Under the pieces are notes generated by a model. It ran no database searches. It saw only the letters and a list, made by a program, of their open reading frames with translations, and was not told the DNA's origin. DNA of 64,000 nt from Siminovitchia fordii DSM 16014 = CIP 108821 (GTDB lineage: Bacteria; Bacillota; Bacilli; Bacillales; Bacillaceae_C): assembly GCF_000374565.1 (NCBI RefSeq), contig NZ_KB894690.1:62001-126000 (forward strand), given 5' to 3'. The translations under genes were made by a program, and so were the position numbers. Shown in pieces: positions 1-64,000 of this stretch; position 1 is the stretch's first letter, and every line of letters starts with the position of its first letter.

Positions 1-585
1 CTTGCCTTGGATGCATACGAGGAAGCACAAAAGGTGAACGGTAAGCGAGACTCTCGCCATTCCGTCGAGCATGTAGAAGTGATTCATCCAGATGATATTC
101 CCCGTTTTAAAGAGCTTGGTGTCACGGTTTCGATGCAGCCCGATCATTTTGCCATGTCAGAAAGAGATGTTTATTCCGCACGGATTGGCCCAGACCGGGA
201 AAAATATGTTTTTCCGATTCATACATTGCAAAAAACAGGTGCCAATTTGGCATTTGGAACGGATTTCCCGATTGATGTGCTGAATCCGCTTCTTCAAATT
301 TATCGTGCGGTAACAAGAATCGACAGCAGTGGGGATACGGTGTGGCATCCGCATGAGCGAATCACACTTGCCGAAGCGTTGAAAGCCTATACAATCGGCC
401 CCGCCTACGGTACATTCAGAGAACATGAGCTAGGTACATTAGAAGCAGGAAAGCTCGCGGATATCGTTGTTTTGGAACGTGATCTCTTTGAAATGCCTTT
501 GGAAGAAATACCCGATACAAAGGTACAGTTAACGATTGTAGATGGAAGAGTCATTTATGATCAAACTAAGGCATCTTTAAAATAA
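1..585 (+). CDS. Amidohydrolase family protein (YtcJ-like), C-terminal part; 5' end outside window
   Basis: This is the last ~195 residues of a metal-dependent amidohydrolase of the Amidohydro_3 (YtcJ-like) type, which hydrolyses C-N bonds in an unknown substrate. The frame is open from base 1. Visible family features are the SVEHVEVIHP segment, the FGTDFPID motif carrying the metal-site Asp, and a C-terminal GTLEAGKLADIVVL segment that closes the small beta domain. It is nearly identical over this stretch to the 3' part of the broken gene at 2016-3644, so the two are recent tandem copies flanking a permease. No frame disruption is visible in the portion present. Substrate unknown. Confidence 0.85.
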   Translation, partial: LALDAYEEAQKVNGKRDSRHSVEHVEVIHPDDIPRFKELGVTVSMQPDHFAMSERDVYSARIGPDREKYVFPIHTLQKTGANLAFGTDFPIDVLNPLLQIYRAVTRIDSSGDTVWHPHERITLAEALKAYTIGPAYGTFREHELGTLEAGKLADIVVLERDLFEMPLEEIPDTKVQLTIVDGRVIYDQTKASLK

Positions 586-642
586 TACCGACATTCCGGG
601 TGATAACAACAATAGAAAATTGCAGCATGGGGGAAATGACAT

Positions 643-1989
643 ATGAATGATCCAAACACACCAACCCTTAAACGCTCGCTTTCATTAAAATATGTTGTGT
701 TTTTTGGGTTGGCCTTTATGGCGCCGACAACTTTGTTTTCAACATATGGGGTTGCCGCTTATAGCACGAACGGAATGGTAGCAACCGCTTATCTCGTAGC
801 CTTAATCGTGATGTTATTTACGGCCTATAGTTATGCACAAATGGTGAAAGCCTTCCCGAATGCAGGTGCAGCCTATACATTTACGCAAAAGTCTCTAAAT
901 CCTCACATGGGTTTTCTCGTAGGTTGGACAATCATATTGGATTATGTGTTCAGTCCAATGATTAGTGCTTTATTGTTAGGAATAGCCATGAAGGCATATT
1001 TCCCTTCAATACCTATATCCATTTGGATTATTCTCTTTATCATTATAGTTACTGTTATCAATATACTTGGCATAACAGTTGCAGCGAAGTTTAATACGGC
1101 CCTTTTATTCCTGCAATTCGGGACGTTGACGTTATTCGTTGTCTTTTCAATTAAGGGGCTTCTAAATGGACAGGGTGCAGGGACACTGCTTTCCATCTTT
1201 CCGTTTATTGATTCAAATGTGGAAATGTCTGATTTCATGTCCGTGATTCCTATTTTATGCTTTTCATTTTTAGGGTTTGACGCTGTAACAACTCTGTCTG
1301 AAGAAACGAAAAACCCTCGCAGAAATCTGCCGAGAGCTATTTATCTTGTTACCATCATTGGTGGACTCTATTATATTATTGGTTCCTATTTTTTACAGCT
1401 TATTTGGCCGGAATACCAATCGTTTAATAACCCGGAAGCTGCCTATATGGAAATTGCCATGTTTATTGGTGGCAACCTTTTGACAAGTTATGTTCTTGCA
1501 GAGGGTATTATGGCTGGATTTTCATCGGCTGTTGCCTCAGGAGCAAGCGCTTCTCGTGTTTTATATGCTATGGGACGTGAAGGTGTCCTGCCCACAAAAA
1601 TATTTGGATATCTTTCACCTAAATATCGTACACCTGTCTTTAACATTATCATTATTGGAGTCATTGCTCTGAGCTCTCTATTCTTAAGTCTTACGACGGC
1701 TGTATCTCTTATCAATTTTGGTGCTTTATTTGCCTTCACCATGGTAAATATTTCGGTGATCGCTCTTTATTTCTTCCGAAAAAAACAGAGATCCGTTATG
1801 GGAACCATTCGATACTTCATTATTCCATTGATTGGTGCTTTACTAACGGGATCAATTATGGTCATGTTGGACATCCATTCGCTGATACTGGGGGGAACTT
1901 GGCTTACGCTTGGATTCTTATACCTGTTATACCTAACAAAAATGTTTAGACAACCGCCCCCGGAACTTTCTTTTGAAGAAGCAAATTAA
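643..1989 (+). CDS. APC-superfamily amino acid permease
   Basis: A 448-residue integral membrane protein with about 12 hydrophobic segments, typical of APC-superfamily amino acid/polyamine/organocation permeases. The N-terminal segment with FGLAFMAPTTLFSTYG is the expected first transmembrane helix with its substrate-binding break, and GFDAVTTLSEETKNPRRNLPRA is the usual loop after helix 6. It starts 57 bp after the upstream amidohydrolase copy and is followed after 26 bp by the second copy, so all three probably form one operon. The likely job is import of the amidohydrolase substrate or export of its product. Substrate unknown. Confidence 0.85.
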   Translation: MNDPNTPTLKRSLSLKYVVFFGLAFMAPTTLFSTYGVAAYSTNGMVATAYLVALIVMLFTAYSYAQMVKAFPNAGAAYTFTQKSLNPHMGFLVGWTIILDYVFSPMISALLLGIAMKAYFPSIPISIWIILFIIIVTVINILGITVAAKFNTALLFLQFGTLTLFVVFSIKGLLNGQGAGTLLSIFPFIDSNVEMSDFMSVIPILCFSFLGFDAVTTLSEETKNPRRNLPRAIYLVTIIGGLYYIIGSYFLQLIWPEYQSFNNPEAAYMEIAMFIGGNLLTSYVLAEGIMAGFSSAVASGASASRVLYAMGREGVLPTKIFGYLSPKYRTPVFNIIIIGVIALSSLFLSLTTAVSLINFGALFAFTMVNISVIALYFFRKKQRSVMGTIRYFIIPLIGALLTGSIMVMLDIHSLILGGTWLTLGFLYLLYLTKMFRQPPPELSFEEAN

Positions 1990-2015
1990 TCTATTATTGA
2001 GAGGATTGATGAGAA

Positions 2016-3644
2016 ATGAGTCAACAATCAGCGGATATGATACTTTCAGGAAATGCTGTTTTTACAGGGCTTTCAGATCAGCCGGAACCTGCATCCATAG
2101 CAATTAAAGATAACAAGGTCATTGCTATCGGCTCTGAAAAGGAGGTTGAACCTTATGTTGACGAGAATACGAAAATCTATCAATTTCATGACGAATTGAT
2201 TATGCCGGGATTTCATGATTTCCACCTTCATCTGATGGACGGAGCAGTGATGATGAACAGCGCCGATTTATTCCCAGCCCGTTCAGAACAGGAAGCTTTA
2301 GAGATCATTCGTGAATTTGCAGAATCACGGCCAGAAGCACCTTGGATCATCGGCTCTACATGGGATGCGGGGTATTGGGATACTCAGCAATTACCTTCAC
2401 GTCATTCATTGGATCGTGTACTTCCGGACCGCCCTGCACTTATGTATCATGCAGAAGGCCATTATGCATGGGTCAATTCGAAAGCGCTGGAGATTGCCAA
2501 TATCACCCGCCATACGGAAGAACCTCCGTACGGAATGATTGGAAAAGATGAAAACGGCGAGCCCAATGGTATTTTATAAGAAGGCGCGATGGATAAGATT
2601 ATCCGGCATGCGTATGATTTCACGCATGAAAAAAAGCAAGAGCTCTTTAGGGATTTCTCCGCCCATGCTGCAAGTTTGGGGATTACCTCTGTCCATGATT
2701 TGTTTGCGACAGAAGCAATGGAAATGCTATACGATTATGAGCTTTTCAAGGAATTTGAAGATAATAATGAATTGATGACGCGGGTTCATGTATGGCCTGC
2801 ATTAAACGGCGATCTGGAACGCGCCAAAAAGTTACGGGATACGTATCAATCGGATAAACTCCGGATGTCAGGTCTTAAGCAGTTTATCGATGGAGTCATT
2901 ACCGCTCGAACGGCTTACTTGCTCGAACCTTATGCGGATCAACCGGAAACATGCGGTGAGACATCATTCCCCGCAGAGATCATTAAAAAATGGGTGGTTG
3001 ATGCTGATAAAGATGGCTTCAGCATTCGCTTTCATGCCATTGGGGACGGAGCGATCCGCCTTGCGCTGGATGCATACGAAGAAGCACAAAAGGCCAACGG
3101 CAAGCGAGATTCCCGGCATTCCGTCGAGCATGTAGAAGTGATCCATCCTGACGATATTCACCGTTTCAAGGAGCTTGGCGTTACGGTTTCGATGCAGCCC
3201 GATCATTTTGCCATGTCAGAACGGGGTGTTTACACTGAGCGGATTGGACTTGAACGGGAGAAATATGTTTTCCCGATACGCACATTACAAGAAACCGGGG
3301 CAAATCTGGCCTTTGGAACGGATTTTCCCATCGATGTATTAAGTCCGCTACTTCAAATTTATCGTGCAGTATCAAGGATTGACAGTAGTGGAGAGACAGT
3401 ATGGCATCCACATGAACGGATTACTCTGGCCGATGCTCTGAAAGCTTATACAGCCGGTCCCGCCTATGGTGTGTTCAGGGAGCAGGAACTAGGTACATTG
3501 GAAGTGGGAAAGCTTGCGGATATTGCTGTTTTGGACAGGAATCTTTTTAATATCCCCGTGGAAGAAATACCGGATGCAAAGGTTGAATTGACCATTTTTG
3601 ACGGGAAAGTTGTTTTTTCCAATACAGACGTTGTTAATAAATAA
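2016..3644 (+). pseudogene. Amidohydrolase (YtcJ-like), interrupted by an in-frame TAA
   Basis: Second copy of the amidohydrolase. One reading frame runs from 2016 to 3644 (about 542 codons, normal for the family) but holds a TAA at 2577-2579, between NGEPNGIL and EGAMDKIIRHAY. Both halves lie in the same frame, so this is a nonsense substitution and not a frameshift. The N-terminal half has the metal-binding GFHDFHLHLMDG motif (H-x-H). The C-terminal half has SVEHVEVIHP and FGTDFPID. Re-initiation at ATG 2589 is conceivable, but the fragment would lack the H-x-H. Reading it as a pseudogene assumes the base call is right. The 3' part is a near copy of the gene at 1-585. Confidence 0.85.
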
Positions 3645-3990
3645 ACTGACTTAATTCTCTGGGGCAAAGATTGTTCGAGATGTCTCAAATCCCAGAAATA
3701 TCGCTTGAATAAGATCATTCTGTTCTAAGAATTTTGGAAGTAAAGAAAAATATGCAGGATCTGCTTTGGAAGGAAGGAGCATCATTTTAAAGGGACCCAC
3801 ACCTGACTTCCTTTCTCCAAAGTAAAATCGGGGTGAGGAGCTCACAATCAGTCGTTCCGTTGGTTCTCATGAGGGTCCTGGGAGCGGTCTGCACGGATTT
3901 GGGATTGGAGACATAACTCCTATTTACTTAAAGTGGGGATGCGTCACTTGTTTCAAGGGGGAGTCGAGCCCCCGTAAATGACTAACAGTA

Positions 3991-4032
3991 GGCGGTAGGA
4001 AAACGAACTGTTTTCCTACCGCCCTATTTTAT
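3991..4032 (+). terminator. Strong intrinsic terminator
   Basis: A perfect 14-bp stem (GGCGGTAGGAAAAC at 3991-4004 against its complement at 4010-4023) with a 5-base loop is followed by a T-rich run (CTATTTTATTTTT). It probably ends transcription of the amidohydrolase/permease unit. Confidence 0.85.
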
Positions 4033-4041
4033 TTTTAGAGA

Positions 4042-4071
4042 AGCCCCTCTTTTTTCATTGCAAGAGGGGCT
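4042..4071. terminator. Second hairpin, terminator-like
   Basis: A 10-bp perfect stem (AGCCCCTCTT / AAGAGGGGCT) with a 10-base loop lies just after the first terminator. No T-run follows on the plus strand, so its function is uncertain; it could serve a lost minus-strand gene. Confidence 0.45.
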
Positions 4072-4716
4072 ATGTCTATGGCCTATATATCTTCAAGATC
4101 GATTTTGAAAGGTTCCAGATGACTCGCCCGATGCTGTAAATACTGGCAATAGCCAGATAAATAGTGTTCCACATCGTCTATCCTCATACTGGTTTCATCA
4201 TATAACGTTAAGCCTGTAACTTCATTAAAATAGATTATAATATAGTTAAGATTTTTATTGGATGCACGGCATGTCCATCTTGCTATGACAGTTTAAAGGT
4301 ATAAGAGATACAAAATTAAAGTGAAATACATGTCAGCTTTTATTCAATAATAAGTGAAAGCATGGGAAATGAAGACGGACATATATCCAATGAATTGTAA
4401 GATCAAAAGGAGGGGTGGTAATATTAGATTTTGAATAGGCTCGATAAACCAAACAGCGCCCTGTTATAATTTTTTCAAGGTGAATAGGATCAGATGAATG
4501 TAATCACTGATTACCTGACACCCGGTAACTTAAGAGCCGATTCAATGTTGTCAAAGAATGGTGGAAAGTTTGTTAATTCATTCTTTGACTTATATTTATA
4601 TTATTTCAGTCCATGGCCGGAAAAGTTTAGTGTTTTACATAAGCTGGACCTGAAAAATATTGCACATGGACAATAACCAATTTTAGCTGAAAAACGCAAT
4701 CATAGGAGTGAACCGG

Positions 4717-5433
4717 ATGACTCAAGATGTAGAGCAGATGATTGTAGATGATTTAATGAAAGCGATCATGCAGGATAAATTCAAGCCGAATGAACGGCTG
4801 CCTTCTGAAAACGATTTGGCGAATGATTACAGAGTGCCACGTATTAAGGTCAGGAATGCTCTTCAGAAGCTGGAGGAGATGGGATATATTTACTCGCAGC
4901 AAGGGAAAGGCCGCTTTTTGAAAGACAGTCAGCAGCAGATTGAGCTTCATTTGACAGGCAGTAAAAGTTTTACAGAAAAAATGCTGAGTTCCGGTTATCC
5001 TCTTAAGACAAAAAATGTAAGCTGTGAAAAAATTGCCTATCATCCACGAATCTATTCTGCTTTGCAAGTGACCGAGAGTGATGAGGTATTTAAAATATCC
5101 CGATTGCGTTTAATTGAAGAAAAGCCCGTTGCGCTGCATAGCTCGTATGTAGCCAAGTCGACTTTTCCGAATATAGAGCAGGACGGTGCGCAGTTGCGTT
5201 CCATGTTCGCGTATTACCGACAAATGGGATATATGGAGTTTACAAGCAGCGCCAGCCATTTGAGTATTTCCTTTCCAACAAGCGAAGAACGATCAATGCT
5301 TGAATGCACCGCATTGGTACCGCTGTTGATTGTGGAAAGCAATTGTATTGCCGAACCGCAAAATAAAGTTTTAGAGTATACGAAAATCATATATCGAAGC
5401 GATTCCTTCAGGTATGCCATTACACCAAAATAG
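4717..5433 (+). CDS. GntR-family transcriptional regulator with UTRA domain (PhnF-like)
   Basis: About 238 residues. The N-terminus is a GntR winged helix (RLPSENDLANDYRVPRIKVRNALQKLEEMGYIYSQQGKGRF, residues ~25-65). The rest fits a UTRA ligand-binding domain (SGYPLKTKNVSC; SRLRLIEEKPVALHSSYV). ATG 4717 is preferred over GTG 4708 because AGGAG at 4704-4708 sits 8 nt before it. The gene lies directly upstream of the phosphonate operon, in the position of phnF, so it is probably its local repressor, responding to a phosphonate or C-P lyase intermediate. It has its own terminator (5443-5479), so the phn operon has a separate promoter. Confidence 0.85.
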   Translation: MTQDVEQMIVDDLMKAIMQDKFKPNERLPSENDLANDYRVPRIKVRNALQKLEEMGYIYSQQGKGRFLKDSQQQIELHLTGSKSFTEKMLSSGYPLKTKNVSCEKIAYHPRIYSALQVTESDEVFKISRLRLIEEKPVALHSSYVAKSTFPNIEQDGAQLRSMFAYYRQMGYMEFTSSASHLSISFPTSEERSMLECTALVPLLIVESNCIAEPQNKVLEYTKIIYRSDSFRYAITPK

Positions 5434-5442
5434 AATTCAACT

Positions 5443-5479
5443 AAGCTGTTCCATAGATCTTATGTGGAGCGGCTTTTTT
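5443..5479 (+). terminator. Intrinsic terminator after the GntR gene
   Basis: An 11-bp stem with two G-U pairs (AAGCTGTTCCA at 5443-5453 with TGGAGCGGCTT at 5465-5475) is followed by TTTTTT. It separates the regulator transcript from the phn promoter. Confidence 0.75.
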
Positions 5480-5556
5480 GATTTAATTCTCCCCGAACCG
5501 GCCGTTTTCTCCTGAACCTTTCAATTCGATTAATCCATATTATTCCAATTAATATC

Positions 5557-5611
5557 TTTACAATATCTTTATAAACCCTTTACACTGGCTTACTTGGCAA
5601 CATGTTACGAT
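5557..5611 (+). promoter_or_regulatory. PhoP-type box and promoter of the phn operon
   Basis: Four hexamers at exact 11-bp spacing read TTTACA (5557), TTTATA (5568), TTTACA (5579) and TTACTT (5590). This matches the known Bacillus PhoP recognition pattern TT(A/T/C)A(C/T)A repeated with about 5-nt spacers. An extended -10-like TGTTACGAT follows at 5603-5611, placing the repeats at roughly -61 to -23, the usual position for PhoP activation. There is no good independent -35. The AACATGTT palindrome around 5600-5607 overlaps the -10 and could be where the upstream GntR protein binds (inference). Confidence 0.75.
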
Positions 5612-5634
5612 CGGTTTGTGGGGAGGTGAGATTC

Positions 5635-6057
5635 ATGAAAAGGAATAGGAGAATGCGCATTTTAATAGAAGGATCCCGGGATATACCAAAGAAACTGGCG
5701 CAGGAAATAGAAAATAACCATTCCCTTGAAATCATCATGAAGCCACAGGGAGCATTAACAATGATCAAGATGAGGGAGACGGCGAAAAAAACGTTGTTCT
5801 ACCTAGGGGAAGTTTTAGTGACTGAATGCAAAGTGAAAGTGAAAGATCAAGTCGGCATTGGCATTGTAATTGGAATGGAAGAAGATCTTGCCTATCAGCT
5901 CGCTGTGATTGATGCGGCATTTAAAGCCGACTTAAGCGAATTAAATAAATGGATTCAATTATTAGAAGAGGAAGAGAGACGTATTGAAGCATCAAAGAGG
6001 TTAGATGCGGCAGTTATTCAAAAGACGAAAGTGAACTTTGAAACGATGGATGTTTAG
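5635..6057 (+). CDS. phnG: Phosphonate C-P lyase subunit PhnG
   Basis: 140 residues, close to the usual ~150 for PhnG, a core subunit of the C-P lyase complex PhnGHIJ that helps couple phosphonate to ribose. Diagnostic stretch: MIKMRETAKKTLFYLGEVLVTEC, followed by GIGIVIG and a DAAFKADL segment. ATG 5635 is chosen because GGGAGGTGA (5621-5629) sits 5 nt upstream; an in-frame ATG at 5602 lies inside the promoter -10. First gene of a 13-gene operon. Confidence 0.92.
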   Translation: MKRNRRMRILIEGSRDIPKKLAQEIENNHSLEIIMKPQGALTMIKMRETAKKTLFYLGEVLVTECKVKVKDQVGIGIVIGMEEDLAYQLAVIDAAFKADLSELNKWIQLLEEEERRIEASKRLDAAVIQKTKVNFETMDV

Positions 6058-6075
6058 TCATAAAGGGGTGAAAAA

Positions 6076-6666
6076 ATGGCGATTGATTTAGTACATGATA
6101 TTCAAAAAGGATTTCGGACAATCCTTCATTGTATGTCAAGACCCGGAACGATTAAAAGTATGGAAGGTCTTACTGGAGAACTCTCCGCTTCTTCAGAGGG
6201 ACTTCCGGCAACTTTTATTACTGCCTTAACATTGCTTGACCGGGAAGCCTCCTTTGCTCTTGTTGGTGAACAGACTAATAAGCTTGGAGAGCAAATAGCC
6301 GCTTATACAATGTCTGTTCAGGAAAAGTTATCAGCCGCAGACTACGTATTTATCACGAAACAAGCAACGAAGGAACAGGTTATAAACGTTTTTCAAGAGG
6401 TGAAAACCGGAACTCTCCCAAATCCGCAGCAATCTGCAACCATTATTTTGGAGACAGCATTTAGCGATGAGGGAGAACTGATTTTGGAAGGGCCAGGAAT
6501 CAAAACGACAGCAGAACTTTCAATTGCAAATTCTAAAGAATGGCTTGAAGAAAGACGGAAAGCAAACAAGGAGTATCCGTTGGGTGTCGACATGATTCTC
6601 GTAGATGAACGGTCTAATGTTGTTTGCATACCGAGAACAACGGTCATTAAGATGTGTGGGGTGTGA
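6076..6666 (+). CDS. phnH: Phosphonate C-P lyase subunit PhnH
   Basis: 196 residues, normal for PhnH, a structural core subunit of the C-P lyase complex. Family features are the N-terminal FRTILHCMSRPGTIKSMEG and the C-terminal YPLGVDMILVDERSNVVCIPRTT. AAAGGGGTGA precedes the start. It begins 18 bp after phnG and ends 3 bp before phnI, consistent with translational coupling. Confidence 0.92.
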   Translation: MAIDLVHDIQKGFRTILHCMSRPGTIKSMEGLTGELSASSEGLPATFITALTLLDREASFALVGEQTNKLGEQIAAYTMSVQEKLSAADYVFITKQATKEQVINVFQEVKTGTLPNPQQSATIILETAFSDEGELILEGPGIKTTAELSIANSKEWLEERRKANKEYPLGVDMILVDERSNVVCIPRTTVIKMCGV

Positions 6667-6669
6667 CGG

Positions 6670-7785
6670 ATGGCTTATGTAGCAGTAAAAGGTGGGACGG
6701 AAGCGATTGAAGAGTCCATTAAACGGTTGACATTTGAACGGATTCGATTAGAGGAAGTGCTGGAAATCAAGGCGATCATGGCTGGCATGCGTGGAATGAT
6801 TGATCAAGTGATGTCGGAGAGCAGCCTGTATTCTGAACTGTTGGCCGCTCTGGCAATCAAACAATCAGAAGGAAATATGGAAGAGGCGGTTTTCCTGTTG
6901 CGAGCCCATCGTTCCACATTGCCAAGAAACTATTATACCCGGGTGATTGAGACTGACAAAATGTTTGTTGAACGAAGAATTTCAGCCAGTTTCAAGGATA
7001 TTCCGGGGGGACAGATTTTAGGGGCCACCTATGATTATACGCACAGGCTAATGGACTTCGACCTGCTTTCTGAGACGAAGGAAGCGGTACAGGACTGGCT
7101 TCGTGAATACATGGAAGAAAATGTACAGATGAGCCACCATTCCAGTCTGGAAGATTTGCCCAAGGTTGTGGATTATCTGCGCAAGGAGAAGTTGTTCCCG
7201 TTTTATGAAGAGAATGATACGGAGCCGCTTGATGTAACGAAGCGCAGCGTCCAGTTTCCGACAACACGCAGTGAGAGGCTGCAAATTTTAACCAGAGGCC
7301 AGACAGGGGCTGTCACTTCCCTGGGGTATGCTGCAATAAGGGGGTATGGTGCAGTGCACCCGACAGTCGGAGAGTTGCGTGTAGGAATGCTTCCATTGAC
7401 TATCAGCGATCCAGCCGACCAAACAAATGATGAAGAGAATGATTATTATATAGGTCAAATAAAAGTGACAGAAGTGGAATCATTTATCCCGATTACCACC
7501 AAAAATGAAAAAAACGAAGAAGAGATTGAATTCGAGATCGGTTATGGCATTTGCTATGGCCAGAATGAAACAAAGGCGATTGCGATGAGCATTCTGGATC
7601 AAGCGCTGGAGCATGGCAAGAAAGACTATCCGACGCATGATGAGGAATTCATCCTTCTGCACATTGATTCGGTTGAATCAAGTGGATTCATTTCTCATTT
7701 AAAGCTGCCGCATTACGTGACATTCCAGTCGAAATTGGACAGCGTGAGGAAAATCAAACAAGGGGCTGAACAACATGGAAAATAA
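6670..7785 (+). CDS. phnI: Phosphonate C-P lyase subunit PhnI
   Basis: 371 residues, the usual PhnI length. With PhnG, PhnH and PhnL this subunit replaces the adenine of ATP with the phosphonate, giving a ribose-1-phosphonate 5'-triphosphate (known for the family). Recognised by the N-terminal MAYVAVKGGTEAIEES, the central FPTTRSERLQILTRGQTGAV and GYAAIRGYGAVHPTVGELRVG. It overlaps phnJ by 11 bp (7775-7785), so the two are translationally coupled. Confidence 0.94.
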   Translation: MAYVAVKGGTEAIEESIKRLTFERIRLEEVLEIKAIMAGMRGMIDQVMSESSLYSELLAALAIKQSEGNMEEAVFLLRAHRSTLPRNYYTRVIETDKMFVERRISASFKDIPGGQILGATYDYTHRLMDFDLLSETKEAVQDWLREYMEENVQMSHHSSLEDLPKVVDYLRKEKLFPFYEENDTEPLDVTKRSVQFPTTRSERLQILTRGQTGAVTSLGYAAIRGYGAVHPTVGELRVGMLPLTISDPADQTNDEENDYYIGQIKVTEVESFIPITTKNEKNEEEIEFEIGYGICYGQNETKAIAMSILDQALEHGKKDYPTHDEEFILLHIDSVESSGFISHLKLPHYVTFQSKLDSVRKIKQGAEQHGK

Positions 7786-8647
7786 ACCCCACTTTGCTCT
7801 GCTGGATGAAGGGTCGAAAAAAGAGATTCGAAGGGCGATCTTGAAAGCAGTAGCCATTCCGGGATATCAAGTTCCATTTGCATCAAGGGAAATGCCGATT
7901 GCTCGTGGTTGGGGCACCGGAGGATTACAAATCACCCTCTCCATTATCGGAAAGGAAGATGTGTTAAAAGTCATTGACCAAGGGGCTGACGAATCGGTCA
8001 ATGCGGTAAACATTAAAAAACTTGTCAATCGGACGACCGGGATTAAAACCACTACAGAAACCAGAGACGCGACAATTATTCAATCGAGGCACAGAATACC
8101 AGAAGTGCCTTTGACAGAGAATCAGATGCTTGTGCTACAAGTCCCCATTCCTGAACCGCTACGCTGGGTTGAACCAAGTGAATGGAAGACGAAACAATTA
8201 CATGCCGAGAATGAATACAGCGGTGCCTGGCTTATGCTGTTCGAACAGATTATGAAATATGGAAAAACAGCAACAAATGCGGATCATCCGGTGCTTGTCC
8301 ATAATCGATATGTGATGGCGCCGAGTCCCATTCCCCGCTTCGATAACATCAAGATGAACCAATCCGAGTCTTTAATCCTTCTGGGGGCGGGGCGAGAGAA
8401 AAAGATTTATGCTGTACCTCCATATACGAAGGTAGTCTCGCTGGCTTTTGAAGATCATGCGATGGAAGTGGAATCATTTGAAGGGAAACATTGTCATTTG
8501 TGTCATTCAACCAATGTGTTTTTGGATGAATTAGTTCATCCCGAAACCAACGAGACATATTATCAATGCAATGATACGAGCTATTGTCTCGCCACATTGA
8601 ACAAAAAAGCACAGAAAGCTGAGGTGACGGTTGAAAATGCAAGATAA
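7775..8647 (+). CDS. phnJ: Alpha-D-ribose 1-methylphosphonate 5-phosphate C-P lyase PhnJ
   Basis: 290 residues. PhnJ is the radical-SAM enzyme that breaks the carbon-phosphorus bond. The four key cysteines are present with the spacing known from the E. coli enzyme: C-x2-C-x21-C-x5-C at about residues 240, 243, 265 and 271. Three should hold the 4Fe-4S cluster and the last is the catalytic thiol. RGWGTGGLQITLSIIG and YAVPPYTKVVSLAFEDH are further family signatures. Intact catalytic residues indicate a working lyase. Its end overlaps the phnK start by 11 bp. Confidence 0.95.
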   Translation: MENKPHFALLDEGSKKEIRRAILKAVAIPGYQVPFASREMPIARGWGTGGLQITLSIIGKEDVLKVIDQGADESVNAVNIKKLVNRTTGIKTTTETRDATIIQSRHRIPEVPLTENQMLVLQVPIPEPLRWVEPSEWKTKQLHAENEYSGAWLMLFEQIMKYGKTATNADHPVLVHNRYVMAPSPIPRFDNIKMNQSESLILLGAGREKKIYAVPPYTKVVSLAFEDHAMEVESFEGKHCHLCHSTNVFLDELVHPETNETYYQCNDTSYCLATLNKKAQKAEVTVENAR

Positions 8648-9476
8648 GCCCGTGCTAAAAGTAGTGAACTTGAGAAAACAATATGGTTCAGGCTGTGATC
8701 ATTGTGATGACGGACACGAAGTTACTTGGGAGAAAAACAGTTGCCCTGAATGCGGGACTGTCTATGCCTGCAATGATGTATCGTTTGAATTGTATCCCGG
8801 TGAAATTTTAGGAGTCGTCGGTGAGAGTGGGAGTGGAAAATCCACGATGATGAAGTGCCTGTATTTCGACAATGAGGTGACTTCGGGGGAGGCATATATC
8901 AGTTCATACAATAATGGCGAGACAAATGTCTTTGAAGAGTCATCCCAGCAATTGCGCCATATACGGAATACCATTCTTGGTATGATCTATCAAAATCCGG
9001 TATTGGGATTGAAAATGGATTTCTCATCCATCGGCAACATTGCAGAAAAAATGATTGCTGCGGGTAACCGCAACGTGGAGTATATGGAAAATCGAAGCAA
9101 AGCGCTTCTAAAGCATGTTCACATACCGATTTCCCGTATCAAAGACGAACCGAGGAAATTTTCCGGAGGGATGCAGCAACGTGTTCAAATTGCCAAGGCC
9201 TTATCGAATGAACCACCAATTCTATTGTTGGATGAAGTGACGACAGGCCTTGATTTATCTGTACAAGCGAGTGTATTGGATCTAATCAAAACGATCCGGC
9301 AGGAGTTGGGAATCAGCATGATTGTTGTTTCGCATGATTTGGCAGTCATTCGTATGTTGGCTGATCGGACAATCGTCATGTTGGACGGAAAGATTATAGA
9401 GCAGGGATTGACAGATCAAATTTTGGAAAATCCACAGCATGAATATACCCAGCAACTTGTTTACTCACTGATTTAA
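8637..9476 (+). CDS. phnK: C-P lyase ABC-type ATPase PhnK, with CxxC..CxxC insert
   Basis: 279 residues. PhnK is an ABC ATPase that docks on the PhnGHIJ core, not a transporter component. Walker A is GESGSGKST, the signature is FSGGMQQRVQIA and Walker B is PILLLDEVTT, with the switch His in VVSHDLAV. Between strand 1 and Walker A lies an insert with cysteines at residues 20, 23, 36 and 39 (C-x2-C-x12-C-x2-C), like a zinc knuckle; the E. coli protein as I recall it lacks this. ATG 8637 is preferred over TTG 8631 because GAGGTGA at 8621-8627 is then 9 nt away. Overlaps phnJ. Confidence 0.93.
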   Translation: MQDKPVLKVVNLRKQYGSGCDHCDDGHEVTWEKNSCPECGTVYACNDVSFELYPGEILGVVGESGSGKSTMMKCLYFDNEVTSGEAYISSYNNGETNVFEESSQQLRHIRNTILGMIYQNPVLGLKMDFSSIGNIAEKMIAAGNRNVEYMENRSKALLKHVHIPISRIKDEPRKFSGGMQQRVQIAKALSNEPPILLLDEVTTGLDLSVQASVLDLIKTIRQELGISMIVVSHDLAVIRMLADRTIVMLDGKIIEQGLTDQILENPQHEYTQQLVYSLI

Positions 9477-9488
9477 CGGAGGGATTTT

Positions 9489-10664
9489 GTGTATTTACTG
9501 ATGAATGGCCAAGTTGTTTTAGAGGACCGGATTGTCGACAAGCATGCAGTGGTGATTGAAAATGATTGCATTGTCGCCGTTATTCCGGAACAGGATGCTG
9601 CAAAGTACAAACACTATCAAATATTGGATGCAAACGGCGGATATATATCACCAGGATTCGTCGATATCCATTCAGATTATATAGAAGGGATTGTTTCCCC
9701 TCGCCCATCGACACTGATGGACTTCAATATGGGGATTCGGGAAGCGGAACGCATCCTGATCAGTCATGGGATCACTACCATGTTCCACTCGCTGTCAATC
9801 TATAAAGATGACGGGTTCAGCCATAAACCGATCCGTAATCCGAAAAATGTGAATCGGCTCATTCATGCAATCAATGAAACTCATACAAGCGAGCATTTGA
9901 TCCGAAATCGAATGCATGCAAGATTTGAGATTGACAACATCGAGCAAGTGGATGCATTCATACAAAACATCCAGGATGAGAAAGTGCATTTGATTTCCTT
10001 TATGGATCATACGCCAGGGCAGGGACAGTATCGGAATCTGGAAATCTACCGTGAAACATTAAAAGGCTATAGTGATATTACTGATGCTGAGATAGATGAA
10101 ATCATTACTAATGGAATGAAGAAAGACAAAATAACACTTGAACAGATTAAGGAAATAAGCCAATTGGCTTTGGAAAAAAATATTGCGATTGCTTCCCATG
10201 ATGACGATGAAATGGAGAAACTGTCCCTTGTCAAAAGTTATGGTACCTCTATCAGTGAATTTCCAACAACACTTGAAGTGGCAAAGAAAGCAAAAGAAAT
10301 GGGTTTATGGACAATTGCCGGTGCTCCGAATGTCATGCTGGGTGGCTCGCATTCCGGTAACTTATGCGCAACAGAAGCTATTCGTGAAGATGCCATTGAT
10401 ATTTTGTGCAGCGATTATTATCCACCTGCCCTATTACACTCCATTTTTCTGCTTGGCGAAAAAAAAGGACAGGACTTGCACAAAATGTTTCAGCTTGTCA
10501 CATTAAATCCGGCCAAAGCGGTGCGAATCGATGATCAAATCGGCTCTATCAAGGAAGGGAAGAAAGCGGATATTATCATTATAGAAAGAATGGATGATGG
10601 TTTCCCAGTGGTAACAGCAGCCTTTGTAGATGGAAAACTGATGACAAGGACGAATTATCGATGA
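9489..10664 (+). CDS. phnM: Alpha-D-ribose 1-methylphosphonate 5-triphosphate diphosphatase PhnM
   Basis: 391 residues, standard for PhnM, an amidohydrolase-fold enzyme that removes pyrophosphate from the ribose-1-phosphonate 5-triphosphate to give the PhnJ substrate. Metal-site and signature segments: GFVDIHSDYIEG, SFMDHTPGQGQYR, IASHDDDE and GAPNVMLGGSHSGN. It starts with GTG at 9489, with GGAGGG at 9478-9483 at proper distance. The stop overlaps the next start (ATGA). Confidence 0.93.
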   Translation: MYLLMNGQVVLEDRIVDKHAVVIENDCIVAVIPEQDAAKYKHYQILDANGGYISPGFVDIHSDYIEGIVSPRPSTLMDFNMGIREAERILISHGITTMFHSLSIYKDDGFSHKPIRNPKNVNRLIHAINETHTSEHLIRNRMHARFEIDNIEQVDAFIQNIQDEKVHLISFMDHTPGQGQYRNLEIYRETLKGYSDITDAEIDEIITNGMKKDKITLEQIKEISQLALEKNIAIASHDDDEMEKLSLVKSYGTSISEFPTTLEVAKKAKEMGLWTIAGAPNVMLGGSHSGNLCATEAIREDAIDILCSDYYPPALLHSIFLLGEKKGQDLHKMFQLVTLNPAKAVRIDDQIGSIKEGKKADIIIIERMDDGFPVVTAAFVDGKLMTRTNYR

Positions 10665-11293
10665 ACACAAAAGAAGTGAGATTGGGAAATGAACCATTTA
10701 TCCACGACCATGTGATGCTGAAAAATGTAGAGTTCGGGAAATACAATGAAGTGGGCACGTATAACTTTTTTGAAAATGTCACTTTTGGTGATTATTCCTA
10801 TACTGGTCAGTTCTGCTTCATTCAAAATGCAGTGATAGGAAAATTTTCCAATATTGCAGCAATGGTACGAATCGGCCCTACTGATCATCCTTATGAAAGG
10901 CCGTCACTCCACCACTTCACTTATCGCAAGAAAATGTTCGGGTTCAGCGAGCAGGATGATTGGGAGTTTTTTGAGCGGCGTGTGAGTCGCACAGCTTTCA
11001 TCGGTCATGATACATGGATTGGACACGGAGCAATTATACAGCCGGATGTCACGATTGGAAATGGAGCGGTTATCGGCAGTGGTGCCATTGTAACAAAAGA
11101 CATTCCTCCTTATGCCATTGCTGTCGGAGTCCCGGCAAAAGTCATTAAATATCGGTTTGCCCCTGAGGTTATTGAGAGTCTCCAAGCTATCCAGTGGTGG
11201 GACTGGCCTTACGAAAAAATCAAAGAATCTTTGAATGATTTCCACCTGGATATTAAACAGTTCATAAAAAAACATGACGGGAGGAAAGAATAG
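10661..11293 (+). CDS. Hexapeptide-repeat acetyltransferase of the phosphonate operon
   Basis: 210 residues. A left-handed beta-helix transferase with irregular hexapeptide repeats, including HDTWIGHGAIIQPDVTIGNGAVIGSGAIVTKD and a C-terminal YAIAVGVPAKVIKYRF. It fits the hexapeptide acetyltransferase family known from phn operons (sometimes called the DapH/phnAcT type). The acceptor is unproved; aminoalkylphosphonates, as for PhnO, are a reasonable guess. ATG overlaps the phnM stop by 4 bp, and phnL starts 0 bp after its stop, so it is firmly inside the operon. Confidence 0.85.
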   Translation: MNTKEVRLGNEPFIHDHVMLKNVEFGKYNEVGTYNFFENVTFGDYSYTGQFCFIQNAVIGKFSNIAAMVRIGPTDHPYERPSLHHFTYRKKMFGFSEQDDWEFFERRVSRTAFIGHDTWIGHGAIIQPDVTIGNGAVIGSGAIVTKDIPPYAIAVGVPAKVIKYRFAPEVIESLQAIQWWDWPYEKIKESLNDFHLDIKQFIKKHDGRKE

Positions 11294-12004
11294 ATGACCC
11301 GATTACTGGAAGTCAAATCTATCTATAAATCATTCATGGTTCATCATATTGGAAAGAAAATACATGCAGTGAATGACATCAGTTTTTCATTGGATGAAGG
11401 CAAATTCATTGGAATAATCGGTAAAAGCGGCAGCGGAAAATCCACCATTCTGAAACTGATTTATCGAACATATTTACCTGAGCGCGGTGAAATTATGTAT
11501 AACTCAGAGCGTTTCGGAAAAATCGATTTAATGAAAGCTTCTGAAAGAGACATGATTTATTTACGCCAAAATGAAATCGGCTATGTTTCACAGTTTTTAA
11601 GTGCCATGCCAAGAACGACGGCCCGTGAAATTGTTGAACAATCCGTATTGGAAATGGGAAGGACACAGGAGGAAGCAAAAGTGATTGCGGCAGAAGCACT
11701 GACTCATTTTGACTTGGATCCAGGGCTATGGGATAACTATCCTGTCACTTTTTCGGGCGGTGAAAAGCTCAGACTCAATATTGCCAGTGCCATTGTGAAA
11801 AAGCCTCGGTTATTGCTGCTTGATGAGCCTACAGCAAGCTTGGATGATGCTTCAAAGTTAAAGGTCCGAAAAGCTATTGAAAAGTTGAAAGATGAAGGAA
11901 CGACACTCATTGGCATCTTCCATGACCTGGAATTTATGGAAGGGTTATGCGACAAAGTGTTCGACTTTCAAAAAGGGGAGTGTTTGGAAGGAGTAGGGGC
12001 ATGA
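11294..12004 (+). CDS. phnL: C-P lyase ABC-type ATPase PhnL
   Basis: 236 residues. PhnL is the second ABC ATPase of the C-P lyase system and is needed for phosphonate coupling to the nucleotide. Walker A GKSGSGKST, signature FSGGEKLRLNIA and Walker B PRLLLLDEPT are all present. HAVNDISFSLDEGKFIGIIG and ARTTAREIVEQSVLEMG are typical of PhnL. GAGGAAAG sits before the ATG. The end overlaps the PHP gene by 4 bp (ATGA). Confidence 0.92.
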   Translation: MTRLLEVKSIYKSFMVHHIGKKIHAVNDISFSLDEGKFIGIIGKSGSGKSTILKLIYRTYLPERGEIMYNSERFGKIDLMKASERDMIYLRQNEIGYVSQFLSAMPRTTAREIVEQSVLEMGRTQEEAKVIAAEALTHFDLDPGLWDNYPVTFSGGEKLRLNIASAIVKKPRLLLLDEPTASLDDASKLKVRKAIEKLKDEGTTLIGIFHDLEFMEGLCDKVFDFQKGECLEGVGA

Positions 12005-12831
12005 AAGCTGATTTGCATGTGCACTCCAATTATTCCGACGGCTCGAATACAGTGGAAGAAATCATGGAGATGGCTGAACAAAAAGGGATTACACATATCA
12101 GTCTTGTCGACCATGACACTGTTCAGGGCATTGAGCATGCCCAAGAGGCAGGAGCAAGCAGAGGGATTACGGTGATTCCGGCTGTTGAAATCTCAGCCTA
12201 TGATTTTAAGAGAAACCGAAAAGTGCATATATTGGGCTATGCCTTTAACAAAGAGGCGGAACATATTCAAAGACTATGCACTCCATTGCTTCAAAGAAGG
12301 CATGAAAACTCCTTGTGGCAGGTGGAGCAGCTCCAGAGGAACGGCTTTCAGGTGGAACTCGACGAGGTCAAAAAGCAGGCGGCTCAAGGGGGGATCATTT
12401 ATAAACAGCATATCATGGCTTGTTTGACTGATGCCCATTTTTCCACACAAGAATATAAGCACATGTATAAAAGTCTTTTCAAAGGGGACGGAATTTGTGC
12501 CCGTGATATTAAGTATGTCGATGCCAATGATGCTGTTAAAGCGATTAAACGCGACGGGGGCTATGCCGTTCTAGCTCATCCGGGCCAGCTGGATTCATTT
12601 GACATGATACCTGAACTTGTACAAAGCGGGCTGGATGGTATTGAACGCAATCATTATGATCACATAGTCCAGGATATTGTAAAAGTAGAGTCCTACGCAG
12701 CTGAATACAGGTTGTTCATGACTGGCGGAAGTGATTATCATGGTGATTTTGGCACGCCTATAGAGATTGGAGATTTTGACAGTCCTGTCAAATCCATTCA
12801 ATTATTATTTTCAAATATCAAGGTATTGTAA
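12001..12831 (+). CDS. PHP-domain phosphodiesterase (PhnPP-like, replacing PhnP)
   Basis: 276 residues with the PHP metal-site motifs MKADLHVHSNYSDGS, LVDHDTVQG, PAVEIS, VLAHPGQ and GGSDYHGDFG. In C-P lyase operons such proteins (PhnPP, described in Eggerthella) open the 5-phosphoribosyl 1,2-cyclic phosphate made by PhnJ, the step done by the unrelated metallo-beta-lactamase PhnP in E. coli. No phnP is present in the operon, supporting that role (inference). ATG 12001 is chosen over an in-frame upstream ATG at 11947, which lies inside phnL, because GGAG precedes it and the family starts at the DLHVHS strand. Confidence 0.85.
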   Translation: MKADLHVHSNYSDGSNTVEEIMEMAEQKGITHISLVDHDTVQGIEHAQEAGASRGITVIPAVEISAYDFKRNRKVHILGYAFNKEAEHIQRLCTPLLQRRHENSLWQVEQLQRNGFQVELDEVKKQAAQGGIIYKQHIMACLTDAHFSTQEYKHMYKSLFKGDGICARDIKYVDANDAVKAIKRDGGYAVLAHPGQLDSFDMIPELVQSGLDGIERNHYDHIVQDIVKVESYAAEYRLFMTGGSDYHGDFGTPIEIGDFDSPVKSIQLLFSNIKVL

Positions 12832-12991
12832 AAGATTGATAAAGAGTGTGTAAATCGCCCTTACTTCCCCGGGAAATATGTTTGAATAAAGGTAAAGGGA
12901 CTTCTCATCCATTGGATAGAAGTAGTTCAGTAGACAGGGAAACAGATGAATGATGGCTGTAAAAAGAACGATTAACCTAAAGGAGAGAATC

Positions 12992-14014
12992 ATGAAGAAG
13001 TCAATTTTATCAATTATAATGTTAATTTTTCTTTCTACGATTCTTGGTGCTTGTTCAGGTGAGAAGTCAGCTAGTTCAAAAGAAATTACAATGGTATGGT
13101 ATCCGAACGAATCCGGTAATGATTTGAAGGACGCCCGTGATGAGATTGGCAAAATCATAGAAGGTGCGACTGGAAGAAAGGTGGAACATAAATTAACAAC
13201 AGATTATGCAGTGGCTATTGAAACGATCGCCAATGGCAAAGCCGAATTAGCTTTCATGGGTGCCCAAGGCTATATAGAAGCGAGAAGTAAAAATGATAAT
13301 ATTGAACCTCTTGTGGTTCCAAGTGGTGCATCAGGAACCTTGGATGATGCTGTTTATTATAGCTGGCTTGCAGTAAGAGCTGGAGATACCGATAAGTATA
13401 AAACGAACGGCGAATACTCAATTGATAACATTGTAGGTTCTAAATTCTCTTTCGTATCAAACAGCTCTACTTCGGGATTCAAAGTACCGTCAAGTGATAT
13501 CATTGCTCATTTTTCAAAACAAGATCAATGGAAGGACTTGATGCCTGAGGATTTAATGGAGGGAGGAAAGTTTTTTAAAGAAGTATTATATGGGGATTCC
13601 CATCAAGGTTCGGCTGTAAATCTGCTGAGCAATCGTGCAGATGTAGCTGCGTTCTGTGATACATGTGTCGCTAACTATGTAGAACTGGCAGACGGTGAAG
13701 AAAATCGCCCAGGTTCAACCTATAAGGTTAGTGAGAATGCAGCGGAGCCATTCAACACTGTTCCAGGTGAGGAATTCACACTAATCAGTGTCACTCCTGT
13801 ATTGAATGCCCCGTTTGTAGCGAATATGGAAAGCTTGAATCAAGAAGATTTCGAAAAAATCCAAGAGGCATTCACTTCTGATGAAGTCGCAAACAATGAG
13901 AAGATTTTTGTCAAAGGCGAGGCAGAGACAGGACTTTTCAAGAAGACGGATCAGGAAAAATTTGTAGAAACGGATGACGCATGGTTTGATCCAATCCGTG
14001 AACTGTCAAAATAG
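12992..14014 (+). CDS. phnD: Phosphonate ABC transporter substrate-binding lipoprotein PhnD
   Basis: 340 residues. A signal peptide ends in the lipobox LGAC (Cys about 20), so the mature protein is membrane-anchored outside the cell. The body is a type II periplasmic-binding fold: ITMVWYPNESGNDLKDARDEI, a KAELAFMGAQGYIEA segment and FVSNSSTSGFKVPS, typical of PhnD proteins that bind phosphonates. ATG 12992 follows AAAGGAGAG; an in-frame ATG at 12950 has no ribosome site. It sits 160 bp after the PHP gene and is the first transporter gene. Confidence 0.92.
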   Translation: MKKSILSIIMLIFLSTILGACSGEKSASSKEITMVWYPNESGNDLKDARDEIGKIIEGATGRKVEHKLTTDYAVAIETIANGKAELAFMGAQGYIEARSKNDNIEPLVVPSGASGTLDDAVYYSWLAVRAGDTDKYKTNGEYSIDNIVGSKFSFVSNSSTSGFKVPSSDIIAHFSKQDQWKDLMPEDLMEGGKFFKEVLYGDSHQGSAVNLLSNRADVAAFCDTCVANYVELADGEENRPGSTYKVSENAAEPFNTVPGEEFTLISVTPVLNAPFVANMESLNQEDFEKIQEAFTSDEVANNEKIFVKGEAETGLFKKTDQEKFVETDDAWFDPIRELSK

Positions 14015-14037
14015 AATACGTTAGTGGAACAGCTTGC

Positions 14038-14072
14038 AAGGAGCGTATTCACCAAATGCCTATACGCTCCTT
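14038..14072 (+). terminator. Intra-operon hairpin after phnD
   Basis: A perfect 11-bp stem (AAGGAGCGTAT at 14038-14048, complement at 14062-14072) with a 13-base loop, without a proper T-run. In the gap between the binding-protein gene and the ATPase gene it more likely stabilises the phnD 3' end or partly attenuates phnCE than ends the transcript. Confidence 0.6.
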
Positions 14073-14106
14073 TGATTTGAAAAAACAAAACCGAGGAGTT
14101 GTATGA

Positions 14107-14871
14107 ATGTCTTTTTTGGCAGTGAACAATATCTCTAAACAATATGAAAAAGATAAACAAGTATTGTCAGATGTCAGTTTCGATATTACAAGCGGGGAGT
14201 TTGTTTCAATTATCGGGCCGTCCGGAGCCGGAAAATCCACTTTGCTCCGCTGTATCAATCGAATGGTGGATATTGAAGATGGCCAGATTGTTTTTCAGGA
14301 TGTTGATGTGATGTCTTTGTCCAAAAGGGAGCTTCGTAAACATCGGACCCAAATCGGCATGATCTTTCAACATTATAATCTGGTATCACGTTTGACAGTG
14401 ATTGAAAATGTGTTACATGGCAGATTGGGGTATAAGACAACCCTTCAAGGTGTATTGACCCGGTTCACTGAGAAAGAGAAGGCAGATGCATTTTCACTTC
14501 TGAAAAAGCTTGGCATGCAGGAACATGCGTATAAAAGATGTGATCAGTTAAGCGGCGGACAGAAACAGCGTGTAGGCATTGCCCGTGCCCTTATACAGCA
14601 CCCGCAAATATTGTTGTGCGACGAACCGATTGCATCGTTGGATCCGAATGCTTCCAAAGTGATCATGGACCATTTACAAAGCATATCCAAGGAAATGAAT
14701 ATCACTTGCATTGTTAATTTGCACCAGGTTGACGTCGCGAAGCGGTATTCGGACCGGATTATCGGATTAAACGGCGGAAAGGTCGTTTATGATGGTAAGC
14801 CTGATGGCTTGACCTCTAACGTCATCCATCGAATTTACGGATCCGAGGCGGGAAATCTGATCATGGAGTAG
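14107..14871 (+). CDS. phnC: Phosphonate ABC transporter ATPase PhnC
   Basis: 254 residues. Walker A GPSGAGKST, Q-loop MIFQHYNLV, signature LSGGQKQRVGIARAL, Walker B ILLCDEPIASLDP and the switch VNLHQVD. The NLHQVD segment and the RLTVIENVLHGRLG motif are typical of the PhnC branch. It energises the PhnE channels and starts after a 92-bp gap that contains the hairpin; phnE follows after 10 bp. Confidence 0.92.
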   Translation: MSFLAVNNISKQYEKDKQVLSDVSFDITSGEFVSIIGPSGAGKSTLLRCINRMVDIEDGQIVFQDVDVMSLSKRELRKHRTQIGMIFQHYNLVSRLTVIENVLHGRLGYKTTLQGVLTRFTEKEKADAFSLLKKLGMQEHAYKRCDQLSGGQKQRVGIARALIQHPQILLCDEPIASLDPNASKVIMDHLQSISKEMNITCIVNLHQVDVAKRYSDRIIGLNGGKVVYDGKPDGLTSNVIHRIYGSEAGNLIME

Positions 14872-14881
14872 GAGGAGATCA

Positions 14882-15667
14882 ATGGATATCGAAGTGTTCA
14901 GAAGGAAAAAAAGGCAATTTACCATATTTGCTCTCGTGATGGTCGGGATTACACTCCTTTCATCCAAAATGACAGATTTCGACTTTATCCATAGTCTCTT
15001 ATCCATCCCCGAGGCTTTTAAATGGATGGCATCAAATCTTTTTATCACAAGCGAGTCATTGGAGAAGATGCCTTCCATTATGGATAAGTTATTCGAAACT
15101 ATTTTTTTGTCCATCGCCGCTACGACTACTGCCAGTGTCTTTTCTTTATTACTGGCATTATTAGGATCACAGACAACAAAGGTGAATAATATTTTCAGTA
15201 CATTAAGCCGACTCATAGCCTCAGTATTCAGGAATATCCCTATAGTCGCCTGGGCGCTGATTTTGCTGTTGTCCTTTGGACAAAATGCTCTAACGGGCTA
15301 TTTTGCACTGTTTTTGGCTACATTAGGGTTTTTGACCCGTGCATTTACAGAAACCATAGATGAAACGGGCAAAGCATCAGTTGAGGCGCTTCAAGCTACA
15401 GGTGCCAATTATTTTCAAGTAGTAGCAAAAGCAGTGATCCCGGAATGTTCTCCTCAAATCATCAGCTGGATTCTGTTTATGATCGAAACAAATATCCGAA
15501 GTTCCACACTGATCGGCATTTTAACCGGAACTGGGATCGGGTTTGCATTTGATTTGTATTACAAAAGTATGAACTATAACGTGCTAAGTCTCATCACGAT
15601 CAGTATTGTCGCTGTTGTTATAGCGATCGAGCTGGTTTCAAACTATGTCAGGAGGGTTATTTTATAA
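14882..15667 (+). CDS. phnE: Phosphonate ABC transporter permease PhnE (first)
   Basis: 261 residues with about six membrane helices and the binding-protein-dependent permease coupling loop around EALQATGANYFQVVAKAVIPECSPQIISW. GGAGGAGATC just precedes ATG 14882. It forms the membrane channel with the next gene. The presence of two different phnE genes suggests a heterodimeric channel, as in several Gram-positive phosphonate transporters. Confidence 0.9.
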   Translation: MDIEVFRRKKRQFTIFALVMVGITLLSSKMTDFDFIHSLLSIPEAFKWMASNLFITSESLEKMPSIMDKLFETIFLSIAATTTASVFSLLLALLGSQTTKVNNIFSTLSRLIASVFRNIPIVAWALILLLSFGQNALTGYFALFLATLGFLTRAFTETIDETGKASVEALQATGANYFQVVAKAVIPECSPQIISWILFMIETNIRSSTLIGILTGTGIGFAFDLYYKSMNYNVLSLITISIVAVVIAIELVSNYVRRVIL

Positions 15668-15668
15668 A

Positions 15669-16529
15669 ATGATCACCTTAAAAGGCAACCCGACTTTTGA
15701 TATGATGACTACCAATTCGGGGAAAATAAAAATTACGAATTGGAACAAGCCCAAGATTGTGATGACTGGAACTTTTATTGTCCTGGTGTTTCTTACCATT
15801 TATGGATTTTTGACGTTTAACTATAATAATATTCATTTGCTAGAGGCTATTGCCGCTACAATTGATAATTTAAAGATTGTATTTTTGCAGCCTTCCCTCA
15901 ATAACTTCTCCTTGCCAGAAGCTCTATATCAAATTACTTTGACGATCGGCTTGGCATTTCTAGCCACGATAGCGGGTGCAGTTATATCTTTGTTCATTGG
16001 TTTATTTGCCGCTAAAAATCTGGCGCCAAAACCAATTGCGAATGCAATCATCGTGATCATGGCTTTTATTCGGTCTGTGCCAACAGTATTATGGGTACTG
16101 ATATTTGCGATTGCTGCAGGGCTCGGCAGTGAAGCCGCAGTCTTGGGAATGCTGCTTCATACCGTTGCATTCCTAGTCAAGGCTTTTGCTGAATCGTTTG
16201 AAGATCTGGATTTAGGGATTATTGAGGCATTGCGCGCTAGCGGAGCAAATTGGTGGCAAGTCATTACGAACGCAGTGCTCCCTTCCTCTGCAACATCTCT
16301 CTTATCCTGGACATTTCTCCGCTTCGAAACAAATTTTACCGTTGCTGTTGCAATGGGTGCCGCGGCAGGAGCCGGTGGAATTGGTTTCGAATTATTCATG
16401 GCGTCAAGCTTCTATTTTGACCTCCGAGAAGTAGGGTTTATCACTTATGCGATCCTTCTTGTCGCTGTTTTATTGGAGCTGTCTTCTACACAAATAAAGA
16501 AACGATATCTTATGAAAGAATCCGTATAA
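15669..16529 (+). CDS. phnE: Phosphonate ABC transporter permease PhnE (second)
   Basis: 286 residues, six or so membrane helices, coupling loop EALRASGANWWQVITNAVLPSSATSLLSW. An in-frame ATG at 15645 lies upstream of AGGAGGG (15650-15656), so that site should drive ATG 15669 (12-nt spacing, slightly long). The start falls just after the stop of the first permease. Last gene of the phn operon; a terminator follows at 16560. Confidence 0.9.
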   Translation: MITLKGNPTFDMMTTNSGKIKITNWNKPKIVMTGTFIVLVFLTIYGFLTFNYNNIHLLEAIAATIDNLKIVFLQPSLNNFSLPEALYQITLTIGLAFLATIAGAVISLFIGLFAAKNLAPKPIANAIIVIMAFIRSVPTVLWVLIFAIAAGLGSEAAVLGMLLHTVAFLVKAFAESFEDLDLGIIEALRASGANWWQVITNAVLPSSATSLLSWTFLRFETNFTVAVAMGAAAGAGGIGFELFMASSFYFDLREVGFITYAILLVAVLLELSSTQIKKRYLMKESV

Positions 16530-16559
16530 CGGGTTTCTGATCATGTGTTAAGGGGAATC

Positions 16560-16595
16560 GGGGCTTTCTTCCATTTCAAGGAGGCCTCTTTTTTT
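16560..16595 (+). terminator. Terminator of the phn operon
   Basis: An 11-bp stem with three G-U pairs (GGGGCTTTCTT at 16560-16570 with AAGGAGGCCTC at 16578-16588) is followed directly by TTTTTTT. Confidence 0.75.
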
Positions 16596-16913
16596 ATGTC
16601 TCCTATAGCAAGGAAGTTTAAAAAAATGGAGTATCATCAAAATACATGGCCATTCTTGCTTGCAATATAATTAGTGAGTAACTAGACTGTTGCGGCACAA
16701 AATGGTAAGGGGAAACAGGTTGGGCGGGATTCAGAGGATTTTTCAGGCCGTTACCGTTGAGCAATCAATGCAAATGACAATGACATGCTTGAGCAGCTTT
16801 TCAGGCATTGTTATTATGGTATTTAATTTGTGGAATATGTTTCTTTATAAATTTTATAACACCTTAAAGCTCAGAGTCGTTTGGTATAAAAATTTATATA
16901 CAGGAGAAATAAA
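16596..16913. other. Intergenic region, no supported gene
   Basis: About 320 bp between the phn terminator and the next regulator gene. It is AT-rich toward its right end (16830-16900), which probably holds the promoter for the GAF/PucR gene, but no clear -35/-10 pair was found. An open frame from 16690 lacks a ribosome site and family resemblance. Confidence 0.5.
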
Positions 16914-18542
16914 ATGGCGCACAATATGATCAATATTTATAAAACAAACAAGCTGCTGGAAATGAACAAAATTTTAAACCAGTCATTAAAGCTGGAGGAA
17001 ATTTTGCATAATGTCATTGTTGCAGCGAAAGAATTGATTGATGTGTCGGATGTCCTTCTCATTTATCTGTATGACAATGTAGAGAATAAATTGAAATTCG
17101 CGAAAGGAGAGGGCGTTAACCAAGAAAAGTTAAAAAAGGTTGCCTTTTCTCCAGGGGAGTCCATTACTGGAAAAGTTTTTATCGAAAAAAAGCCGAAACT
17201 ATTCACCTCTGAACAAGAAATAGATGATTATATGGGGAATATGACAGAAGAGAATTATCGCCATTATTATGAAGGGGTAAAAAGAAGGAAAATCAAAAGT
17301 ATGTTTTGTGTACCTATCATCAATAAAGATCGGTGTTTGGGTGTGGTGGCCGTCAATAATTACAATCAAAATGGGGTATTTACAAAAGAAGATATGCAGG
17401 TCATTGAGGTGGTTGCCGGTCAGAGTGCCATCGCTATAGATAACGCACATGTCTATAGTCACTTAAAAGAGAAGAATAGATTGCTGAAGCAATCAATCAC
17501 CATACATAACCGATTTTACCAATTGATTATTGAGGGGCGTGGAATCAAGAAAGTCATCTCTATGTTGGAAAGAATGATATCTTCTACCGCTGAATTTTAT
17601 ACAGATGTAAATCTGGAAGATGCAGCCAATGCTTTTCCGATAAGAAGAGGGGACGACATATTAGGTGCGTTGCTATTGGAAAGGCCATTTCAGTCCTTTT
17701 CTGAAATGGATCAAATAGCAATTGAGCAAGCAAGTCTTTCCATTGCTTTATAGCTTATTAAAGATAATGCAATTTATGAAAAAGAAATACATTTCCGGGA
17801 AGAAGTTTTTAATCAATTATTGGAAGGAAAATCAGGCAGAGACCTGCAACACGCATTGCGATATGTAAAGTGGGATGAGGATTGGATTGTTCAATGCATT
17901 ATTTTGGAAGGAAAAGATCAACCGTTATGGGAAGCGGAAAGGTTGGTTGATAAAGAGAGGTTTGTCAAATCGATTGAGCGGATTACAAATTCTGCTACTT
18001 TGCATAGTTTAATTTTCACACGCGCATTTCAATTAATTATGATTTTACCTAAGGTGAAGCACACCAACATAAATGAATTGATTAATGGAATCCAGGCTCT
18101 GTGGAAAAATGAAAAAGATATATTCTATGGTGTTGGAAGAGAAACGTCGATTCGTGATTTATCCATATCCTATAATGAAGCGATCCGTTCCATTGGCTAT
18201 GCTAAACAACATAATGTTCGAATGGTCGAGTATGCAAAGTTGGGAATAGAACGTCTTTTATATGAGGTAGATAAAGAGATATTGGATATGTTCATGAATG
18301 ATAAATTGCAACAACTTTATATCCTTGATGAAAGTTTCATAGAAACATTGCGAATATTCATCGATTTAAACAAAAACCACAAAAAAACTGCTGAAATTTT
18401 GCATATCCATACGAACACACTTTACTATCGTTTAAAAAAAATAGAAGAGATATTGCAAATTGAATTTAACAATGAAAAAGATTGGATCGATTTAGTGATC
18501 GCCTTTCGGTTGTATGTGGCAAGCAACAAAAAAGAGGACTGA
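16914..18542 (+). pseudogene. GAF domain/PucR-type regulator, interrupted by an in-frame TAG
   Basis: One frame from 16914 to 18542 (about 543 codons) encodes a GAF sensor domain (residues ~20-165, with MFCVPIINKDRCLGVVAVNN) and a C-terminal PucR/CdaR-type helix-turn-helix (HKKTAEILHIHTNTLYYRLKKIEEIL). A TAG at 17751-17753 breaks it between LSIAL and LIKDNAIYEKE, where relatives continue without a break. Both sides are in the same frame, so a single substitution is enough. CAGGAG precedes the start. It lies 80 bp before the aldehyde dehydrogenase operon, of which it was presumably the activator. The two halves might still be made as separate peptides, but the DNA-binding part has no obvious start site. 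Confidence 0.85.
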
Positions 18543-18560
18543 TTTTTGTTGCTTGCCACA
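18515..18560 (+). terminator. Long hairpin at the 3' end of the GAF/PucR gene
   Basis: A perfect 18-bp stem (18515-18532 with 18543-18560) around a 10-base loop contains the stop codon of the regulator. The stem's own A/T tracts and the following TTTAATTT fit an intrinsic terminator. Confidence 0.75.
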
Positions 18561-18622
18561 TTTAATTTGTGAATTTTAAGATTTATGATGATGTAAACAA
18601 CCATTAGAAGGAGGAGTGTCAT

Positions 18623-20074
18623 ATGGCCGATATTTATTATAATTACATAAATGGCAAATGGGTATCATCCTGTACAAATGAAACATTCGAAAGCATCAAT
18701 CCGGCTAATACAGAGGAAGTTTTAGGGTACTTTCAACAATCAAATGAAGAGGATGTTGAATTAGCTATTGCTTCCGCTGAAAGCGCATTCGAAAGTTGGT
18801 CAAAAACAGCTGTTCCAACTAGGGGAGATGTATTATTCAATCTAATTCAGTTACTTCAGGAAAAAAAAGATGAGTTGGCAGTCATCATTACGAAAGAAGT
18901 TGGAAAATCGCTGCGGGAAGCAAAAGGAGAAGTTCAAAAAACAATCGAAGCCATGAAACAGTTCAGCGGTGAAGCGACAAGGCTGACAGGTGAAACAGTA
19001 CCTTCGCATAAAAGCGATATATTTGCCTACACAGTAAGGGAACCGCTTGGTGTAGTCGGAGTGATTGCTCCATATAACTTTCCGCTTGGTATAGGTATAT
19101 GGAAAATTGCTCCGGCCATCATAGCAGGAAATACAGTCATCTTCAAGCCGGCAAGCAATACGTCGCTCATAAGTGTCAAGATCATAGAAATGTTTGAAGA
19201 GGCAGGGGTTCCTGCAGGTGTCATCAATATGGTTACTTGTCCTGGGGGAGTGATTGGCAATGCAATCGGGAATCACCCGAAAATTAAAGCTGTATCTTTT
19301 ACCGGATCAACAGACGTTGGACTAGCTTTGGGGAAGGCAGTCAGCACAAGAGGAGCAAAAATGCAGGCGGAGATGGGCGGTAAAAATCCTTCCATTATCC
19401 TGGAAGATGTCAATATTGATGAAACAGTTGAAAATTTGGTCATCAGCGGATTTTGGGATAACGGACAGCGGTGTACGGGAACAAGCCGTGTGATCGTACT
19501 TAGATCTATTGCAAAAGAATTGACGGAGAAATTAGTTTCTCGAGCTAAGAGATTGGTTATCGGTGATGGCTTTGGTGAAAATGTTGATAATGGCCCTGTC
19601 GTTGATGAAGGGCAATTAAATACTTATTTGAGTTACGTCAATTCAGCCATCGAGGAGGGGGCTATCCTTGAATTTGGCGGAAAAAGGTTAACTGATAATG
19701 GTTTGGATAAAGGGTACTTTGTTGCTCCAACCATTTTCAGTAATGTAACAAAGGATATGACGATATTCCGGGAAGAAATTTTTGGCCCTGTTATTGGAAT
19801 CACTACAGTCGATTCATATGAAGAGGCGTTGGAATTGGCAAATGAAAGCGATTTTGGACTCTCTTCCACAATCTATACAAATGATTTGAAAAAAGCATTT
19901 CACTTTGTTCGGAATATAGAATCAGGAGTAACACATGTCAATATTCCTTCCAACTACTTTGAAAATCAATACCCATTTGGTGGAAAAAAGGCTTCAAGTA
20001 TTGGCCCTCGGGAGCAGGGCTCGACCGCATTGGACTTTTGGACAGATTACAAAACGGTATACATCAAGCCTTAA
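18623..20074 (+). CDS. NAD(P)-dependent aldehyde dehydrogenase
   Basis: 483 residues, normal for the ALDH superfamily. It oxidises an aldehyde to a carboxylate with NAD(P)+. The general base is E250 in AEMGGKNP and the nucleophile is C284 in NGQRCTGTSRV. GVIAPYNFPLGIG and FTGSTDVG are cofactor-binding segments. It looks most like the ketoglutaric-semialdehyde/succinate-semialdehyde-type group, but the substrate cannot be read off. GAAGGAGGAG precedes the start. It begins a run with a 3-hydroxyisobutyrate-dehydrogenase-like gene and a two-part transporter, suggesting a carboxylic-acid catabolic pathway. Confidence 0.9.
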   Translation: MADIYYNYINGKWVSSCTNETFESINPANTEEVLGYFQQSNEEDVELAIASAESAFESWSKTAVPTRGDVLFNLIQLLQEKKDELAVIITKEVGKSLREAKGEVQKTIEAMKQFSGEATRLTGETVPSHKSDIFAYTVREPLGVVGVIAPYNFPLGIGIWKIAPAIIAGNTVIFKPASNTSLISVKIIEMFEEAGVPAGVINMVTCPGGVIGNAIGNHPKIKAVSFTGSTDVGLALGKAVSTRGAKMQAEMGGKNPSIILEDVNIDETVENLVISGFWDNGQRCTGTSRVIVLRSIAKELTEKLVSRAKRLVIGDGFGENVDNGPVVDEGQLNTYLSYVNSAIEEGAILEFGGKRLTDNGLDKGYFVAPTIFSNVTKDMTIFREEIFGPVIGITTVDSYEEALELANESDFGLSSTIYTNDLKKAFHFVRNIESGVTHVNIPSNYFENQYPFGGKKASSIGPREQGSTALDFWTDYKTVYIKP

Positions 20075-20191
20075 GAAGGTGAATGTAAAGGGCAGGGCTG
20101 CTGGCTCATTCATAGCAGTCTTGCTCCATTTACAATAAATCCTTCCAGGTTGAAGGAGATGAGTGGTTTAATGCAGAAAGGAAGAATGTTG

Positions 20192-21088
20192 ATGAGAAAT
20201 ATTGGAGTGGCCGGATGTGGCCGGATGGGATCAGGGCTAGTAAAAAACCTGATTAAAAAAGGATACTATGTATCTGTCTATGATATAAACGAAATGGCAG
20301 TACAAAAGTTGGCAGATATAGGTGCCAAGGTGAAAAAGGACATTAGAGCAATGGCAAGTGAAGTGGATGTCCTGATTTTATCACTGACATCCACTGTTTT
20401 AATTGAAAAATTAATGCTTAATTCTGAAGTGGGAGCGTTTGGCGCACTAAAAAAGGGTGCTGTCGTTTTAGATATGAGCACAAACGATGTTGATTTGACA
20501 AGAAAGTTATCTAAAATAGCAAAACAGCATGACCTTGAATATTTTGATTGCCCTTTAAGCGGGGGGCCTTCCGGAGCTGATGAAGGAACATTGACGATTA
20601 TGGTTGGAGGGTGCAAAGAGAAATTCCCCTATATCTTGCCCGTTTTGGAGGCTGTTGGAGAGAAAATAGACTATGTGGGGGAAAGCGGAGCTGGTCAAAT
20701 AGTGAAGTTGTGCAATAACATGATTGTCGGGGGAATTATCACTTTGCTAAGTGAAGCTTTTTTAACCGGAGAAAGAGCCGGGGTATCGAAACAGAAAATA
20801 GCATCTATTTTACAAAAAGGCTCCGGCCAAACAAAAGTGATGGAAGTATTTGGTCCAAACTTATTGAAAAATAGTCCGGAAGAAGTGAAATTTTCTCTTT
20901 TTAATATGACGAAGGATTTGAATTTATATCGGAGTTTAGCTGAAAGTGCAGGAGTCCCGACAGTAGCAAGTGAATCGGCCCGTCAGCTTTTTCAGATAGC
21001 TGAGTATTTAAAGAAAGGGCAGCAAGATTCGACGGCTGTATTTGAAATAATTTCGAAATTGGGAGTGGAAGGGAAGAGCAATTTATAA
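20192..21088 (+). CDS. NAD(P)-dependent beta-hydroxyacid dehydrogenase (3-hydroxyisobutyrate dehydrogenase-like)
   Basis: 298 residues. N-terminal Rossmann fold GVAGCGRMGSGLVKNLIKKG; substrate loop DCPLSGGPSGADEGTLTIMVGG; catalytic Lys region GAGQIVKLCNNM. The family reversibly oxidises 3-hydroxyacids (3-hydroxyisobutyrate, tartronate semialdehyde, 4-hydroxybutyrate). ATG 20192 is chosen because AAAGGAAG at 20177-20184 lies 7 nt upstream and the fold starts right after; ATG 20171 with AAGGAG at 20153-20158 is an alternative. Its product could feed the neighbouring aldehyde dehydrogenase. Confidence 0.88.
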   Translation: MRNIGVAGCGRMGSGLVKNLIKKGYYVSVYDINEMAVQKLADIGAKVKKDIRAMASEVDVLILSLTSTVLIEKLMLNSEVGAFGALKKGAVVLDMSTNDVDLTRKLSKIAKQHDLEYFDCPLSGGPSGADEGTLTIMVGGCKEKFPYILPVLEAVGEKIDYVGESGAGQIVKLCNNMIVGGIITLLSEAFLTGERAGVSKQKIASILQKGSGQTKVMEVFGPNLLKNSPEEVKFSLFNMTKDLNLYRSLAESAGVPTVASESARQLFQIAEYLKKGQQDSTAVFEIISKLGVEGKSNL

Positions 21089-21109
21089 GCATTTAAAAGG
21101 GGGATTAAC

Positions 21110-21910
21110 ATGAGTGAAAATAATAATACAAAATACGGTCTTTGGAAAGATTGGCGCTTGCATGCACTTGTAATATTAGTAGTTATTATAACCGAAATTA
21201 TTGGAACTTTCAGCATTCCAGTTGGACCTGGAGTGATTCTATTACTTCCCATGCTCTATGCTTTGATCATTGGGTTGATATTGTATTTTACACCGCTTGT
21301 AAAAGAAAAGCAGGCTATGAATGCAGAACCTATTATTGTCCTGGGGGTGGCACTGCTGTTAGCAAAAATCGGAGTCATTATCGGTCCTTCCCTCCCTGAT
21401 GTCATTGCAGCCGGCCCTGCGTTGGTTTTGCAGGAACTGGGAAACTTAGGAACCATTTTTCTTGCGCTTCCCGTTGCAATTTGGCTTGGGATGAAACGTG
21501 AGGCCGTCGGTATGACCCATTCCATTGGAAGAGAGCCGAATGTGGGATTGATCATGGACAAGTTTGGCATCAACTCACCAGAGGGACGTGGTGTAATGGC
21601 GATGTATATATTTGGGACTGTGTTTGGTGCAGCCTTTTTGGGACTCATCTCTGGATTGCTGGCAACCCTTACGCCATTAAGTCCGCTATCATTCGCAATG
21701 GCGTCTGGAGTTGGAAGCGGTAGTATGATGGCGGCGGCAAGCGGCTCACTGGTGGCAGCCTTCCCTGAAATGGAAGAACAAATTATTGCTTTTGCGGGAG
21801 CGAGCAATCTGCTATCACTGTCAACAGGCTTATGGGTCAGTATATTTATTGGACTGCCTTTGACTGAAAAAATATATTCTTGGATGACCCGTAAGAAGGA
21901 GGGGTACTAA
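21110..21910 (+). CDS. DUF3100-type integral membrane protein, putative transporter subunit
   Basis: 266 residues with about eight hydrophobic segments and few charges between them, resembling DUF3100 membrane proteins. Conspicuous conserved-looking stretches are GMTHSIGREPNVGLIMDKFG and ASGVGSGSMMAAASGSL, the latter a likely re-entrant or substrate loop. AAGGGGG precedes the ATG. The stop overlaps the start of the next membrane gene by one base (TAATG), so both are made together, probably as a two-component carrier. No experimentally known function that I can cite; the context suggests uptake of the acid handled by the two upstream dehydrogenases. Confidence 0.75.
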   Translation: MSENNNTKYGLWKDWRLHALVILVVIITEIIGTFSIPVGPGVILLLPMLYALIIGLILYFTPLVKEKQAMNAEPIIVLGVALLLAKIGVIIGPSLPDVIAAGPALVLQELGNLGTIFLALPVAIWLGMKREAVGMTHSIGREPNVGLIMDKFGINSPEGRGVMAMYIFGTVFGAAFLGLISGLLATLTPLSPLSFAMASGVGSGSMMAAASGSLVAAFPEMEEQIIAFAGASNLLSLSTGLWVSIFIGLPLTEKIYSWMTRKKEGY

Positions 21911-22362
21911 TGCTGAAAAATATCCAGGAATGGGCGTTGCTACTTGTTATCTTTGGTTTTACAGCTATATTGGGCAATTGGGCAGGATACAATATTTTGC
22001 CATTGGCGGCAATCCCGGGGATGGTTGTTCTTATATTAATTTGCCTGGCCGGATTTATTTTAAGGGAGTTAATTCCCATTAATTTTCCAAGTATCGCCTA
22101 TATCTCAATCATTGGAGTGGTTGTGTCGATGCCGTGGATGCCAGGTTCTGAAAAAATTGTTGAATGGACTGGAGAAGTCCAGCTTTTGGCTTTGGCAACT
22201 CCAATTCTTGCATATGCAGGCATTGCCATTGGTCGTTCTTGGACCGACTTCATGAAACTAGGATGGAAGACAATTATAGTTGCAAGCCTGGTCATGTTAG
22301 GGACATTTATCGGATCAGCAATTATTGCTGAAATCATCTTGCGCGTCCAAGGGATTATTTAA
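21910..22362 (+). CDS. Small integral membrane protein, partner of the DUF3100-type protein
   Basis: 150 residues with about five membrane segments. It is translationally coupled to the preceding gene (TAATG). The GIAIGRSWTDFMKLGWKTIIVASLVMLGTF segment toward the end resembles subunits of split carriers. I do not recognise a named family; interpretation as the second subunit of a two-gene transporter rests on the overlap and membrane topology. Confidence 0.7.
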   Translation: MLKNIQEWALLLVIFGFTAILGNWAGYNILPLAAIPGMVVLILICLAGFILRELIPINFPSIAYISIIGVVVSMPWMPGSEKIVEWTGEVQLLALATPILAYAGIAIGRSWTDFMKLGWKTIIVASLVMLGTFIGSAIIAEIILRVQGII

Positions 22363-22563
22363 ATGGGCCTCCTTTCATCTTTTTTGCCTTCTTTACCGCC
22401 AACCTTTATTTGTGCTTGGTGGGAACATACGGGTTTAGTTAAGATGTTAGGTTAGCAAAGGAATCATTTTTCCAAGATAACATACCTATTTTTTGATATC
22501 GCATACTGTATGGAATTCTATTTTTAAGCAGCGCTTCATCAATGCTTCCATTTCCAACAATAG

Positions 22564-22600
22564 CCCCCTCTCCCGCGAAAACGGCAGAGGGGTTGGTTTT
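22564..22600 (+). terminator. Terminator-like hairpin downstream of the DUF3100 operon
   Basis: CCCCTCT/AGAGGGG with an inner CCG/CGG step (22565-22592) and a C-C mismatch is followed by TTGGTTTTTG. It fits a terminator for the 18623-22362 operon, facing the convergent gene at 22642. Confidence 0.6.
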
Positions 22601-22641
22601 TGTAGGTATGAAAATTCTCTTGTGATGTACTGCAAAAATAA

Positions 22642-23850
22642 TCAATTTTCCAGCAACGTATTTACCTTTGCAGTCTTCGATACATGATGATTACGTCGAA
22701 GGGCAACCGCGCCCATCCCCAAAATAAAAGTGAAACCTGCAATCAGCAAAAGGTACCCAATATTGCCCATTAACATAGCACTGTTTCCGCCAAAGACAAT
22801 GGAGTAATACCCGTCTGCACCATATGTCGCAGGTAGGAAAGGCGCCAAAGCATGATAGCTATTTGATAACAAGTCTCTTGAAACCAAAACGCCGGAAGTG
22901 ACGAGTTGGAGGGATAGTGCCAGGATGTTGAACACCATGCCGTAATTTCCGAAAAGGAAGACGAACACTTGGGCAAACATCAGGAATGCAAGGAACATGA
23001 CACCTTGAAAAAGATAAACCATCATTAGCGGTTCCTGGCTCGCGACGTCAAACAGTTTCATAAGACCGATGGTCAGGAAGGGCAGCAAGAAGGCGACCAC
23101 CACATTCACCAATTGTCTGGCGAAGAACAAGCTCCATTTTGAATAATTGGATCGGATTGTTTCAGCGGCTTCATGGATTTGCATGACCATGACCATGGCA
23201 CCGGCAAATGAGGAAATGATCACCATTAATGGAACTAGGTTAGCGGAAAAATCATGGACGGCATTCGTCTGCTTCACAATCCCCTCAACCGGTTCCGGAT
23301 GAATGGAACCAATGACCGATCCTACGGCCTTTTCAATTTCATCGGTAATCGTCTGTTCCAAAGGCAACTGCTTCAGCTTCTGCTCAAACATCGCTGTACC
23401 TGCATTTTTTTGGTGAACGAAGATATTTGTATTGAGTTCATTGTTCACTTGATTGGCAGTCTGCTCCATCATCGTTTTGGTGGATGTTGCGTTTGCCTGG
23501 TTAATCCAGTAATAGATCGAAGGTCGCTTTCCCGCTTGCAAGGATGATGAAAATTCAGATGGTATATGGATGATCATATCTATTTTTCGCTCATTCATTT
23601 CATCGGAAGCTTTTTCAAAAGACATGTATTTCCTTACCTGAAAAGGTAAATCCTGTTCAAATTTATCTGCAATGTCCATACCCATGCTTTGATCTTCGTT
23701 GATAATTCCGATTGACAAGTTTTCTGTCCTGTCTTGCACCCCTTTATAAGCAGTCAGCCATACGGAAAAAAAGATCAATTGAAACATGATGGCTGCCATA
23801 ATTCCAATATAAGTTCCTCTTAACTTAATAATTGCTTTCAACCCTTTCAT
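22642..23850 (-). CDS. ABC-2/YhgE-like membrane protein (putative export component)
   Basis: 402 residues. Topology: one N-terminal helix, a long extracytoplasmic domain (~residues 35-205), then five or six C-terminal helices, as in YhgE/Pip and DUF3533/ABC-2 type export proteins. Start at 23850 is chosen since AAAGGAGG lies 9 nt upstream; an upstream in-frame ATG (23886) falls in the operator. The stretch VVSRDLLSNSYHALAPFLPATYGADGYYSIVFGG is typical of the last membrane part. It lies downstream of a TetR gene and shares its operator, so it is probably an inducible drug/lipid export or envelope protein. No ATPase gene is adjacent. Confidence 0.8.
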   Translation of the reverse strand: MKGLKAIIKLRGTYIGIMAAIMFQLIFFSVWLTAYKGVQDRTENLSIGIINEDQSMGMDIADKFEQDLPFQVRKYMSFEKASDEMNERKIDMIIHIPSEFSSSLQAGKRPSIYYWINQANATSTKTMMEQTANQVNNELNTNIFVHQKNAGTAMFEQKLKQLPLEQTITDEIEKAVGSVIGSIHPEPVEGIVKQTNAVHDFSANLVPLMVIISSFAGAMVMVMQIHEAAETIRSNYSKWSLFFARQLVNVVVAFLLPFLTIGLMKLFDVASQEPLMMVYLFQGVMFLAFLMFAQVFVFLFGNYGMVFNILALSLQLVTSGVLVSRDLLSNSYHALAPFLPATYGADGYYSIVFGGNSAMLMGNIGYLLLIAGFTFILGMGAVALRRNHHVSKTAKVNTLLEN

Positions 23851-23867
23851 TGTTATCCTCCTTTGAA

Positions 23868-23885
23868 TGTAAGTACTTACTTGCA
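23868..23885 (-). promoter_or_regulatory. TetR operator upstream of the export gene
   Basis: TGTAAGTACTTACTTGCA here matches the site at 24507-24524 in 15 of 18 positions and contains the palindrome GTAAGTACTTAC. It lies 17 bp upstream of the membrane-protein start, in position to block transcription. Confidence 0.75.
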
Positions 23886-23904
23886 TATATTGTAAAAATT
23901 TTTT

Positions 23905-24486
23905 CTAGGGGGTAAGTCCCCTAGAAAAAATAAATACACTTGTTTTCAACAATTCCTTAATATCCAGGTCAGTCACATTTGATCCCAAGCGGATATGCGA
24001 GATAAAATGTCCAAAATTAACGGCAATGAATGATAAAGATGCTTCCTCTACATTCACATCCAATATTTTTCCCCTTTTTTTCATTTCACTGAAATACCCC
24101 ATTAATTGTTCTTTCAAAAAGCGGGGTATATTTGCAATTTCTTCATCGATTTCAGGAAACGTGCCGACTTCTTTGAAGGCAATCAGAACCAAGTCCTTGA
24201 TTGGCAGCATGGATTGAAAATATTTACTGGAAAAATGAAGCAAGTCTCTCTCCAATTCATAGGTGATATCGAATTGAATCGTTTCCTGCAACACTGGTCC
24301 ATATGAATATTTATCTATAATGGCTTTTAAAATCCCCTGTTTATTTCCATAATGACGGAAAACAGTCACCTCATTGACACCTGCGAGTTCGGCGATTGAA
24401 CGGGTTGTGGCCGCGGCGTAGCCTTTCTCACTGATCAACTGGATGGCGGCATCAAGAATCCGCTCCGCGGTCAATTGTGAAGACAA
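23905..24486 (-). CDS. TetR-family transcriptional repressor
   Basis: 193 residues. The N-terminal helix-turn-helix reads ERILDAAIQLISEKGYAAATTRSIAELAGVNEVTVFRHYGNKQGILKAII; the C-terminus is a ligand-binding/dimer domain. TTG at 24486 is selected as start because AAGGAG sits 9 nt upstream; the in-frame ATG at 24582 would add a hydrophobic leader through the operator and is unlikely. Its own promoter and the downstream membrane-protein gene carry the same 18-bp operator, indicating autoregulation and control of the efflux gene. Confidence 0.9.
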   Translation of the reverse strand: MSSQLTAERILDAAIQLISEKGYAAATTRSIAELAGVNEVTVFRHYGNKQGILKAIIDKYSYGPVLQETIQFDITYELERDLLHFSSKYFQSMLPIKDLVLIAFKEVGTFPEIDEEIANIPRFLKEQLMGYFSEMKKRGKILDVNVEEASLSFIAVNFGHFISHIRLGSNVTDLDIKELLKTSVFIFSRGLTP

Positions 24487-24506
24487 AAATTTCAACTCCT
24501 TATATA

Positions 24507-24524
24507 TGCAAGTGATTACTTGCA
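24507..24524 (-). promoter_or_regulatory. TetR operator upstream of tetR-type gene
   Basis: TGCAAGTGATTACTTGCA is a perfect inverted repeat (TGCAAGT arms, 4-bp centre) 20 bp upstream of the repressor start. A near copy lies before the export gene. Confidence 0.8.
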
Positions 24525-24638
24525 TGTTAGCATGGAGGAAAAGAAAAAGCAAATGGAAAAAAGTAATCGGTAGAAAGCCCATTTCTTTTCAAAATAGATG
24601 AGGTTAGTTACGAGATGGGGTGGGGATATATTAAATCA

Positions 24639-24684
24639 CGATAGGCCGCCGGGGGTTAAATGATCAGTCCCGGTCGGCTCATCG
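24639..24684. terminator. Imperfect hairpin between tetR-type and nitronate monooxygenase genes
   Basis: CGAT-GGCCG-CGGG pairs with CCCG-CGGCT-ATCG with small bulges, followed by TTTTAG on the plus strand. Orientation and role are uncertain. Confidence 0.35.
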
Positions 24685-24715
24685 TTTTAGTGAATAATGA
24701 ATGAATAACCATTCA

Positions 24716-25693
24716 TTATGTTGTTATACTTTCCTTCAATAAATCTTTTTTTGCCTGATCATACGATTTTTTTAATTCACTTATGATTTCCTCTACAGGC
24801 TGCATTTTATGTATCGTATCCACTCCTTGTCCGGCTGACCATATATCTTTCCAAGCTTTTGAACCGGTGCTGTTCATACTTGAGAAATCCGCTTTTGCAT
24901 TGCTTTCCAGTGTATCGGGATTAAGGCCGGCGTTCCTGATGCTTGGCTTAAGGTAGTTGGCCTTCACTCCGCTGAAGGCATCCGTATAGATCAAGTCATC
25001 CAGTGTGGAGTCGATTACCATATTTTTATAGTCTTTTGAAGCGGAGCTTTCCTCTGCTGTGATAAACCTGGTTCCCATATAGGCGAAATCAGCCCCCATT
25101 GCCTGCACAGCCAGAACATCACCTCCGTTTGAAATCCCTCCTGATAAAATAGTGATGCCATTCCAAAATTCCTTCACTGCTCCCATAAAGGCAAAAGGGT
25201 TAATAGTCCCTGCATGGCCGCCAGCTCCTGCACAAACAAGAACGAGCCCGTCCACTCCTTTTTCAGCCGCTTTTTTTGCATGATAAGTTGATATCACATC
25301 TGAGAAGACAAGGCCTCCGTATTCATGCACAATTTTAACCACTGGACTTGGATCTCCCAACGATGTTATGACAATCGGCGGCTGATGCTTCTTGATAAGT
25401 GCCAAATCTTCCTTATACCGCTTGTTTGTATCATGTACGATAAAGTTTACCGCCCATGGAGCGACCGGCTGCCGGGGATTCTGTTCTTTTGCCGCCTTTA
25501 AATCCCGTTTGATTTCTTCCATCCATTGATCGAGCATATCCGCAGTACGGGCATTCAATAATGGAAAAGAGCCGATGACTCCGGCCTTGCAACCATTTAT
25601 GACCATTTGTGGGCTTGATACTAAAAACATAGGCGCCATGATGACAGGCATTGATACATTTTCTTTTAAAGCTTGAAGCGCATTCTGATCCAT
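24716..25693 (-). CDS. Nitronate monooxygenase (2-nitropropane dioxygenase-like FMN enzyme)
   Basis: 325 residues, TIM-barrel FMN protein. Family segments: MPVIMAPMFLVSSPQMVINGCKAGVIGSFP at the N-terminus, VCAGAGGHAGTINPFAF (with the catalytic His), ILSGGISNGGDVLAVQAMGADFAYMGTRFI for phosphate binding. It oxidises alkyl nitronates to carbonyl plus nitrite. The start at 25693 follows GGGAGGGAAG; the frame is open farther upstream but without a ribosome site. It is transcribed away from the threonine aldolase gene, with a short divergent promoter region between them. Confidence 0.9.
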   Translation of the reverse strand: MDQNALQALKENVSMPVIMAPMFLVSSPQMVINGCKAGVIGSFPLLNARTADMLDQWMEEIKRDLKAAKEQNPRQPVAPWAVNFIVHDTNKRYKEDLALIKKHQPPIVITSLGDPSPVVKIVHEYGGLVFSDVISTYHAKKAAEKGVDGLVLVCAGAGGHAGTINPFAFMGAVKEFWNGITILSGGISNGGDVLAVQAMGADFAYMGTRFITAEESSASKDYKNMVIDSTLDDLIYTDAFSGVKANYLKPSIRNAGLNPDTLESNAKADFSSMNSTGSKAWKDIWSAGQGVDTIHKMQPVEEIISELKKSYDQAKKDLLKESITT

Positions 25694-25848
25694 AGTTCTT
25701 CCCTCCCTATCCAAGCTATATATCATTTCGATGGCAGTTATGTAAAAACCTTTTTTATTTTCAAAATCTAATTTGTAGATTTGTATGTGAAGCAAATCAG
25801 CTTTTTGCTAGTATTAATATAAGAGCCAATATGAGAGGAGCCCTCCAA

Positions 25849-26895
25849 ATGCCAATAGATTTGAGAAGTGATACGGTGACAAAGCCGACAGTAAAAATGA
25901 GAAATGCCATTCGGGATGCTGCTGTTGGGGATGACGTGTACGGGGAAGACCCAACAATCAATCACTTGGAACAGCTTGCTGCAAAGATAGTGGATAAAGA
26001 AGCCGCTTTGTTTGTCACAAGTGGAACTCAAGGAAACCAAGTGGCTGTTTTATCCCATACACAACGAGGAGACGAAGTCATATTAGAAGAACACTCTCAC
26101 ATTTTCAGCTATGAAACGGCGGGTCTTTCGACAATCGCCGGTGTTCAGGCAAGAACCATTAAAGGGGTAAATGGTCAGATGCCGATTTCTGACATCATAT
26201 CGGCCATTCGGGAGGATGATATTCATTGTCCCAAAACTGCTTTAATATGTCTGGAAAATACTCACGGAGATTCAGGAGGGCGTATTCTTCCTTTACATCA
26301 TATGGAAGAGGTTTACCGGGTATCAAGAAAGTATCGAGTTCCTGTCCATTTGGACGGTGCCAGATTATTTAATGCGGCGGTTGGATTAGGTGTGGATCCT
26401 AAGGAAATTACCAAGTATACGGATACAGTTCAATTTTGTTTATCCAAAGGCTTAAGTGCCCCAATGGGGTCGATTTTGGCAGGTCCGAAGGATTTTATTG
26501 AAAAAGCAAGGAAGTGGCGTAAAATGCTGGGCGGCGGGACCCGGCAGGCGGGGATTGTCGGAGCTGCAGGTATTATTGCTTTGGAGGAAATAATTGGCCG
26601 TTTGCAAGAGGACCATCTTCATGCAAAAAAACTCGCTGAAGGATTAGCACGAATTAATGGAATCGATATTGATGCAGAAGGCGTGGAAACGAACATCATC
26701 ATGTTTTCTATTGCAAGATCCGGATTGGATGCAGACGAATTTATCAAAAAACTGCACGGACATGAGATTTTGGCAAATTCTGCTGGCCCGTATAGAATCA
26801 GGTTTGTTACACACAGAGGGATAGCCACAGAAGATATAGACACAGCAATTGAAGCGATAAAGAGAATTTTTGCTGAAGTAAAAGTTAGAGTGTAA
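25849..26895 (+). CDS. ltaE: Low-specificity L-threonine aldolase
   Basis: 348 residues, fold type I PLP enzyme that splits L-threonine/L-allo-threonine into glycine and acetaldehyde. Signatures: IDLRSDTVTKPT at the N-terminus, VGDDVYGEDPT, VHLDGARLFNAAV (the Asp that binds the PLP nitrogen) and FCLSKGLSAPMGS with the PLP lysine at K200. GAGAGGAG at 25833-25840 lies 8 nt before ATG 25849; the in-frame ATG at 25831 overlaps that site and is rejected. It has its own terminator. Confidence 0.92.
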   Translation: MPIDLRSDTVTKPTVKMRNAIRDAAVGDDVYGEDPTINHLEQLAAKIVDKEAALFVTSGTQGNQVAVLSHTQRGDEVILEEHSHIFSYETAGLSTIAGVQARTIKGVNGQMPISDIISAIREDDIHCPKTALICLENTHGDSGGRILPLHHMEEVYRVSRKYRVPVHLDGARLFNAAVGLGVDPKEITKYTDTVQFCLSKGLSAPMGSILAGPKDFIEKARKWRKMLGGGTRQAGIVGAAGIIALEEIIGRLQEDHLHAKKLAEGLARINGIDIDAEGVETNIIMFSIARSGLDADEFIKKLHGHEILANSAGPYRIRFVTHRGIATEDIDTAIEAIKRIFAEVKVRV

Positions 26896-26908
26896 AAGTT
26901 TAGTGCAG

Positions 26909-26936
26909 CACATCACAATATTGTGATGTGTTTTTT
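26909..26936 (+). terminator. Terminator after threonine aldolase
   Basis: A perfectly palindromic 22-bp sequence (26909-26930, arms CACATCACAAT) is followed by TTTTTT. Confidence 0.8.
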
Positions 26937-27087
26937 GGGTTAAGAAATGATCATTGTCTATATCGTGGGAATGAAGATATTGGATTATGTTGCCGGACCA
27001 AGGAACAAGAGGTTCTAAAGCTGCAGATGCAACAGAACGCTAAGGAGCCGTTGCCCCATAGCTGCGCTTCTGGCATTCTTCTTTAAG

Positions 27088-27141
27088 TTGATATTTGGTA
27101 TACATCTGTATACAATAGCATTAGTGTATACAGATGTATAC
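27088..27141 (+). promoter_or_regulatory. Promoter overlapped by a 16-bp inverted-repeat operator pair
   Basis: A -35 TTGATA (27088-27093) and -10 TACAAT (27111-27116) are separated by 17 bp. GTATACATCTGTATAC (27098-27113) lies in the spacer, and its exact reverse complement GTATACAGATGTATAC lies at 27126-27141 over the expected start of transcription. Each arm is itself a GTATAC repeat. This looks like a tightly repressed promoter for the two genes that follow; the repressor is not identifiable here. Confidence 0.75.
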
Positions 27142-27156
27142 AAAGGAGGGGTTGGC

Positions 27157-27471
27157 ATGAAATATGAAAAAAATGGACATTACGGCGGTCAGCGTGCAAA
27201 TAGAATGCATCATCGCGGACCAAAAACTTTCCGCAGGGGGCGGGCGATCGCCTTTTTACAGATGATGCAGGTGAAGCGTTCGACCATTAAGCAGCAGTTA
27301 GAAGAACCGGAGTTTGATTCTGTTCGTCAAATCTTGGTCGGTGAATTAAAAGCTATTGATATGGTGATCAACGAATTCATTCAGTTGTTTGACATCCACG
27401 AGAGCGAAGCGTCGGACAGACCTTTGGAAAAAGATGATGAGAAAGGAATCGAATCCAATGAAACAAATTAA
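27157..27471 (+). CDS. Small basic protein of unknown function
   Basis: 104 residues. The N-terminus is very rich in Arg, His, Gly and Lys (MKYEKNGHYGGQRANRMHHR), the C-terminus is acidic. The middle (AIAFLQMMQVKRSTIKQQLEEPEFDSVRQILVGELKAIDMVINEFIQLFDI) is probably helical. AAAGGAGGGG precedes ATG 27157. It is the first gene behind the operator-covered promoter and overlaps the methyltransferase by 14 bp. I do not recognise a family; co-expression with the methyltransferase is the only functional clue. Confidence 0.75.
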   Translation: MKYEKNGHYGGQRANRMHHRGPKTFRRGRAIAFLQMMQVKRSTIKQQLEEPEFDSVRQILVGELKAIDMVINEFIQLFDIHESEASDRPLEKDDEKGIESNETN

Positions 27472-28096
27472 CCATTACATCGATACTGTTTTTCACAATT
27501 CAGATCCGATTTTAGAAGAGGTTATTTTGTCAATAAAAGAAAAAGGCATGCCTTCTATTTCAGTATCTCCTTCTTCCGGAAAGCTTCTTACGATGCTTGT
27601 ATCGATAGCAGGGGCTAAAAACATATTGGAAATTGGAGCTCTTGGGGGCTATAGCGGAATTTGCCTTGCTAGAGGTTTCGGCAAGGAAGGAAGATTGACT
27701 TCTTTGGAATTAGAAGAGAAATACGCAGATTTGGCCCATAGCAATCTAATTAAAGCCGGCTTTAACGACCAGGTTTCTTATATGACTGGACCTGCATTGG
27801 ATAGCCTTGAAGCATTGGCCGCTGACCATCAACGGTTTGACTTTTTCTTTATCGACGCAGACAAAAGTAATTATAAAAATTACCTGGAATACTGCATTAA
27901 ATTAGCTGAGCCGGGTGCTTTGATTGTGGCCGATAATGTCCTTGCAGGCGGAAGCGTGGCCAATGGTGATACAAAGCCCAAGCGTTACACCGAGTATATG
28001 AGAAAATTTAATGAAACTGTCGCAAGCCATCCCCAATTGGAAGCATTGCTCATTCCGATCGGTGACGGAATGGTGGTTTCCAAAGTCAAAGAATAA
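27458..28096 (+). CDS. SAM-dependent O-methyltransferase (class I, caffeoyl-CoA OMT-like)
   Basis: 212 residues. SAM-binding motif ILEIGALGGYSGICLARG, then SLELEEKYADLAHSNL, and the metal-site region FDFFFIDADKSNYKNYLEYC with ALIVADNVLAGG. These fit methyltransferase family 3 (cation-dependent catechol/caffeoyl-CoA-type OMTs). ATG 27458 is favoured by AAAGGA 10 nt upstream; the longer in-frame start would run through the previous gene. Substrate unknown. Confidence 0.87.
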   Translation: MKQINHYIDTVFHNSDPILEEVILSIKEKGMPSISVSPSSGKLLTMLVSIAGAKNILEIGALGGYSGICLARGFGKEGRLTSLELEEKYADLAHSNLIKAGFNDQVSYMTGPALDSLEALAADHQRFDFFFIDADKSNYKNYLEYCIKLAEPGALIVADNVLAGGSVANGDTKPKRYTEYMRKFNETVASHPQLEALLIPIGDGMVVSKVKE

Positions 28097-28220
28097 CAAA
28101 GTTGGCCCTCAGGAATCATTCAAACTCTTTTGTTTTACAAAGAAAAATGAATCATCCATTATAAAAGGGAAAGCCAGCAGCTTAAATTTCTGGTTTTAAT
28201 AAATCGTAGAATGGAACTGT

Positions 28221-29450
28221 ATGATGACGATAAATGAAGATAATCAAGTAAAAGACTATATCCGGCAGGGGACCCAGACTTTTAAAAAAGCGAATCTTGC
28301 GTTATTTGCCGCGGCATTCATTACGTTTGCCAACTTATATATGACACAGCCCATCATGCCTATTTTTACAAAGGAATTCAACGTAACACCGACAATGGCA
28401 AGTCTGTCTTTGTCATTGACTACACTCTCACTTGCATTTGGATTGCTTATTTTCGGATCACTTTCTGAAGCTTGGGGAAGAAAAAACATCATGTCTGTCT
28501 GCATTATCATTACAACCGTTTTAACTGTGGTGATATCATTCTCCCCAACTTTTGAGCTTCATCTGATACTTAGGGTGATTCAAGGTTTTACGTTTGCCGG
28601 AATCCCCTCCATTGCCATGGCTTACTTGGGAGAAGAGATAGAAGGGAATAGTGTCGGTGCTGCGATGGGCCTGTATATCAGCGGAAATACGATTGGAGGA
28701 CTTTCAGGAAGGGTCATCATGGGAACCATGACAGATCTATTTTCCTGGCAAACAGGGATGGTCCTTTTGGGAGTAATCAGCTTGATTGCAGGCATCTATT
28801 TTATTTGGGCTCTTCCACCATCAAAACATTTTCAACCACAGCCATTAAAATTAAAAAGTCTTTTTGGAACGCTTATTTCCCATGTGAAAAATCCGGTACT
28901 GATATCGCTGTTTTTGATCGCTTTTTTCCTGATGGGCGGTTTTGTCACCATTTATAATTATCTGGGGTTTAAGCTGGCGGAGCCTCCCTATCATTTAAGT
29001 ATGACGATCATTGGATGGTTGTTTATCGTTTACCTTGTGGGGACATTCAGTTCCGCCTGGTTTGGCATGCTGGGTGATAAATTTGGCCGACCGCTGTTTA
29101 TCATTATAGGCACGCTTCTCATGCTGGTGGGCGTTGTGTTGACACTTCCCACTTCTCTATTTTATAAGATCATTGGAATTGTCGTGTTGACGTTCGGTTT
29201 TTTCGGTGCTCATTCTGTTGCCAGCGGGTTGGTGAGCCGCCATGCCACGCACGATATCGCCCAGGCATCGTCACTCTACTTGTTTGCCTATTATATGGGC
29301 TCCAGCTTCGGGGGATCGGCAGGAGGGATATTTTGGTCCCGTTATGGCTGGAATGGGGTGGTAAGTTTCACAATTGTCCTGTTGGTTGTTTCAGTTTTCT
29401 TGGCGTTAAAAGTAAAAATATCATCTGGAAGGGATAGCGCAAATGTATGA
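28221..29450 (+). CDS. MFS transporter (YnfM-like exporter)
   Basis: 409 residues with 12 predicted membrane helices. The motif after helix 2 (GSLSEAWGRKNIM) is the MFS motif A; AYLGEEIEGNSVGAAMGLYISGNTIGGLSGR matches the YnfM-type/arabinose-polymer exporters. An 8-bp overlap links it to the following small gene. Substrate unknown. Confidence 0.85.
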   Translation: MMTINEDNQVKDYIRQGTQTFKKANLALFAAAFITFANLYMTQPIMPIFTKEFNVTPTMASLSLSLTTLSLAFGLLIFGSLSEAWGRKNIMSVCIIITTVLTVVISFSPTFELHLILRVIQGFTFAGIPSIAMAYLGEEIEGNSVGAAMGLYISGNTIGGLSGRVIMGTMTDLFSWQTGMVLLGVISLIAGIYFIWALPPSKHFQPQPLKLKSLFGTLISHVKNPVLISLFLIAFFLMGGFVTIYNYLGFKLAEPPYHLSMTIIGWLFIVYLVGTFSSAWFGMLGDKFGRPLFIIIGTLLMLVGVVLTLPTSLFYKIIGIVVLTFGFFGAHSVASGLVSRHATHDIAQASSLYLFAYYMGSSFGGSAGGIFWSRYGWNGVVSFTIVLLVVSVFLALKVKISSGRDSANV

Positions 29451-29958
29451 TCCGACCCATTTTGAAAATTTAAAAGTGGCATTTGAAAATCGCATATATG
29501 ATCTGGATAATATCGACGGCTTAATTACAATTGTTAATAGGGCGGACCTCACGGATTATGCCGTTCTTTCCAGGAAGTTTTCCATACAATTCGCGTTAAC
29601 CGGCCAGTTGGATGTAACAGCGGAAGTCGTCTTGACTGCTTCTCTGGAAGATTTAGCCGGAGAAATTCTTGAAATGCCGGCTGCAACCCCTGGTTGTTCT
29701 CTTGTACTACGCTTTTATAAGCGTATTCATGAAGTGCCCGTGCAATGCGGAAAGATCGAGAAGGCCCTGTACGCTGTTTGGGAAAATGATATTGAACTGT
29801 CGCAAACACTGAGCTTCGAATACGGGGAAGAACTTTCCGGTTACCTGGATCAGATAGAAGTAAAATTCAAGACGAAAATAAGCGAGAATAATATGAGGGA
29901 AATTGTCCCATTTTTGGAGCATGTTTTGAAAAGTCTGGAACTGCTGAATGGAATTTAA
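29443..29958 (+). CDS. Conserved-looking hypothetical protein
   Basis: 171 residues, soluble, acidic, without recognisable domain. It has alternating strand/helix character and ends in a helical NMREIVPFLEHVLKSLELL segment. It overlaps the MFS gene by 8 bp (ATG inside the MFS end), so it is translated from the same mRNA. Function unknown. Confidence 0.7.
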   Translation: MYDPTHFENLKVAFENRIYDLDNIDGLITIVNRADLTDYAVLSRKFSIQFALTGQLDVTAEVVLTASLEDLAGEILEMPAATPGCSLVLRFYKRIHEVPVQCGKIEKALYAVWENDIELSQTLSFEYGEELSGYLDQIEVKFKTKISENNMREIVPFLEHVLKSLELLNGI

Positions 29959-30020
29959 CGAGAATCTTTAAAGTCCAAACGCGGAATGCTAAGTATAGGC
30001 AAATACGAGGAGGCAAAGCG

Positions 30021-30167
30021 TTGAAAAATAATAACGACCAGACCAGCGAAGGGTTGAACCAAATATTGGAAATCATCAATGCGAAAGGTGATAAACGGGA
30101 GTTAAAAGAGATTGTGGAAAGTCGTGCTGATGAACCGGAAAAGAATGATTCTCCAGCAACAAATTGA
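30021..30167 (+). CDS. Small hypothetical protein (48 residues)
   Basis: A TTG-started frame with a strong GAGGAGG at 30007-30013 (7-nt spacing). The product is charged and probably helical (NQILEIINAKGDKRELKEIVESRA). It begins 62 bp after the previous gene and ends before the SAM-riboswitch promoter. Ribosome site quality and compact fit argue for a real gene, but there is no family evidence. Confidence 0.5.
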   Translation: MKNNNDQTSEGLNQILEIINAKGDKRELKEIVESRADEPEKNDSPATN

Positions 30168-30247
30168 AATTTCGTCAGACGCAGGTACCAACTCGTTGTA
30201 TTGCAATTAAACAAACTTAATGAATCGGAAAACTTTTAAAAAAACAT

Positions 30248-30276
30248 TTGACAACGAAAAAGTCCCGTGCTAGACT
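30248..30276 (+). promoter_or_regulatory. SigA-type promoter for the tandem S-box leader
   Basis: TTGACA (30248-30253), a 17-bp spacer, then TAGACT (30271-30276). Transcription should start about 30283, roughly 30 nt before the first riboswitch. Confidence 0.8.
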
Positions 30277-30311
30277 TCTATTTAACAATTAAGCAAACCA
30301 ATTGAATATTT

Positions 30312-30422
30312 TCTTATCAAGAGTGGTGGAAGGATCTGGCCTGATGACACCCGGCAACCTTAAGTTTGATACTTAAACGGTGCTAATTCCAGCTGAGCGT
30401 TTTGCTCGGAAAGATAAGAGGA
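30312..30422 (+). ncRNA. SAM-I (S-box) riboswitch, first of two
   Basis: The S-box core is obvious: TCTTATCAAGAG at the P1 5' side, then GGCCTGATGACACCCGGCAA (P2 internal loop and kink-turn), AAGTTTGATACTTAA (P3), GGTGCTAATTCC (P3/P4), a P4 hairpin and the closing GATAAGAGGA. SAM binding should favour the downstream terminator. No gene lies between this terminator and the second riboswitch. Confidence 0.93.
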
Positions 30423-30436
30423 GATTTAAGATATAC

Positions 30437-30466
30437 CCTCTCATCTTTTCATGAGAGGTTTTTTTA
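30437..30466 (+). terminator. Expression-platform terminator of the first S-box
   Basis: CCTCTCAT/ATGAGAGG stem (30437-30458) followed by TTTTTTTATT. Confidence 0.85.
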
Positions 30467-30535
30467 TTGTAGTGATAGAAGATCGTATAAAATTAACTCA
30501 CGTTTTCTATTCAACCAGTATGTGTTATGTGTGAC

Positions 30536-30602
30536 TCCAGGCGCCATTGGCGCAAGGATCGAGTCAAATCGCGCGGGGGCTGAGGAACTGCCTCCTTGCA
30601 AT
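30536..30602. repeat. Truncated copy of the dispersed intergenic repeat
   Basis: CCAGGCGCCATTGGCGCAAGG (30537 onward) and GGCTGAGGAACTGCCTCCTT (from about 30577) match segments of the longer elements at 62421-62734 and 63313-63711, in the same order but with the intervening sequence missing. It sits between the two SAM riboswitches. Confidence 0.6.
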
Positions 30603-30640
30603 CCGTTATTGTGCATTTATATCAAAAATAAATAAGCAGA

Positions 30641-32630
<1,990 letters not shown>

Positions 32631-32656
32631 GGGAAAAAGAGAAGGGGAATACAACA

Positions 32657-33649
32657 ATGAAAAAACTTTCATCAATTTTAGCACTCAGCATTTTAGGCCT
32701 TGTTTTATTAGTAACCACCGGTTGTTCCTCCAGTGCGAAATCTGAAGGAAAGCCGGAAAAAATCAGATTGGACTACGCTTACTACTCGCCAACAAGCCTG
32801 GTATTGAAAAAATTCGGCTTCTTGGAAGATGAGTTTAAAGATGACGGCATTAAGATTGAGTGGACATTAAGCCAAGGCAGTAATAAAGCCTTGGAATTCC
32901 TAAACAGCAACAGTGTTGATTTCGGATCAGCCGCAGGAGCTGCCACATTGATTTCAAAGGCTAAAGGAGCGCCGATTAAAAACGTTTATATCGCTAACAA
33001 GCCTGAATGGACTGCGCTGGTAACAACAGCGGATTCCAAAGTTAAATCAGTAAAAGATCTAAAAGGGAAAAAAGTGGCAGCGACCCTTGGAACAGATCCT
33101 TATATTTTCTTGCTTCGTGCTTTAGATAAAGAAGGTGTGTCAGTTGATGATGTGGAGATTGTTAACCTGCAGCATAGTGACGGAGCGACTTCACTGACAA
33201 ATGGATCGGTAGATGCATGGGCAGGTCTTGACCCTCATATGGCTCGCTTGGAAATTGAATCAGGAGCCGAACTGTTCTACCGCAATCCTGATTTTAATAC
33301 TTACGGATTTTTAAATGTACGGGAAGATTTTGCTGAAAAACATCCTGAATATGTAGAGCGTGTGATCAAAGCATACGAGAAGGCAAGACAATGGGTGCTT
33401 GATAACCCTGAAGAAGCTGTAAAACTATTGGCGGAAGAGGCGAGCATCCCAGAGGATGTGGCACGTATTCAGCTTGAACGCAACGATTTTTCAGAGCCTT
33501 TACCAGGAGATGTTCAAAAAGAAGCGCTTGTAGAAGCGGGTAAAATTTTACAAGAAAGTGATGTTATCGATTCAGGAGCCGATCTTGAAGAGTTGACTTC
33601 AAAATTAATTGATCCGTCATTTGCAAAAGAAGCAATTGAAGGCAAATAA
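32657..33649 (+). CDS. ssuA: Sulfonate/organosulfur ABC transporter substrate-binding lipoprotein (SsuA-like)
   Basis: 330 residues with a lipoprotein signal ending TTGC (Cys ~23). The body is a type II binding fold of the SsuA/TauA/NMT1 class: RLDYAYYSPTSLVLKKFGFLEDEFKDDGIKIEW, SNSVDFGSAAGAATL, and KGKKVAATLGTDPYIFLL. AGAAGGGG precedes the start. The downstream permease and ATPase make a full importer. An aliphatic sulfonate or other organosulfur compound is likely, because the locus is under S-box control; the precise ligand is unknown. Confidence 0.85.
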   Translation: MKKLSSILALSILGLVLLVTTGCSSSAKSEGKPEKIRLDYAYYSPTSLVLKKFGFLEDEFKDDGIKIEWTLSQGSNKALEFLNSNSVDFGSAAGAATLISKAKGAPIKNVYIANKPEWTALVTTADSKVKSVKDLKGKKVAATLGTDPYIFLLRALDKEGVSVDDVEIVNLQHSDGATSLTNGSVDAWAGLDPHMARLEIESGAELFYRNPDFNTYGFLNVREDFAEKHPEYVERVIKAYEKARQWVLDNPEEAVKLLAEEASIPEDVARIQLERNDFSEPLPGDVQKEALVEAGKILQESDVIDSGADLEELTSKLIDPSFAKEAIEGK

Positions 33650-33671
33650 ACTCGGGTAGGAGCGAAGTAAA

Positions 33672-34517
33672 ATGGCAAAGCATGAAGGTGAATTAGCGTC
33701 CGTACTTGTTACAGAAAGAACGTTGGAAAAGAAAAAGGTTCGGACAAAAAAGAGAAATTTTCAGCCGTTCATACTTGGAAGTTTACTGCCAATCATTCTT
33801 GTATTGTCGTGGGAAGTGTTAAGCCGCCAGGGGGTTTTTCCGTCGTATCAACTCCCGGCCCCTTCGGCGATATTGGCAACCATTCAAAAAATGGCGCAGG
33901 ACGGTTCCTTATGGGGGCACGTCGGCATCACCACCTATCGCGTATTCTTGGGATTTGTATTAGGAACGGCTGTAGCGGTGGTTTTAGGTTCATTTGTCGG
34001 TTTTTACAAAAAGGCTGAGTATCTTTTTGACCCGATGATCCAGGCTTTCCGTTCGATCCCATCATTGGCGTGGGTTCCATTGTTCATCTTGTGGATGGGA
34101 ATTGGAGAACCTTCCAAAGTAACGATGATCGCAGTCGGTGTCTTTTTCCCTGTATATTTAAATATCGTCAGTGGAATCGCAGGTGTCGACAGAAAATTGA
34201 TAGAAGTTGGAAAAATGTATGGATTAAGTACATTTCAGCTTGTCACCAGAGTGATTTTGCCAGCTTCACTCCCTTCCTTTCTTGTTGGACTGCGAAGCGG
34301 TTTAGGCCTAGGCTGGATGTTCGTTGTCGCTTCGGAATTGATGGGGGCAAGTCAGGGATTGGGTTATTTGCTAGTTCTTGGACAAAATACACTTTCCCCA
34401 GAAACGATCATCGCAAGTATCATCTTGTTCGCCGTCATTGGAAAGTTGACTGACTGGATTCTTAAGGTAATTGAAACACGTACATTGCATTGGCAGGACC
34501 GGCTTGTGAAGTCGTAA
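33672..34517 (+). CDS. ssuC: Sulfonate-type ABC transporter permease (SsuC-like)
   Basis: 281 residues with six core membrane helices after a basic cytoplasmic N-terminus (KKKVRTKKRN). The coupling loop EVGKMYGLSTFQLVTRVILPASLPSFLVGLRSGLGLGWMFVVASEL is typical of SsuC/TauC. GGTAGGAG precedes the ATG. 22 bp after ssuA, 16 bp before ssuB. Confidence 0.88.
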   Translation: MAKHEGELASVLVTERTLEKKKVRTKKRNFQPFILGSLLPIILVLSWEVLSRQGVFPSYQLPAPSAILATIQKMAQDGSLWGHVGITTYRVFLGFVLGTAVAVVLGSFVGFYKKAEYLFDPMIQAFRSIPSLAWVPLFILWMGIGEPSKVTMIAVGVFFPVYLNIVSGIAGVDRKLIEVGKMYGLSTFQLVTRVILPASLPSFLVGLRSGLGLGWMFVVASELMGASQGLGYLLVLGQNTLSPETIIASIILFAVIGKLTDWILKVIETRTLHWQDRLVKS

Positions 34518-34533
34518 TTCGGAGGGGAATAAG

Positions 34534-35283
34534 ATGGGCTTGGAATTGAAAAATGTCAGTCGGACATTCGCTGGAAAAACAGCGGTCCGGAATATCACTC
34601 TATCTGCAAAGCCAGGTGAAATTATCGGAATACTTGGTACGAGCGGCTGCGGAAAGAGCACGTTATTGAGGGCGATTTCCGGGTTGGATAATGAGTATGA
34701 CGGGGAAATCGTGATAAACGGCCAAACGTCAAAAGAAGTGCATGATGCAACGGGCTTTATTTTTCAAGAGCCGCGGCTGTTTCCCTGGATCACCGTGCTG
34801 GAAAATGTCATTTTCGGATTGAAAGGCAAAAAGGAAGACAAAATCAGCCTTGGAAAACGATACTTGGAAGATGTCGGCTTAGGAGGATGCGAAGATCTTT
34901 ATCCAAGGCAATTATCTGGCGGAATGGCACAACGTGTTGCAATCGCTCGCGCTCTCGTCACATCACCGGAAATCCTGTTACTGGATGAGCCTTTCAGTGC
35001 ATTGGATGCTTTTACAAAAATGCAGCTACAAGACTTGCTGCTTGATATTTGGAAAGAGCATAAGACGACAATCGTACTGGTCACGCATGACATCGATGAA
35101 GCAACATATTTATGCGATCGTGTCGTTATCCTTCGAGGCCAGCCGGGAGAAATTGCCAAGGAACTGACAGTAGATGAAAGCCGGCCCAGGTCAAGAGGAA
35201 GCAATGTATTGGCAGAACTTAAAACAGAGATATTGGAGAGTCTAGATTTGAATAAAGCGGGCAAAACCCTGATTTCTTCGTAA
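34534..35283 (+). CDS. ssuB: Sulfonate-type ABC transporter ATPase (SsuB-like)
   Basis: 249 residues. Walker A GTSGCGKST, Q-loop FIFQEPRLFPW, signature LSGGMAQRVAIARAL, Walker B ILLLDEPFSALD, switch VTHDIDEA. RLFPWITVLENVIFGL is common to the SsuB/TauB/NrtD group. GGAGGGG precedes the ATG. Powers the SsuC channel. Confidence 0.9.
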   Translation: MGLELKNVSRTFAGKTAVRNITLSAKPGEIIGILGTSGCGKSTLLRAISGLDNEYDGEIVINGQTSKEVHDATGFIFQEPRLFPWITVLENVIFGLKGKKEDKISLGKRYLEDVGLGGCEDLYPRQLSGGMAQRVAIARALVTSPEILLLDEPFSALDAFTKMQLQDLLLDIWKEHKTTIVLVTHDIDEATYLCDRVVILRGQPGEIAKELTVDESRPRSRGSNVLAELKTEILESLDLNKAGKTLISS

Positions 35284-35294
35284 TGGAGGTATAG

Positions 35295-37001
35295 ATGATG
35301 GCAGTATTAGAAAGGGAGATTATCGAATCAATTCCGGGGACATATAATCTGGAAAACTATGATGCGCTACGACATACATTTTCATGGGATGACGCTGCCA
35401 AGGAACTAAGTTTTGCGAAGACCGGAAAACTCAATGCTGCCTATGAAACGATTGACCGGCATGTTGACGAAGGCAACGGCGAAAAAGTGGCTCTTCATTA
35501 TATCAACGGTGACGAAAGGCGTTCACTGACATTTAAAGAAGTGAAAGAAAAAACAGATCATTACGCGAGAGTTTTAAAGAGTCATGGAGTTAAAAAAGGA
35601 GATAGGGTTTTTGTCTTTCTCCCGAAAACTCCTGAATGCTACATTTCCATTTTGGCCATTATCAAGATCGGTGCCATTGCCGGTCCTTTGTTTGAAGCTT
35701 TCATGGAAGAGGCCGTCAAAGACCGGATCAATGACTGCAAGGGGACTGTACTGATTACAGACAATGAGATGGTCAAACGTGTTCCGCAAAAAGAAATATC
35801 TTCGCTTCAAACGATTTTGGATGTCGAAGACATTGAAAATACAATTATTGATGGTAAAAACGATTGCGACTTGGTCGAGTGGGTGGATCCGGAAGATGGC
35901 ATGCTCATTCATTATACGAGCGGATCGACTGGCAAGCCCAAAGGCGTGTTGCACGCACATCGCGTTGTGAGCCATCACTACGTATCAGGCAAGTGGGTGC
36001 TTGATGTGAAAGATGACGATGTCTATTGGTGCACGTCCCATCCCGGCTGGGTGACTGGGAGCGTATACGGCCTTTTTGCTCCATGGTTGAATCGGGCAAC
36101 AATCGTCATTCAAGGAGGCCGGTTCAAAGCTGAAAACTGGTACCAACTCATTCATGAATTTAAGGTGACGATCTGGTACAGTGCACCGACTGCTTTCAGA
36201 ATGCTGCTTTCACAAGGCGACGTCATTAAAAACTATGATCTTTCCTCATTGCGCCATGTGCTTAGTGTCGGCGAGCCCTTAAATCCTGAAGTAATCTACT
36301 GGGCATGGGAGCAGTTGGGTGTCCGCATCCATGACACGTGGTGGATGACCGAAACAGGCGGACACTTAATCGTCAATTTGCCGGCAGAGACGATTAAACC
36401 AGGTTCCATGGGACGTCCGTTCCCTGGCATTACAGTCGGCATATTGGATGAAGATGGCCAAGAGCTGCCGAGGGGCTCTGTAGGGCAGCTGGCGATTCGC
36501 ACGCCGTGGCCCGGATTGATGAAGGAGATCTGGGGCAACAAGGATAGATTTGACGCTTATTTCAGATATGAAGGATGGTATGTATCTGGGGACCTGGCTT
36601 ATCAGGATGAAGATGGATATGTGTTCTTCCAAAGCCGAGATGATGACATGATCAATTCTGCCGGTGAACGGATCGGGCCTTTTGAAGTTGAAAGCAAATT
36701 AATTGAGCATCCTGCAGTGGCCGAGGCAGGAGTAATCGGGAAGCCGGATCCCATCCGTGGTGAATTGGTGAAAGCTTTTATTACATTGAGACCAGGGTTT
36801 TCTGAATCGAAAGAACTGCTTGAGGAAATCCGTGTGTTTGTGAGAAACAACTTGGCTGCCCACGCTGCACCAAGGGAAATAGAAGTATTGAAGGAACTGC
36901 CAAAGACAGTGATAAGCGGAAAGATTTTACGCAGACAATTAAAAGAATGGGAGATTCAAAGAGCAGAGTCTGATAGATTTATGAGAAATGGGGGAAATTA
37001 G
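35295..37001 (+). CDS. Acyl-CoA synthetase (AcsA-like, AMP-forming)
   Basis: 568 residues, close in length and sequence layout to the Bacillus acetyl-CoA synthetase AcsA. ATP-binding P-loop LIHYTSGSTGKPKG, WYSAPTAFRML, DTWWMTETGGHL, VSGDLAYQDEDGYV are all present. The C-terminal catalytic lysine loop reads ELPKTVISGKILRR, where the common form is PKTRSGK; a residue appears inserted and the Arg replaced. It activates a carboxylic acid to its CoA ester. Its place inside an S-box-led organosulfur operon suggests a sulfur-containing acid rather than acetate (inference). Overlaps the frame of the next gene's alternative start. Confidence 0.88.
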   Translation: MMAVLEREIIESIPGTYNLENYDALRHTFSWDDAAKELSFAKTGKLNAAYETIDRHVDEGNGEKVALHYINGDERRSLTFKEVKEKTDHYARVLKSHGVKKGDRVFVFLPKTPECYISILAIIKIGAIAGPLFEAFMEEAVKDRINDCKGTVLITDNEMVKRVPQKEISSLQTILDVEDIENTIIDGKNDCDLVEWVDPEDGMLIHYTSGSTGKPKGVLHAHRVVSHHYVSGKWVLDVKDDDVYWCTSHPGWVTGSVYGLFAPWLNRATIVIQGGRFKAENWYQLIHEFKVTIWYSAPTAFRMLLSQGDVIKNYDLSSLRHVLSVGEPLNPEVIYWAWEQLGVRIHDTWWMTETGGHLIVNLPAETIKPGSMGRPFPGITVGILDEDGQELPRGSVGQLAIRTPWPGLMKEIWGNKDRFDAYFRYEGWYVSGDLAYQDEDGYVFFQSRDDDMINSAGERIGPFEVESKLIEHPAVAEAGVIGKPDPIRGELVKAFITLRPGFSESKELLEEIRVFVRNNLAAHAAPREIEVLKELPKTVISGKILRRQLKEWEIQRAESDRFMRNGGN

Positions 37002-37002
37002 A

Positions 37003-37713
37003 TTGACAGCGGCGACATTGACCCAGAGTAAAATCGGTGGAATTCATGCAATACCAGAGCTTGCACCTCAATGGAAAAAGTTGAACTTGGCGGAAATCTT
37101 AAAAAGAAGAGCCGCATTTGTTTCTATAAGCCAGAATAAATGCCTCTACGAGAGCGACGGGGCTCTCGGACACGAAAATCACCGCCAGCGCGGTAGCTTG
37201 CCGGCAACGATCAAAACGTTGAAGGCTGCAAGGAAAGCAAGCAATTTTGTTTCATTCAATTGGATCGGTTACAATATTTATCGTGGAAATGATCCTCAAA
37301 ATATTTTCGACAAAGTCCAATACGAGACATGGGTTGCAGGTTTGGATGTAACGGAAGAAAAAATCAAAAGAGACAATGAGTTGGTTGATGAATTACAGGA
37401 ACTGGTTGAGCCGGATGATCTCCAATTTCATGAATGTGCATTGCAGACCGCTTTTATCGGCACGCCCTTTCCGCTCGAATTAGCCAGGAAAAGGGTGGAG
37501 GTCATCGTATTTACAGGTGTCCACCTCGATTGGTGCATAGAAGGAAATGTCCGTCTGGCGCGTGACAACGGCTATTTGCCGATTGTAATCGGAGATGCGA
37601 CAGGATGTGAAAAGCCAGAGCAGGAAGCAGCTGCCATGGAGCGGATCAATAGTATTTTTGCACCTGTCATATCATCCAATGACTTTGTGAAGTATCTTGA
37701 ACACCCCATCTGA
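37003..37713 (+). CDS. Isochorismatase-fold (cysteine hydrolase family) protein
   Basis: About 236 residues. The fold is indicated by the core FTGVHLDWCIEGNVRLARDNGYLPIVIGDAT, whose Cys is the usual nucleophile, and the preceding AFIGTPFPLEL. The other members of the usual triad are not obvious: the Asp position in the first strand (AFVSISQNKC) and the Lys before the AF element (HECALQTAF) seem replaced. TTG 37003 with GGGGGA 7 nt upstream is preferred over ATG 36988, which lies inside the ligase gene. Probably still in the ligase operon. Substrate unknown. Confidence 0.7.
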   Translation: MTAATLTQSKIGGIHAIPELAPQWKKLNLAEILKRRAAFVSISQNKCLYESDGALGHENHRQRGSLPATIKTLKAARKASNFVSFNWIGYNIYRGNDPQNIFDKVQYETWVAGLDVTEEKIKRDNELVDELQELVEPDDLQFHECALQTAFIGTPFPLELARKRVEVIVFTGVHLDWCIEGNVRLARDNGYLPIVIGDATGCEKPEQEAAAMERINSIFAPVISSNDFVKYLEHPI

Positions 37714-37729
37714 GAGGAGGCTGGAAAAT

Positions 37730-38212
37730 ATGTTTGAAGTTAAAGCATACTCCGGAAATAAGCAGGAAGACTATCAATTGCTGCTGAAGCAATTAGATGC
37801 TTTATTGGACGGTGAAACGGACGAAACAGCATTGCTGGCCAATGCATCAGCACTATTAAATCAGTTTTTGGATAAAGTGAATTGGGTCGGCTTTTATGTG
37901 TGGAAAAATGATGAGCTTGTACTTGGTCCATTCCAGGGATTGCCGGCATGTACGCGAATTGCTTATGGGAAGGGCGTTTGCGGTGCTGCTGTAAAAGAAA
38001 AGAAAACACAACGGGTGGCAGATGTTCATCAGTTTCCTGGACATATCGCATGTGATGCAGCAAGCCGGTCGGAAATTGTCATCCCTATTATCGTAAATGG
38101 AAACATTTACGGGGTACTTGATATCGATAGCCCGATCACAGACCGATTTGACCACATTGATCAGAAATATCTTGAAGAATTTGTGAAAATTGTTGAGGAT
38201 GTTTTAAAATAA
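37730..38212 (+). CDS. msrC: Free methionine-(R)-sulfoxide reductase (GAF domain, fRMsr)
   Basis: 160 residues, a single GAF domain with the conserved cysteines of fRMsr in LPACTRIAYGKGVCGAAV and PGHIACDAASRSEIVIPI, plus NWVGFYVWKNDELVLGPFQG. It reduces free methionine-R-sulfoxide. GAGAGGAGG lies 9 nt before ATG 37730. It follows the sulfur genes by 16 bp and shares their terminator, giving the operon a methionine-recovery function. Confidence 0.9.
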   Translation: MFEVKAYSGNKQEDYQLLLKQLDALLDGETDETALLANASALLNQFLDKVNWVGFYVWKNDELVLGPFQGLPACTRIAYGKGVCGAAVKEKKTQRVADVHQFPGHIACDAASRSEIVIPIIVNGNIYGVLDIDSPITDRFDHIDQKYLEEFVKIVEDVLK

Positions 38213-38244
38213 ATCGTTTAACATGGAGCTGACTAGACGACTAG

Positions 38245-38291
38245 AGGCCCTTTGTTCCATTTGAATGGATGGAGCAAAGGGCCTTTTTTTA
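38245..38291 (+). terminator. Terminator of the sulfur operon
   Basis: A 14-bp stem with one G-U pair (AGGCCCTTTGTTCC at 38245-38258, partner at 38271-38284) followed by TTTTTTT. Confidence 0.88.
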
Positions 38292-38425
38292 TCAAATGGC
38301 TATTGAGAAGAGTGGAAGAATAGACTCTATGCCGAAGTAAACAATTTTTTCAAAACCAGAAATATCATGCGAAAGGGCTAAAAACCATTATATTTTAACT
38401 TTTTTCTTTCCGATTTGAGGTGATT

Positions 38426-38716
38426 ATGGTGAAAGATGGAGCATATCCAAACAAGGAAATATTCAGTTTACCAGATTTATATTTTTTCAAGTGGTGTGAT
38501 CTAAAGTATGGGATTAATCGGGGTATCTACAATACAATCGATGCGCTCCTGCATGAAAAAGGTTATACAGATGTGTATGAGAGAAGGTTCATTTTGACCA
38601 GGTTTCTTGAACATTCATTGAAGCAGAATCTGTATGACGAAAAGATAAATGCTATAAAGTTTGGACGGGGAAACTTAACAATAAAAGTAAATGAGTTTGT
38701 AGAGGAGCACGCCTAG
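38426..38716 (+). CDS. Small hypothetical protein (96 residues)
   Basis: Soluble, basic-aromatic protein with no recognised domain. GAGG at 38417-38420 precedes ATG 38426; GTG 38420 or GTG 38429 are possible starts. It lies 35 bp upstream of the flavin monooxygenase, in the same direction. Function unknown. Confidence 0.6.
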   Translation: MVKDGAYPNKEIFSLPDLYFFKWCDLKYGINRGIYNTIDALLHEKGYTDVYERRFILTRFLEHSLKQNLYDEKINAIKFGRGNLTIKVNEFVEEHA

Positions 38717-38751
38717 TCATTTATAAAAACATACAAAGGAGAGGATGCTTT

Positions 38752-40134
38752 ATGACCAAAAAAAGAATATATCTTAATGCTTTCGAAATGAATTGTGTCG
38801 GACATCAGTCACCCGGCTTATGGAGACATCCAGAAGATCAATCTGAGCGGTATAAAGATCTTAACTATTGGGTTGATCTTGCAAAAACCTTGGAAAAAGG
38901 ATGCTTCGATGGAATGTTCATTGCAGATGTCATCGGTATTTATGATGTGTATGGCGATGATAAGGCGACGACTCTCAGGGAAGCAACGCAGGTTCCTGTA
39001 AATGATCCGATGATGCTTGTTTCGGCGATGGCACATGCTACCGAGCATATAGGGTTCGGTATTACATGCTCAACGACATTCGAACATCCTTATACATTCG
39101 CCAGAAGAATGTCGACGTTGGATCATTTGACAAAAGGACGCATCGCGTGGAATATTGTCACTTCCTATTTGGAGAGCGGTACAAAAAATATTGATATTGG
39201 GGACAAATTCCAACATAGTGAACGATATGCCATCGCTGATGAGTATATGGAAGTCTGCTATAAACTATGGGAAGGCAGCTGGGAAGAGGATGCGGTCCAA
39301 AGGGATAAAGATGGGGGTATCTTTACCGATCCGGATAAGGTACATGGGATAGAACACCATGGAAAATATTTTGATGTACCAGGCATCCATTTATGTGAAC
39401 CATCGCCCCAAAGGACTCCCGTTTTATATCAAGCGGGCGGATCGCCCACTGGCAGGAAGTTTGCAGCAAAGCATGCGGAATGTACCTTTGTTTCTGGACC
39501 GGCCCAAGGCCCGATAGCATCTTATGTCAAGGATTTGAGGAAGCTTGCGGAATATGAAGGCAGAGATCCGGAAAGCATAAAAATATTCGCCTTGATGACG
39601 CCAATTGTGGGCCGGACTGAGGAAGAAGCATGGAGGAAATATGATGAGCTTACTAAATATATCAGCTATGATGGAGCATTGGCTTTAGTAGGCGGTTGGA
39701 CCGGCATCGACTTTTCCGGGTATCATCCTGATGATGAAATAGAATACATTGAAACAAATGCCATAAAGTCATGGTTAAAAATGCTGACTGCGTCAAAGCC
39801 TGATAAAAAATGGACAGTTAGGGAACTTGCAAATTTTGTAGGAGTAGGCGGGATGGGGCCCGTAGCTGTCGGCACCCCTGAGCAAATTGCGGATACATTA
39901 GAAATGTGGGTGGAAGAAACAGATATTGATGGATTCAATCTCGCATATGCTTTGGCACCTGGAACTTTCAAGGATTTTGTTGAACTTGTCACACCTGAGC
40001 TCCAAAGAAGAGGAGTTTTAAAAAAGGAATATGCCGAAGGGACCTTTCGGGAAAAATTATTCGGTAAAGGAAATGCACGTTTACCGGAAGAACATCCTGG
40101 AACGGGGTATCGAAGAAATGTTATGCATGTGTGA
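38752..40134 (+). CDS. FMNH2-dependent LLM-class monooxygenase (NtaA/SnaA/DszA-like)
   Basis: 460 residues, luciferase-like TIM barrel with the insertions of the nitrilotriacetate monooxygenase/DszA group. Segments: LNAFEMNCVGHQSPGLWRHPED at the N-terminus, GITCSTTFEHPYTFARRMSTLDHLTKGRIAWNIVTS, GTPEQIADTLEMWVEETDIDGFNLAYA and a C-terminal LVTPELQRRGVL. Such enzymes cleave C-N or C-S bonds using FMNH2 and oxygen. Next to sulfonate uptake and methionine synthesis, a sulfonate/sulfone desulfurising role is attractive but unproved. No flavin reductase gene is seen nearby. GGAGAGG precedes the ATG. Confidence 0.87.
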   Translation: MTKKRIYLNAFEMNCVGHQSPGLWRHPEDQSERYKDLNYWVDLAKTLEKGCFDGMFIADVIGIYDVYGDDKATTLREATQVPVNDPMMLVSAMAHATEHIGFGITCSTTFEHPYTFARRMSTLDHLTKGRIAWNIVTSYLESGTKNIDIGDKFQHSERYAIADEYMEVCYKLWEGSWEEDAVQRDKDGGIFTDPDKVHGIEHHGKYFDVPGIHLCEPSPQRTPVLYQAGGSPTGRKFAAKHAECTFVSGPAQGPIASYVKDLRKLAEYEGRDPESIKIFALMTPIVGRTEEEAWRKYDELTKYISYDGALALVGGWTGIDFSGYHPDDEIEYIETNAIKSWLKMLTASKPDKKWTVRELANFVGVGGMGPVAVGTPEQIADTLEMWVEETDIDGFNLAYALAPGTFKDFVELVTPELQRRGVLKKEYAEGTFREKLFGKGNARLPEEHPGTGYRRNVMHV

Positions 40135-40292
40135 TGGGAGTAGAAAAATCCGGACAATCTCATTTGTTAATTAAGTATATTTTCGTTCAATCGGCTTGAT
40201 TTCGGAGGCGGCACCTCGGTCGACTAAAATCCATCAGGTTTATTTAATTCTCTACTTTTCGGAAAATACATCAATTCGCCCTTTCAAAACGA

Positions 40293-40323
40293 TTGACTTC
40301 GCTATGGCTTACAGATTATATTG
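40293..40323 (+). promoter_or_regulatory. Candidate promoter for the MFS gene
   Basis: TTGACT (40293-40298), 17-bp spacer, TTATAT (40316-40321), about 40 bp before the start codon. Confidence 0.45.
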
Positions 40324-40359
40324 TTTCTTATATATCTCCAAATAAGAAGGAGAAGGCAT

Positions 40360-41514
40360 ATGAAAAACAATAATATGACTTTAACGATTTTACTTACAAA
40401 TCTTTTTATAGCCTTTTTAGGAATCGGGCTAGTTATTCCAGTGCTGCCGACCATCATGAACGAATTGAATTTATCGGGATCTGTTGTGGGGAACCTTGTT
40501 GCGGCTTTCGCTGTGATGCAGTTGATCACATCCCCGATTGCCGGCCGCTGGGCGGACAAATTTGGACGCAAAAAAATGATTGTTTCCGGTTTGTTCATTT
40601 TCAGTCTTTCCGAATTGCTATTCGGGCTTGGCAAAACAGTGGAAGTTCTCTTTGCTTCACGTTTACTTGGTGGTATAAGTGCAGCTTTTATCATGCCTGC
40701 TGTTACGGCATTTATTGCGGATATTACAACTATGGAAACGAGACCGAAAGCACTTGGCTATATGTCGGCCGCCATATCGACCGGTTTTATTATCGGGCCC
40801 GGACTTGGTGGGTTTTTAGCTGAAATCTCGACGCGCCTTCCGTTCTTTACAGCTGCAGTATTTGCCTTGATAGCAGCAGTTTTATCAATGGTCACTCTTC
40901 GCGAGCCAGAGCGGAATATGGAAGAAGCAGCGACGGGTCAAAAAGCCGGAATCAAACGCATTTTTATTCCGATGTATTTCTACGCTTTCCTGATTATTTT
41001 AATAACGGCTTTCGGTTTGGCCGCCTTTGAGTCATTGTTTTCCCTGTTTGTCGACCACAAATTCTCCTTTACTCCCAAGGATATCGCAATTGTCATTACG
41101 GGAGGGGCCATAGTCGGGGCGGTTGCACAGGTCTTATTTTTCGATCGTTTGACGAAATACCTTGGAGAGATCGGACTGATCCGTTACTGTCTGATCCTTT
41201 CAGTCATACTCGTATTTCTCATGACAACAGTCAATTCATATATGCACATCCTTATTGTCACATTTATCATCTTTGTCGGCTTTGATCTGATTCGCCCGGC
41301 AGTTACATCCTATTTATCCAAAATTGCCGGCGATGAGCAGGGATTTGTGGGCGGGATGAACTCAATGTTCACAAGCATTGGAAATGTCTTGGGTCCTGTT
41401 GTAGGAGGAATCTTATTTGATGTTGATTTAGACTATCCGTTTTATTTTTCAGCGATCTTCTTACTGGTAGGTGTCGTGATTGCATTTGTTTGGAAAAAAC
41501 CTGCGAATTTATAA
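40360..41514 (+). CDS. MFS multidrug-type efflux transporter
   Basis: 384 residues, 12 membrane helices. Motif A GRWADKFGRKKMIVSG between helices 2 and 3, and the antiporter motif C region GYMSAAISTGFIIGPGLGGFLAE in helix 5 mark a drug/H+ antiporter (NorA/Bmr-like group). AGAAGGAGAAGG precedes ATG 40360. Single gene with its own terminator. Confidence 0.87.
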   Translation: MKNNNMTLTILLTNLFIAFLGIGLVIPVLPTIMNELNLSGSVVGNLVAAFAVMQLITSPIAGRWADKFGRKKMIVSGLFIFSLSELLFGLGKTVEVLFASRLLGGISAAFIMPAVTAFIADITTMETRPKALGYMSAAISTGFIIGPGLGGFLAEISTRLPFFTAAVFALIAAVLSMVTLREPERNMEEAATGQKAGIKRIFIPMYFYAFLIILITAFGLAAFESLFSLFVDHKFSFTPKDIAIVITGGAIVGAVAQVLFFDRLTKYLGEIGLIRYCLILSVILVFLMTTVNSYMHILIVTFIIFVGFDLIRPAVTSYLSKIAGDEQGFVGGMNSMFTSIGNVLGPVVGGILFDVDLDYPFYFSAIFLLVGVVIAFVWKKPANL

Positions 41515-41549
41515 GTGCTCCTGTCAAGGCGGCAGGAGCACTTTTCTTA
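41513..41549 (+). terminator. Terminator after the MFS gene
   Basis: AAGTGCTCCTG (41513-41523) pairs perfectly with CAGGAGCACTT (41533-41543); TTCTT follows. The stem begins right at the stop codon. Confidence 0.8.
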
Positions 41550-41579
41550 TCTAAATCAGAGGGAGAGTTGAGAAGCTAG

Positions 41580-41813
41580 TTTACGTACACCAAGGGGATT
41601 TGTGGGTTGACAGTGTGGGATTTGAACTGACAAGCGGCGCAGAAACAGTAAAACAGTAAATGAAAAAAGTGAAATTGACCTGATTATTCAGTATTCAACA
41701 AAGATTACGCCGGAACTTTCAAAGATACTTCTAAATCTATTGTAAATCTATTGGATAAAATGCCAATAAAAACAGATATACAGATTGAAATGAAGGACAG
41801 TTCATTTGTCTGA
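41580..41813 (+). pseudogene. Decayed gene fragment with an 11-bp tandem duplication
   Basis: Two frames together spell a protein tail: YVHQGDLWVDSVGFELTSG, then after a frame change EIDLIIQYSTKITPELSKILLNLL. A stop follows at once because TAAATCTATTG is duplicated in tandem (41732-41742, 41743-41753). Without one copy the frame runs on as DKMPIKTDIQIEMKDSSFV to a TGA at 41811. I do not recognise the family. The remnant has no start and is not expressed as an intact protein. Confidence 0.55.
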
Positions 41814-41907
41814 AGGGAAGCAATATTATTTCGAACATCGGATGGTCCGGTGTTGAAAAGAGTTTGAAACAAGTAATTTTGTTGAGTATTTCAATGTTTA
41901 TTCCCAC

Positions 41908-41935
41908 AAACAGAGGCGTGCCTCTGTTTTGTTAT
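41908..41935 (+). terminator. Intrinsic terminator-like hairpin
   Basis: AAACAGAGGC/GCCTCTGTTT (41908-41929) with a 2-base apex, followed by TGTTATG. It insulates the two-component promoter from upstream. Confidence 0.6.
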
Positions 41936-41968
41936 GCAAAATCAAAAAATGCCTTCTCCACAGTTCTT

Positions 41969-42001
41969 TGACATCTTCCTGACATCTATTCATGATATAG
42001 T
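41969..42001 (+). promoter_or_regulatory. Direct-repeat box and extended -10 upstream of the response regulator
   Basis: TGACATCT occurs at 41969 and again at 41980 (11-bp period, one helical turn, as OmpR-family regulators prefer). A TGATATAGT extended -10 is at 41993-42001. The same boxes with the same distances to TATAGT occur before the HtrA gene (44186-44218), pointing to autoregulation by the response regulator. Confidence 0.7.
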
Positions 42002-42046
42002 GAATGGATTAGCAGCTTTATTCTCAAAGGATGTTGGTGGTGGAGA

Positions 42047-42727
42047 ATGAAAACTATATTAATTGTAGAAGATGAATATCCCATCAATCAGGTTCTAAAA
42101 GTATATTTAAGAAAAGCGAATTTTGATACCGAGTCTGCTTCAAGCGGGCTAGAAGCATTGGAAAAGTTCGAAATAGCCAAACCCGATCTTGTGCTGTTGG
42201 ACGTCATGCTTCCGGAATTGAGCGGCTGGGAAGTTTTACAGGAAATCAGAAGAAAGAGCGATTGCCCCGTCATTATGTTGACGGCACTCGGAGATGTGAA
42301 TTACAGACTGGACGGTTTAAATAAAGGGGCTGATGACTATATTTCCAAGCCGTTTGTGGGGGAGGAGGTTGTTGCAAGGGTGAAAGCAGTGTTGCGAAGG
42401 ACTGAGAAAAACGGCAATCCGGTCAAACGGTATGGAGGATTGGAGATCGATTTACAGGGCCACCGTGTGGAATTGAATGGGAAATCAATCCAGTTGACGC
42501 CCCGGGACTTATCGCTGCTGATTTTTCTTGCAAAGTATCCAAATCAAACGTTCACAAGGGATCAACTGATAGAAAAAGTGTGGGGATGGGAATATGAAGG
42601 CAGCGACCGTGCGGTAGACCTATCCATCAAACGATTAAGGAAGTCGCTGAAGGATTGGCCTGCTGAACATGGGGAAATTCGAACACTCCGGGGATTGGGG
42701 TATCAGCTTAGTGTCCGGCATGTATAA
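42047..42727 (+). CDS. OmpR/PhoB-family response regulator
   Basis: 226 residues. Receiver domain with acidic pair E8/D9, phosphoacceptor D52 in LVLLDVMLPE, T in IMLTALG and Lys in YISKPF; C-terminal winged helix (LTPRDLSLLIFLAKYPNQTFTRDQLIEKVWGWEYEGSDRAVDLSIKRLRKSL). GGTGGTGGAG precedes the start. It overlaps the kinase gene by 8 bp. The matched boxes at its own and the htrA promoter suggest it controls envelope protein quality, like CssR in B. subtilis, although it is not a close CssR match. Confidence 0.92.
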   Translation: MKTILIVEDEYPINQVLKVYLRKANFDTESASSGLEALEKFEIAKPDLVLLDVMLPELSGWEVLQEIRRKSDCPVIMLTALGDVNYRLDGLNKGADDYISKPFVGEEVVARVKAVLRRTEKNGNPVKRYGGLEIDLQGHRVELNGKSIQLTPRDLSLLIFLAKYPNQTFTRDQLIEKVWGWEYEGSDRAVDLSIKRLRKSLKDWPAEHGEIRTLRGLGYQLSVRHV

Positions 42728-44129
42728 AAAAAAGATACCGCTGCAACGGTATTGGACAACCAGGTATTTGCTCACTATCTTAATCGGCCTGATCATTATG
42801 GCTGTCGTTTCGGCTCTATGGATCCGGCATACGACATTGGAAAATCGGCTGCATATGATGGAGTTTATGGCTGCAGAAACCGCAAACAGGTTGGTGGCCA
42901 ATGAGGAACCGGTTATTCCTCCATTGAATGAGGTCCCCGGTCTGTTTTCAGAACGTGGACATCTAATGGATATGGAGAGCAGTCCTTCCATCTATATTGC
43001 TGACTTAAGAGGAAACGTCCTGGCCAATAATCGCCCGCAAAGTTCTTTAAAACAGTTTGATTTATCCTTACTTAATCATTCGAAAGAAGTGATAAAACTT
43101 TCGGAAGGAAAAGAGCACGAGCCTTTTTATGTTGTGAAGAAGCCGATAGAGTTTGATTCTGTATCACTTGGATGGGTTGTGATCACTGAGACGGAAGCCA
43201 ACCTGACAAAAGTGAATCAAGAATATCAGCAGCTTACCATCATGATTGTCACTCTTGCTCTCCTTGGCTGGGGAGCCGTCTATATTTTATCAAGGAAATT
43301 ATCCAAACCGATCAAAGAAGTATCAAAAGCTGCCGAACAGGTACGGAAAGGCAATTATGAAGTAGATCTTCCAAGTGATGCAAAGGCGGAAGAAGTGGAT
43401 GAATTGATCCATTCTTTTAAAGAAATGTCCCAGCAGCTGCAAAGGCTTGAAACGATCCGTACAGAATTGCTTGCAGGGGTTACCCACGAATTGAAGACGC
43501 CTGTCACTTCAATTAGCGGACTTTTGCAGGCTATTGATGAGGAGGTCGTAAACGGGGAAGAGGCAAGGGAGTTTTTGAAAATTACTTTAAAAGAAACGGC
43601 AAAAATGAGAACAATGGTGGAAGATTTATTGGCTTTCAATTCGTTTGCGGCCAACGCTGTTCCTTTAAAGATGGAAAAACATTCAATCAATAAGCTTGTA
43701 ACAGATTCGGTGTACCAATGGGAGGCTGGGCAGACGGTTGACGGGCTGACTGTTGAAGTGAAATTGTTTCATAATGACGCTATTATCCATGTTGATGCTG
43801 TACGACTGCAGCAAATCATGACAAACCTTTTGAATAACGCCAAGCAGTCAATTGTTCCCCCGGGAAAAATCGAAGTTGGAATCACGGAATCTGCAGAAAC
43901 ACTTCAGATTGATATCAGGGATACTGGTGAAGGGATTCCAAAAGAAGAGCAGACGCTTATTTTTGAACGGTTTTATCGAGGCCATGGGAAAAAATATAAA
44001 GTTGGAGGCCTTGGACTAGGACTCCCTTTCAGCAAAATGATGGCACAGGCAATGAATGGAGATTTAGAGTTGATTGAAAGTACACCTTTGGGGACTGTCT
44101 TCCGGATCAGACTTCCGAAAATAGATTAG
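42720..44129 (+). CDS. Sensor histidine kinase
   Basis: 469 residues. Membrane helix ~15-35, extracytoplasmic sensor domain ~36-170, second helix ~175-195, HAMP, then the dimerisation/phosphoacceptor helix with H256 (GVTHELKTPVTS), N box NLLNNAKQS, G1 DTGEGIP, F FERFYRG and G2 GLGLGLP. ATG 42720 sits inside the regulator's end; a longer in-frame start at 42669 would lie deep within that gene. Cognate partner of the response regulator. Confidence 0.92.
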   Translation: MYKKKIPLQRYWTTRYLLTILIGLIIMAVVSALWIRHTTLENRLHMMEFMAAETANRLVANEEPVIPPLNEVPGLFSERGHLMDMESSPSIYIADLRGNVLANNRPQSSLKQFDLSLLNHSKEVIKLSEGKEHEPFYVVKKPIEFDSVSLGWVVITETEANLTKVNQEYQQLTIMIVTLALLGWGAVYILSRKLSKPIKEVSKAAEQVRKGNYEVDLPSDAKAEEVDELIHSFKEMSQQLQRLETIRTELLAGVTHELKTPVTSISGLLQAIDEEVVNGEEAREFLKITLKETAKMRTMVEDLLAFNSFAANAVPLKMEKHSINKLVTDSVYQWEAGQTVDGLTVEVKLFHNDAIIHVDAVRLQQIMTNLLNNAKQSIVPPGKIEVGITESAETLQIDIRDTGEGIPKEEQTLIFERFYRGHGKKYKVGGLGLGLPFSKMMAQAMNGDLELIESTPLGTVFRIRLPKID

Positions 44130-44142
44130 GTTTTTGATGTTA

Positions 44143-44168
44143 CTGCCGTTTTTGCGGCAGTTTTTTTT
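44143..44168 (+). terminator. Terminator after the histidine kinase
   Basis: CTGCCG (44143-44148) pairs with CGGCAG (44155-44160), followed by eight T. Confidence 0.82.
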
Positions 44169-44185
44169 ATGTGAAAAAGTTTACC

Positions 44186-44218
44186 TGACATCTGTCTGAC
44201 ACACTGACCTTTTATAGT
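44186..44218 (+). promoter_or_regulatory. Direct-repeat box and -10 upstream of the HtrA-like gene
   Basis: TGACATCT at 44186 and TGACACAC at 44197 (11-bp period), with TATAGT at 44213-44218. First and second repeats are 27 and 16 bp from the -10, exactly as in front of the response-regulator gene. A further TGAC lies at 44205. Confidence 0.72.
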
Positions 44219-44254
44219 TACATATAAGAAGCAATGATGGAAGGGTGAGAAAGT

Positions 44255-45370
44255 ATGTTCAAGCGGTTTTTATCCATGTTCACCGCGGCAGTTATGGGGG
44301 CGGCCATCACGTTAGCGTCAGTCCAATATTTTGGTTCAGCCAACCAGACGGATCCGCCGGACGAAACTGCAACAAATACCAATGCGCAAAAGGTTGCGGC
44401 GAGTTCGAATTCAATTGCTGACATCGTTGAGCAGTCATCCAAAGCAATTGTCGGTGTTGTCAATAAGAAAAATCAAACGGACAGGTTCCAACTTTCAAAG
44501 GCGGTAACCTCAGGAACAGGATCTGGGGTCATTTATAAAAAAACGGAAAAAGAAGTTTTTATCTTGACAAACAACCATGTGATTGAAGGAGCCTCGCAAA
44601 TCAGCATTTCTCTATATAATGGAAAGGAAGTCGAAGCGGAATTAATTGGAACGGATGCCTTAACAGATATTGCAGTATTAAGAATTAAAGGCAATTATGA
44701 TATTACGCCACTTCAGATTGGTGATTCTACCAAGCTTCGTGCTGGAGATCGAGTCATTGCCATCGGAAACCCGCTGGGACTTGACTTGTCAAGGACAGTA
44801 ACGCAGGGGATTGTCAGTGCGGTCAATCGTACGATTGAAGTCACAACTTCAGCGGGTGATTGGGATCTTGATGTCATCCAGACGGATGCCGCAATCAATC
44901 CGGGGAACAGCGGAGGAGCATTGATTAATGACTCTGGAGAGCTTGTTGGGATTAACAGTTTGAAAATTTCGGAGAACGGTGTTGAAGGATTGGGATTTGC
45001 CATCCCGATTAATGAAGTTACAACGATTGCTGAAGAAATCATTAAAAACGGCCAGGTGGTCCGGCCATATTTGGGAGTGAGTGTTGTCAGCCTGGATAAA
45101 ATCCCACCCGTTTATTTACAGGGTCTACCAGAAACGGTAACAGAAGGAGTCATGGTTGCTTCCATTGATGAAAATTCGGAAATCGCAAAAGCTGGGTTAA
45201 GAGTCCAGGACGTTATCGTATCCATCAATGGAAAGTCCATTAAAGATGAAGGCGGCCTTCGGAAATTTTTATATACAAAGCTTTCCGTTGGTGATCAGGT
45301 TACGGTGAAGGTTTACCGTAAAGGTGAAAAAAAGACTTTTACCGTGAAACTGGAAAGCAATAAAACGTAA
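44255..45370 (+). CDS. HtrA/DegP-like membrane-anchored serine protease
   Basis: 371 residues. An N-terminal membrane anchor (~5-25) is followed by a trypsin-like domain with catalytic H108 (NNHVIEG), D138 (LTDIAVLRIKG) and S219 (NPGNSGGALIN), then one PDZ domain (~270-365; GVMVASIDENSEIAKAGLRVQDVIVSINGK). Degrades or refolds misfolded exported proteins at the outer face of the membrane. AGGGTGAG precedes the start. Own promoter with the response-regulator box, own terminator. Corresponds to the HtrA/HtrB/YyxA group. Confidence 0.92.
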   Translation: MFKRFLSMFTAAVMGAAITLASVQYFGSANQTDPPDETATNTNAQKVAASSNSIADIVEQSSKAIVGVVNKKNQTDRFQLSKAVTSGTGSGVIYKKTEKEVFILTNNHVIEGASQISISLYNGKEVEAELIGTDALTDIAVLRIKGNYDITPLQIGDSTKLRAGDRVIAIGNPLGLDLSRTVTQGIVSAVNRTIEVTTSAGDWDLDVIQTDAAINPGNSGGALINDSGELVGINSLKISENGVEGLGFAIPINEVTTIAEEIIKNGQVVRPYLGVSVVSLDKIPPVYLQGLPETVTEGVMVASIDENSEIAKAGLRVQDVIVSINGKSIKDEGGLRKFLYTKLSVGDQVTVKVYRKGEKKTFTVKLESNKT

Positions 45371-45374
45371 AAGA

Positions 45375-45412
45375 GAAACCAGGAGATGGAACATTCTCCT
45401 GGTTTCTTATAT
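45375..45412 (+). terminator. Terminator after the protease gene
   Basis: A perfect 12-bp stem (GAAACCAGGAGA at 45375-45386, partner at 45395-45406) followed by TTATATTT. Confidence 0.78.
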
Positions 45413-45751
45413 TTAAGAAAGCAAAGTTTGAAATTTGTAAATGCTGTTCAATGGTCCGAAGGGGTATTTTGATTCACATTATATAAAAAATAGGGTTTTA
45501 ATATTTCGTTTCTCTTTGAATCGAAGTCACAAGATTCTTGGGAATAGGCAAACTTGATGGGCAGTAGGTATACTGTCCACAGCGTTTTTCCTTATATACC
45601 AAGCTTCACTGCAGAACCCGGTGAACGGCAAGCTAATGGAAAGTCGTTTGACTCATTCCATGTGCTCAAAAATTAAATTATTTCGTTTATTCTATTAATT
45701 TTATACCGTTATATTGTTTGTCTTTACTGAATAATGTTGTAAAAAGCAGTA
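45413..45751. other. Intergenic region, nothing recognised
   Basis: About 340 bp between the protease terminator and the fatty-acid transporter gene. AT-rich toward the right. No gene, repeat or clear promoter was recognised. Confidence 0.5.
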
Positions 45752-47101
45752 ATGAAAAAGGAGGGGATGATCATCTTAAAATCACTCACTAACTTTTTCG
45801 ACCGAATGGTGCAGAGGTTTTTGCCGGATGCTTTTTTGTTTGCTGTCATATTAACGCTTGTCGTCTTTTTAATGGGAATTCTTTTTACAGGCAGTACACC
45901 TATTCAAATGGTCGAATACTGGGGGAATGGTTTTTGGGATTTGCTGGCTTTTGCCATGCAGATGTCACTGATTGTTGTGACAGGTTATGTTTTAGCAAAC
46001 ACGCCCATTATTAAAAAAGGATTAGTGGTAATAAGCGCGCTCGCCAAAACTCCTGCACGAGCGATTATGTTAGTCACATTTACCGCTACAGTCGCTTCTT
46101 TAATTAACTATGGATTTGGACTTGTCGTTGGTGCTTTAATTGCCATTCAAGTTGCCAAACGGGTCCCGTCTCTTGACTATCGTTTATTGGTCGCGAGTGC
46201 ATATAGCGGATTTTTAGTATGGCATGGGGGTTTATCAGGATCGATTCCGTTACTTATTGCAACTCCCGATCATTTTTTGGAAGAGACGATAGGGACCATT
46301 TCAGTTACAGAAACGATATTTAGCGGCTTTAACTTGTTTATTGTATTTGTATTGTTAATCTCCTTGCCGCTTCTAAACCGTTTGATGCTGAAATCAAGAG
46401 AAGGTTTGGAAGTTACCCATCCCAAGAACTGGGAAGCTGGTTCTATTGAGGAAACAGTGGAGGAGCCAGCGGAAAATTTGACCCCGTCAGACAGATTGGA
46501 GAATAGCCAAATTATATCGATATTAATCGGCTTGTTCGGAATCGCTTATATTGTTTATCATTTTGTAACGAATGGTTTTGACTTAAATATTAATATCGTG
46601 AACTTTATTATGCTCTTCTTAGGAATTATTTTACATCGGACCCCGCGACGGTTTTTGGTCAGTGTTAATGATGCCGTTAAAAATGTTGGCGGCATTATCG
46701 TGCAGTTTCCGTTTTATGCAGGGATTATGGGGATGATGGTTGCTTCAGGGTTATCTGAAAGTATGTCATTATGGTTTGTCAACATTTCCACTGAATTCAC
46801 TTATCCACTATTTACATTTATCAGTGCAGGTATTGTTAACTTTTTTGTACCATCTGGCGGTGGTCAATGGGCTGTGCAAGGTCCCATTATGATACCAGCA
46901 GGAATTGAAATCGGTGTTGATTCGGCAAAGACAGCTATGGCAGTCGCGTGGGGAGATGCTTGGACCAATATGATCCAGCCGTTTTGGGCATTGCCATTGC
47001 TCGCGATCGCTGGGCTTAGAGTGCGAGACATCATGGGTTTTTGCGTCATCATTTTAATTTACAGCTTTTTCCCAATAGCAATAGGTCTATTATTCTTATA
47101 A
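45752..47101 (+). CDS. atoE: Short-chain fatty acid transporter (AtoE family)
   Basis: About 449 residues with 11-12 membrane helices. AtoE signatures: FDRMVQRFLPDAFLFAVILTLVVF at the N-terminus, SLINYGFGLVVGALIAIQVAKR, SAYSGFLVWHGGLSGSIPLLIATPDH and FFVPSGGGQWAVQGPIM. Moves short-chain fatty acids. The start is uncertain: the strong AAAGGAGGGG (45757-45766) lies just after ATG 45752 and too close to ATG 45767. Amidohydrolase debris follows, so it may once have been the transporter of a two-gene unit. Confidence 0.87.
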   Translation: MKKEGMIILKSLTNFFDRMVQRFLPDAFLFAVILTLVVFLMGILFTGSTPIQMVEYWGNGFWDLLAFAMQMSLIVVTGYVLANTPIIKKGLVVISALAKTPARAIMLVTFTATVASLINYGFGLVVGALIAIQVAKRVPSLDYRLLVASAYSGFLVWHGGLSGSIPLLIATPDHFLEETIGTISVTETIFSGFNLFIVFVLLISLPLLNRLMLKSREGLEVTHPKNWEAGSIEETVEEPAENLTPSDRLENSQIISILIGLFGIAYIVYHFVTNGFDLNINIVNFIMLFLGIILHRTPRRFLVSVNDAVKNVGGIIVQFPFYAGIMGMMVASGLSESMSLWFVNISTEFTYPLFTFISAGIVNFFVPSGGGQWAVQGPIMIPAGIEIGVDSAKTAMAVAWGDAWTNMIQPFWALPLLAIAGLRVRDIMGFCVIILIYSFFPIAIGLLFL

Positions 47102-47241
47102 TAAAACCCCAATTTGAAGTGATTTATGAAATTAGACAGTTATTCATCAGGCGTGAACCCGATATTGTATTGGGCTCATGCCTTTTTATTTTGCCTTATT
47201 CCGGTTCTTGTTCTAGGTAAAATATCTATCCATTATGAACT

Positions 47242-47658
47242 GGAAAAGGCGATAATGGAGAGGATCACGCCCTTGCCATGTATCCGACACGAGAAATGTG
47301 GGATAAAGGAATAACCATCGCCAGTGCCAGTGACCACCCTCCTACCCCGGACTATCGACCAATGAACGCGATAGAAACTAGGGTTACTAGAAACAGGCCT
47401 TATCCGCAAGAACAAGATACTGATATGGTTCATAATGCTGAGCAGGCTCTTACTGTAGAGGAAATGCTGCAGTCATACACAAAAAATGTTGCTTATCAAA
47501 TTTTCCGCGAAGAGGACTAGGGTTCCCTAATGGTTGGAAAGAAGGCAGATATGGTAGTTCTTGGTGAGGATATCACCAAAGTAGACCCTAAAGATATTTC
47601 TGAAACTTCAATTGCTTATACGATTGTTGATGGGAAGGTTGTATATAAAGCGAAATGA
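47242..47658 (+). pseudogene. Amidohydrolase remnant (C-terminal part, with an in-frame TAG)
   Basis: One frame gives GDNGEDHALAMYPTREMWDKGI, SASDHPPTPDYRPMNAIETRVTR and MLQSYTKNVAYQIFREED, then a TAG at 47518-47520, then GSLMVGKKADMVVLGEDI and VDGKVVYKAK ending at 47658. This is the C-terminal third of a YtcJ-like amidohydrolase; the metal-binding N-terminal domain is gone and a stop blocks the frame upstream of 47242. It is both truncated and interrupted, so non-functional. Related to, but clearly diverged from, the copies at the left end. Confidence 0.8.
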
Positions 47659-47752
47659 AAGCCGTACCATAAAAACAACAAATCCGAAACTAAAAATAAA
47701 TGTATGGATACTTACCAGTGTTTAAGCTTTGATTCTTACGAAATAAAATTTT

Positions 47753-47790
47753 AAAAAGGACTGCCTGCAAGATTAGGCTAGTCCCTTTTT
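47753..47790 (+). terminator. Terminator-like hairpin
   Basis: AAAGGACTGCC pairs (with one bulge) with GGCTAGTCCCTTT, then TTTCC. It follows the amidohydrolase remnant. Confidence 0.55.
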
Positions 47791-47972
47791 TCCTGTTTTT
47801 GTTTTTATTTCAGCCGGTGATGCATTTAATAAGTTTTTCATGCAATGCAATAATGAAGTGTTTTAATCGATATTGGTTAATTTTTCGTTGATATGTATCA
47901 TTATTTCAATCCTAAAGAATTCGGTTTCTATGTCAAAGGTTCACAGGAGGGACATCAGGTGAATGGATTCTA

Positions 47973-48140
47973 TTAAGTCAATTGATATTTATTTAAAATC
48001 AAATCTAATTTTTGACTTAATTCGATCGTCTTTTTATTATTTAATCCTTTGGTAGTGCCGTTGATAATCATTTCTCTCCTCAAATAATGGATCTCATCCA
48101 GCAATGTTTGCTTTATTTTATTGTTTGGCATTTTCTCCAT
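47973..48140 (-). CDS. Spo0E-like sporulation regulatory phosphatase
   Basis: 55 residues, typical for the Spo0E family of aspartyl-phosphate phosphatases that dephosphorylate Spo0A~P or related regulators. The family signature SQKLD (SxxLD) is present at residues ~42-46 (TIELSQKLDLILNKY), preceded by the first helix LLDEIHYLRREMI. AAAGGAG lies 10 nt upstream of the ATG at 48140. It is the only minus-strand gene in this stretch. It supports a spore-forming host. Confidence 0.85.
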   Translation of the reverse strand: MEKMPNNKIKQTLLDEIHYLRREMIINGTTKGLNNKKTIELSQKLDLILNKYQLT

Positions 48141-48512
48141 CTCATTAATTCTCCTTTGTAGTTTTAATTAACTGTGCAGCTGGGGAATTTGATGAAGAAG
48201 CTACACAGGAAAACCAAGAATAAATGGAGATAAAAAGTAGAGGAAGGGTCCCTCCCGGCATCATTAGGATAAATTGATTATACCATATGTTGTTGTGTGT
48301 AATCTACACATATACAATATATAGTTGAAAATATTTGGAAAAAAGGAGATTTATTGTAAGGGGTTTCGAGGTTTCAATAGGATTACAATAAACCTGGGAC
48401 CATTAATACAATCTATGAGACACCCCAGTAATTCAAGGAAAATTTCTGTGATGTAAAATTAAGTGAAAAGGTCTCCGATGCGAGGCCTTTTGCATGTTTT
48501 CCAATAGTGGGC

Positions 48513-48561
48513 TGGACAATTATAAAGGAAATCCTGTATAATTTTATTTAGTTTCACGAAA
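48513..48561 (+). promoter_or_regulatory. Promoter and possible operator of the MarR gene
   Basis: TGGACA (48513-48518), an 18-bp spacer and TATAAT (48537-48542). The near-palindrome TTTCACGAAA (48552-48561) lies at the expected transcription start, where an autoregulating MarR dimer could bind. Confidence 0.5.
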
Positions 48562-48584
48562 TAATTAATTAGGGAGAATGTTAA

Positions 48585-48998
48585 ATGGAGCCTCACAGGC
48601 AGTTTTTTTGGGAGTATGCAGTGATGTATCGCCCATATATTAATCAATTAAATGAGCAATTGTCTCCTTTCCGTCTGTCAGTTCCCTTATGGTCCATCAT
48701 GCATTTGTTGTTTCATGATGGACCTCATACAATTGGCGGCATCTCAAATCGGCAAAATGTCGAGAAGCCAACAATAACTAAAATGGTGCAGAGGCTGGTG
48801 GAGCTTGATATCGTTGAGGCTCAGCCCGGGAGTGACAGGAGGACAAGGATTATTCAATTGACAGACCATGGAACAGAAGTTTTCGGGCAAGTTCGGGAAA
48901 AAATCAGCAGCTATCAGGAATCTTTAGTGAAAGACATATCTGAAAAGGAACTACGGTCAGCTGCCCTTGTTTTACGCAAAATTTCCCGTCATTTTTAA
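48585..48998 (+). CDS. MarR-family transcriptional regulator
   Basis: 137 residues, winged helix-turn-helix of the MarR type: LWSIMHLLFHDGPHTIGGISNRQNVEKPTITKMVQRLVELDIVEAQPGSDRRTRIIQLTDHG. AGGGAG precedes the start. The MFS gene starts 15 bp downstream, so it is the likely local repressor of that (now interrupted) exporter. Confidence 0.92.
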   Translation: MEPHRQFFWEYAVMYRPYINQLNEQLSPFRLSVPLWSIMHLLFHDGPHTIGGISNRQNVEKPTITKMVQRLVELDIVEAQPGSDRRTRIIQLTDHGTEVFGQVREKISSYQESLVKDISEKELRSAALVLRKISRHF

Positions 48999-49013
48999 TA
49001 AAAGGATGGTTTG

Positions 49014-50213
49014 ATGCAAAAAGAAAAACTTTGGACAAAGGATTTCATATCCATATCGGTAGTGAACTTTGTAATGATGCTGTCAATGTACTTATTGCTT
49101 GTAATTATGGCAACGTATGCGACTGAACATTACGATGCCTCCGCCAGTACAGCGGGATTGGTTGCAAGTATCTTTATTTTGGGTGCTTTAACTGGACGTT
49201 TATATGCAGGAAAACAAATTGAACGTCTGGGAAGTAAAAAAATGTTAATTGCTGGAATTGTTTTCTTCGTTATTATCACAGTTGGCTATTTCATTTCCGC
49301 TGGTATTTATTTCTTGGTCCTTATCCGTTTTTTACATGGAATTGGAGTTGGCCTGGCAACAACGGCAACCGGTACGATTGTAGCGCAAATCATACCGCGA
49401 AGCAGAAACGGGGAAGGCATTGGCTACTTTAGTTTAAGTGTAGTATTGGCAACTGCTATCGGCCCATTCGTGGGGCTTACTCTAATCAAATATTCAGGTT
49501 ATACGAGCGTTTTTATCTTTTCTCTTCTTATGGGGATTATCAGCTTCATCATTGCGCTTCCAGTTAAAGCGCCAAGTGTTGAAAACGCAGCAAGCCCTGA
49601 CACTAGAGGATTCAAGCTTTCAAACTTTTTAGAGATGCGGGCATTACCCATCTCTCTGGTTATGTTGATTGTGGGCCTGGCTTATTCAGGAATCCTGTCT
49701 TTTATCACTTCCTACGCCAAAGAAATGAACTTGATGGCAGCAAGCAGCTACTATTTTCTTGTTTATGCCGTCATTGTTTTTATTTCACGGCCATTTACCG
49801 GTAGACTGATGGATGGTAAAGGCGGTAATAGCGTTGCCTATCCCGCATTGATTTTATTTGCGATTGGAATGTTCATACTCAGTGAAGCTAACACCAATTT
49901 TTCCTTTTTACTAGCGGCCGCGATCATTGGATTGGGTTACGGCAATTTCCAATCATGCACTCAGGCCCTGGCTATTAAAGTGACACCCCCACATCGGATG
50001 GGATTGGCCAATTCAACGTATTTCATCTGTATGGATCTAGGTCTTGGACTTGGGCCTTTCGCATTGGGATATCTCGTTCCAATCCTTGGATTTAAAGGTT
50101 TATATTCCTCATAGATCATAGTAATTCTGGCTGGGATCGCTGCTTATTATCTATTGCACGGAAGAAAGGATAAGGAAAACTCTCCGTCATTTAATCCGGC
50201 CAGCTCCAAGTAA
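49014..50213 (+). pseudogene. MFS transporter truncated by an in-frame TAG
   Basis: A 399-codon frame of an MFS permease (motif LTGRLYAGKQIERLGSKKMLIAG; GIGVGLATTATGTIVAQIIPRSRNGEGIGYF). TAG at 50112-50114 ends it after GFKGLYSS, yet the same frame continues IIVILAGIAAYYLLHGRKDKE to a TAA at 50211, which is the expected rest of helix 12 and the tail. Only the last ~33 residues are lost, so a partly active protein cannot be excluded. ATG 49014 is preferred to TTG 49011. Its regulator lies directly upstream. Confidence 0.75.
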
Positions 50214-50217
50214 CTGC

Positions 50218-50258
50218 AAGCATTCTCGGAATTTGATCAGTTCCGCGAATGCTTTTTT
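50218..50258 (+). terminator. Terminator after the MFS gene
   Basis: A 14-bp stem with one mismatch (50218-50231 with 50241-50254) followed by TTTTTTAATT. It lies just after the distal TAA at 50211, which supports the longer original gene. Confidence 0.82.
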
Positions 50259-50405
50259 AATTAAAACAATGATAAACTGGTGATACGTAAAATCAATGAA
50301 TAGGTGTACAGGTGTCGGAAGTAAAAGGGACTTGGTTGATTAGGCGATGAATACCTAATTAATAGCTTTATGGAGTAATCAAAAGAAGAGAAGAAGGTGA
50401 ATGAC

Positions 50406-50921
50406 ATGTCATTGGAAAGTGTAAAAACTCATTTAGAACAATGGAACCGGCAAAATGATGTAATGGAGTTCGAAACAACTAGTGCGACAGTCGATCAAGC
50501 AGCTGAAGCAATCGGCGTTACCCCTGCGCGGATAGCCAAAACGCTCTCTTTCAGAGCAGAAGAGGATCAGGCAATCCTGATTGTTGCTGCGGGAGATACC
50601 AAGATTGATAATAAGAAGTTTCGTCACCTATTCAATTTCAAAGCCCGTATGCTTTCCCCGGAAGAAGTATTGGCACAGACAGGACATGCCGTTGGCGGTG
50701 TTTGCCCATTTGGACTGGCCAATGATTTAAAGGTATATTTGGATATTTCACTGAAGCGCTTTGACACAGTCTTTCCTGCGTGCGGCAGTACAAATTCGGC
50801 CATTGAACTGACTTGCGATGAATTATATGAATACTCGTCCGCTATTACATGGGTGGATGTCTGCAAAGGCTGGGAAGAGGAAAAACAGGCGGAGGAAGCG
50901 GCTATTGGCCGTCAATCTTGA
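50406..50921 (+). CDS. YbaK/EbsC-family protein (aminoacyl-tRNA editing domain)
   Basis: 171 residues, a single YbaK/ProX-type editing domain: TSATVDQAAEAIGVTPARIAKTLSFR, AAGDTKIDNKKFRHLF with a conserved Lys, GHAVGGVCPFGLANDLKVYLD, and PACGSTNSAIEL. These proteins hydrolyse mischarged aminoacyl-tRNAs. ATG 50406 has GAAGAAGGTGA at good distance; GTG 50397 lies within it. Stand-alone gene. Confidence 0.9.
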   Translation: MSLESVKTHLEQWNRQNDVMEFETTSATVDQAAEAIGVTPARIAKTLSFRAEEDQAILIVAAGDTKIDNKKFRHLFNFKARMLSPEEVLAQTGHAVGGVCPFGLANDLKVYLDISLKRFDTVFPACGSTNSAIELTCDELYEYSSAITWVDVCKGWEEEKQAEEAAIGRQS

Positions 50922-51134
50922 TAAAAATGGAGGTTTCCCATTCACTGAGATGGGAAATTTCTACTTTAGAAGGGAAGCAGCCGGTTCATTTATAAAATGG
51001 GGTTATCTATATCAACTATTTGAATATTGACTGTTTATTTAACATTTGGTAAATTTAAACTGACTTGTTGGGACTTTTGTTATGGCCAGTTGTTGGCGGG
51101 TGCCCCGCAAGTTTTTATTTTTAAAAAACATTTA

Positions 51135-51148
51135 TGTAAACGCATACA
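51135..51148 (+). promoter_or_regulatory. Candidate CcpA cre site
   Basis: TGTAAACGCATACA matches the Bacillus cre consensus TGWAARCGYTWNCW at all but one position. It lies just upstream of the ribosome site of the APC permease, where a bound CcpA would block transcription. Confidence 0.5.
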
Positions 51149-51164
51149 AAGGAGGGGGTTGGGG

Positions 51165-52607
51165 ATGAAAGAGGAACAAAGATTTATAAAAACTCTTGGG
51201 AACAGAGATGTCCTTTCGTTGGCCTTCGGTGCCATGATCGGGTGGGGCTGGGTGGTCACAGCTGGGCTTTGGATTACGGAAGCTGGTTCTTTAGGTGCTA
51301 TTCTTGCCTTTTTGATCGGCGGGATGCTTGTCGTTTTTGTAGGACTTACCTATGCAGAACTGGCTGCGGCTCTTCCATTGGCGGGAGGGGAGCTGATATA
51401 CAGCTTTAAAGCAATGGGCAGAATCGCTTCGTTTGTCACCACTTGGGCTATCATACTTGGATATGTATCCGTTGTAGCGTTTGAAGCGGTGGCACTTCCG
51501 ACTGTTTTTGAATACTTGATTCCTGGGTATAGCAAAGGCCATTTATATACGATTGCCGATTGGGATGTCACGATCACCTGGGCAGGAGTTGGAATTATAG
51601 GATCTATTATTATTGCCTGGATCAATTACCGCGGAATCAAGTTTTCAACCATCATAAACTTTATTTTGACCTTATTGATTATTATTGCCGGCATATTACT
51701 AATTACAGGAAGTACGATCTCCGGGAATATGGAGAATATGCAGCCTTTATTTGAAAAAGGAATGGGAGGGCTTTTAACGGTTGTAATCATGACGCCATTC
51801 ATGTTTGTCGGATTTGACGTCATTCCTCAGGCAGCGGAGGAAATCAACCTTCCTCCAAAAAGGATAGGCTCTCTTTTAATCTTTTCAGTCTTTTTGGCCA
51901 TCCTCTGGTATGTTTCCGTCATCTTTGGAGTGTCCAGGGTGTTGAATCCGTCTGAAATCGCAGGTTCCAATCTGGTCACTGCTGATGCGATGGCCAAAGC
52001 ATTTGGCGGCAGCCAATTGATGGGGAATATTCTGGTGCTGGGAGGAATCGGTGGTATTCTGACAAGCTGGATCGGTTTCTATGTCGGAGGAAGCCGCGCC
52101 ATTTATGCGCTTGCAAAAGCGGGAATGCTTCCAAAGTCACTGGGCGAGCTGCATCCAAAATATAACACACCACATAAAGCGATACTCCTTATAGCTATAC
52201 TATCTACGGCTGCTCCTCTTCTGGGGCGTCCAGCTCTTGTGTGGTTTGTTGATGCTGGAGGATTTGGCCTTGTCATCGCTTGGTTCATGGTTTCAGCATC
52301 TTTTATCATTTTGCGAAAAAAAGAACCGGGAATGGCACGCCCATTCCGTCTTCAGGGCGGTACTTCTATCGGGTGGATTGCGGTGGTTATGTCCATCGGC
52401 GTAGGCATTTTATATTTACCGGGCATGCCATCGGCCTTGGTCTGGCCATATGAGTGGCTGATCGTATTTGCATGGACCATTTTGGGGATCGCTTTCTATA
52501 AGATGTCCGTATCTAAGTATGGTAAGGAATTCGCGGATCAGCATTTGAATGGTGAAATTGCGCGTGTTGTAAATTATGAGAATACGGAAGAACAGCAGGC
52601 ACGGTAG
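51165..52607 (+). CDS. APC-superfamily amino acid permease
   Basis: 480 residues, about 12 membrane helices. Helix 1 with LAFGAMIGWGWVVTAGLWI carries the G-rich substrate break; GFDVIPQAAEEINLPPKRIGSLL is the APC loop after helix 6; YVGGSRAIYALAKAGMLPKSLGELHPKYNTPHKA is also characteristic. GGAGGGGG precedes ATG 51165; the frame is open farther upstream but without a ribosome site. Followed by remnants of another gene, perhaps the enzyme that used its substrate. Confidence 0.87.
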   Translation: MKEEQRFIKTLGNRDVLSLAFGAMIGWGWVVTAGLWITEAGSLGAILAFLIGGMLVVFVGLTYAELAAALPLAGGELIYSFKAMGRIASFVTTWAIILGYVSVVAFEAVALPTVFEYLIPGYSKGHLYTIADWDVTITWAGVGIIGSIIIAWINYRGIKFSTIINFILTLLIIIAGILLITGSTISGNMENMQPLFEKGMGGLLTVVIMTPFMFVGFDVIPQAAEEINLPPKRIGSLLIFSVFLAILWYVSVIFGVSRVLNPSEIAGSNLVTADAMAKAFGGSQLMGNILVLGGIGGILTSWIGFYVGGSRAIYALAKAGMLPKSLGELHPKYNTPHKAILLIAILSTAAPLLGRPALVWFVDAGGFGLVIAWFMVSASFIILRKKEPGMARPFRLQGGTSIGWIAVVMSIGVGILYLPGMPSALVWPYEWLIVFAWTILGIAFYKMSVSKYGKEFADQHLNGEIARVVNYENTEEQQAR

Positions 52608-52836
52608 AAAGACTTAAAGTTGAAGTAATAGAGAATATTCATGAAGATACGGACCAAGCGGTCGTTTATGTAGTGAACAATGGCATTGAGGCATGCGGAG
52701 GTGAACTTTGGTTTAGCGGCTGTGCATGAACTAATGATATGGCAGAGATTCCGTGCGCTATCGGCTATGATACGAAAGACGGGTACTCAAGGGAGTCGAA
52801 AAGGCTAAGGAATATTTTAGGAAAAAGCATAAATAA
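52608..52836 (+). pseudogene. Decayed gene fragment downstream of the permease
   Basis: Coding-like text appears in more than one frame: TVERLKVEVIENIHEDTDQA, VYVVNNGIEACGGELWFSGCA up to a TGA, then IPCAIGYDTKDGY, and after a frame change GVEKAKEYFRKKHK ending with TAA at 52834. There is no ribosome site and no recognised family. It is probably a degraded partner gene of the permease. Confidence 0.45.
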
Positions 52837-52854
52837 GCGTTATTAATAATAAGC

Positions 52855-52902
52855 AGGAATAAAAATTGGTTTCAGATCACCAATTTTTCATTCCTGTTTT
52901 TG
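52855..52902 (+). terminator. Terminator
   Basis: AGGAATAAAAATTGGT (52855-52870) pairs with ACCAATTTTTCATTCCT (52879-52895) with one mismatch, followed by GTTTTTG. From here to about 53180 no feature was recognised. Confidence 0.7.
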
Positions 52903-53197
52903 TATGTATATAATTTGAACTAGACATCGTTGTTTTTTTATTAGCAAAAAATGACAAGTGGTTGAAGGGGTTTCAGCTAATTCGCTCGCTGATGAAAGCT
53001 CCAAAGCCATTTCGAGTGTTCCTTCGTAATTCAATTACCAAAAGGGCTCTCAAAAGCATTTCATGAGGGCTGGTATAAAAGAAAACCAGTGAAATCAATC
53101 GGCTTATGATGTATGTTGAATTTTTCCAAATTCGGGTTAAAGCAGATACCTCAAATTTAAATTATAATAAAACCATCAATCAGTGAGGAAATTTTCC

Positions 53198-54247
53198 ATG
53201 GTTTTTGTACTTATTGCACTTGCAGCTGTTATAAACCTTGTATTTTATCGGAAAAAAATAAATTTAAACACCGGGTTTATGGCGGTTGTCATGACATTGG
53301 GCATTATCAATTTCGGTGTTCTTCATTTGTCTGTTAACCATTCTTTTATAACTATTGTTTTCTATTATGTGACTTTTATCATTTGGGTTACGTTTTGGAT
53401 GAATATCCTTGCAGCACTTTCTAATCATTCTTTTGCTGAAAGGCATATTCGTTCTGAAATCAACCGTTTCACGATTGGAACATGGATTGCCGGTACTTCC
53501 ATATTTATTGTTTTAACGTACATTTATGGTATAGCCGGTCACGGTTGGGTGAACGTGCTTGCGCTTTTGAATGTTGTCCTTTGGTTAAGTTATCTCGGAA
53601 TGTCCTTTTACACTATCCGAATTGGACTCAGGAAATGGAAACATACCATTTTGTCCGGGAATCTTTTTTTGACAACAGTTAGTACACAGTCCGTTGCAAT
53701 TATGCTGCGGACTGTTTTTCCGGGATTCAATGTAGGCTTAATCTTAATAATCATCAGCTTGAGACTCATTTTTTACATGATCAGCTTTTTATTGATCATC
53801 AGCCATTTCTCAATCCGCCACTGGAATGCAATGAATTGCATTTTTCACGGTGCTTTATCTATCACCTGCGTGGCTTTGCTGTATAATGATATAATCCTAA
53901 ATATCCATGCCCTTGCTTTTTGGTCAGTGGTTTTTGCCGTGTTTATGATTGTGGAAATGATGGAGCTTATCATTTTGTTTGCTATGCTGAAAAAACATCA
54001 TTTTATGGAAGTCTTATTCAAAAGCAATATTTCACATTGGAGCCGTTTGTTTACTTTCGGGATGTTTTATACCTTCACTTCTATGCTTGAATTTAAGCAG
54101 GGGATCGTGGAATCAGTAAAAAATGGCTTTCTATCATTTTTATTTATCACTATTTTATTATTATTATTGATAGAGCTAGTATCTTTAGGAATTTCATTAT
54201 ACCGTAAAGCTTCTAAGCCGGAAGCAGGCCGGATGCCGGCAGGATAA
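53198..54247 (+). CDS. Multi-spanning membrane protein of unknown family (possibly TDT/SLAC-like)
   Basis: 349 residues with about ten hydrophobic segments and short basic loops. The number and even spacing of helices resemble tellurite-resistance/dicarboxylate (TDT) proteins, but I see no diagnostic motif and do not assign it. ATG 53198 with TGAGGAA upstream is preferred to GTG 53183. It ends 21 bp before the ABC-F gene and may share its transcript. Confidence 0.7.
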   Translation: MVFVLIALAAVINLVFYRKKINLNTGFMAVVMTLGIINFGVLHLSVNHSFITIVFYYVTFIIWVTFWMNILAALSNHSFAERHIRSEINRFTIGTWIAGTSIFIVLTYIYGIAGHGWVNVLALLNVVLWLSYLGMSFYTIRIGLRKWKHTILSGNLFLTTVSTQSVAIMLRTVFPGFNVGLILIIISLRLIFYMISFLLIISHFSIRHWNAMNCIFHGALSITCVALLYNDIILNIHALAFWSVVFAVFMIVEMMELIILFAMLKKHHFMEVLFKSNISHWSRLFTFGMFYTFTSMLEFKQGIVESVKNGFLSFLFITILLLLLIELVSLGISLYRKASKPEAGRMPAG

Positions 54248-54268
54248 TATTTGAAAGGGGCTGTCATC

Positions 54269-56161
54269 ATGCTGACAGTTGAGCATTTACATAAGTCATA
54301 TGGGGATAAAATTCTTTTTGAGGACATAAACTGCACCATCCAAGACCGGGAGCGGATTGGACTAATTGGCATAAATGGCACGGGCAAATCAAGCTTTTTA
54401 AAAATTATTGCCGGCATTGAGGCACCGGATCAGGGGGAAATCAATCATGCCAAGGATTACAGAATTGAATATTTGGCACAGGATCCGGTTCTTGATGCTG
54501 ATTTAACGGTTATAGAGCAAATCTATTATGGAGAAGCGGATATTATGAAGGCGATGCGCCAATATGAACAGGCACTTGAAAGGCTGGAACGTGAGCCGGA
54601 AAGTGAAAAGGTGCAAGCGTTTCTGTTTTCCATGCAGCAGAAAATGGATGAACTGGAGGCTTGGGATGCCAGTGCCCAAGCGAAAACCATTCTGACAAAG
54701 CTCGGTATCAAGCATTTTAATCAAAAGGTTGGTTCTTTATCTGGAGGTCAGAAGAAGCGCGTGGCCATTGCAAAAGCTTTGATTCAGCCTGCCAATCTGT
54801 TGATTCTTGATGAGCCGACGAACCATCTTGACAATGGAACGATTGAATGGTTGGAAAAATATTTGGCAAGCTACCCAGGTGCCCTGTTACTTGTAACTCA
54901 TGACCGCTACTTCCTTAATCGTGTGACTAACCGAATCTATGAGTTGGATAACGGACAATTATATGCCTATGAAGGAAATTATGAACTTTTTCTTGAAAAG
55001 AAGGCGGAGCGTGAAGCCGAAGAACGGGCAAACGAGCAAAAACACGCAAATACACTCAGAAGGGAATTGGCCTGGCTGCAGCGCGGTGCGCGGGCCCGTT
55101 CCACAAAACAAAAGGCTCGTATTGAACGGATTGAAGTGATGCAGGACCACAAATTCAATACAAAAAAAGAGGAAGCAGCTTTCCAGGTTGGAACAAGCAG
55201 GCTCGGTAAAAAGGTCATTGAACTGAAGGGAATAGAAAAAAGCCTTGATGGCAGAGAGCTGATCAGCTCTTTTGATTATTTGCTTAAACCAGGTGACAAG
55301 ATTGGAATTATTGGCCCCAATGGTGCTGGAAAAACGACACTATTAAATATCATGGTCAAGCGGATCAAGCCGGATGCCGGAGATATTGAAACGGGTGAAA
55401 CCGTTAAAATTGGCTACTACACACAAGGGGATGAGGAGTTGGATGACGATCAGCGTGTCATCGATTATATAAAAGAGACAGCTCATGTCATCCATACAAA
55501 AAATGGAGATTTCATTACAGCTGAACAGATGCTGGAGCGCTTCCTCTTTACCCGGTCAGCTCAGTGGACATACATCCGAAAGCTTTCCGGAGGAGAAAAG
55601 CGGAGGCTTTATTTGCTGAAAGTGCTCATGACAGAGCCAAATGTGCTTTTCTTGGATGAGCCGACCAATGATTTGGATACACAAACCCTTGGGGTTCTGG
55701 AGGAGTATCTGGAAAATTTCCCTGGAGTCGTTGTCGCTGTTTCGCATGACCGTTACTTCCTTGACCGTGTAGTGGACCGTCTGCTAGTTTTTCAGGGTGG
55801 CGGCATAATTGCGGAATTTTTCGGCAATTACTCCGAGTATCTGGAAGATGTTCCGCAGGTATCACAATCTTCAACAGTGGAAAAACCGTTGCCGGACAAA
55901 CCGAAAACGGAAACCAAAAAGCCAATTAAGTTAAGCTATAAAGATCAAAGGGAATGGGAAGTCATCGAAGAAGAGATTGCTGCCCTTGAAGAAAAAATCG
56001 AACAGCTTGGCAAACAGATTGTTGAGGCAGGAAGCGATTCGATGAAAGTACAGGAACTTTTTCAGGAACAGCAGGAGACGGAAGCAGCACTGGAAAAGAA
56101 AATGGAGCGCTGGGAAGAACTATCGTTGATGATTGAAGAGATTGAGAATAGCCGGACTTGA
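54269..56161 (+). CDS. yfmR: ABC-F family ribosomal ATPase (YfmR/Uup-like)
   Basis: 630 residues, two ABC domains in one chain and no membrane part. First domain: Walker A GINGTGKSS, signature LSGGQKKRVAIAKAL, Walker B LLILDEPTNHLD. A charged interdomain linker (~235-300) with WLQRGARARSTKQKARIERIE is typical of Uup/YfmR. Second domain: GPNGAGKTT, LSGGEKRRLYLL, LFLDEPTNDLD. The C-terminal coiled coil (~545-630) also fits YfmR. ABC-F proteins act at the ribosome E site; YfmR helps resolve stalls. AAAGGGG lies 8 nt before ATG 54269. Length matches the B. subtilis protein as I recall it. Confidence 0.9.
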   Translation: MLTVEHLHKSYGDKILFEDINCTIQDRERIGLIGINGTGKSSFLKIIAGIEAPDQGEINHAKDYRIEYLAQDPVLDADLTVIEQIYYGEADIMKAMRQYEQALERLEREPESEKVQAFLFSMQQKMDELEAWDASAQAKTILTKLGIKHFNQKVGSLSGGQKKRVAIAKALIQPANLLILDEPTNHLDNGTIEWLEKYLASYPGALLLVTHDRYFLNRVTNRIYELDNGQLYAYEGNYELFLEKKAEREAEERANEQKHANTLRRELAWLQRGARARSTKQKARIERIEVMQDHKFNTKKEEAAFQVGTSRLGKKVIELKGIEKSLDGRELISSFDYLLKPGDKIGIIGPNGAGKTTLLNIMVKRIKPDAGDIETGETVKIGYYTQGDEELDDDQRVIDYIKETAHVIHTKNGDFITAEQMLERFLFTRSAQWTYIRKLSGGEKRRLYLLKVLMTEPNVLFLDEPTNDLDTQTLGVLEEYLENFPGVVVAVSHDRYFLDRVVDRLLVFQGGGIIAEFFGNYSEYLEDVPQVSQSSTVEKPLPDKPKTETKKPIKLSYKDQREWEVIEEEIAALEEKIEQLGKQIVEAGSDSMKVQELFQEQQETEAALEKKMERWEELSLMIEEIENSRT

Positions 56162-56166
56162 AAAAG

Positions 56167-56208
56167 AGCCGGTGGAACATGAAATGTTAAGTTCCACCGG
56201 CTTTTTTA
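56167..56208. terminator. Bidirectional terminator between convergent genes
   Basis: A perfect 12-bp stem (AGCCGGTGGAAC at 56167-56178, partner at 56191-56202) with T-run TTTTTT on the plus strand and AAAAA before it, so it can serve both the ABC-F gene and the convergent MFS gene. Confidence 0.85.
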
Positions 56209-56217
56209 GAATCGAAG

Positions 56218-57498
56218 TCAGGAAGAAACCGATTCTTTTATTTTTTTACTTTTTTCTGCTTGAGGCTTCCAAATAATAGAGAAAATTAGAGCGAGAAGCC
56301 CTAGTGCTCCCGATAGATAAAATGCTCCTCCAATCCCGGCGTAAGAGTTTAACATACCTCCTAAAAACGGTCCGACAAACATGCCGACTGCATAAAGCGC
56401 CTGGTAAACCCCCATGGCCGTTGCTCTTTTTTGTTGAGGAATCGTTTCAATCGCCATCGCCAAAAGAACCGGATAAAGAAGACCTAATGAAAATCCATTT
56501 AATCCTTGTAATATACAAAGCATCAGCTTTGTTTTTACGAACGGTATCAAAACGGTAAACAGAGCAACGGATCCAAATGCACTTTGTAGAGTCCTCCACT
56601 TGCCGAGGCGAGGGACAAACCATTTACCGGTTAAAATGGTTGAGACCGCATGCGGAACCATGAAGGAAATGACAATAAGACTGATTTGATTTGCTTCAAA
56701 CCCAATTTTCAAGGCGTAGTCAGAAGTGAATCCAAACATTGTTGTGAAGAGGATACCGTGAGCAACGATGGACAGCGCCGATACTTTCAACAGGACCGGT
56801 TCCAAAAAGACGGAAGACAAAGCCATTAGTTGGATTGGCTCTCTATCTATTTTATCCGGCGATTCAAAGATGAACATGGAAAGAAGCAGGCCGGCTAAGC
56901 TAATGATTCCGCCAATCCAAAAAGGGGCGTTCCAACCCCAATAGTCAACGATGGAACCACTGACAACCATCCCGAAAAATTGGGCCAAAACTACGACGAG
57001 TGATATGCTTCCCATGGCTCTGGCTATTTGCTGGTCTGAAAAATAACTTGAATATAAGACCGAGAAGACTACCCATGTGGCCGCAGCAAGGCCGGCAATC
57101 GAACGGGCTGCAAGAATCCATCCTAAATGATCCGTCGTCGCGAAGATGAGACAGCTGAGTACACTGAGAAACAGCCCCATCACGATAAACGGTTTCCGCC
57201 ATTTGAGAAGGTCCGAGATGATTCCTACAGGCATTCTAAATAGAAGCTGCATGACTCCATAGCTTCCCAAAACCAAGCCGATAAAGGAATATCTTCCTCC
57301 CTGTGACTCGATATATGGGGCTAAAACGGGAACATAAATAAAATGCGAAACCCAGAAGAGAAACGATACAATTAAAAAGAGAAGATTTCCTCGAGTAGCC
57401 GGTGACGCATTCAACCGATCACTTCCTAACCAATCTGGGACATGCCAGGATTTTCCCCGGTTGTCCGTTATATTTTTCTCTCTATTAGAACAATTCAC
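56218..57498 (-). CDS. MFS transporter
   Basis: 426 residues, 12 membrane helices after a ~35-residue hydrophilic N-terminus. Helix 2-3 loop GIISDLLKWRKPFIVMG is motif A; ATAMGVYQALYAVGMFVGPFLGGMLNSYAGIGGAFYLSG is the C-terminal half equivalent. Related to sugar/drug exporters of the MFS-1 group; substrate unknown. The start at 57498 has no strong ribosome site, so a shorter N-terminus is possible. Confidence 0.82.
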   Translation of the reverse strand: MNCSNREKNITDNRGKSWHVPDWLGSDRLNASPATRGNLLFLIVSFLFWVSHFIYVPVLAPYIESQGGRYSFIGLVLGSYGVMQLLFRMPVGIISDLLKWRKPFIVMGLFLSVLSCLIFATTDHLGWILAARSIAGLAAATWVVFSVLYSSYFSDQQIARAMGSISLVVVLAQFFGMVVSGSIVDYWGWNAPFWIGGIISLAGLLLSMFIFESPDKIDREPIQLMALSSVFLEPVLLKVSALSIVAHGILFTTMFGFTSDYALKIGFEANQISLIVISFMVPHAVSTILTGKWFVPRLGKWRTLQSAFGSVALFTVLIPFVKTKLMLCILQGLNGFSLGLLYPVLLAMAIETIPQQKRATAMGVYQALYAVGMFVGPFLGGMLNSYAGIGGAFYLSGALGLLALIFSIIWKPQAEKSKKIKESVSS

Positions 57499-57541
57499 AA
57501 CCTATACTTATTGTAGGTTGTACAATCGAATTAGTAAATCG

Positions 57542-57573
57542 AAAAAACATCAGCAGTTTGTCCTGCTGATGTT
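57542..57573 (-). terminator. Terminator of the VWA lipoprotein gene
   Basis: ACATCAGCAG (57547-57556) and CTGCTGATGT (57563-57572) form a perfect stem; on the minus strand it ends in a T-run (A-run 57542-57547). Confidence 0.82.
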
Positions 57574-57579
57574 TTAAGG

Positions 57580-58956
57580 TTAGTCTTCCTCATTCTTCAG
57601 TTTCTCTCGCTCTTCCCTTGCTTTATCCCTGACTTCTTCTCTATTTTGATAGCCCTTTTCCCTGAGTTCATCTCTTAAAGGCAAAGCAATACTTGTGACA
57701 TATTGTCGTAAGGCTCTCCCACGTATACTGGAATTTAGGCTGGACTTATTGGTGCTTCCCAAAAATTTTTCATACGCATAGGGAAGCAGTTCCCTAAAGC
57801 GCTCTTCCTCCTGCCGTGTAAGCTTCTTCATCTCGATTTCCTTTTGCAAAAGCGCTTCGACTCTTTCGTTCTGAGACTTCATATAATGGCTGGTGTTCTC
57901 GTTTCGCCACTCGAGCCATTGAGAGCGGAGAGCATGGTTTTCTTGTTCAAAAAATTTCTTGAATTCTTGTTGGGAACGGACGGTCGCATATTCGCCTTTC
58001 CCCGCTTCAGCGACTTTTTTAAGCGCTTTTTGCCCTTGGTCATCCACATCAAAACCAATAATATTGATAACTGCCTGAATATTGCTTTCCGTCAACTCTT
58101 TGGCTGCCTTGACGGGATCCCCATCACATGTCTCGACTCCATCGCTGACGACGTAAATGATATTTTCTACGTTTTCCCCTGACTGCTTTTCCAAATCCGA
58201 CTTGGATGATTCAATGGCAGCCGCCAAAGGCGTCCATCCGGCAGGAGAAAATTGATCCAATGCTTTTAGGAAGTCTTGCTTGTCATACGGAGCAAAGGGG
58301 TATACTTCCTCTATGCTGCTGCAGGAACGTTCTTTGTCTTCGTCACTGCCAGTGCCTTCATGGCCATAAGCCCTCAACGACACATTGACCCCCTCTGGAA
58401 GTTCATCCAGAAATGATTTGACAGCATCTTTGGCCATCTTCATTTTTTCCGTACCATCAATCGGAGCTCTCATACTACCGCTTGCATCGAATAAGATTTG
58501 AACATTGATTTGTTTTTCTTCAGGTACCTCCATTTGACTCGATTTGCCGTCAGGCTGTTCGGTTGGCCCATCAAAAGAGGTGTCGAAACCTTCGAAAAAC
58601 TCCATAAAAGGCCGATAATCTTCAGCAATCAATGCAGCAATTCGGGAGTAGTAGTCGAGTCGTTCTTCCCCTTCCGGAAACTGATCGATCAGCTGCTTGA
58701 CAGCCTTTTCATCATAATTGTTGCCGCTGTACGGACCGGGCTCCAACCGAACCATTTCTTCCGGATTTTCCGTAGCGTATTTCTGATAATCGTCCGTTTT
58801 TATTTCCTTCGCTTCCTGTGAAACTTCTTCGCTCCGCTCAACGTCCGGCTCTTGAGACGTCGAAGGAGAACTATCCTCCTCCTTCTTGGACGATTGCGAA
58901 CAACCTCCCACCATAAGGATGAATAACAGTAACATTAGAAACCAATTTTTTGCCAT
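57580..58956 (-). CDS. VWA-domain lipoprotein
   Basis: 458 residues. Signal peptide with lipobox VGGC (Cys ~19), then a Ser/Glu-rich linker. A von Willebrand A domain occupies ~150-330 with the metal-ion site DASGSM and later TPLAAAI and VSDGVETC. The C-terminal third is highly charged and helical (repeated EER/REE tracts), possibly a coiled coil. It is an extracellular membrane-anchored protein of unknown partner; VWA domains bind protein ligands through Mg2+. GGAGGA precedes the ATG. Confidence 0.87.
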   Translation of the reverse strand: MAKNWFLMLLLFILMVGGCSQSSKKEEDSSPSTSQEPDVERSEEVSQEAKEIKTDDYQKYATENPEEMVRLEPGPYSGNNYDEKAVKQLIDQFPEGEERLDYYSRIAALIAEDYRPFMEFFEGFDTSFDGPTEQPDGKSSQMEVPEEKQINVQILFDASGSMRAPIDGTEKMKMAKDAVKSFLDELPEGVNVSLRAYGHEGTGSDEDKERSCSSIEEVYPFAPYDKQDFLKALDQFSPAGWTPLAAAIESSKSDLEKQSGENVENIIYVVSDGVETCDGDPVKAAKELTESNIQAVINIIGFDVDDQGQKALKKVAEAGKGEYATVRSQQEFKKFFEQENHALRSQWLEWRNENTSHYMKSQNERVEALLQKEIEMKKLTRQEEERFRELLPYAYEKFLGSTNKSSLNSSIRGRALRQYVTSIALPLRDELREKGYQNREEVRDKAREEREKLKNEED

Positions 58957-59054
58957 ATAATCCTCCTCGTATTCTTGGATAATTAATTACTATTATATTT
59001 AAACTCTATCCTTTTGTAAGGCCTCTGGTAAAAATAGCAATGGTAACGGGAATT

Positions 59055-59688
59055 ACTCTCTACTTTTGAGATTTACTCTTTCACTTTGGAGATTTACTCT
59101 CTACTTTTGAGATTTACTCTTCACTTTCGAGAAATACTCTTCACTTTCGAGAAATACTCTCTACTTTCGAGATTTACTCTTCGCTTTCGAGAAATACTCT
59201 CTACTTTTGAGATTTACTCTTCACTTTTGAGAAATACTCTCTACTTTTGAGATTTACTCTTCGCTTTTCGAAAAATACTCTTCACTTTCGAGAAATACTC
59301 TCTACTTTCGAGATTTACTCTTCGCTTTCGAGAAATACTCTCTACTTTTGAGATTTACTCTTCACTTTTCGAAAAATACTCTTCACTTTCGAGAAATACT
59401 CTCTACTTTTGAGATTTACTCTTCACTTTCGAGAAATACTCTTCACTTTTCGAGAAATACTCTTTACTTTTCGAGAAATACTCTCTACTTTTGAGAAATA
59501 CTCTCTACTTTTGAAAAATACTCTTCACTTTTCGAGAAATACTCTTCACTTTTCGAAAAATACTCTTCACTATAGAAATTTACTCTTCGCTTTTGAGATT
59601 TACTCTTCACTTTCGAGAAATACTCTCTACTTTTGAGATTTACTCTTCACTTTCGAGAAATATTCTTCACTTTTGAGATTTACTCTTG
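59055..59688. repeat. Tandem array of a 20-bp repeat (about 32 copies)
   Basis: About 634 bp of imperfect 20-bp units with two main forms, ACTCTCTACTTTTGAGATTT and ACTCTTCACTTTCGAGAAAT, mixed in irregular order. The variable sites are CTCTAC/CTTCAC, TTTTGAG/TTTCGAG and a switch of the last bases between ATTT and AAAT. A few units have 1-bp indels. It fills the space between the VWA lipoprotein (upstream side of its promoter) and the purine permease end. Since 20 is not a multiple of 3, the frames within it are not coding. Confidence 0.93.
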
Positions 59689-59795
59689 CGATCAGCCTTA
59701 AGATGTAAGACTTTTTCAAAGTGGAGCGGACTACCGGAATGCTCGGATAGGTCATCTTAGCCTTGGTCCTGAATTATTCTATTTGGAAACTAAGC

Positions 59796-59830
59796 AAAAA
59801 AGAAACCCGGCATCGACCGGGCTTCTTCGA
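59796..59830 (-). terminator. Terminator of the purine permease gene
   Basis: CCCGG/CCGGG core extended by AGAA/TTCT (59801-59825, one mismatch); on the minus strand it runs into a T-tract (A-run 59796-59801). Confidence 0.78.
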
Positions 59831-61171
59831 TTAAAGAGCTTCTTTTACGTTTTCCGTTTCTGCTTCTTTTTTCGTTGATGGAATTAATAGGTTCAAAATT
59901 ACTGTGGCAAGAGCCCCAACTGTAATCCCTGATGATAGGATATAATTAGCCCAATCCGGGACAGTACTTAGTACTTCTTTCGGTAAAACAGTCACTGCAG
60001 TCGTCATTAAAATCGGTACACCAATTATGATCATATTGCGGTCATCGATATGAATCGGTTGGATTACCTTCATCCCGTTGGTCACAATGGCCACGCAAAC
60101 GATACCAAATATACCATTGATGACCGGCTCGGGAATACATGTGATGGCTGTTGAAAGCTTTGGAATTAAGCCAAGGAAGACAAGAATAAGCCCGCTCACG
60201 ATAACAACCATGCGGCTTGCCACACCAGTGATCGCAAGAAGACCGGCGTTGGAAGAGTATCCTGTCATTGGCGTACTTCCGAACAATGAACCGACAAAGC
60301 AGCCAAGCCCTTCACCGGCAGAAGCGCGGTTCAGCCGGGGTTCATCCAGTTCTTCTCCTGTAATAGAGGATACGACAAACCATGTTCCGGTTGTTTCCAT
60401 CAATATAATTAGATAGACAAGGATCATTGTGATGATGGCGTTCATATCAAATACAGGTTTTCCGAATGGAAAAAAAGATGGAAGTGAGAACCAGCTTGCC
60501 TCTTTTACCGGAGAAAAATCTATGCTTCCAAAGAAGCTGGCAGTAATGGTTCCGACAATAATGGCTACAATGACGGATACTAGTCTGAAAAAAGTCCCCA
60601 ATTTCGCCAATCTTCGCCCCAGCAGCATACAAACGACGAGTACACCTGCGGAAACAGAGGCAACAATGACATTATCCCCGATGTTCCCTTCCGCCAGGAA
60701 AATATTATTCAGTCCGGTGGGCATCAAGGAAATACCTACAATAATGATGACGGTCCCACCGACAAGAGGCGGAATAATTTTTCTGACTGCCTTAGCGAAT
60801 ATTTTTAATGGGTAGCCAAGAAGAGTAATAATAATAGCGCCGGGAATCAGACTTCCGGCAATGGCACCGAGCCCTAGTTTGCTGCCAATAGCGGCAATAG
60901 CACCGATAGGTACATAGGAAGGCCCCTGGACAACAGGCAGCTTGATTCCGGCTCCCGTTTGAATCAATGTAGCCAATCCGGTTGCGAGAAAACACATTTG
61001 AACAAAAAAGGATGTGTTTTGAGCGCTTAAAGAGAGCAGTCCAGCGATAATAATTGGTGCTATATATAAATCCATTGCGAGTACATGCTGCAAGCCAAGA
61101 ACAAAGGCTTTGGGATAACTGACTTTATCGTCTACGCCAATAATGATGCTGCTTTCTGACTTTTTTTCCAA
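59831..61171 (-). CDS. NCS2-family purine (xanthine/uric acid) permease
   Basis: 446 residues, 12-14 membrane segments. NCS2 signatures: GLQHVLAMDLYIAPIIIAG in helix 1, LPVVQGPSYVPIGAIAAIG in helix 3, the conserved TGTWFVVSSITGEELDEPRLNRASAGEG loop and GSTPMTGYSSNAG in helix 10. TTG 61171 is chosen because AGGGAG sits 8 nt upstream; the in-frame ATGs at 61195 and 61264 lack ribosome sites. A PurBox-like pair lies 80-120 bp upstream, between it and the divergent oxygenase gene, so purine-responsive control by PurR is likely. Confidence 0.88.
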   Translation of the reverse strand: MEKKSESSIIIGVDDKVSYPKAFVLGLQHVLAMDLYIAPIIIAGLLSLSAQNTSFFVQMCFLATGLATLIQTGAGIKLPVVQGPSYVPIGAIAAIGSKLGLGAIAGSLIPGAIIITLLGYPLKIFAKAVRKIIPPLVGGTVIIIVGISLMPTGLNNIFLAEGNIGDNVIVASVSAGVLVVCMLLGRRLAKLGTFFRLVSVIVAIIVGTITASFFGSIDFSPVKEASWFSLPSFFPFGKPVFDMNAIITMILVYLIILMETTGTWFVVSSITGEELDEPRLNRASAGEGLGCFVGSLFGSTPMTGYSSNAGLLAITGVASRMVVIVSGLILVFLGLIPKLSTAITCIPEPVINGIFGIVCVAIVTNGMKVIQPIHIDDRNMIIIGVPILMTTAVTVLPKEVLSTVPDWANYILSSGITVGALATVILNLLIPSTKKEAETENVKEAL

Positions 61172-61246
61172 TCGTATCGCTCCCTGCTTTTCCATTTTAA
61201 AGTTTATTAATGAATTATATATAAAAAGTAATCGCTTGTATATGTG

Positions 61247-61288
61247 AAATGCGAACATTAACACAAAACATACACAATTAGTTCGTGT
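61247..61288. promoter_or_regulatory. Inverted PurBox-like pair between divergent genes
   Basis: Box 1, AAATGCGAACATT (about 61248-61260), matches the Bacillus PurBox AWWNCCGAACAWT at 12 of 13 positions. Box 2 is on the other strand (GTTCG at 61281-61285) and matches about 10 of 13. The CGAAC and GTTCG cores are 23 nt apart, equal to the 17-nt gap between boxes seen at known PurR sites. Confidence 0.65.
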
Positions 61289-61347
61289 TTAACTCAGGGA
61301 ATTGATTAAAATAAGAATTATGATTTGTGTTGAGGAGGATTTTAAAC

Positions 61348-62322
61348 ATGTTGCAGGATAAAGTGCTGCAGGAAGACTGGCTCGTCGCCTGCCGATCACA
61401 AGATGTAAAAGAGAAGCCGATCCAGGTCATATTAATGGGAGAGCGCCTGGCGATCTTTAGAAACAGTAATGGCATCCATGCGTTTAAGGATCTTTGCATC
61501 CATCGGGGAGCAGCTTTGTCATTGGGAGAGGTTAAAAACGATTGCCTTGTTTGCCCTTATCATGCATGGGAATATGATGAGAGCGGCAACTGTATTAAAA
61601 TTCCACAGTTACCGGAAGGAAAGCCCATTCCCAAAAAGGCTAAAGCGGTCCGATATGCTTGTGTAGAGAAATATGGTTTCATCTGGGTGAATCTCGCAGG
61701 CAATCAGCCGGAATTTTTCCCATATCCTGAAATGGATGGAACCCAATTCCGCAATGTTATTTGGGGACCGCAGGAAGTACAGGCCAAGCCGCCCCGTATC
61801 ATTGAAAATTTTCTTGATGTCGGTCATCTGGCTGTTGTCCATCAGGGTTACTTAGGAACGGAAACCCATCGTGAAATAGAAAATTATAAAGTTCATCAGA
61901 AAGACGGACGAATATATTCTGATGAAATTGCTATTTTTCAACCGGATCCAGACGGCTCAGGACAAGCGAAATATGTTTATTACACCTACGAAATCCTTCG
62001 CCCTTTCACCGTGCGTTTTACAAAAAGGGATCGTGAAAATGATACGCTCATGACCATTTTGCTGACTGTCCGCCCCGTGGATGAAGAGACTTCCATTGCC
62101 TATGGCATTTTATCATTCAACTATGAAACAGGGTTATCTGATGAGGAGATCGTCGCATTCCAGGATGAAATTTTCTCACAAGACAAGCCAATCGTCCAAA
62201 ATCAAAAACCTGAAGAACTCCCGCTTGATCTTCAAGTGGAGCTGTCTCTTGTTTCCGACCGTGTAAGCATTGCTTATAGACAGTATTTAAAGGAACTCGG
62301 AGTTGTACTAGGAACTGCATAA
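61348..62322 (+). CDS. Rieske non-heme iron oxygenase, alpha subunit
   Basis: 324 residues. Rieske 2Fe-2S ligands C50, H52, C69, H72 (CIHRG ... CPYHAWEYD) and the mononuclear iron site N154-x2-D157-x2-H160-x4-H165 (NFLDVGHLAVVH). It therefore has both centres of an aromatic-ring or N-demethylating oxygenase, needing an electron-transfer partner not present here. AGGAGG lies 9 nt before ATG 61348. Divergent from the purine permease and sharing its PurBox pair, it may oxidise a purine, as HpxD does in Klebsiella hypoxanthine oxidation (inference). Confidence 0.88.
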   Translation: MLQDKVLQEDWLVACRSQDVKEKPIQVILMGERLAIFRNSNGIHAFKDLCIHRGAALSLGEVKNDCLVCPYHAWEYDESGNCIKIPQLPEGKPIPKKAKAVRYACVEKYGFIWVNLAGNQPEFFPYPEMDGTQFRNVIWGPQEVQAKPPRIIENFLDVGHLAVVHQGYLGTETHREIENYKVHQKDGRIYSDEIAIFQPDPDGSGQAKYVYYTYEILRPFTVRFTKRDRENDTLMTILLTVRPVDEETSIAYGILSFNYETGLSDEEIVAFQDEIFSQDKPIVQNQKPEELPLDLQVELSLVSDRVSIAYRQYLKELGVVLGTA

Positions 62323-62331
62323 TAATAATAA

Positions 62332-62368
62332 GCTCCCACTGCTTGTATTTTGCGCGGGAGTTTTTTTA
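62332..62368 (+). terminator. Terminator after the oxygenase gene
   Basis: CTCCC (62333-62337) with GGGAG (62356-62360) and TTTTTTTATT. Short stem, but strong T-run. Confidence 0.6.
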
Positions 62369-62420
62369 TTGTATAGGAAATTAAAAACCGTTTAGGTTCG
62401 TTGTTACTTAACATTTATTT

Positions 62421-62734
62421 GTGCTACGTCCGGCTCCGATGGACAGGACGTCCTAGTGCCGCAGGAGCCACAGGAAGTGGCGGTTTTAGGCGGCCAGGCG
62501 CCATCGGCTCGAGGTCATAAGCCTGCGATGAAGCTAATCAGGAAGAATGTGCTCCTGAGCCATAGTTTATTCGAGGAAGCGCAGTTCACCTCGTCGCAAA
62601 GCTGCATGAAGTATATTAAAGGAAGTTGCACATGATGTGATTGAAGTTAATTGCTTCCCTATGGTGGCTGAAAAGCTCCCTCATCAAAATTCGACTTGTG
62701 CTTGTCGCGTAAGGCTGCACACCTTGCGCTTTTC
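62421..62734. repeat. Dispersed intergenic repeat, copy A
   Basis: About 314 bp that align in order with copy B (63313-63711): a CTAGTGCC...GCGGCCAGGC segment, ATCGGCTC(G/A)AGGTCA, CTCGT(C/T)GCAAAGCTGCATGAAG, GATGTGATTG, a GGTGGCTGA...GAAAAGCTCCCTC part and CTGCAC(A/G)CCTTGC(G/A)CTTTTC. GC-rich against its surroundings and without an open reading frame. Its internal complementary stretches suggest folding as RNA or DNA. Not an identified insertion sequence. Confidence 0.75.
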
Positions 62735-62931
62735 TTATTTTGCATAAATTTAGCATCAAAGCGAAGCTTCAATTAGATAAGAGATTAAGCCGACTTGGAA
62801 AGTCCAGCAATCATATTGCCCCGAATCCTTCAAGCTTTGCCAAAAGAGGCCATACTTCTAGTGCTTGTATCCTTTATGTCTATAAGATTCTCACATAAGA
62901 TGTTATAGACTTCAAAGGAGGGAGATATCAA

Positions 62932-63186
62932 ATGTCGGTTGAACACTATCATTCATTGTGTCACAGACATATGGGGAGAGCAGTAGAAATTAGAACTCGC
63001 GATGGGAGATTCCACAGGGGCATTATTAGGCATGTTTCTCCCCACAGAGTCTATTTAGAGCCGATAGGCCCTAGAAGAGGCGGTTTCGGCTATGGCTTTG
63101 GCGGATTTGGATATGGCTGGTGGGGTTTTGGTGCGGGTATTGCCCTGGGCTTTATTGCCGGAATTTCTTTACTTTGGTGGTGGTAG
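62932..63186 (+). CDS. Small glycine-rich protein with LSm-like N-terminus
   Basis: 84 residues. Residues ~10-45 (HMGRAVEIRTRDGRFHRGII, then HVSPHRVYLEPIG) resemble the strand pattern of small beta-barrel (Sm/LSm-like) domains. The C-terminal half is Gly/Phe/Tyr/Trp-rich (GGFGYGFGGFGYGWWGFG) followed by a hydrophobic stretch ending LLWWW, perhaps a membrane or spore-surface anchor. AAGGAGGGAG precedes the ATG. A spore coat or surface protein is possible but unproved. Flanked on both sides by the dispersed repeat. Confidence 0.8.
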   Translation: MSVEHYHSLCHRHMGRAVEIRTRDGRFHRGIIRHVSPHRVYLEPIGPRRGGFGYGFGGFGYGWWGFGAGIALGFIAGISLLWWW

Positions 63187-63214
63187 TTATTGCCCAACCC
63201 ATTATATGAGGGCG

Positions 63215-63252
63215 GTCCAACTAGCACAATGCTAGTTGGACTGTTTATCTTT
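63215..63252 (+). terminator. Terminator after the glycine-rich gene
   Basis: GTCCAACTAGC (63215-63225) pairs perfectly with GCTAGTTGGAC (63231-63241); TGTTTATCTTTT follows. Confidence 0.8.
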
Positions 63253-63312
63253 TATAAAGATTTGAAAGTATAAAATTTGACCAATCCTTAAATTCAAAAG
63301 CTAGTAGGTGTT

Positions 63313-63711
63313 ATCTCTAGCTCCGAGGGACAGGAAGTACTAGTACAAGCGAAGCGACAGGTTGTCGCATCCTGATCCTGCCGAAGCCACAGAGAACTAG
63401 GAAAGCTTCGAGAGCGTACATCGCACGAAGGAAAAGCTTCAGCTTTTTCGGGGATGTCGCGAACTGAAGCGGCGACGTGCAGGACGCACTAGTGCCACCG
63501 AAGCGACAGGATGTCGCGAACTGAGGCGGCCAGGCCCAATCGGCTCAAGGTCAACAAGCTTCAAAGAAGCACATGTTTCCCTCGTTGCAAAGCTGCATGA
63601 AGAAAAAACGGAGATGTTTCTTACGATGTGATTGGAATCAGCTGTTTTACTGTGATGGCTGAGGAACTGCCTCCTCGAATTTCGACTAAGCCTGCACGCC
63701 TTGCACTTTTC
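63313..63711. repeat. Dispersed intergenic repeat, copy B, with internal duplication
   Basis: Homologous to copy A across its length but longer: GATGTCGCGAACTGA(A/G)GCGG occurs twice (63453-63472 and 63510-63529, 57 bp apart), so a unit has been duplicated internally. The end CTGCACGCCTTGCACTTTTC abuts the stop of the last minus-strand gene. Contains GGCTGAGGAACTGCCTCCT, also seen at 30577. Confidence 0.75.
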
Positions 63712-64000
63712 TAATATGCAAAGCTTACAAATTTTTCAGAATGTATGCTTAGCAGATCTTTGCTTGATAACCCTTTAGATTCCATATATTGATTCACTAA
63801 GTAATATCCGACGCAGTAACCTGCCATTTTGGGGTACGAACGCAGGCCATACATTATGTCCTGATGTTTGGCGCTCACTTTCAAAGTACTTCTGTTAGGG
63901 TATACCAATCTTCTCCATATTTTCTTCAATTCTTCATTTGAATAGTAGGAGGTCCAGTTGGACATAAATTCCGCTCCAAATCTTTCACGGACAGCATTTT
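63711..64000 (-). CDS. C-terminal part of a protein, possibly DUF2268 (YjaZ-like) putative Zn-protease; 5' end outside window
   Basis: The frame is open from the window edge to a stop at 63711-63713, giving ~95 residues (NAVRERFGAEFMSNWTSYYS ... PKMAGYCVGYYLVNQYMESKG). The RFGxEFMxNWTxY pattern and the GYYLVNQYM helix near the end recall the C-terminal part of DUF2268 proteins. The Zn-binding HExxH would lie outside the window, so this is tentative. ATG 63965 is internal to the open frame and probably not the start. Confidence 0.55.
   Translation of the reverse strand, partial: NAVRERFGAEFMSNWTSYYSNEELKKIWRRLVYPNRSTLKVSAKHQDIMYGLRSYPKMAGYCVGYYLVNQYMESKGLSSKDLLSIHSEKFVSFAY

Follow-up and report, generated by a model that had tools for sequence, protein, structure and literature searches.

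A candidate two-input promoter, with a PhoP-type comb and a probable GntR operator, upstream of the C-P lyase operon of Siminovitchia fordii

How is the breakdown of phosphonates by C-P lyase controlled in a Gram-positive bacterium? In Escherichia coli the phn operon is under a Pho box and PhoB, and Pho control of C-P lyase is established (PMC10574752, in the part of the text available). According to the available part of a 2021 review (PMC7866108), phn clusters like that of E. coli are unreported in Gram-positives with the exception of phnDCE of Mycobacterium smegmatis, and the same text then lists predicted phn clusters in Arthrobacter and Streptomyces. The question is raised here by a locus of Siminovitchia fordii for which a first-pass annotation had proposed that a PhoP box of four hexamers, followed by an extended -10, drives a C-P lyase operon and is layered on a local GntR regulator. 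The window, that is, the whole stretch of 64,000 nucleotides that was analysed, contains the following features (all on the forward strand):

4708..5433, +: gene for a GntR/HutC-type regulator with a UTRA domain (PhnF-like; Pfam GntR and UTRA over cut-off), a likely repressor of the phn promoter
5443..5475, +: intrinsic-terminator-like hairpin with a T tail (13-pair stem with 5 G-C, T run), between gntR and the phn promoter
5557..5562, +: putative PhoP repeat 1, TTTACA, exact TTHAYA
5568..5573, +: putative PhoP repeat 2, TTTATA, exact TTHAYA
5579..5584, +: putative PhoP repeat 3, TTTACA, exact TTHAYA
5590..5595, +: fourth in-phase slot, TTACTT, 4/6 to TTHAYA, overlapping the inverted repeat
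5592..5605, +: conserved inverted repeat ACTTGGCAACATGT (family core CTTGGCAACAAG), probable GntR operator
5606..5611, +: -10 element TACGAT
5635..16529, +: C-P lyase and phosphonate transport genes, all on one strand

The operon that had been placed downstream of the promoter is indeed a C-P lyase operon, with phnG, phnH, phnI and phnJ standing together and all exceeding their family cut-offs. The gene order is phnG, phnH, phnI, phnJ, phnK, phnM, a gene for a hexapeptide protein, phnL, a gene for a PHP phosphoesterase, phnD, phnC and two successive phnE genes. NCBIfam cut-offs were exceeded by PhnG, PhnH (TIGR03293, TIGR03292), PhnM and the hexapeptide protein, and Pfam cut-offs by PhnI, PhnJ and PhnD; PhnK, PhnL and the PHP protein are named by their best match under the NCBIfam cut-off, while the names of PhnC and the two permeases rest on domain and position. 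On the other side of the locus, the ORFs 2016-2579 and 2589-3644, which share a frame, look by eye like one amidohydrolase split by a stop, and the second of them also resembles the ORF 7-585, so that these may be tandem paralogs.

The gap between gntR (4708-5433) and the ATG of phnG (5635) is 201 bp long and holds the hexamers, which stand 11 bp apart throughout repeats 1-3. The layout of a PhoP box of the B. subtilis type is present, with three or four TTHAYA-like hexamers at a spacing of about 11 bp shortly before a -10 for which no -35 is seen; another promoter-like pair lies farther upstream (5557-5586). The positions given to the four in-phase hexamers by the first-pass annotation (5557, 5568, 5579 and 5590) are correct, but the fourth, with a 4/6 match, is a poor PhoP repeat. 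The exact triple repeat occurs once in the window and four times in the 4.5-Mb genome (both strands), against none for the reversed control pattern, and when the 201-bp gap was shuffled by bases it appeared on either strand in 1 of 20000 shuffles. No Pho genes were recognised by eye near the other exact triples of the genome (L001, L003 and L004), and the site in L003 is near a transposase-like ORF. The consensus promoter scan of the gap returned the pair of TTTACA at 5557 with TACACT ending at 5586 (9/12 matches); eight promoter-like pairs were found in the scanned region against 7.3 expected, and none of them uses the -10 at 5606-5611, which is 21 bp from the TTTACA at 5579. Terminator-like sites between 4000 and 7000 numbered three, with 2.3 expected. 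Two other readings of the region were tried and rejected: TTGGCA as a -35 is only 6 bp from the -10, and in a sigma-54 reading of TTGGCA...TTACG the GC of the -12 element is absent (judged by eye against the consensus).

In order to see which parts of this layout are kept, phnG loci were collected from three sources. Among 60 genomes near that of the window nine had a match, its own genome included; among 397 genomes of the order 33 carried phnG and 30 yielded loci (G303 and G095 were among those left out); and a collection of named genomes supplied the best 80 of 589 loci, 25 of which (L014-L038) were analysed; L039-L093, ≤60% identical and, by name, mostly from Proteobacteria and Cyanobacteria, were set aside. 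Removal of a weak match (L013, E 9.7e-4) and of the duplicates L095, L102 and L120 left 60 loci, many of them related and some possibly from one species present in two collections. Loci were considered to be outside the genus if they carried other genus labels or, in the named collection, if PhnG was ≤58% identical. There are 34 representatives in total, 30 of which, <75% identical, are from outside the genus.

The most conserved element of the region is the inverted repeat, CTTG-GCAA-CAAG, which directly precedes the -10 and overlaps the fourth hexamer slot. In 49 of the 60 loci a match of ≥10/13 to its 13-base form (ACTTGGCAACAAG) lies no more than 350 bp upstream of phnG, compared to 150 of 3000 shuffled upstream regions. 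Its core TTG-N4-CAA is present in most of the 49 loci, and CTTGGCAACAAG itself in 27. A search of the 397 genomes with the exact pattern CTTGGCRACAAGNTANNNT gave 24 matches, 18 of which were just upstream of phnG. Since the six matches elsewhere equal the six of the reversed control and lie inside ORFs (five in ORFs of ≥234 aa and one, in L199, in a doubtful ORF of 100 aa), the inverted repeat belongs to phn. Within the genome of S. fordii there are two exact occurrences, one of them inside an ORF; a further 54 differ at one position, making 56 against 29 for the reversed control; within the window nine matches at ≤3 mismatches were found with 6.3 expected, and none was seen upstream of gntR. 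The commonest form pairs at 4/6 positions and that of the window at 3/6, but the inverted repeats of L018 and L020 pair at 5/6, and fully symmetric forms are found in L108 and L112 (CTTGGCGCCAAG), at the operon head of L100 (CTTGGTACCAAG) and in L011 (CTTATCGATAAG), which points to a dimeric regulator.

Although the loci were not selected on the -10, its T, A and final T are invariant in 34/34 representatives. The extended -10 claimed for this promoter is real in the window, where TGTTACGAT (5603-5611) contains the -10 hexamer; its TG, however, is not conserved, the first base being A in 31/34 representatives, and the extended form is confined to four of the five genus members examined. In the window (5603-5604) and in three of the four genus relatives (L006-L008) CATG replaces CAAG, a change that breaks one pair of the repeat and creates the TGn of the extended -10, whereas L009 retains CAAG.

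When the loci were aligned on the inverted repeat alone and then scored for TTHAHA hexamers, a comb with two or more of its three repeats at ≥5/6, a one-base shift being allowed, was present in all 49 loci with the inverted repeat, against 166 of 2450 shuffles. Scanning upstream of phnG in relatives thus bore out the expected conservation, for a comb of three repeats. Among the 30 representatives from outside the genus, hexamers at ≥5/6 occupy the repeat 2 slot (-24 from the inverted repeat) in 26, the repeat 3 slot (-13) in 23 and the repeat 1 slot in 13 at -35 and 17 at -33; a weaker peak is seen farther out (eight at -46, 11 at -44). The third repeat in relatives is often TTAAAA, and the comb is kept in the genus relatives L006-L009. 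For a stricter set of 27 loci, a period of 11 scored best among 9 to 13 (4.914, against 4.543 for 10 and 4.42 for 9), the shuffles averaging 3.104 (sd 0.113) and reaching 4.914 in none of 2000. The fourth slot (-2) scores ≥5/6 in none of the 30 representatives. It matches at 3 to 5 of 6 positions in the five genus members and at ≤3/6 in the 44 other loci; together with the overlap by the conserved inverted repeat, this makes the earlier description of a four-repeat box an overstatement.

The regulator encoded upstream of the promoter scores best against the PhnF family by a small margin and remains under its cut-off (TIGR02325, 106.8 bits, cut-off 156.8); we therefore call it only PhnF-like. 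An ortholog (38–100% identical) lies upstream of phnG in 45 of the 60 loci, and in 43 of the 49 loci that carry the inverted repeat there. Wherever the ortholog is present (45/45 loci) the element is too, at phnG or at the operon head: in L018 and L100 the ortholog is inside a rearranged operon and the element is at the operon head, 1853 (12/13) and 2319 (11/13) bases upstream of phnG, respectively, with a comb that is clear in L100 and weaker in L018. This search of operon heads covered loci other than L037, L113, L117, L121 and L122. Six element-bearing loci have no ortholog upstream of phnG. One of these (L014) is cut by a contig end, and L015 has a full 13-base site and no GntR ortholog within its 20.8 kb; the other four (L012, L114, L110 and L119) have changed elements and a diverged GntR (22–27% identical) 4–7 kb from phnG. 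Of the 11 loci in which phnG is not preceded by the element, two have the ortholog, six have a diverged GntR (24–28%), two have none detected and one is truncated. At the recognition helix the 45 ortholog loci have [VI][PT]R, and the diverged GntRs, where it was read, VN[RP], VDR or TNH; loci of the latter kind have either no element upstream of phnG or a changed one, such as CTTATCGATAAG (L011) and CTTGTCGATAAG (L110). The inverted repeat, only partly symmetric in the window, thus accompanies a GntR/UTRA gene as a PhnF/HutC operator would, and 5592-5605 is most likely the operator of the neighbouring GntR repressor. Layering of the promoter on the local GntR, as originally suggested, thereby gains a place, between the putative PhoP repeats and the -10.

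A model based on sequence only (R1) was derived from 13 well-formed combs at phn in other lineages, with the inverted repeat excluded; these were 13 of 20 rows that had been picked by comb score from 44. Searched against the whole genome of S. fordii, R1 found the promoter of pstS first (E 0.004) and the phnG site second (E 0.108), although the E-values are weak and the third match (E 0.135) falls inside an ORF of 959 aa. The model has 32 matches in the genome; ranks 1–18 were inspected by eye, and many of these are inside ORFs, only ranks 1 (pstS), 2 (phnG) and 5 (on the reverse strand, before phnD) lying beside phosphorus genes. Run on 29 sources, R1 recovered the phnG site in 16 of 28 phnG loci and gave no phnG-site match in L017-L020, L023, L025, L031, L033, L036-L038 and L190, and therefore represents a single style of comb. 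At pstS, four slots are in phase (scores 6, 6, 5 and 5) and 9 bp separate the last of them from TAATAT; the corresponding distance between fourth slot and -10 in phn is 10 bp. In the same genome (L186 874-5734, - strand) a PhoP/PhoR-type pair lies directly upstream of pstS, which passes TIGR02136, so that the same box stands at a known Pho gene with a phoPR-type pair at hand. The kinase, of the PhoR/PnpS type, passes NF046044. The OmpR-type response regulator passed no NCBIfam cut-off among the 25 models shown, its best model being YycF (276.6 versus a cut-off of 340). Among solved structures it is closest to RegX3 (2oqr, E 2.8e-62), and the receiver of Bacillus subtilis PhoP (1mvo) is matched by its own at E 1.9e-53. 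The permease ORF following pstS (L186) resembles PstC by eye.

Comb-like sites were also seen elsewhere. TTTACA-like repeats in 11-bp phase occur on the reverse strand of the window just before phnD (12828-12863), the fifth-best match of R1 in the genome; they are for the most part kept in L187-L189 and to some extent in L190, and they might form an additional PhoP site that serves phnDCEE. A similar site precedes gntR in Neobacillus niacini (L017 6866-6902), and three Paenibacillus have such sites ∼2–2.5 kb upstream of phnG (L031 5790-5822, L033 5349-5379 and L034 5387-5419).

The comb may be read in ways other than as a PhoP box of three repeats. Four PhoP repeats with an extended -10, GntR acting elsewhere, would suit the window, where four hexamers are in phase at the places proposed; and since the fourth slot reaches 3 to 5 of 6 within the genus and the pstS promoter has four slots of 6, 6, 5 and 5, PhoP may still occupy that slot. 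This reading is nevertheless doubtful, as outside the genus the slot is at ≥5/6 in 0/30 representatives, it shares bases with the inverted repeat, the best-conserved element here, and the TG is A-G in 31/34. Another regulator of the OmpR family, above all WalR/YycF, could read the repeats instead: read on the opposite strand, the PhoP repeat comes close to the WalR/YycF box TGTWAH-N5-TGTWAH, that motif is matched by the first two pstS repeats when reverse-complemented, and the PhoP candidate itself scores highest against the YycF model (276.6 of 340, under the cut-off). We regard this as improbable, given that the two best sites in the genome are at pstS and phnG, both phosphorus genes, that the TTAAAA frequent as third repeat in relatives does not fit the WalR motif, and that there are three or four repeats and not two. 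It is very improbable that the comb reflects no more than AT-richness, curvature or an UP element, or that the promoter is an ordinary one independent of PhoP: the region is T-rich, the pair at 5557-5586 resembles an ordinary promoter at 9/12 and the genome E-values of R1 are weak, but a sequence-specific TTnA recurs at 11 bp across diverse lineages, with 0/2000 shuffles as high, and the top match of R1 is the pstS promoter.

As for the inverted repeat, its assignment to GntR competes with the possibility that it is the site of another dimeric regulator or an element of the core promoter. The GT-N4-AC core of HutC regulators (PMC4494728, available part) is missing from it, its commonest form is only partly symmetric, at 4/6 pairs, and L015 has the site without a nearby GntR. 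Against this, the element accompanies the orthologous GntR in 45/45 loci, loci with a diverged GntR lack it at phnG or carry changed versions, and fully symmetric forms exist in L108, L112, L100 and L011, which leaves the non-GntR explanation unlikely. We retain the reading of a PhoP comb of three repeats next to a GntR operator. PhoP control of the phn operon as first put forward persists in part: relatives retain the comb, which is similar to the pstS promoter beside a PhoP/PhoR-type pair, but the fourth repeat is not conserved as a PhoP repeat beyond the genus, and the extended -10 is limited to four of its five members examined.

With a probability of roughly three in four, in our estimate, the phn promoter has two inputs, activation by PhoP and repression by GntR, such that low phosphate and a ligand would both be required. 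Under phosphate starvation, phosphorylated PhoP would bind the three TTTACA-like direct repeats at 5557-5584, and possibly the poor fourth slot, and would bring in RNA polymerase, the promoter having a good -10 (5606-5611) and PhoP substituting for the missing -35. The PhnF-like GntR, encoded just upstream, would bind 5592-5605 and block the promoter until a ligand released it; this ligand is probably some phosphonate or a product of its breakdown. Activation by PhoP combined with release of GntR would make the operon an AND gate, dependent on low phosphate and ligand alike. Judged from the sequence comparisons, PhoP control of the C-P lyase operon through such a two-input promoter appears well supported. 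We also lean towards a broader proposal, according to which the phn operons of Bacilli and of two or more clostridial lineages (Clostridium vincentii, L020, and a Tissierellales genome, L023) would share a fixed three-part phn promoter composed of comb, GntR operator in place of the -35 and -10, CTTG-N4-CAAG would represent an undescribed HutC specificity class that has co-evolved with the recognition helix, and the promoter would work as an AND gate.

Hulett's work reportedly defined the PhoP core box of B. subtilis (pstS, phoA, phoD and tuaA) as TTHAHA-like direct hexamers ∼11 bp apart. The phn promoter resembles the PhoP-activated promoters of B. subtilis, as well as the pstS promoter of its own genome, in having direct hexamers at ∼11 bp just upstream of a -10 without a -35; it differs in that three repeats are good while a second element takes up part of the fourth slot, and in that the target is a C-P lyase operon. 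As in E. coli, such an operon would be in the Pho regulon, here in another phylum. The Pho box of E. coli differs from the box described here, and E. coli phnF is inside the operon, whereas the GntR gene is here upstream of it, before a terminator-like hairpin. The operator of M. smegmatis PhnF is TGGT-N4-ACCA, compared to CTTG-N4-CAAG here. In that species PhnF represses phnDCE, expression of which is raised under phosphate limitation (PMC7866108, available part). As far as the same part goes, the two systems share a GntR-family repressor beside phn transport genes, but phnDCE has two operators in a bidirectional promoter and is a transporter cluster, not C-P lyase. Operators of the HutC subfamily, of which PhnF is a member, are palindromic with the consensus GT-N4-AC, according to the accessible text of PMC4494728; the inverted repeat is like them in being palindromic with a centre of 4 nt and unlike them in its half-site, TTG/CAA versus GT/AC, and so does not fit that consensus. 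In the available part of PMC12676729, one treatment of Bacillus licheniformis induced phnF and phoR together, and phnF was raised under full phosphate.

Among the matches listed in a search of the open-access literature (titles and starts of abstracts), none concerned PhoP control of phn in Bacilli and none described an operator CTTG-N4-CAAG, the letters of which matched only a yeast paper. The circuit is of a known kind; its operator, not found in print among those matches, departs from the HutC consensus. The regulation of C-P lyase has been worked out mainly in Proteobacteria. A conserved dual-control promoter in Firmicutes, if true, would make it possible to predict under which conditions soil and marine bacilli degrade phosphonates, and hence when methylphosphonate can yield methane. 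It would further provide a concrete operator for a branch of the HutC-like regulators, together with a set of loci in which the co-evolution of regulator and operator can be followed.
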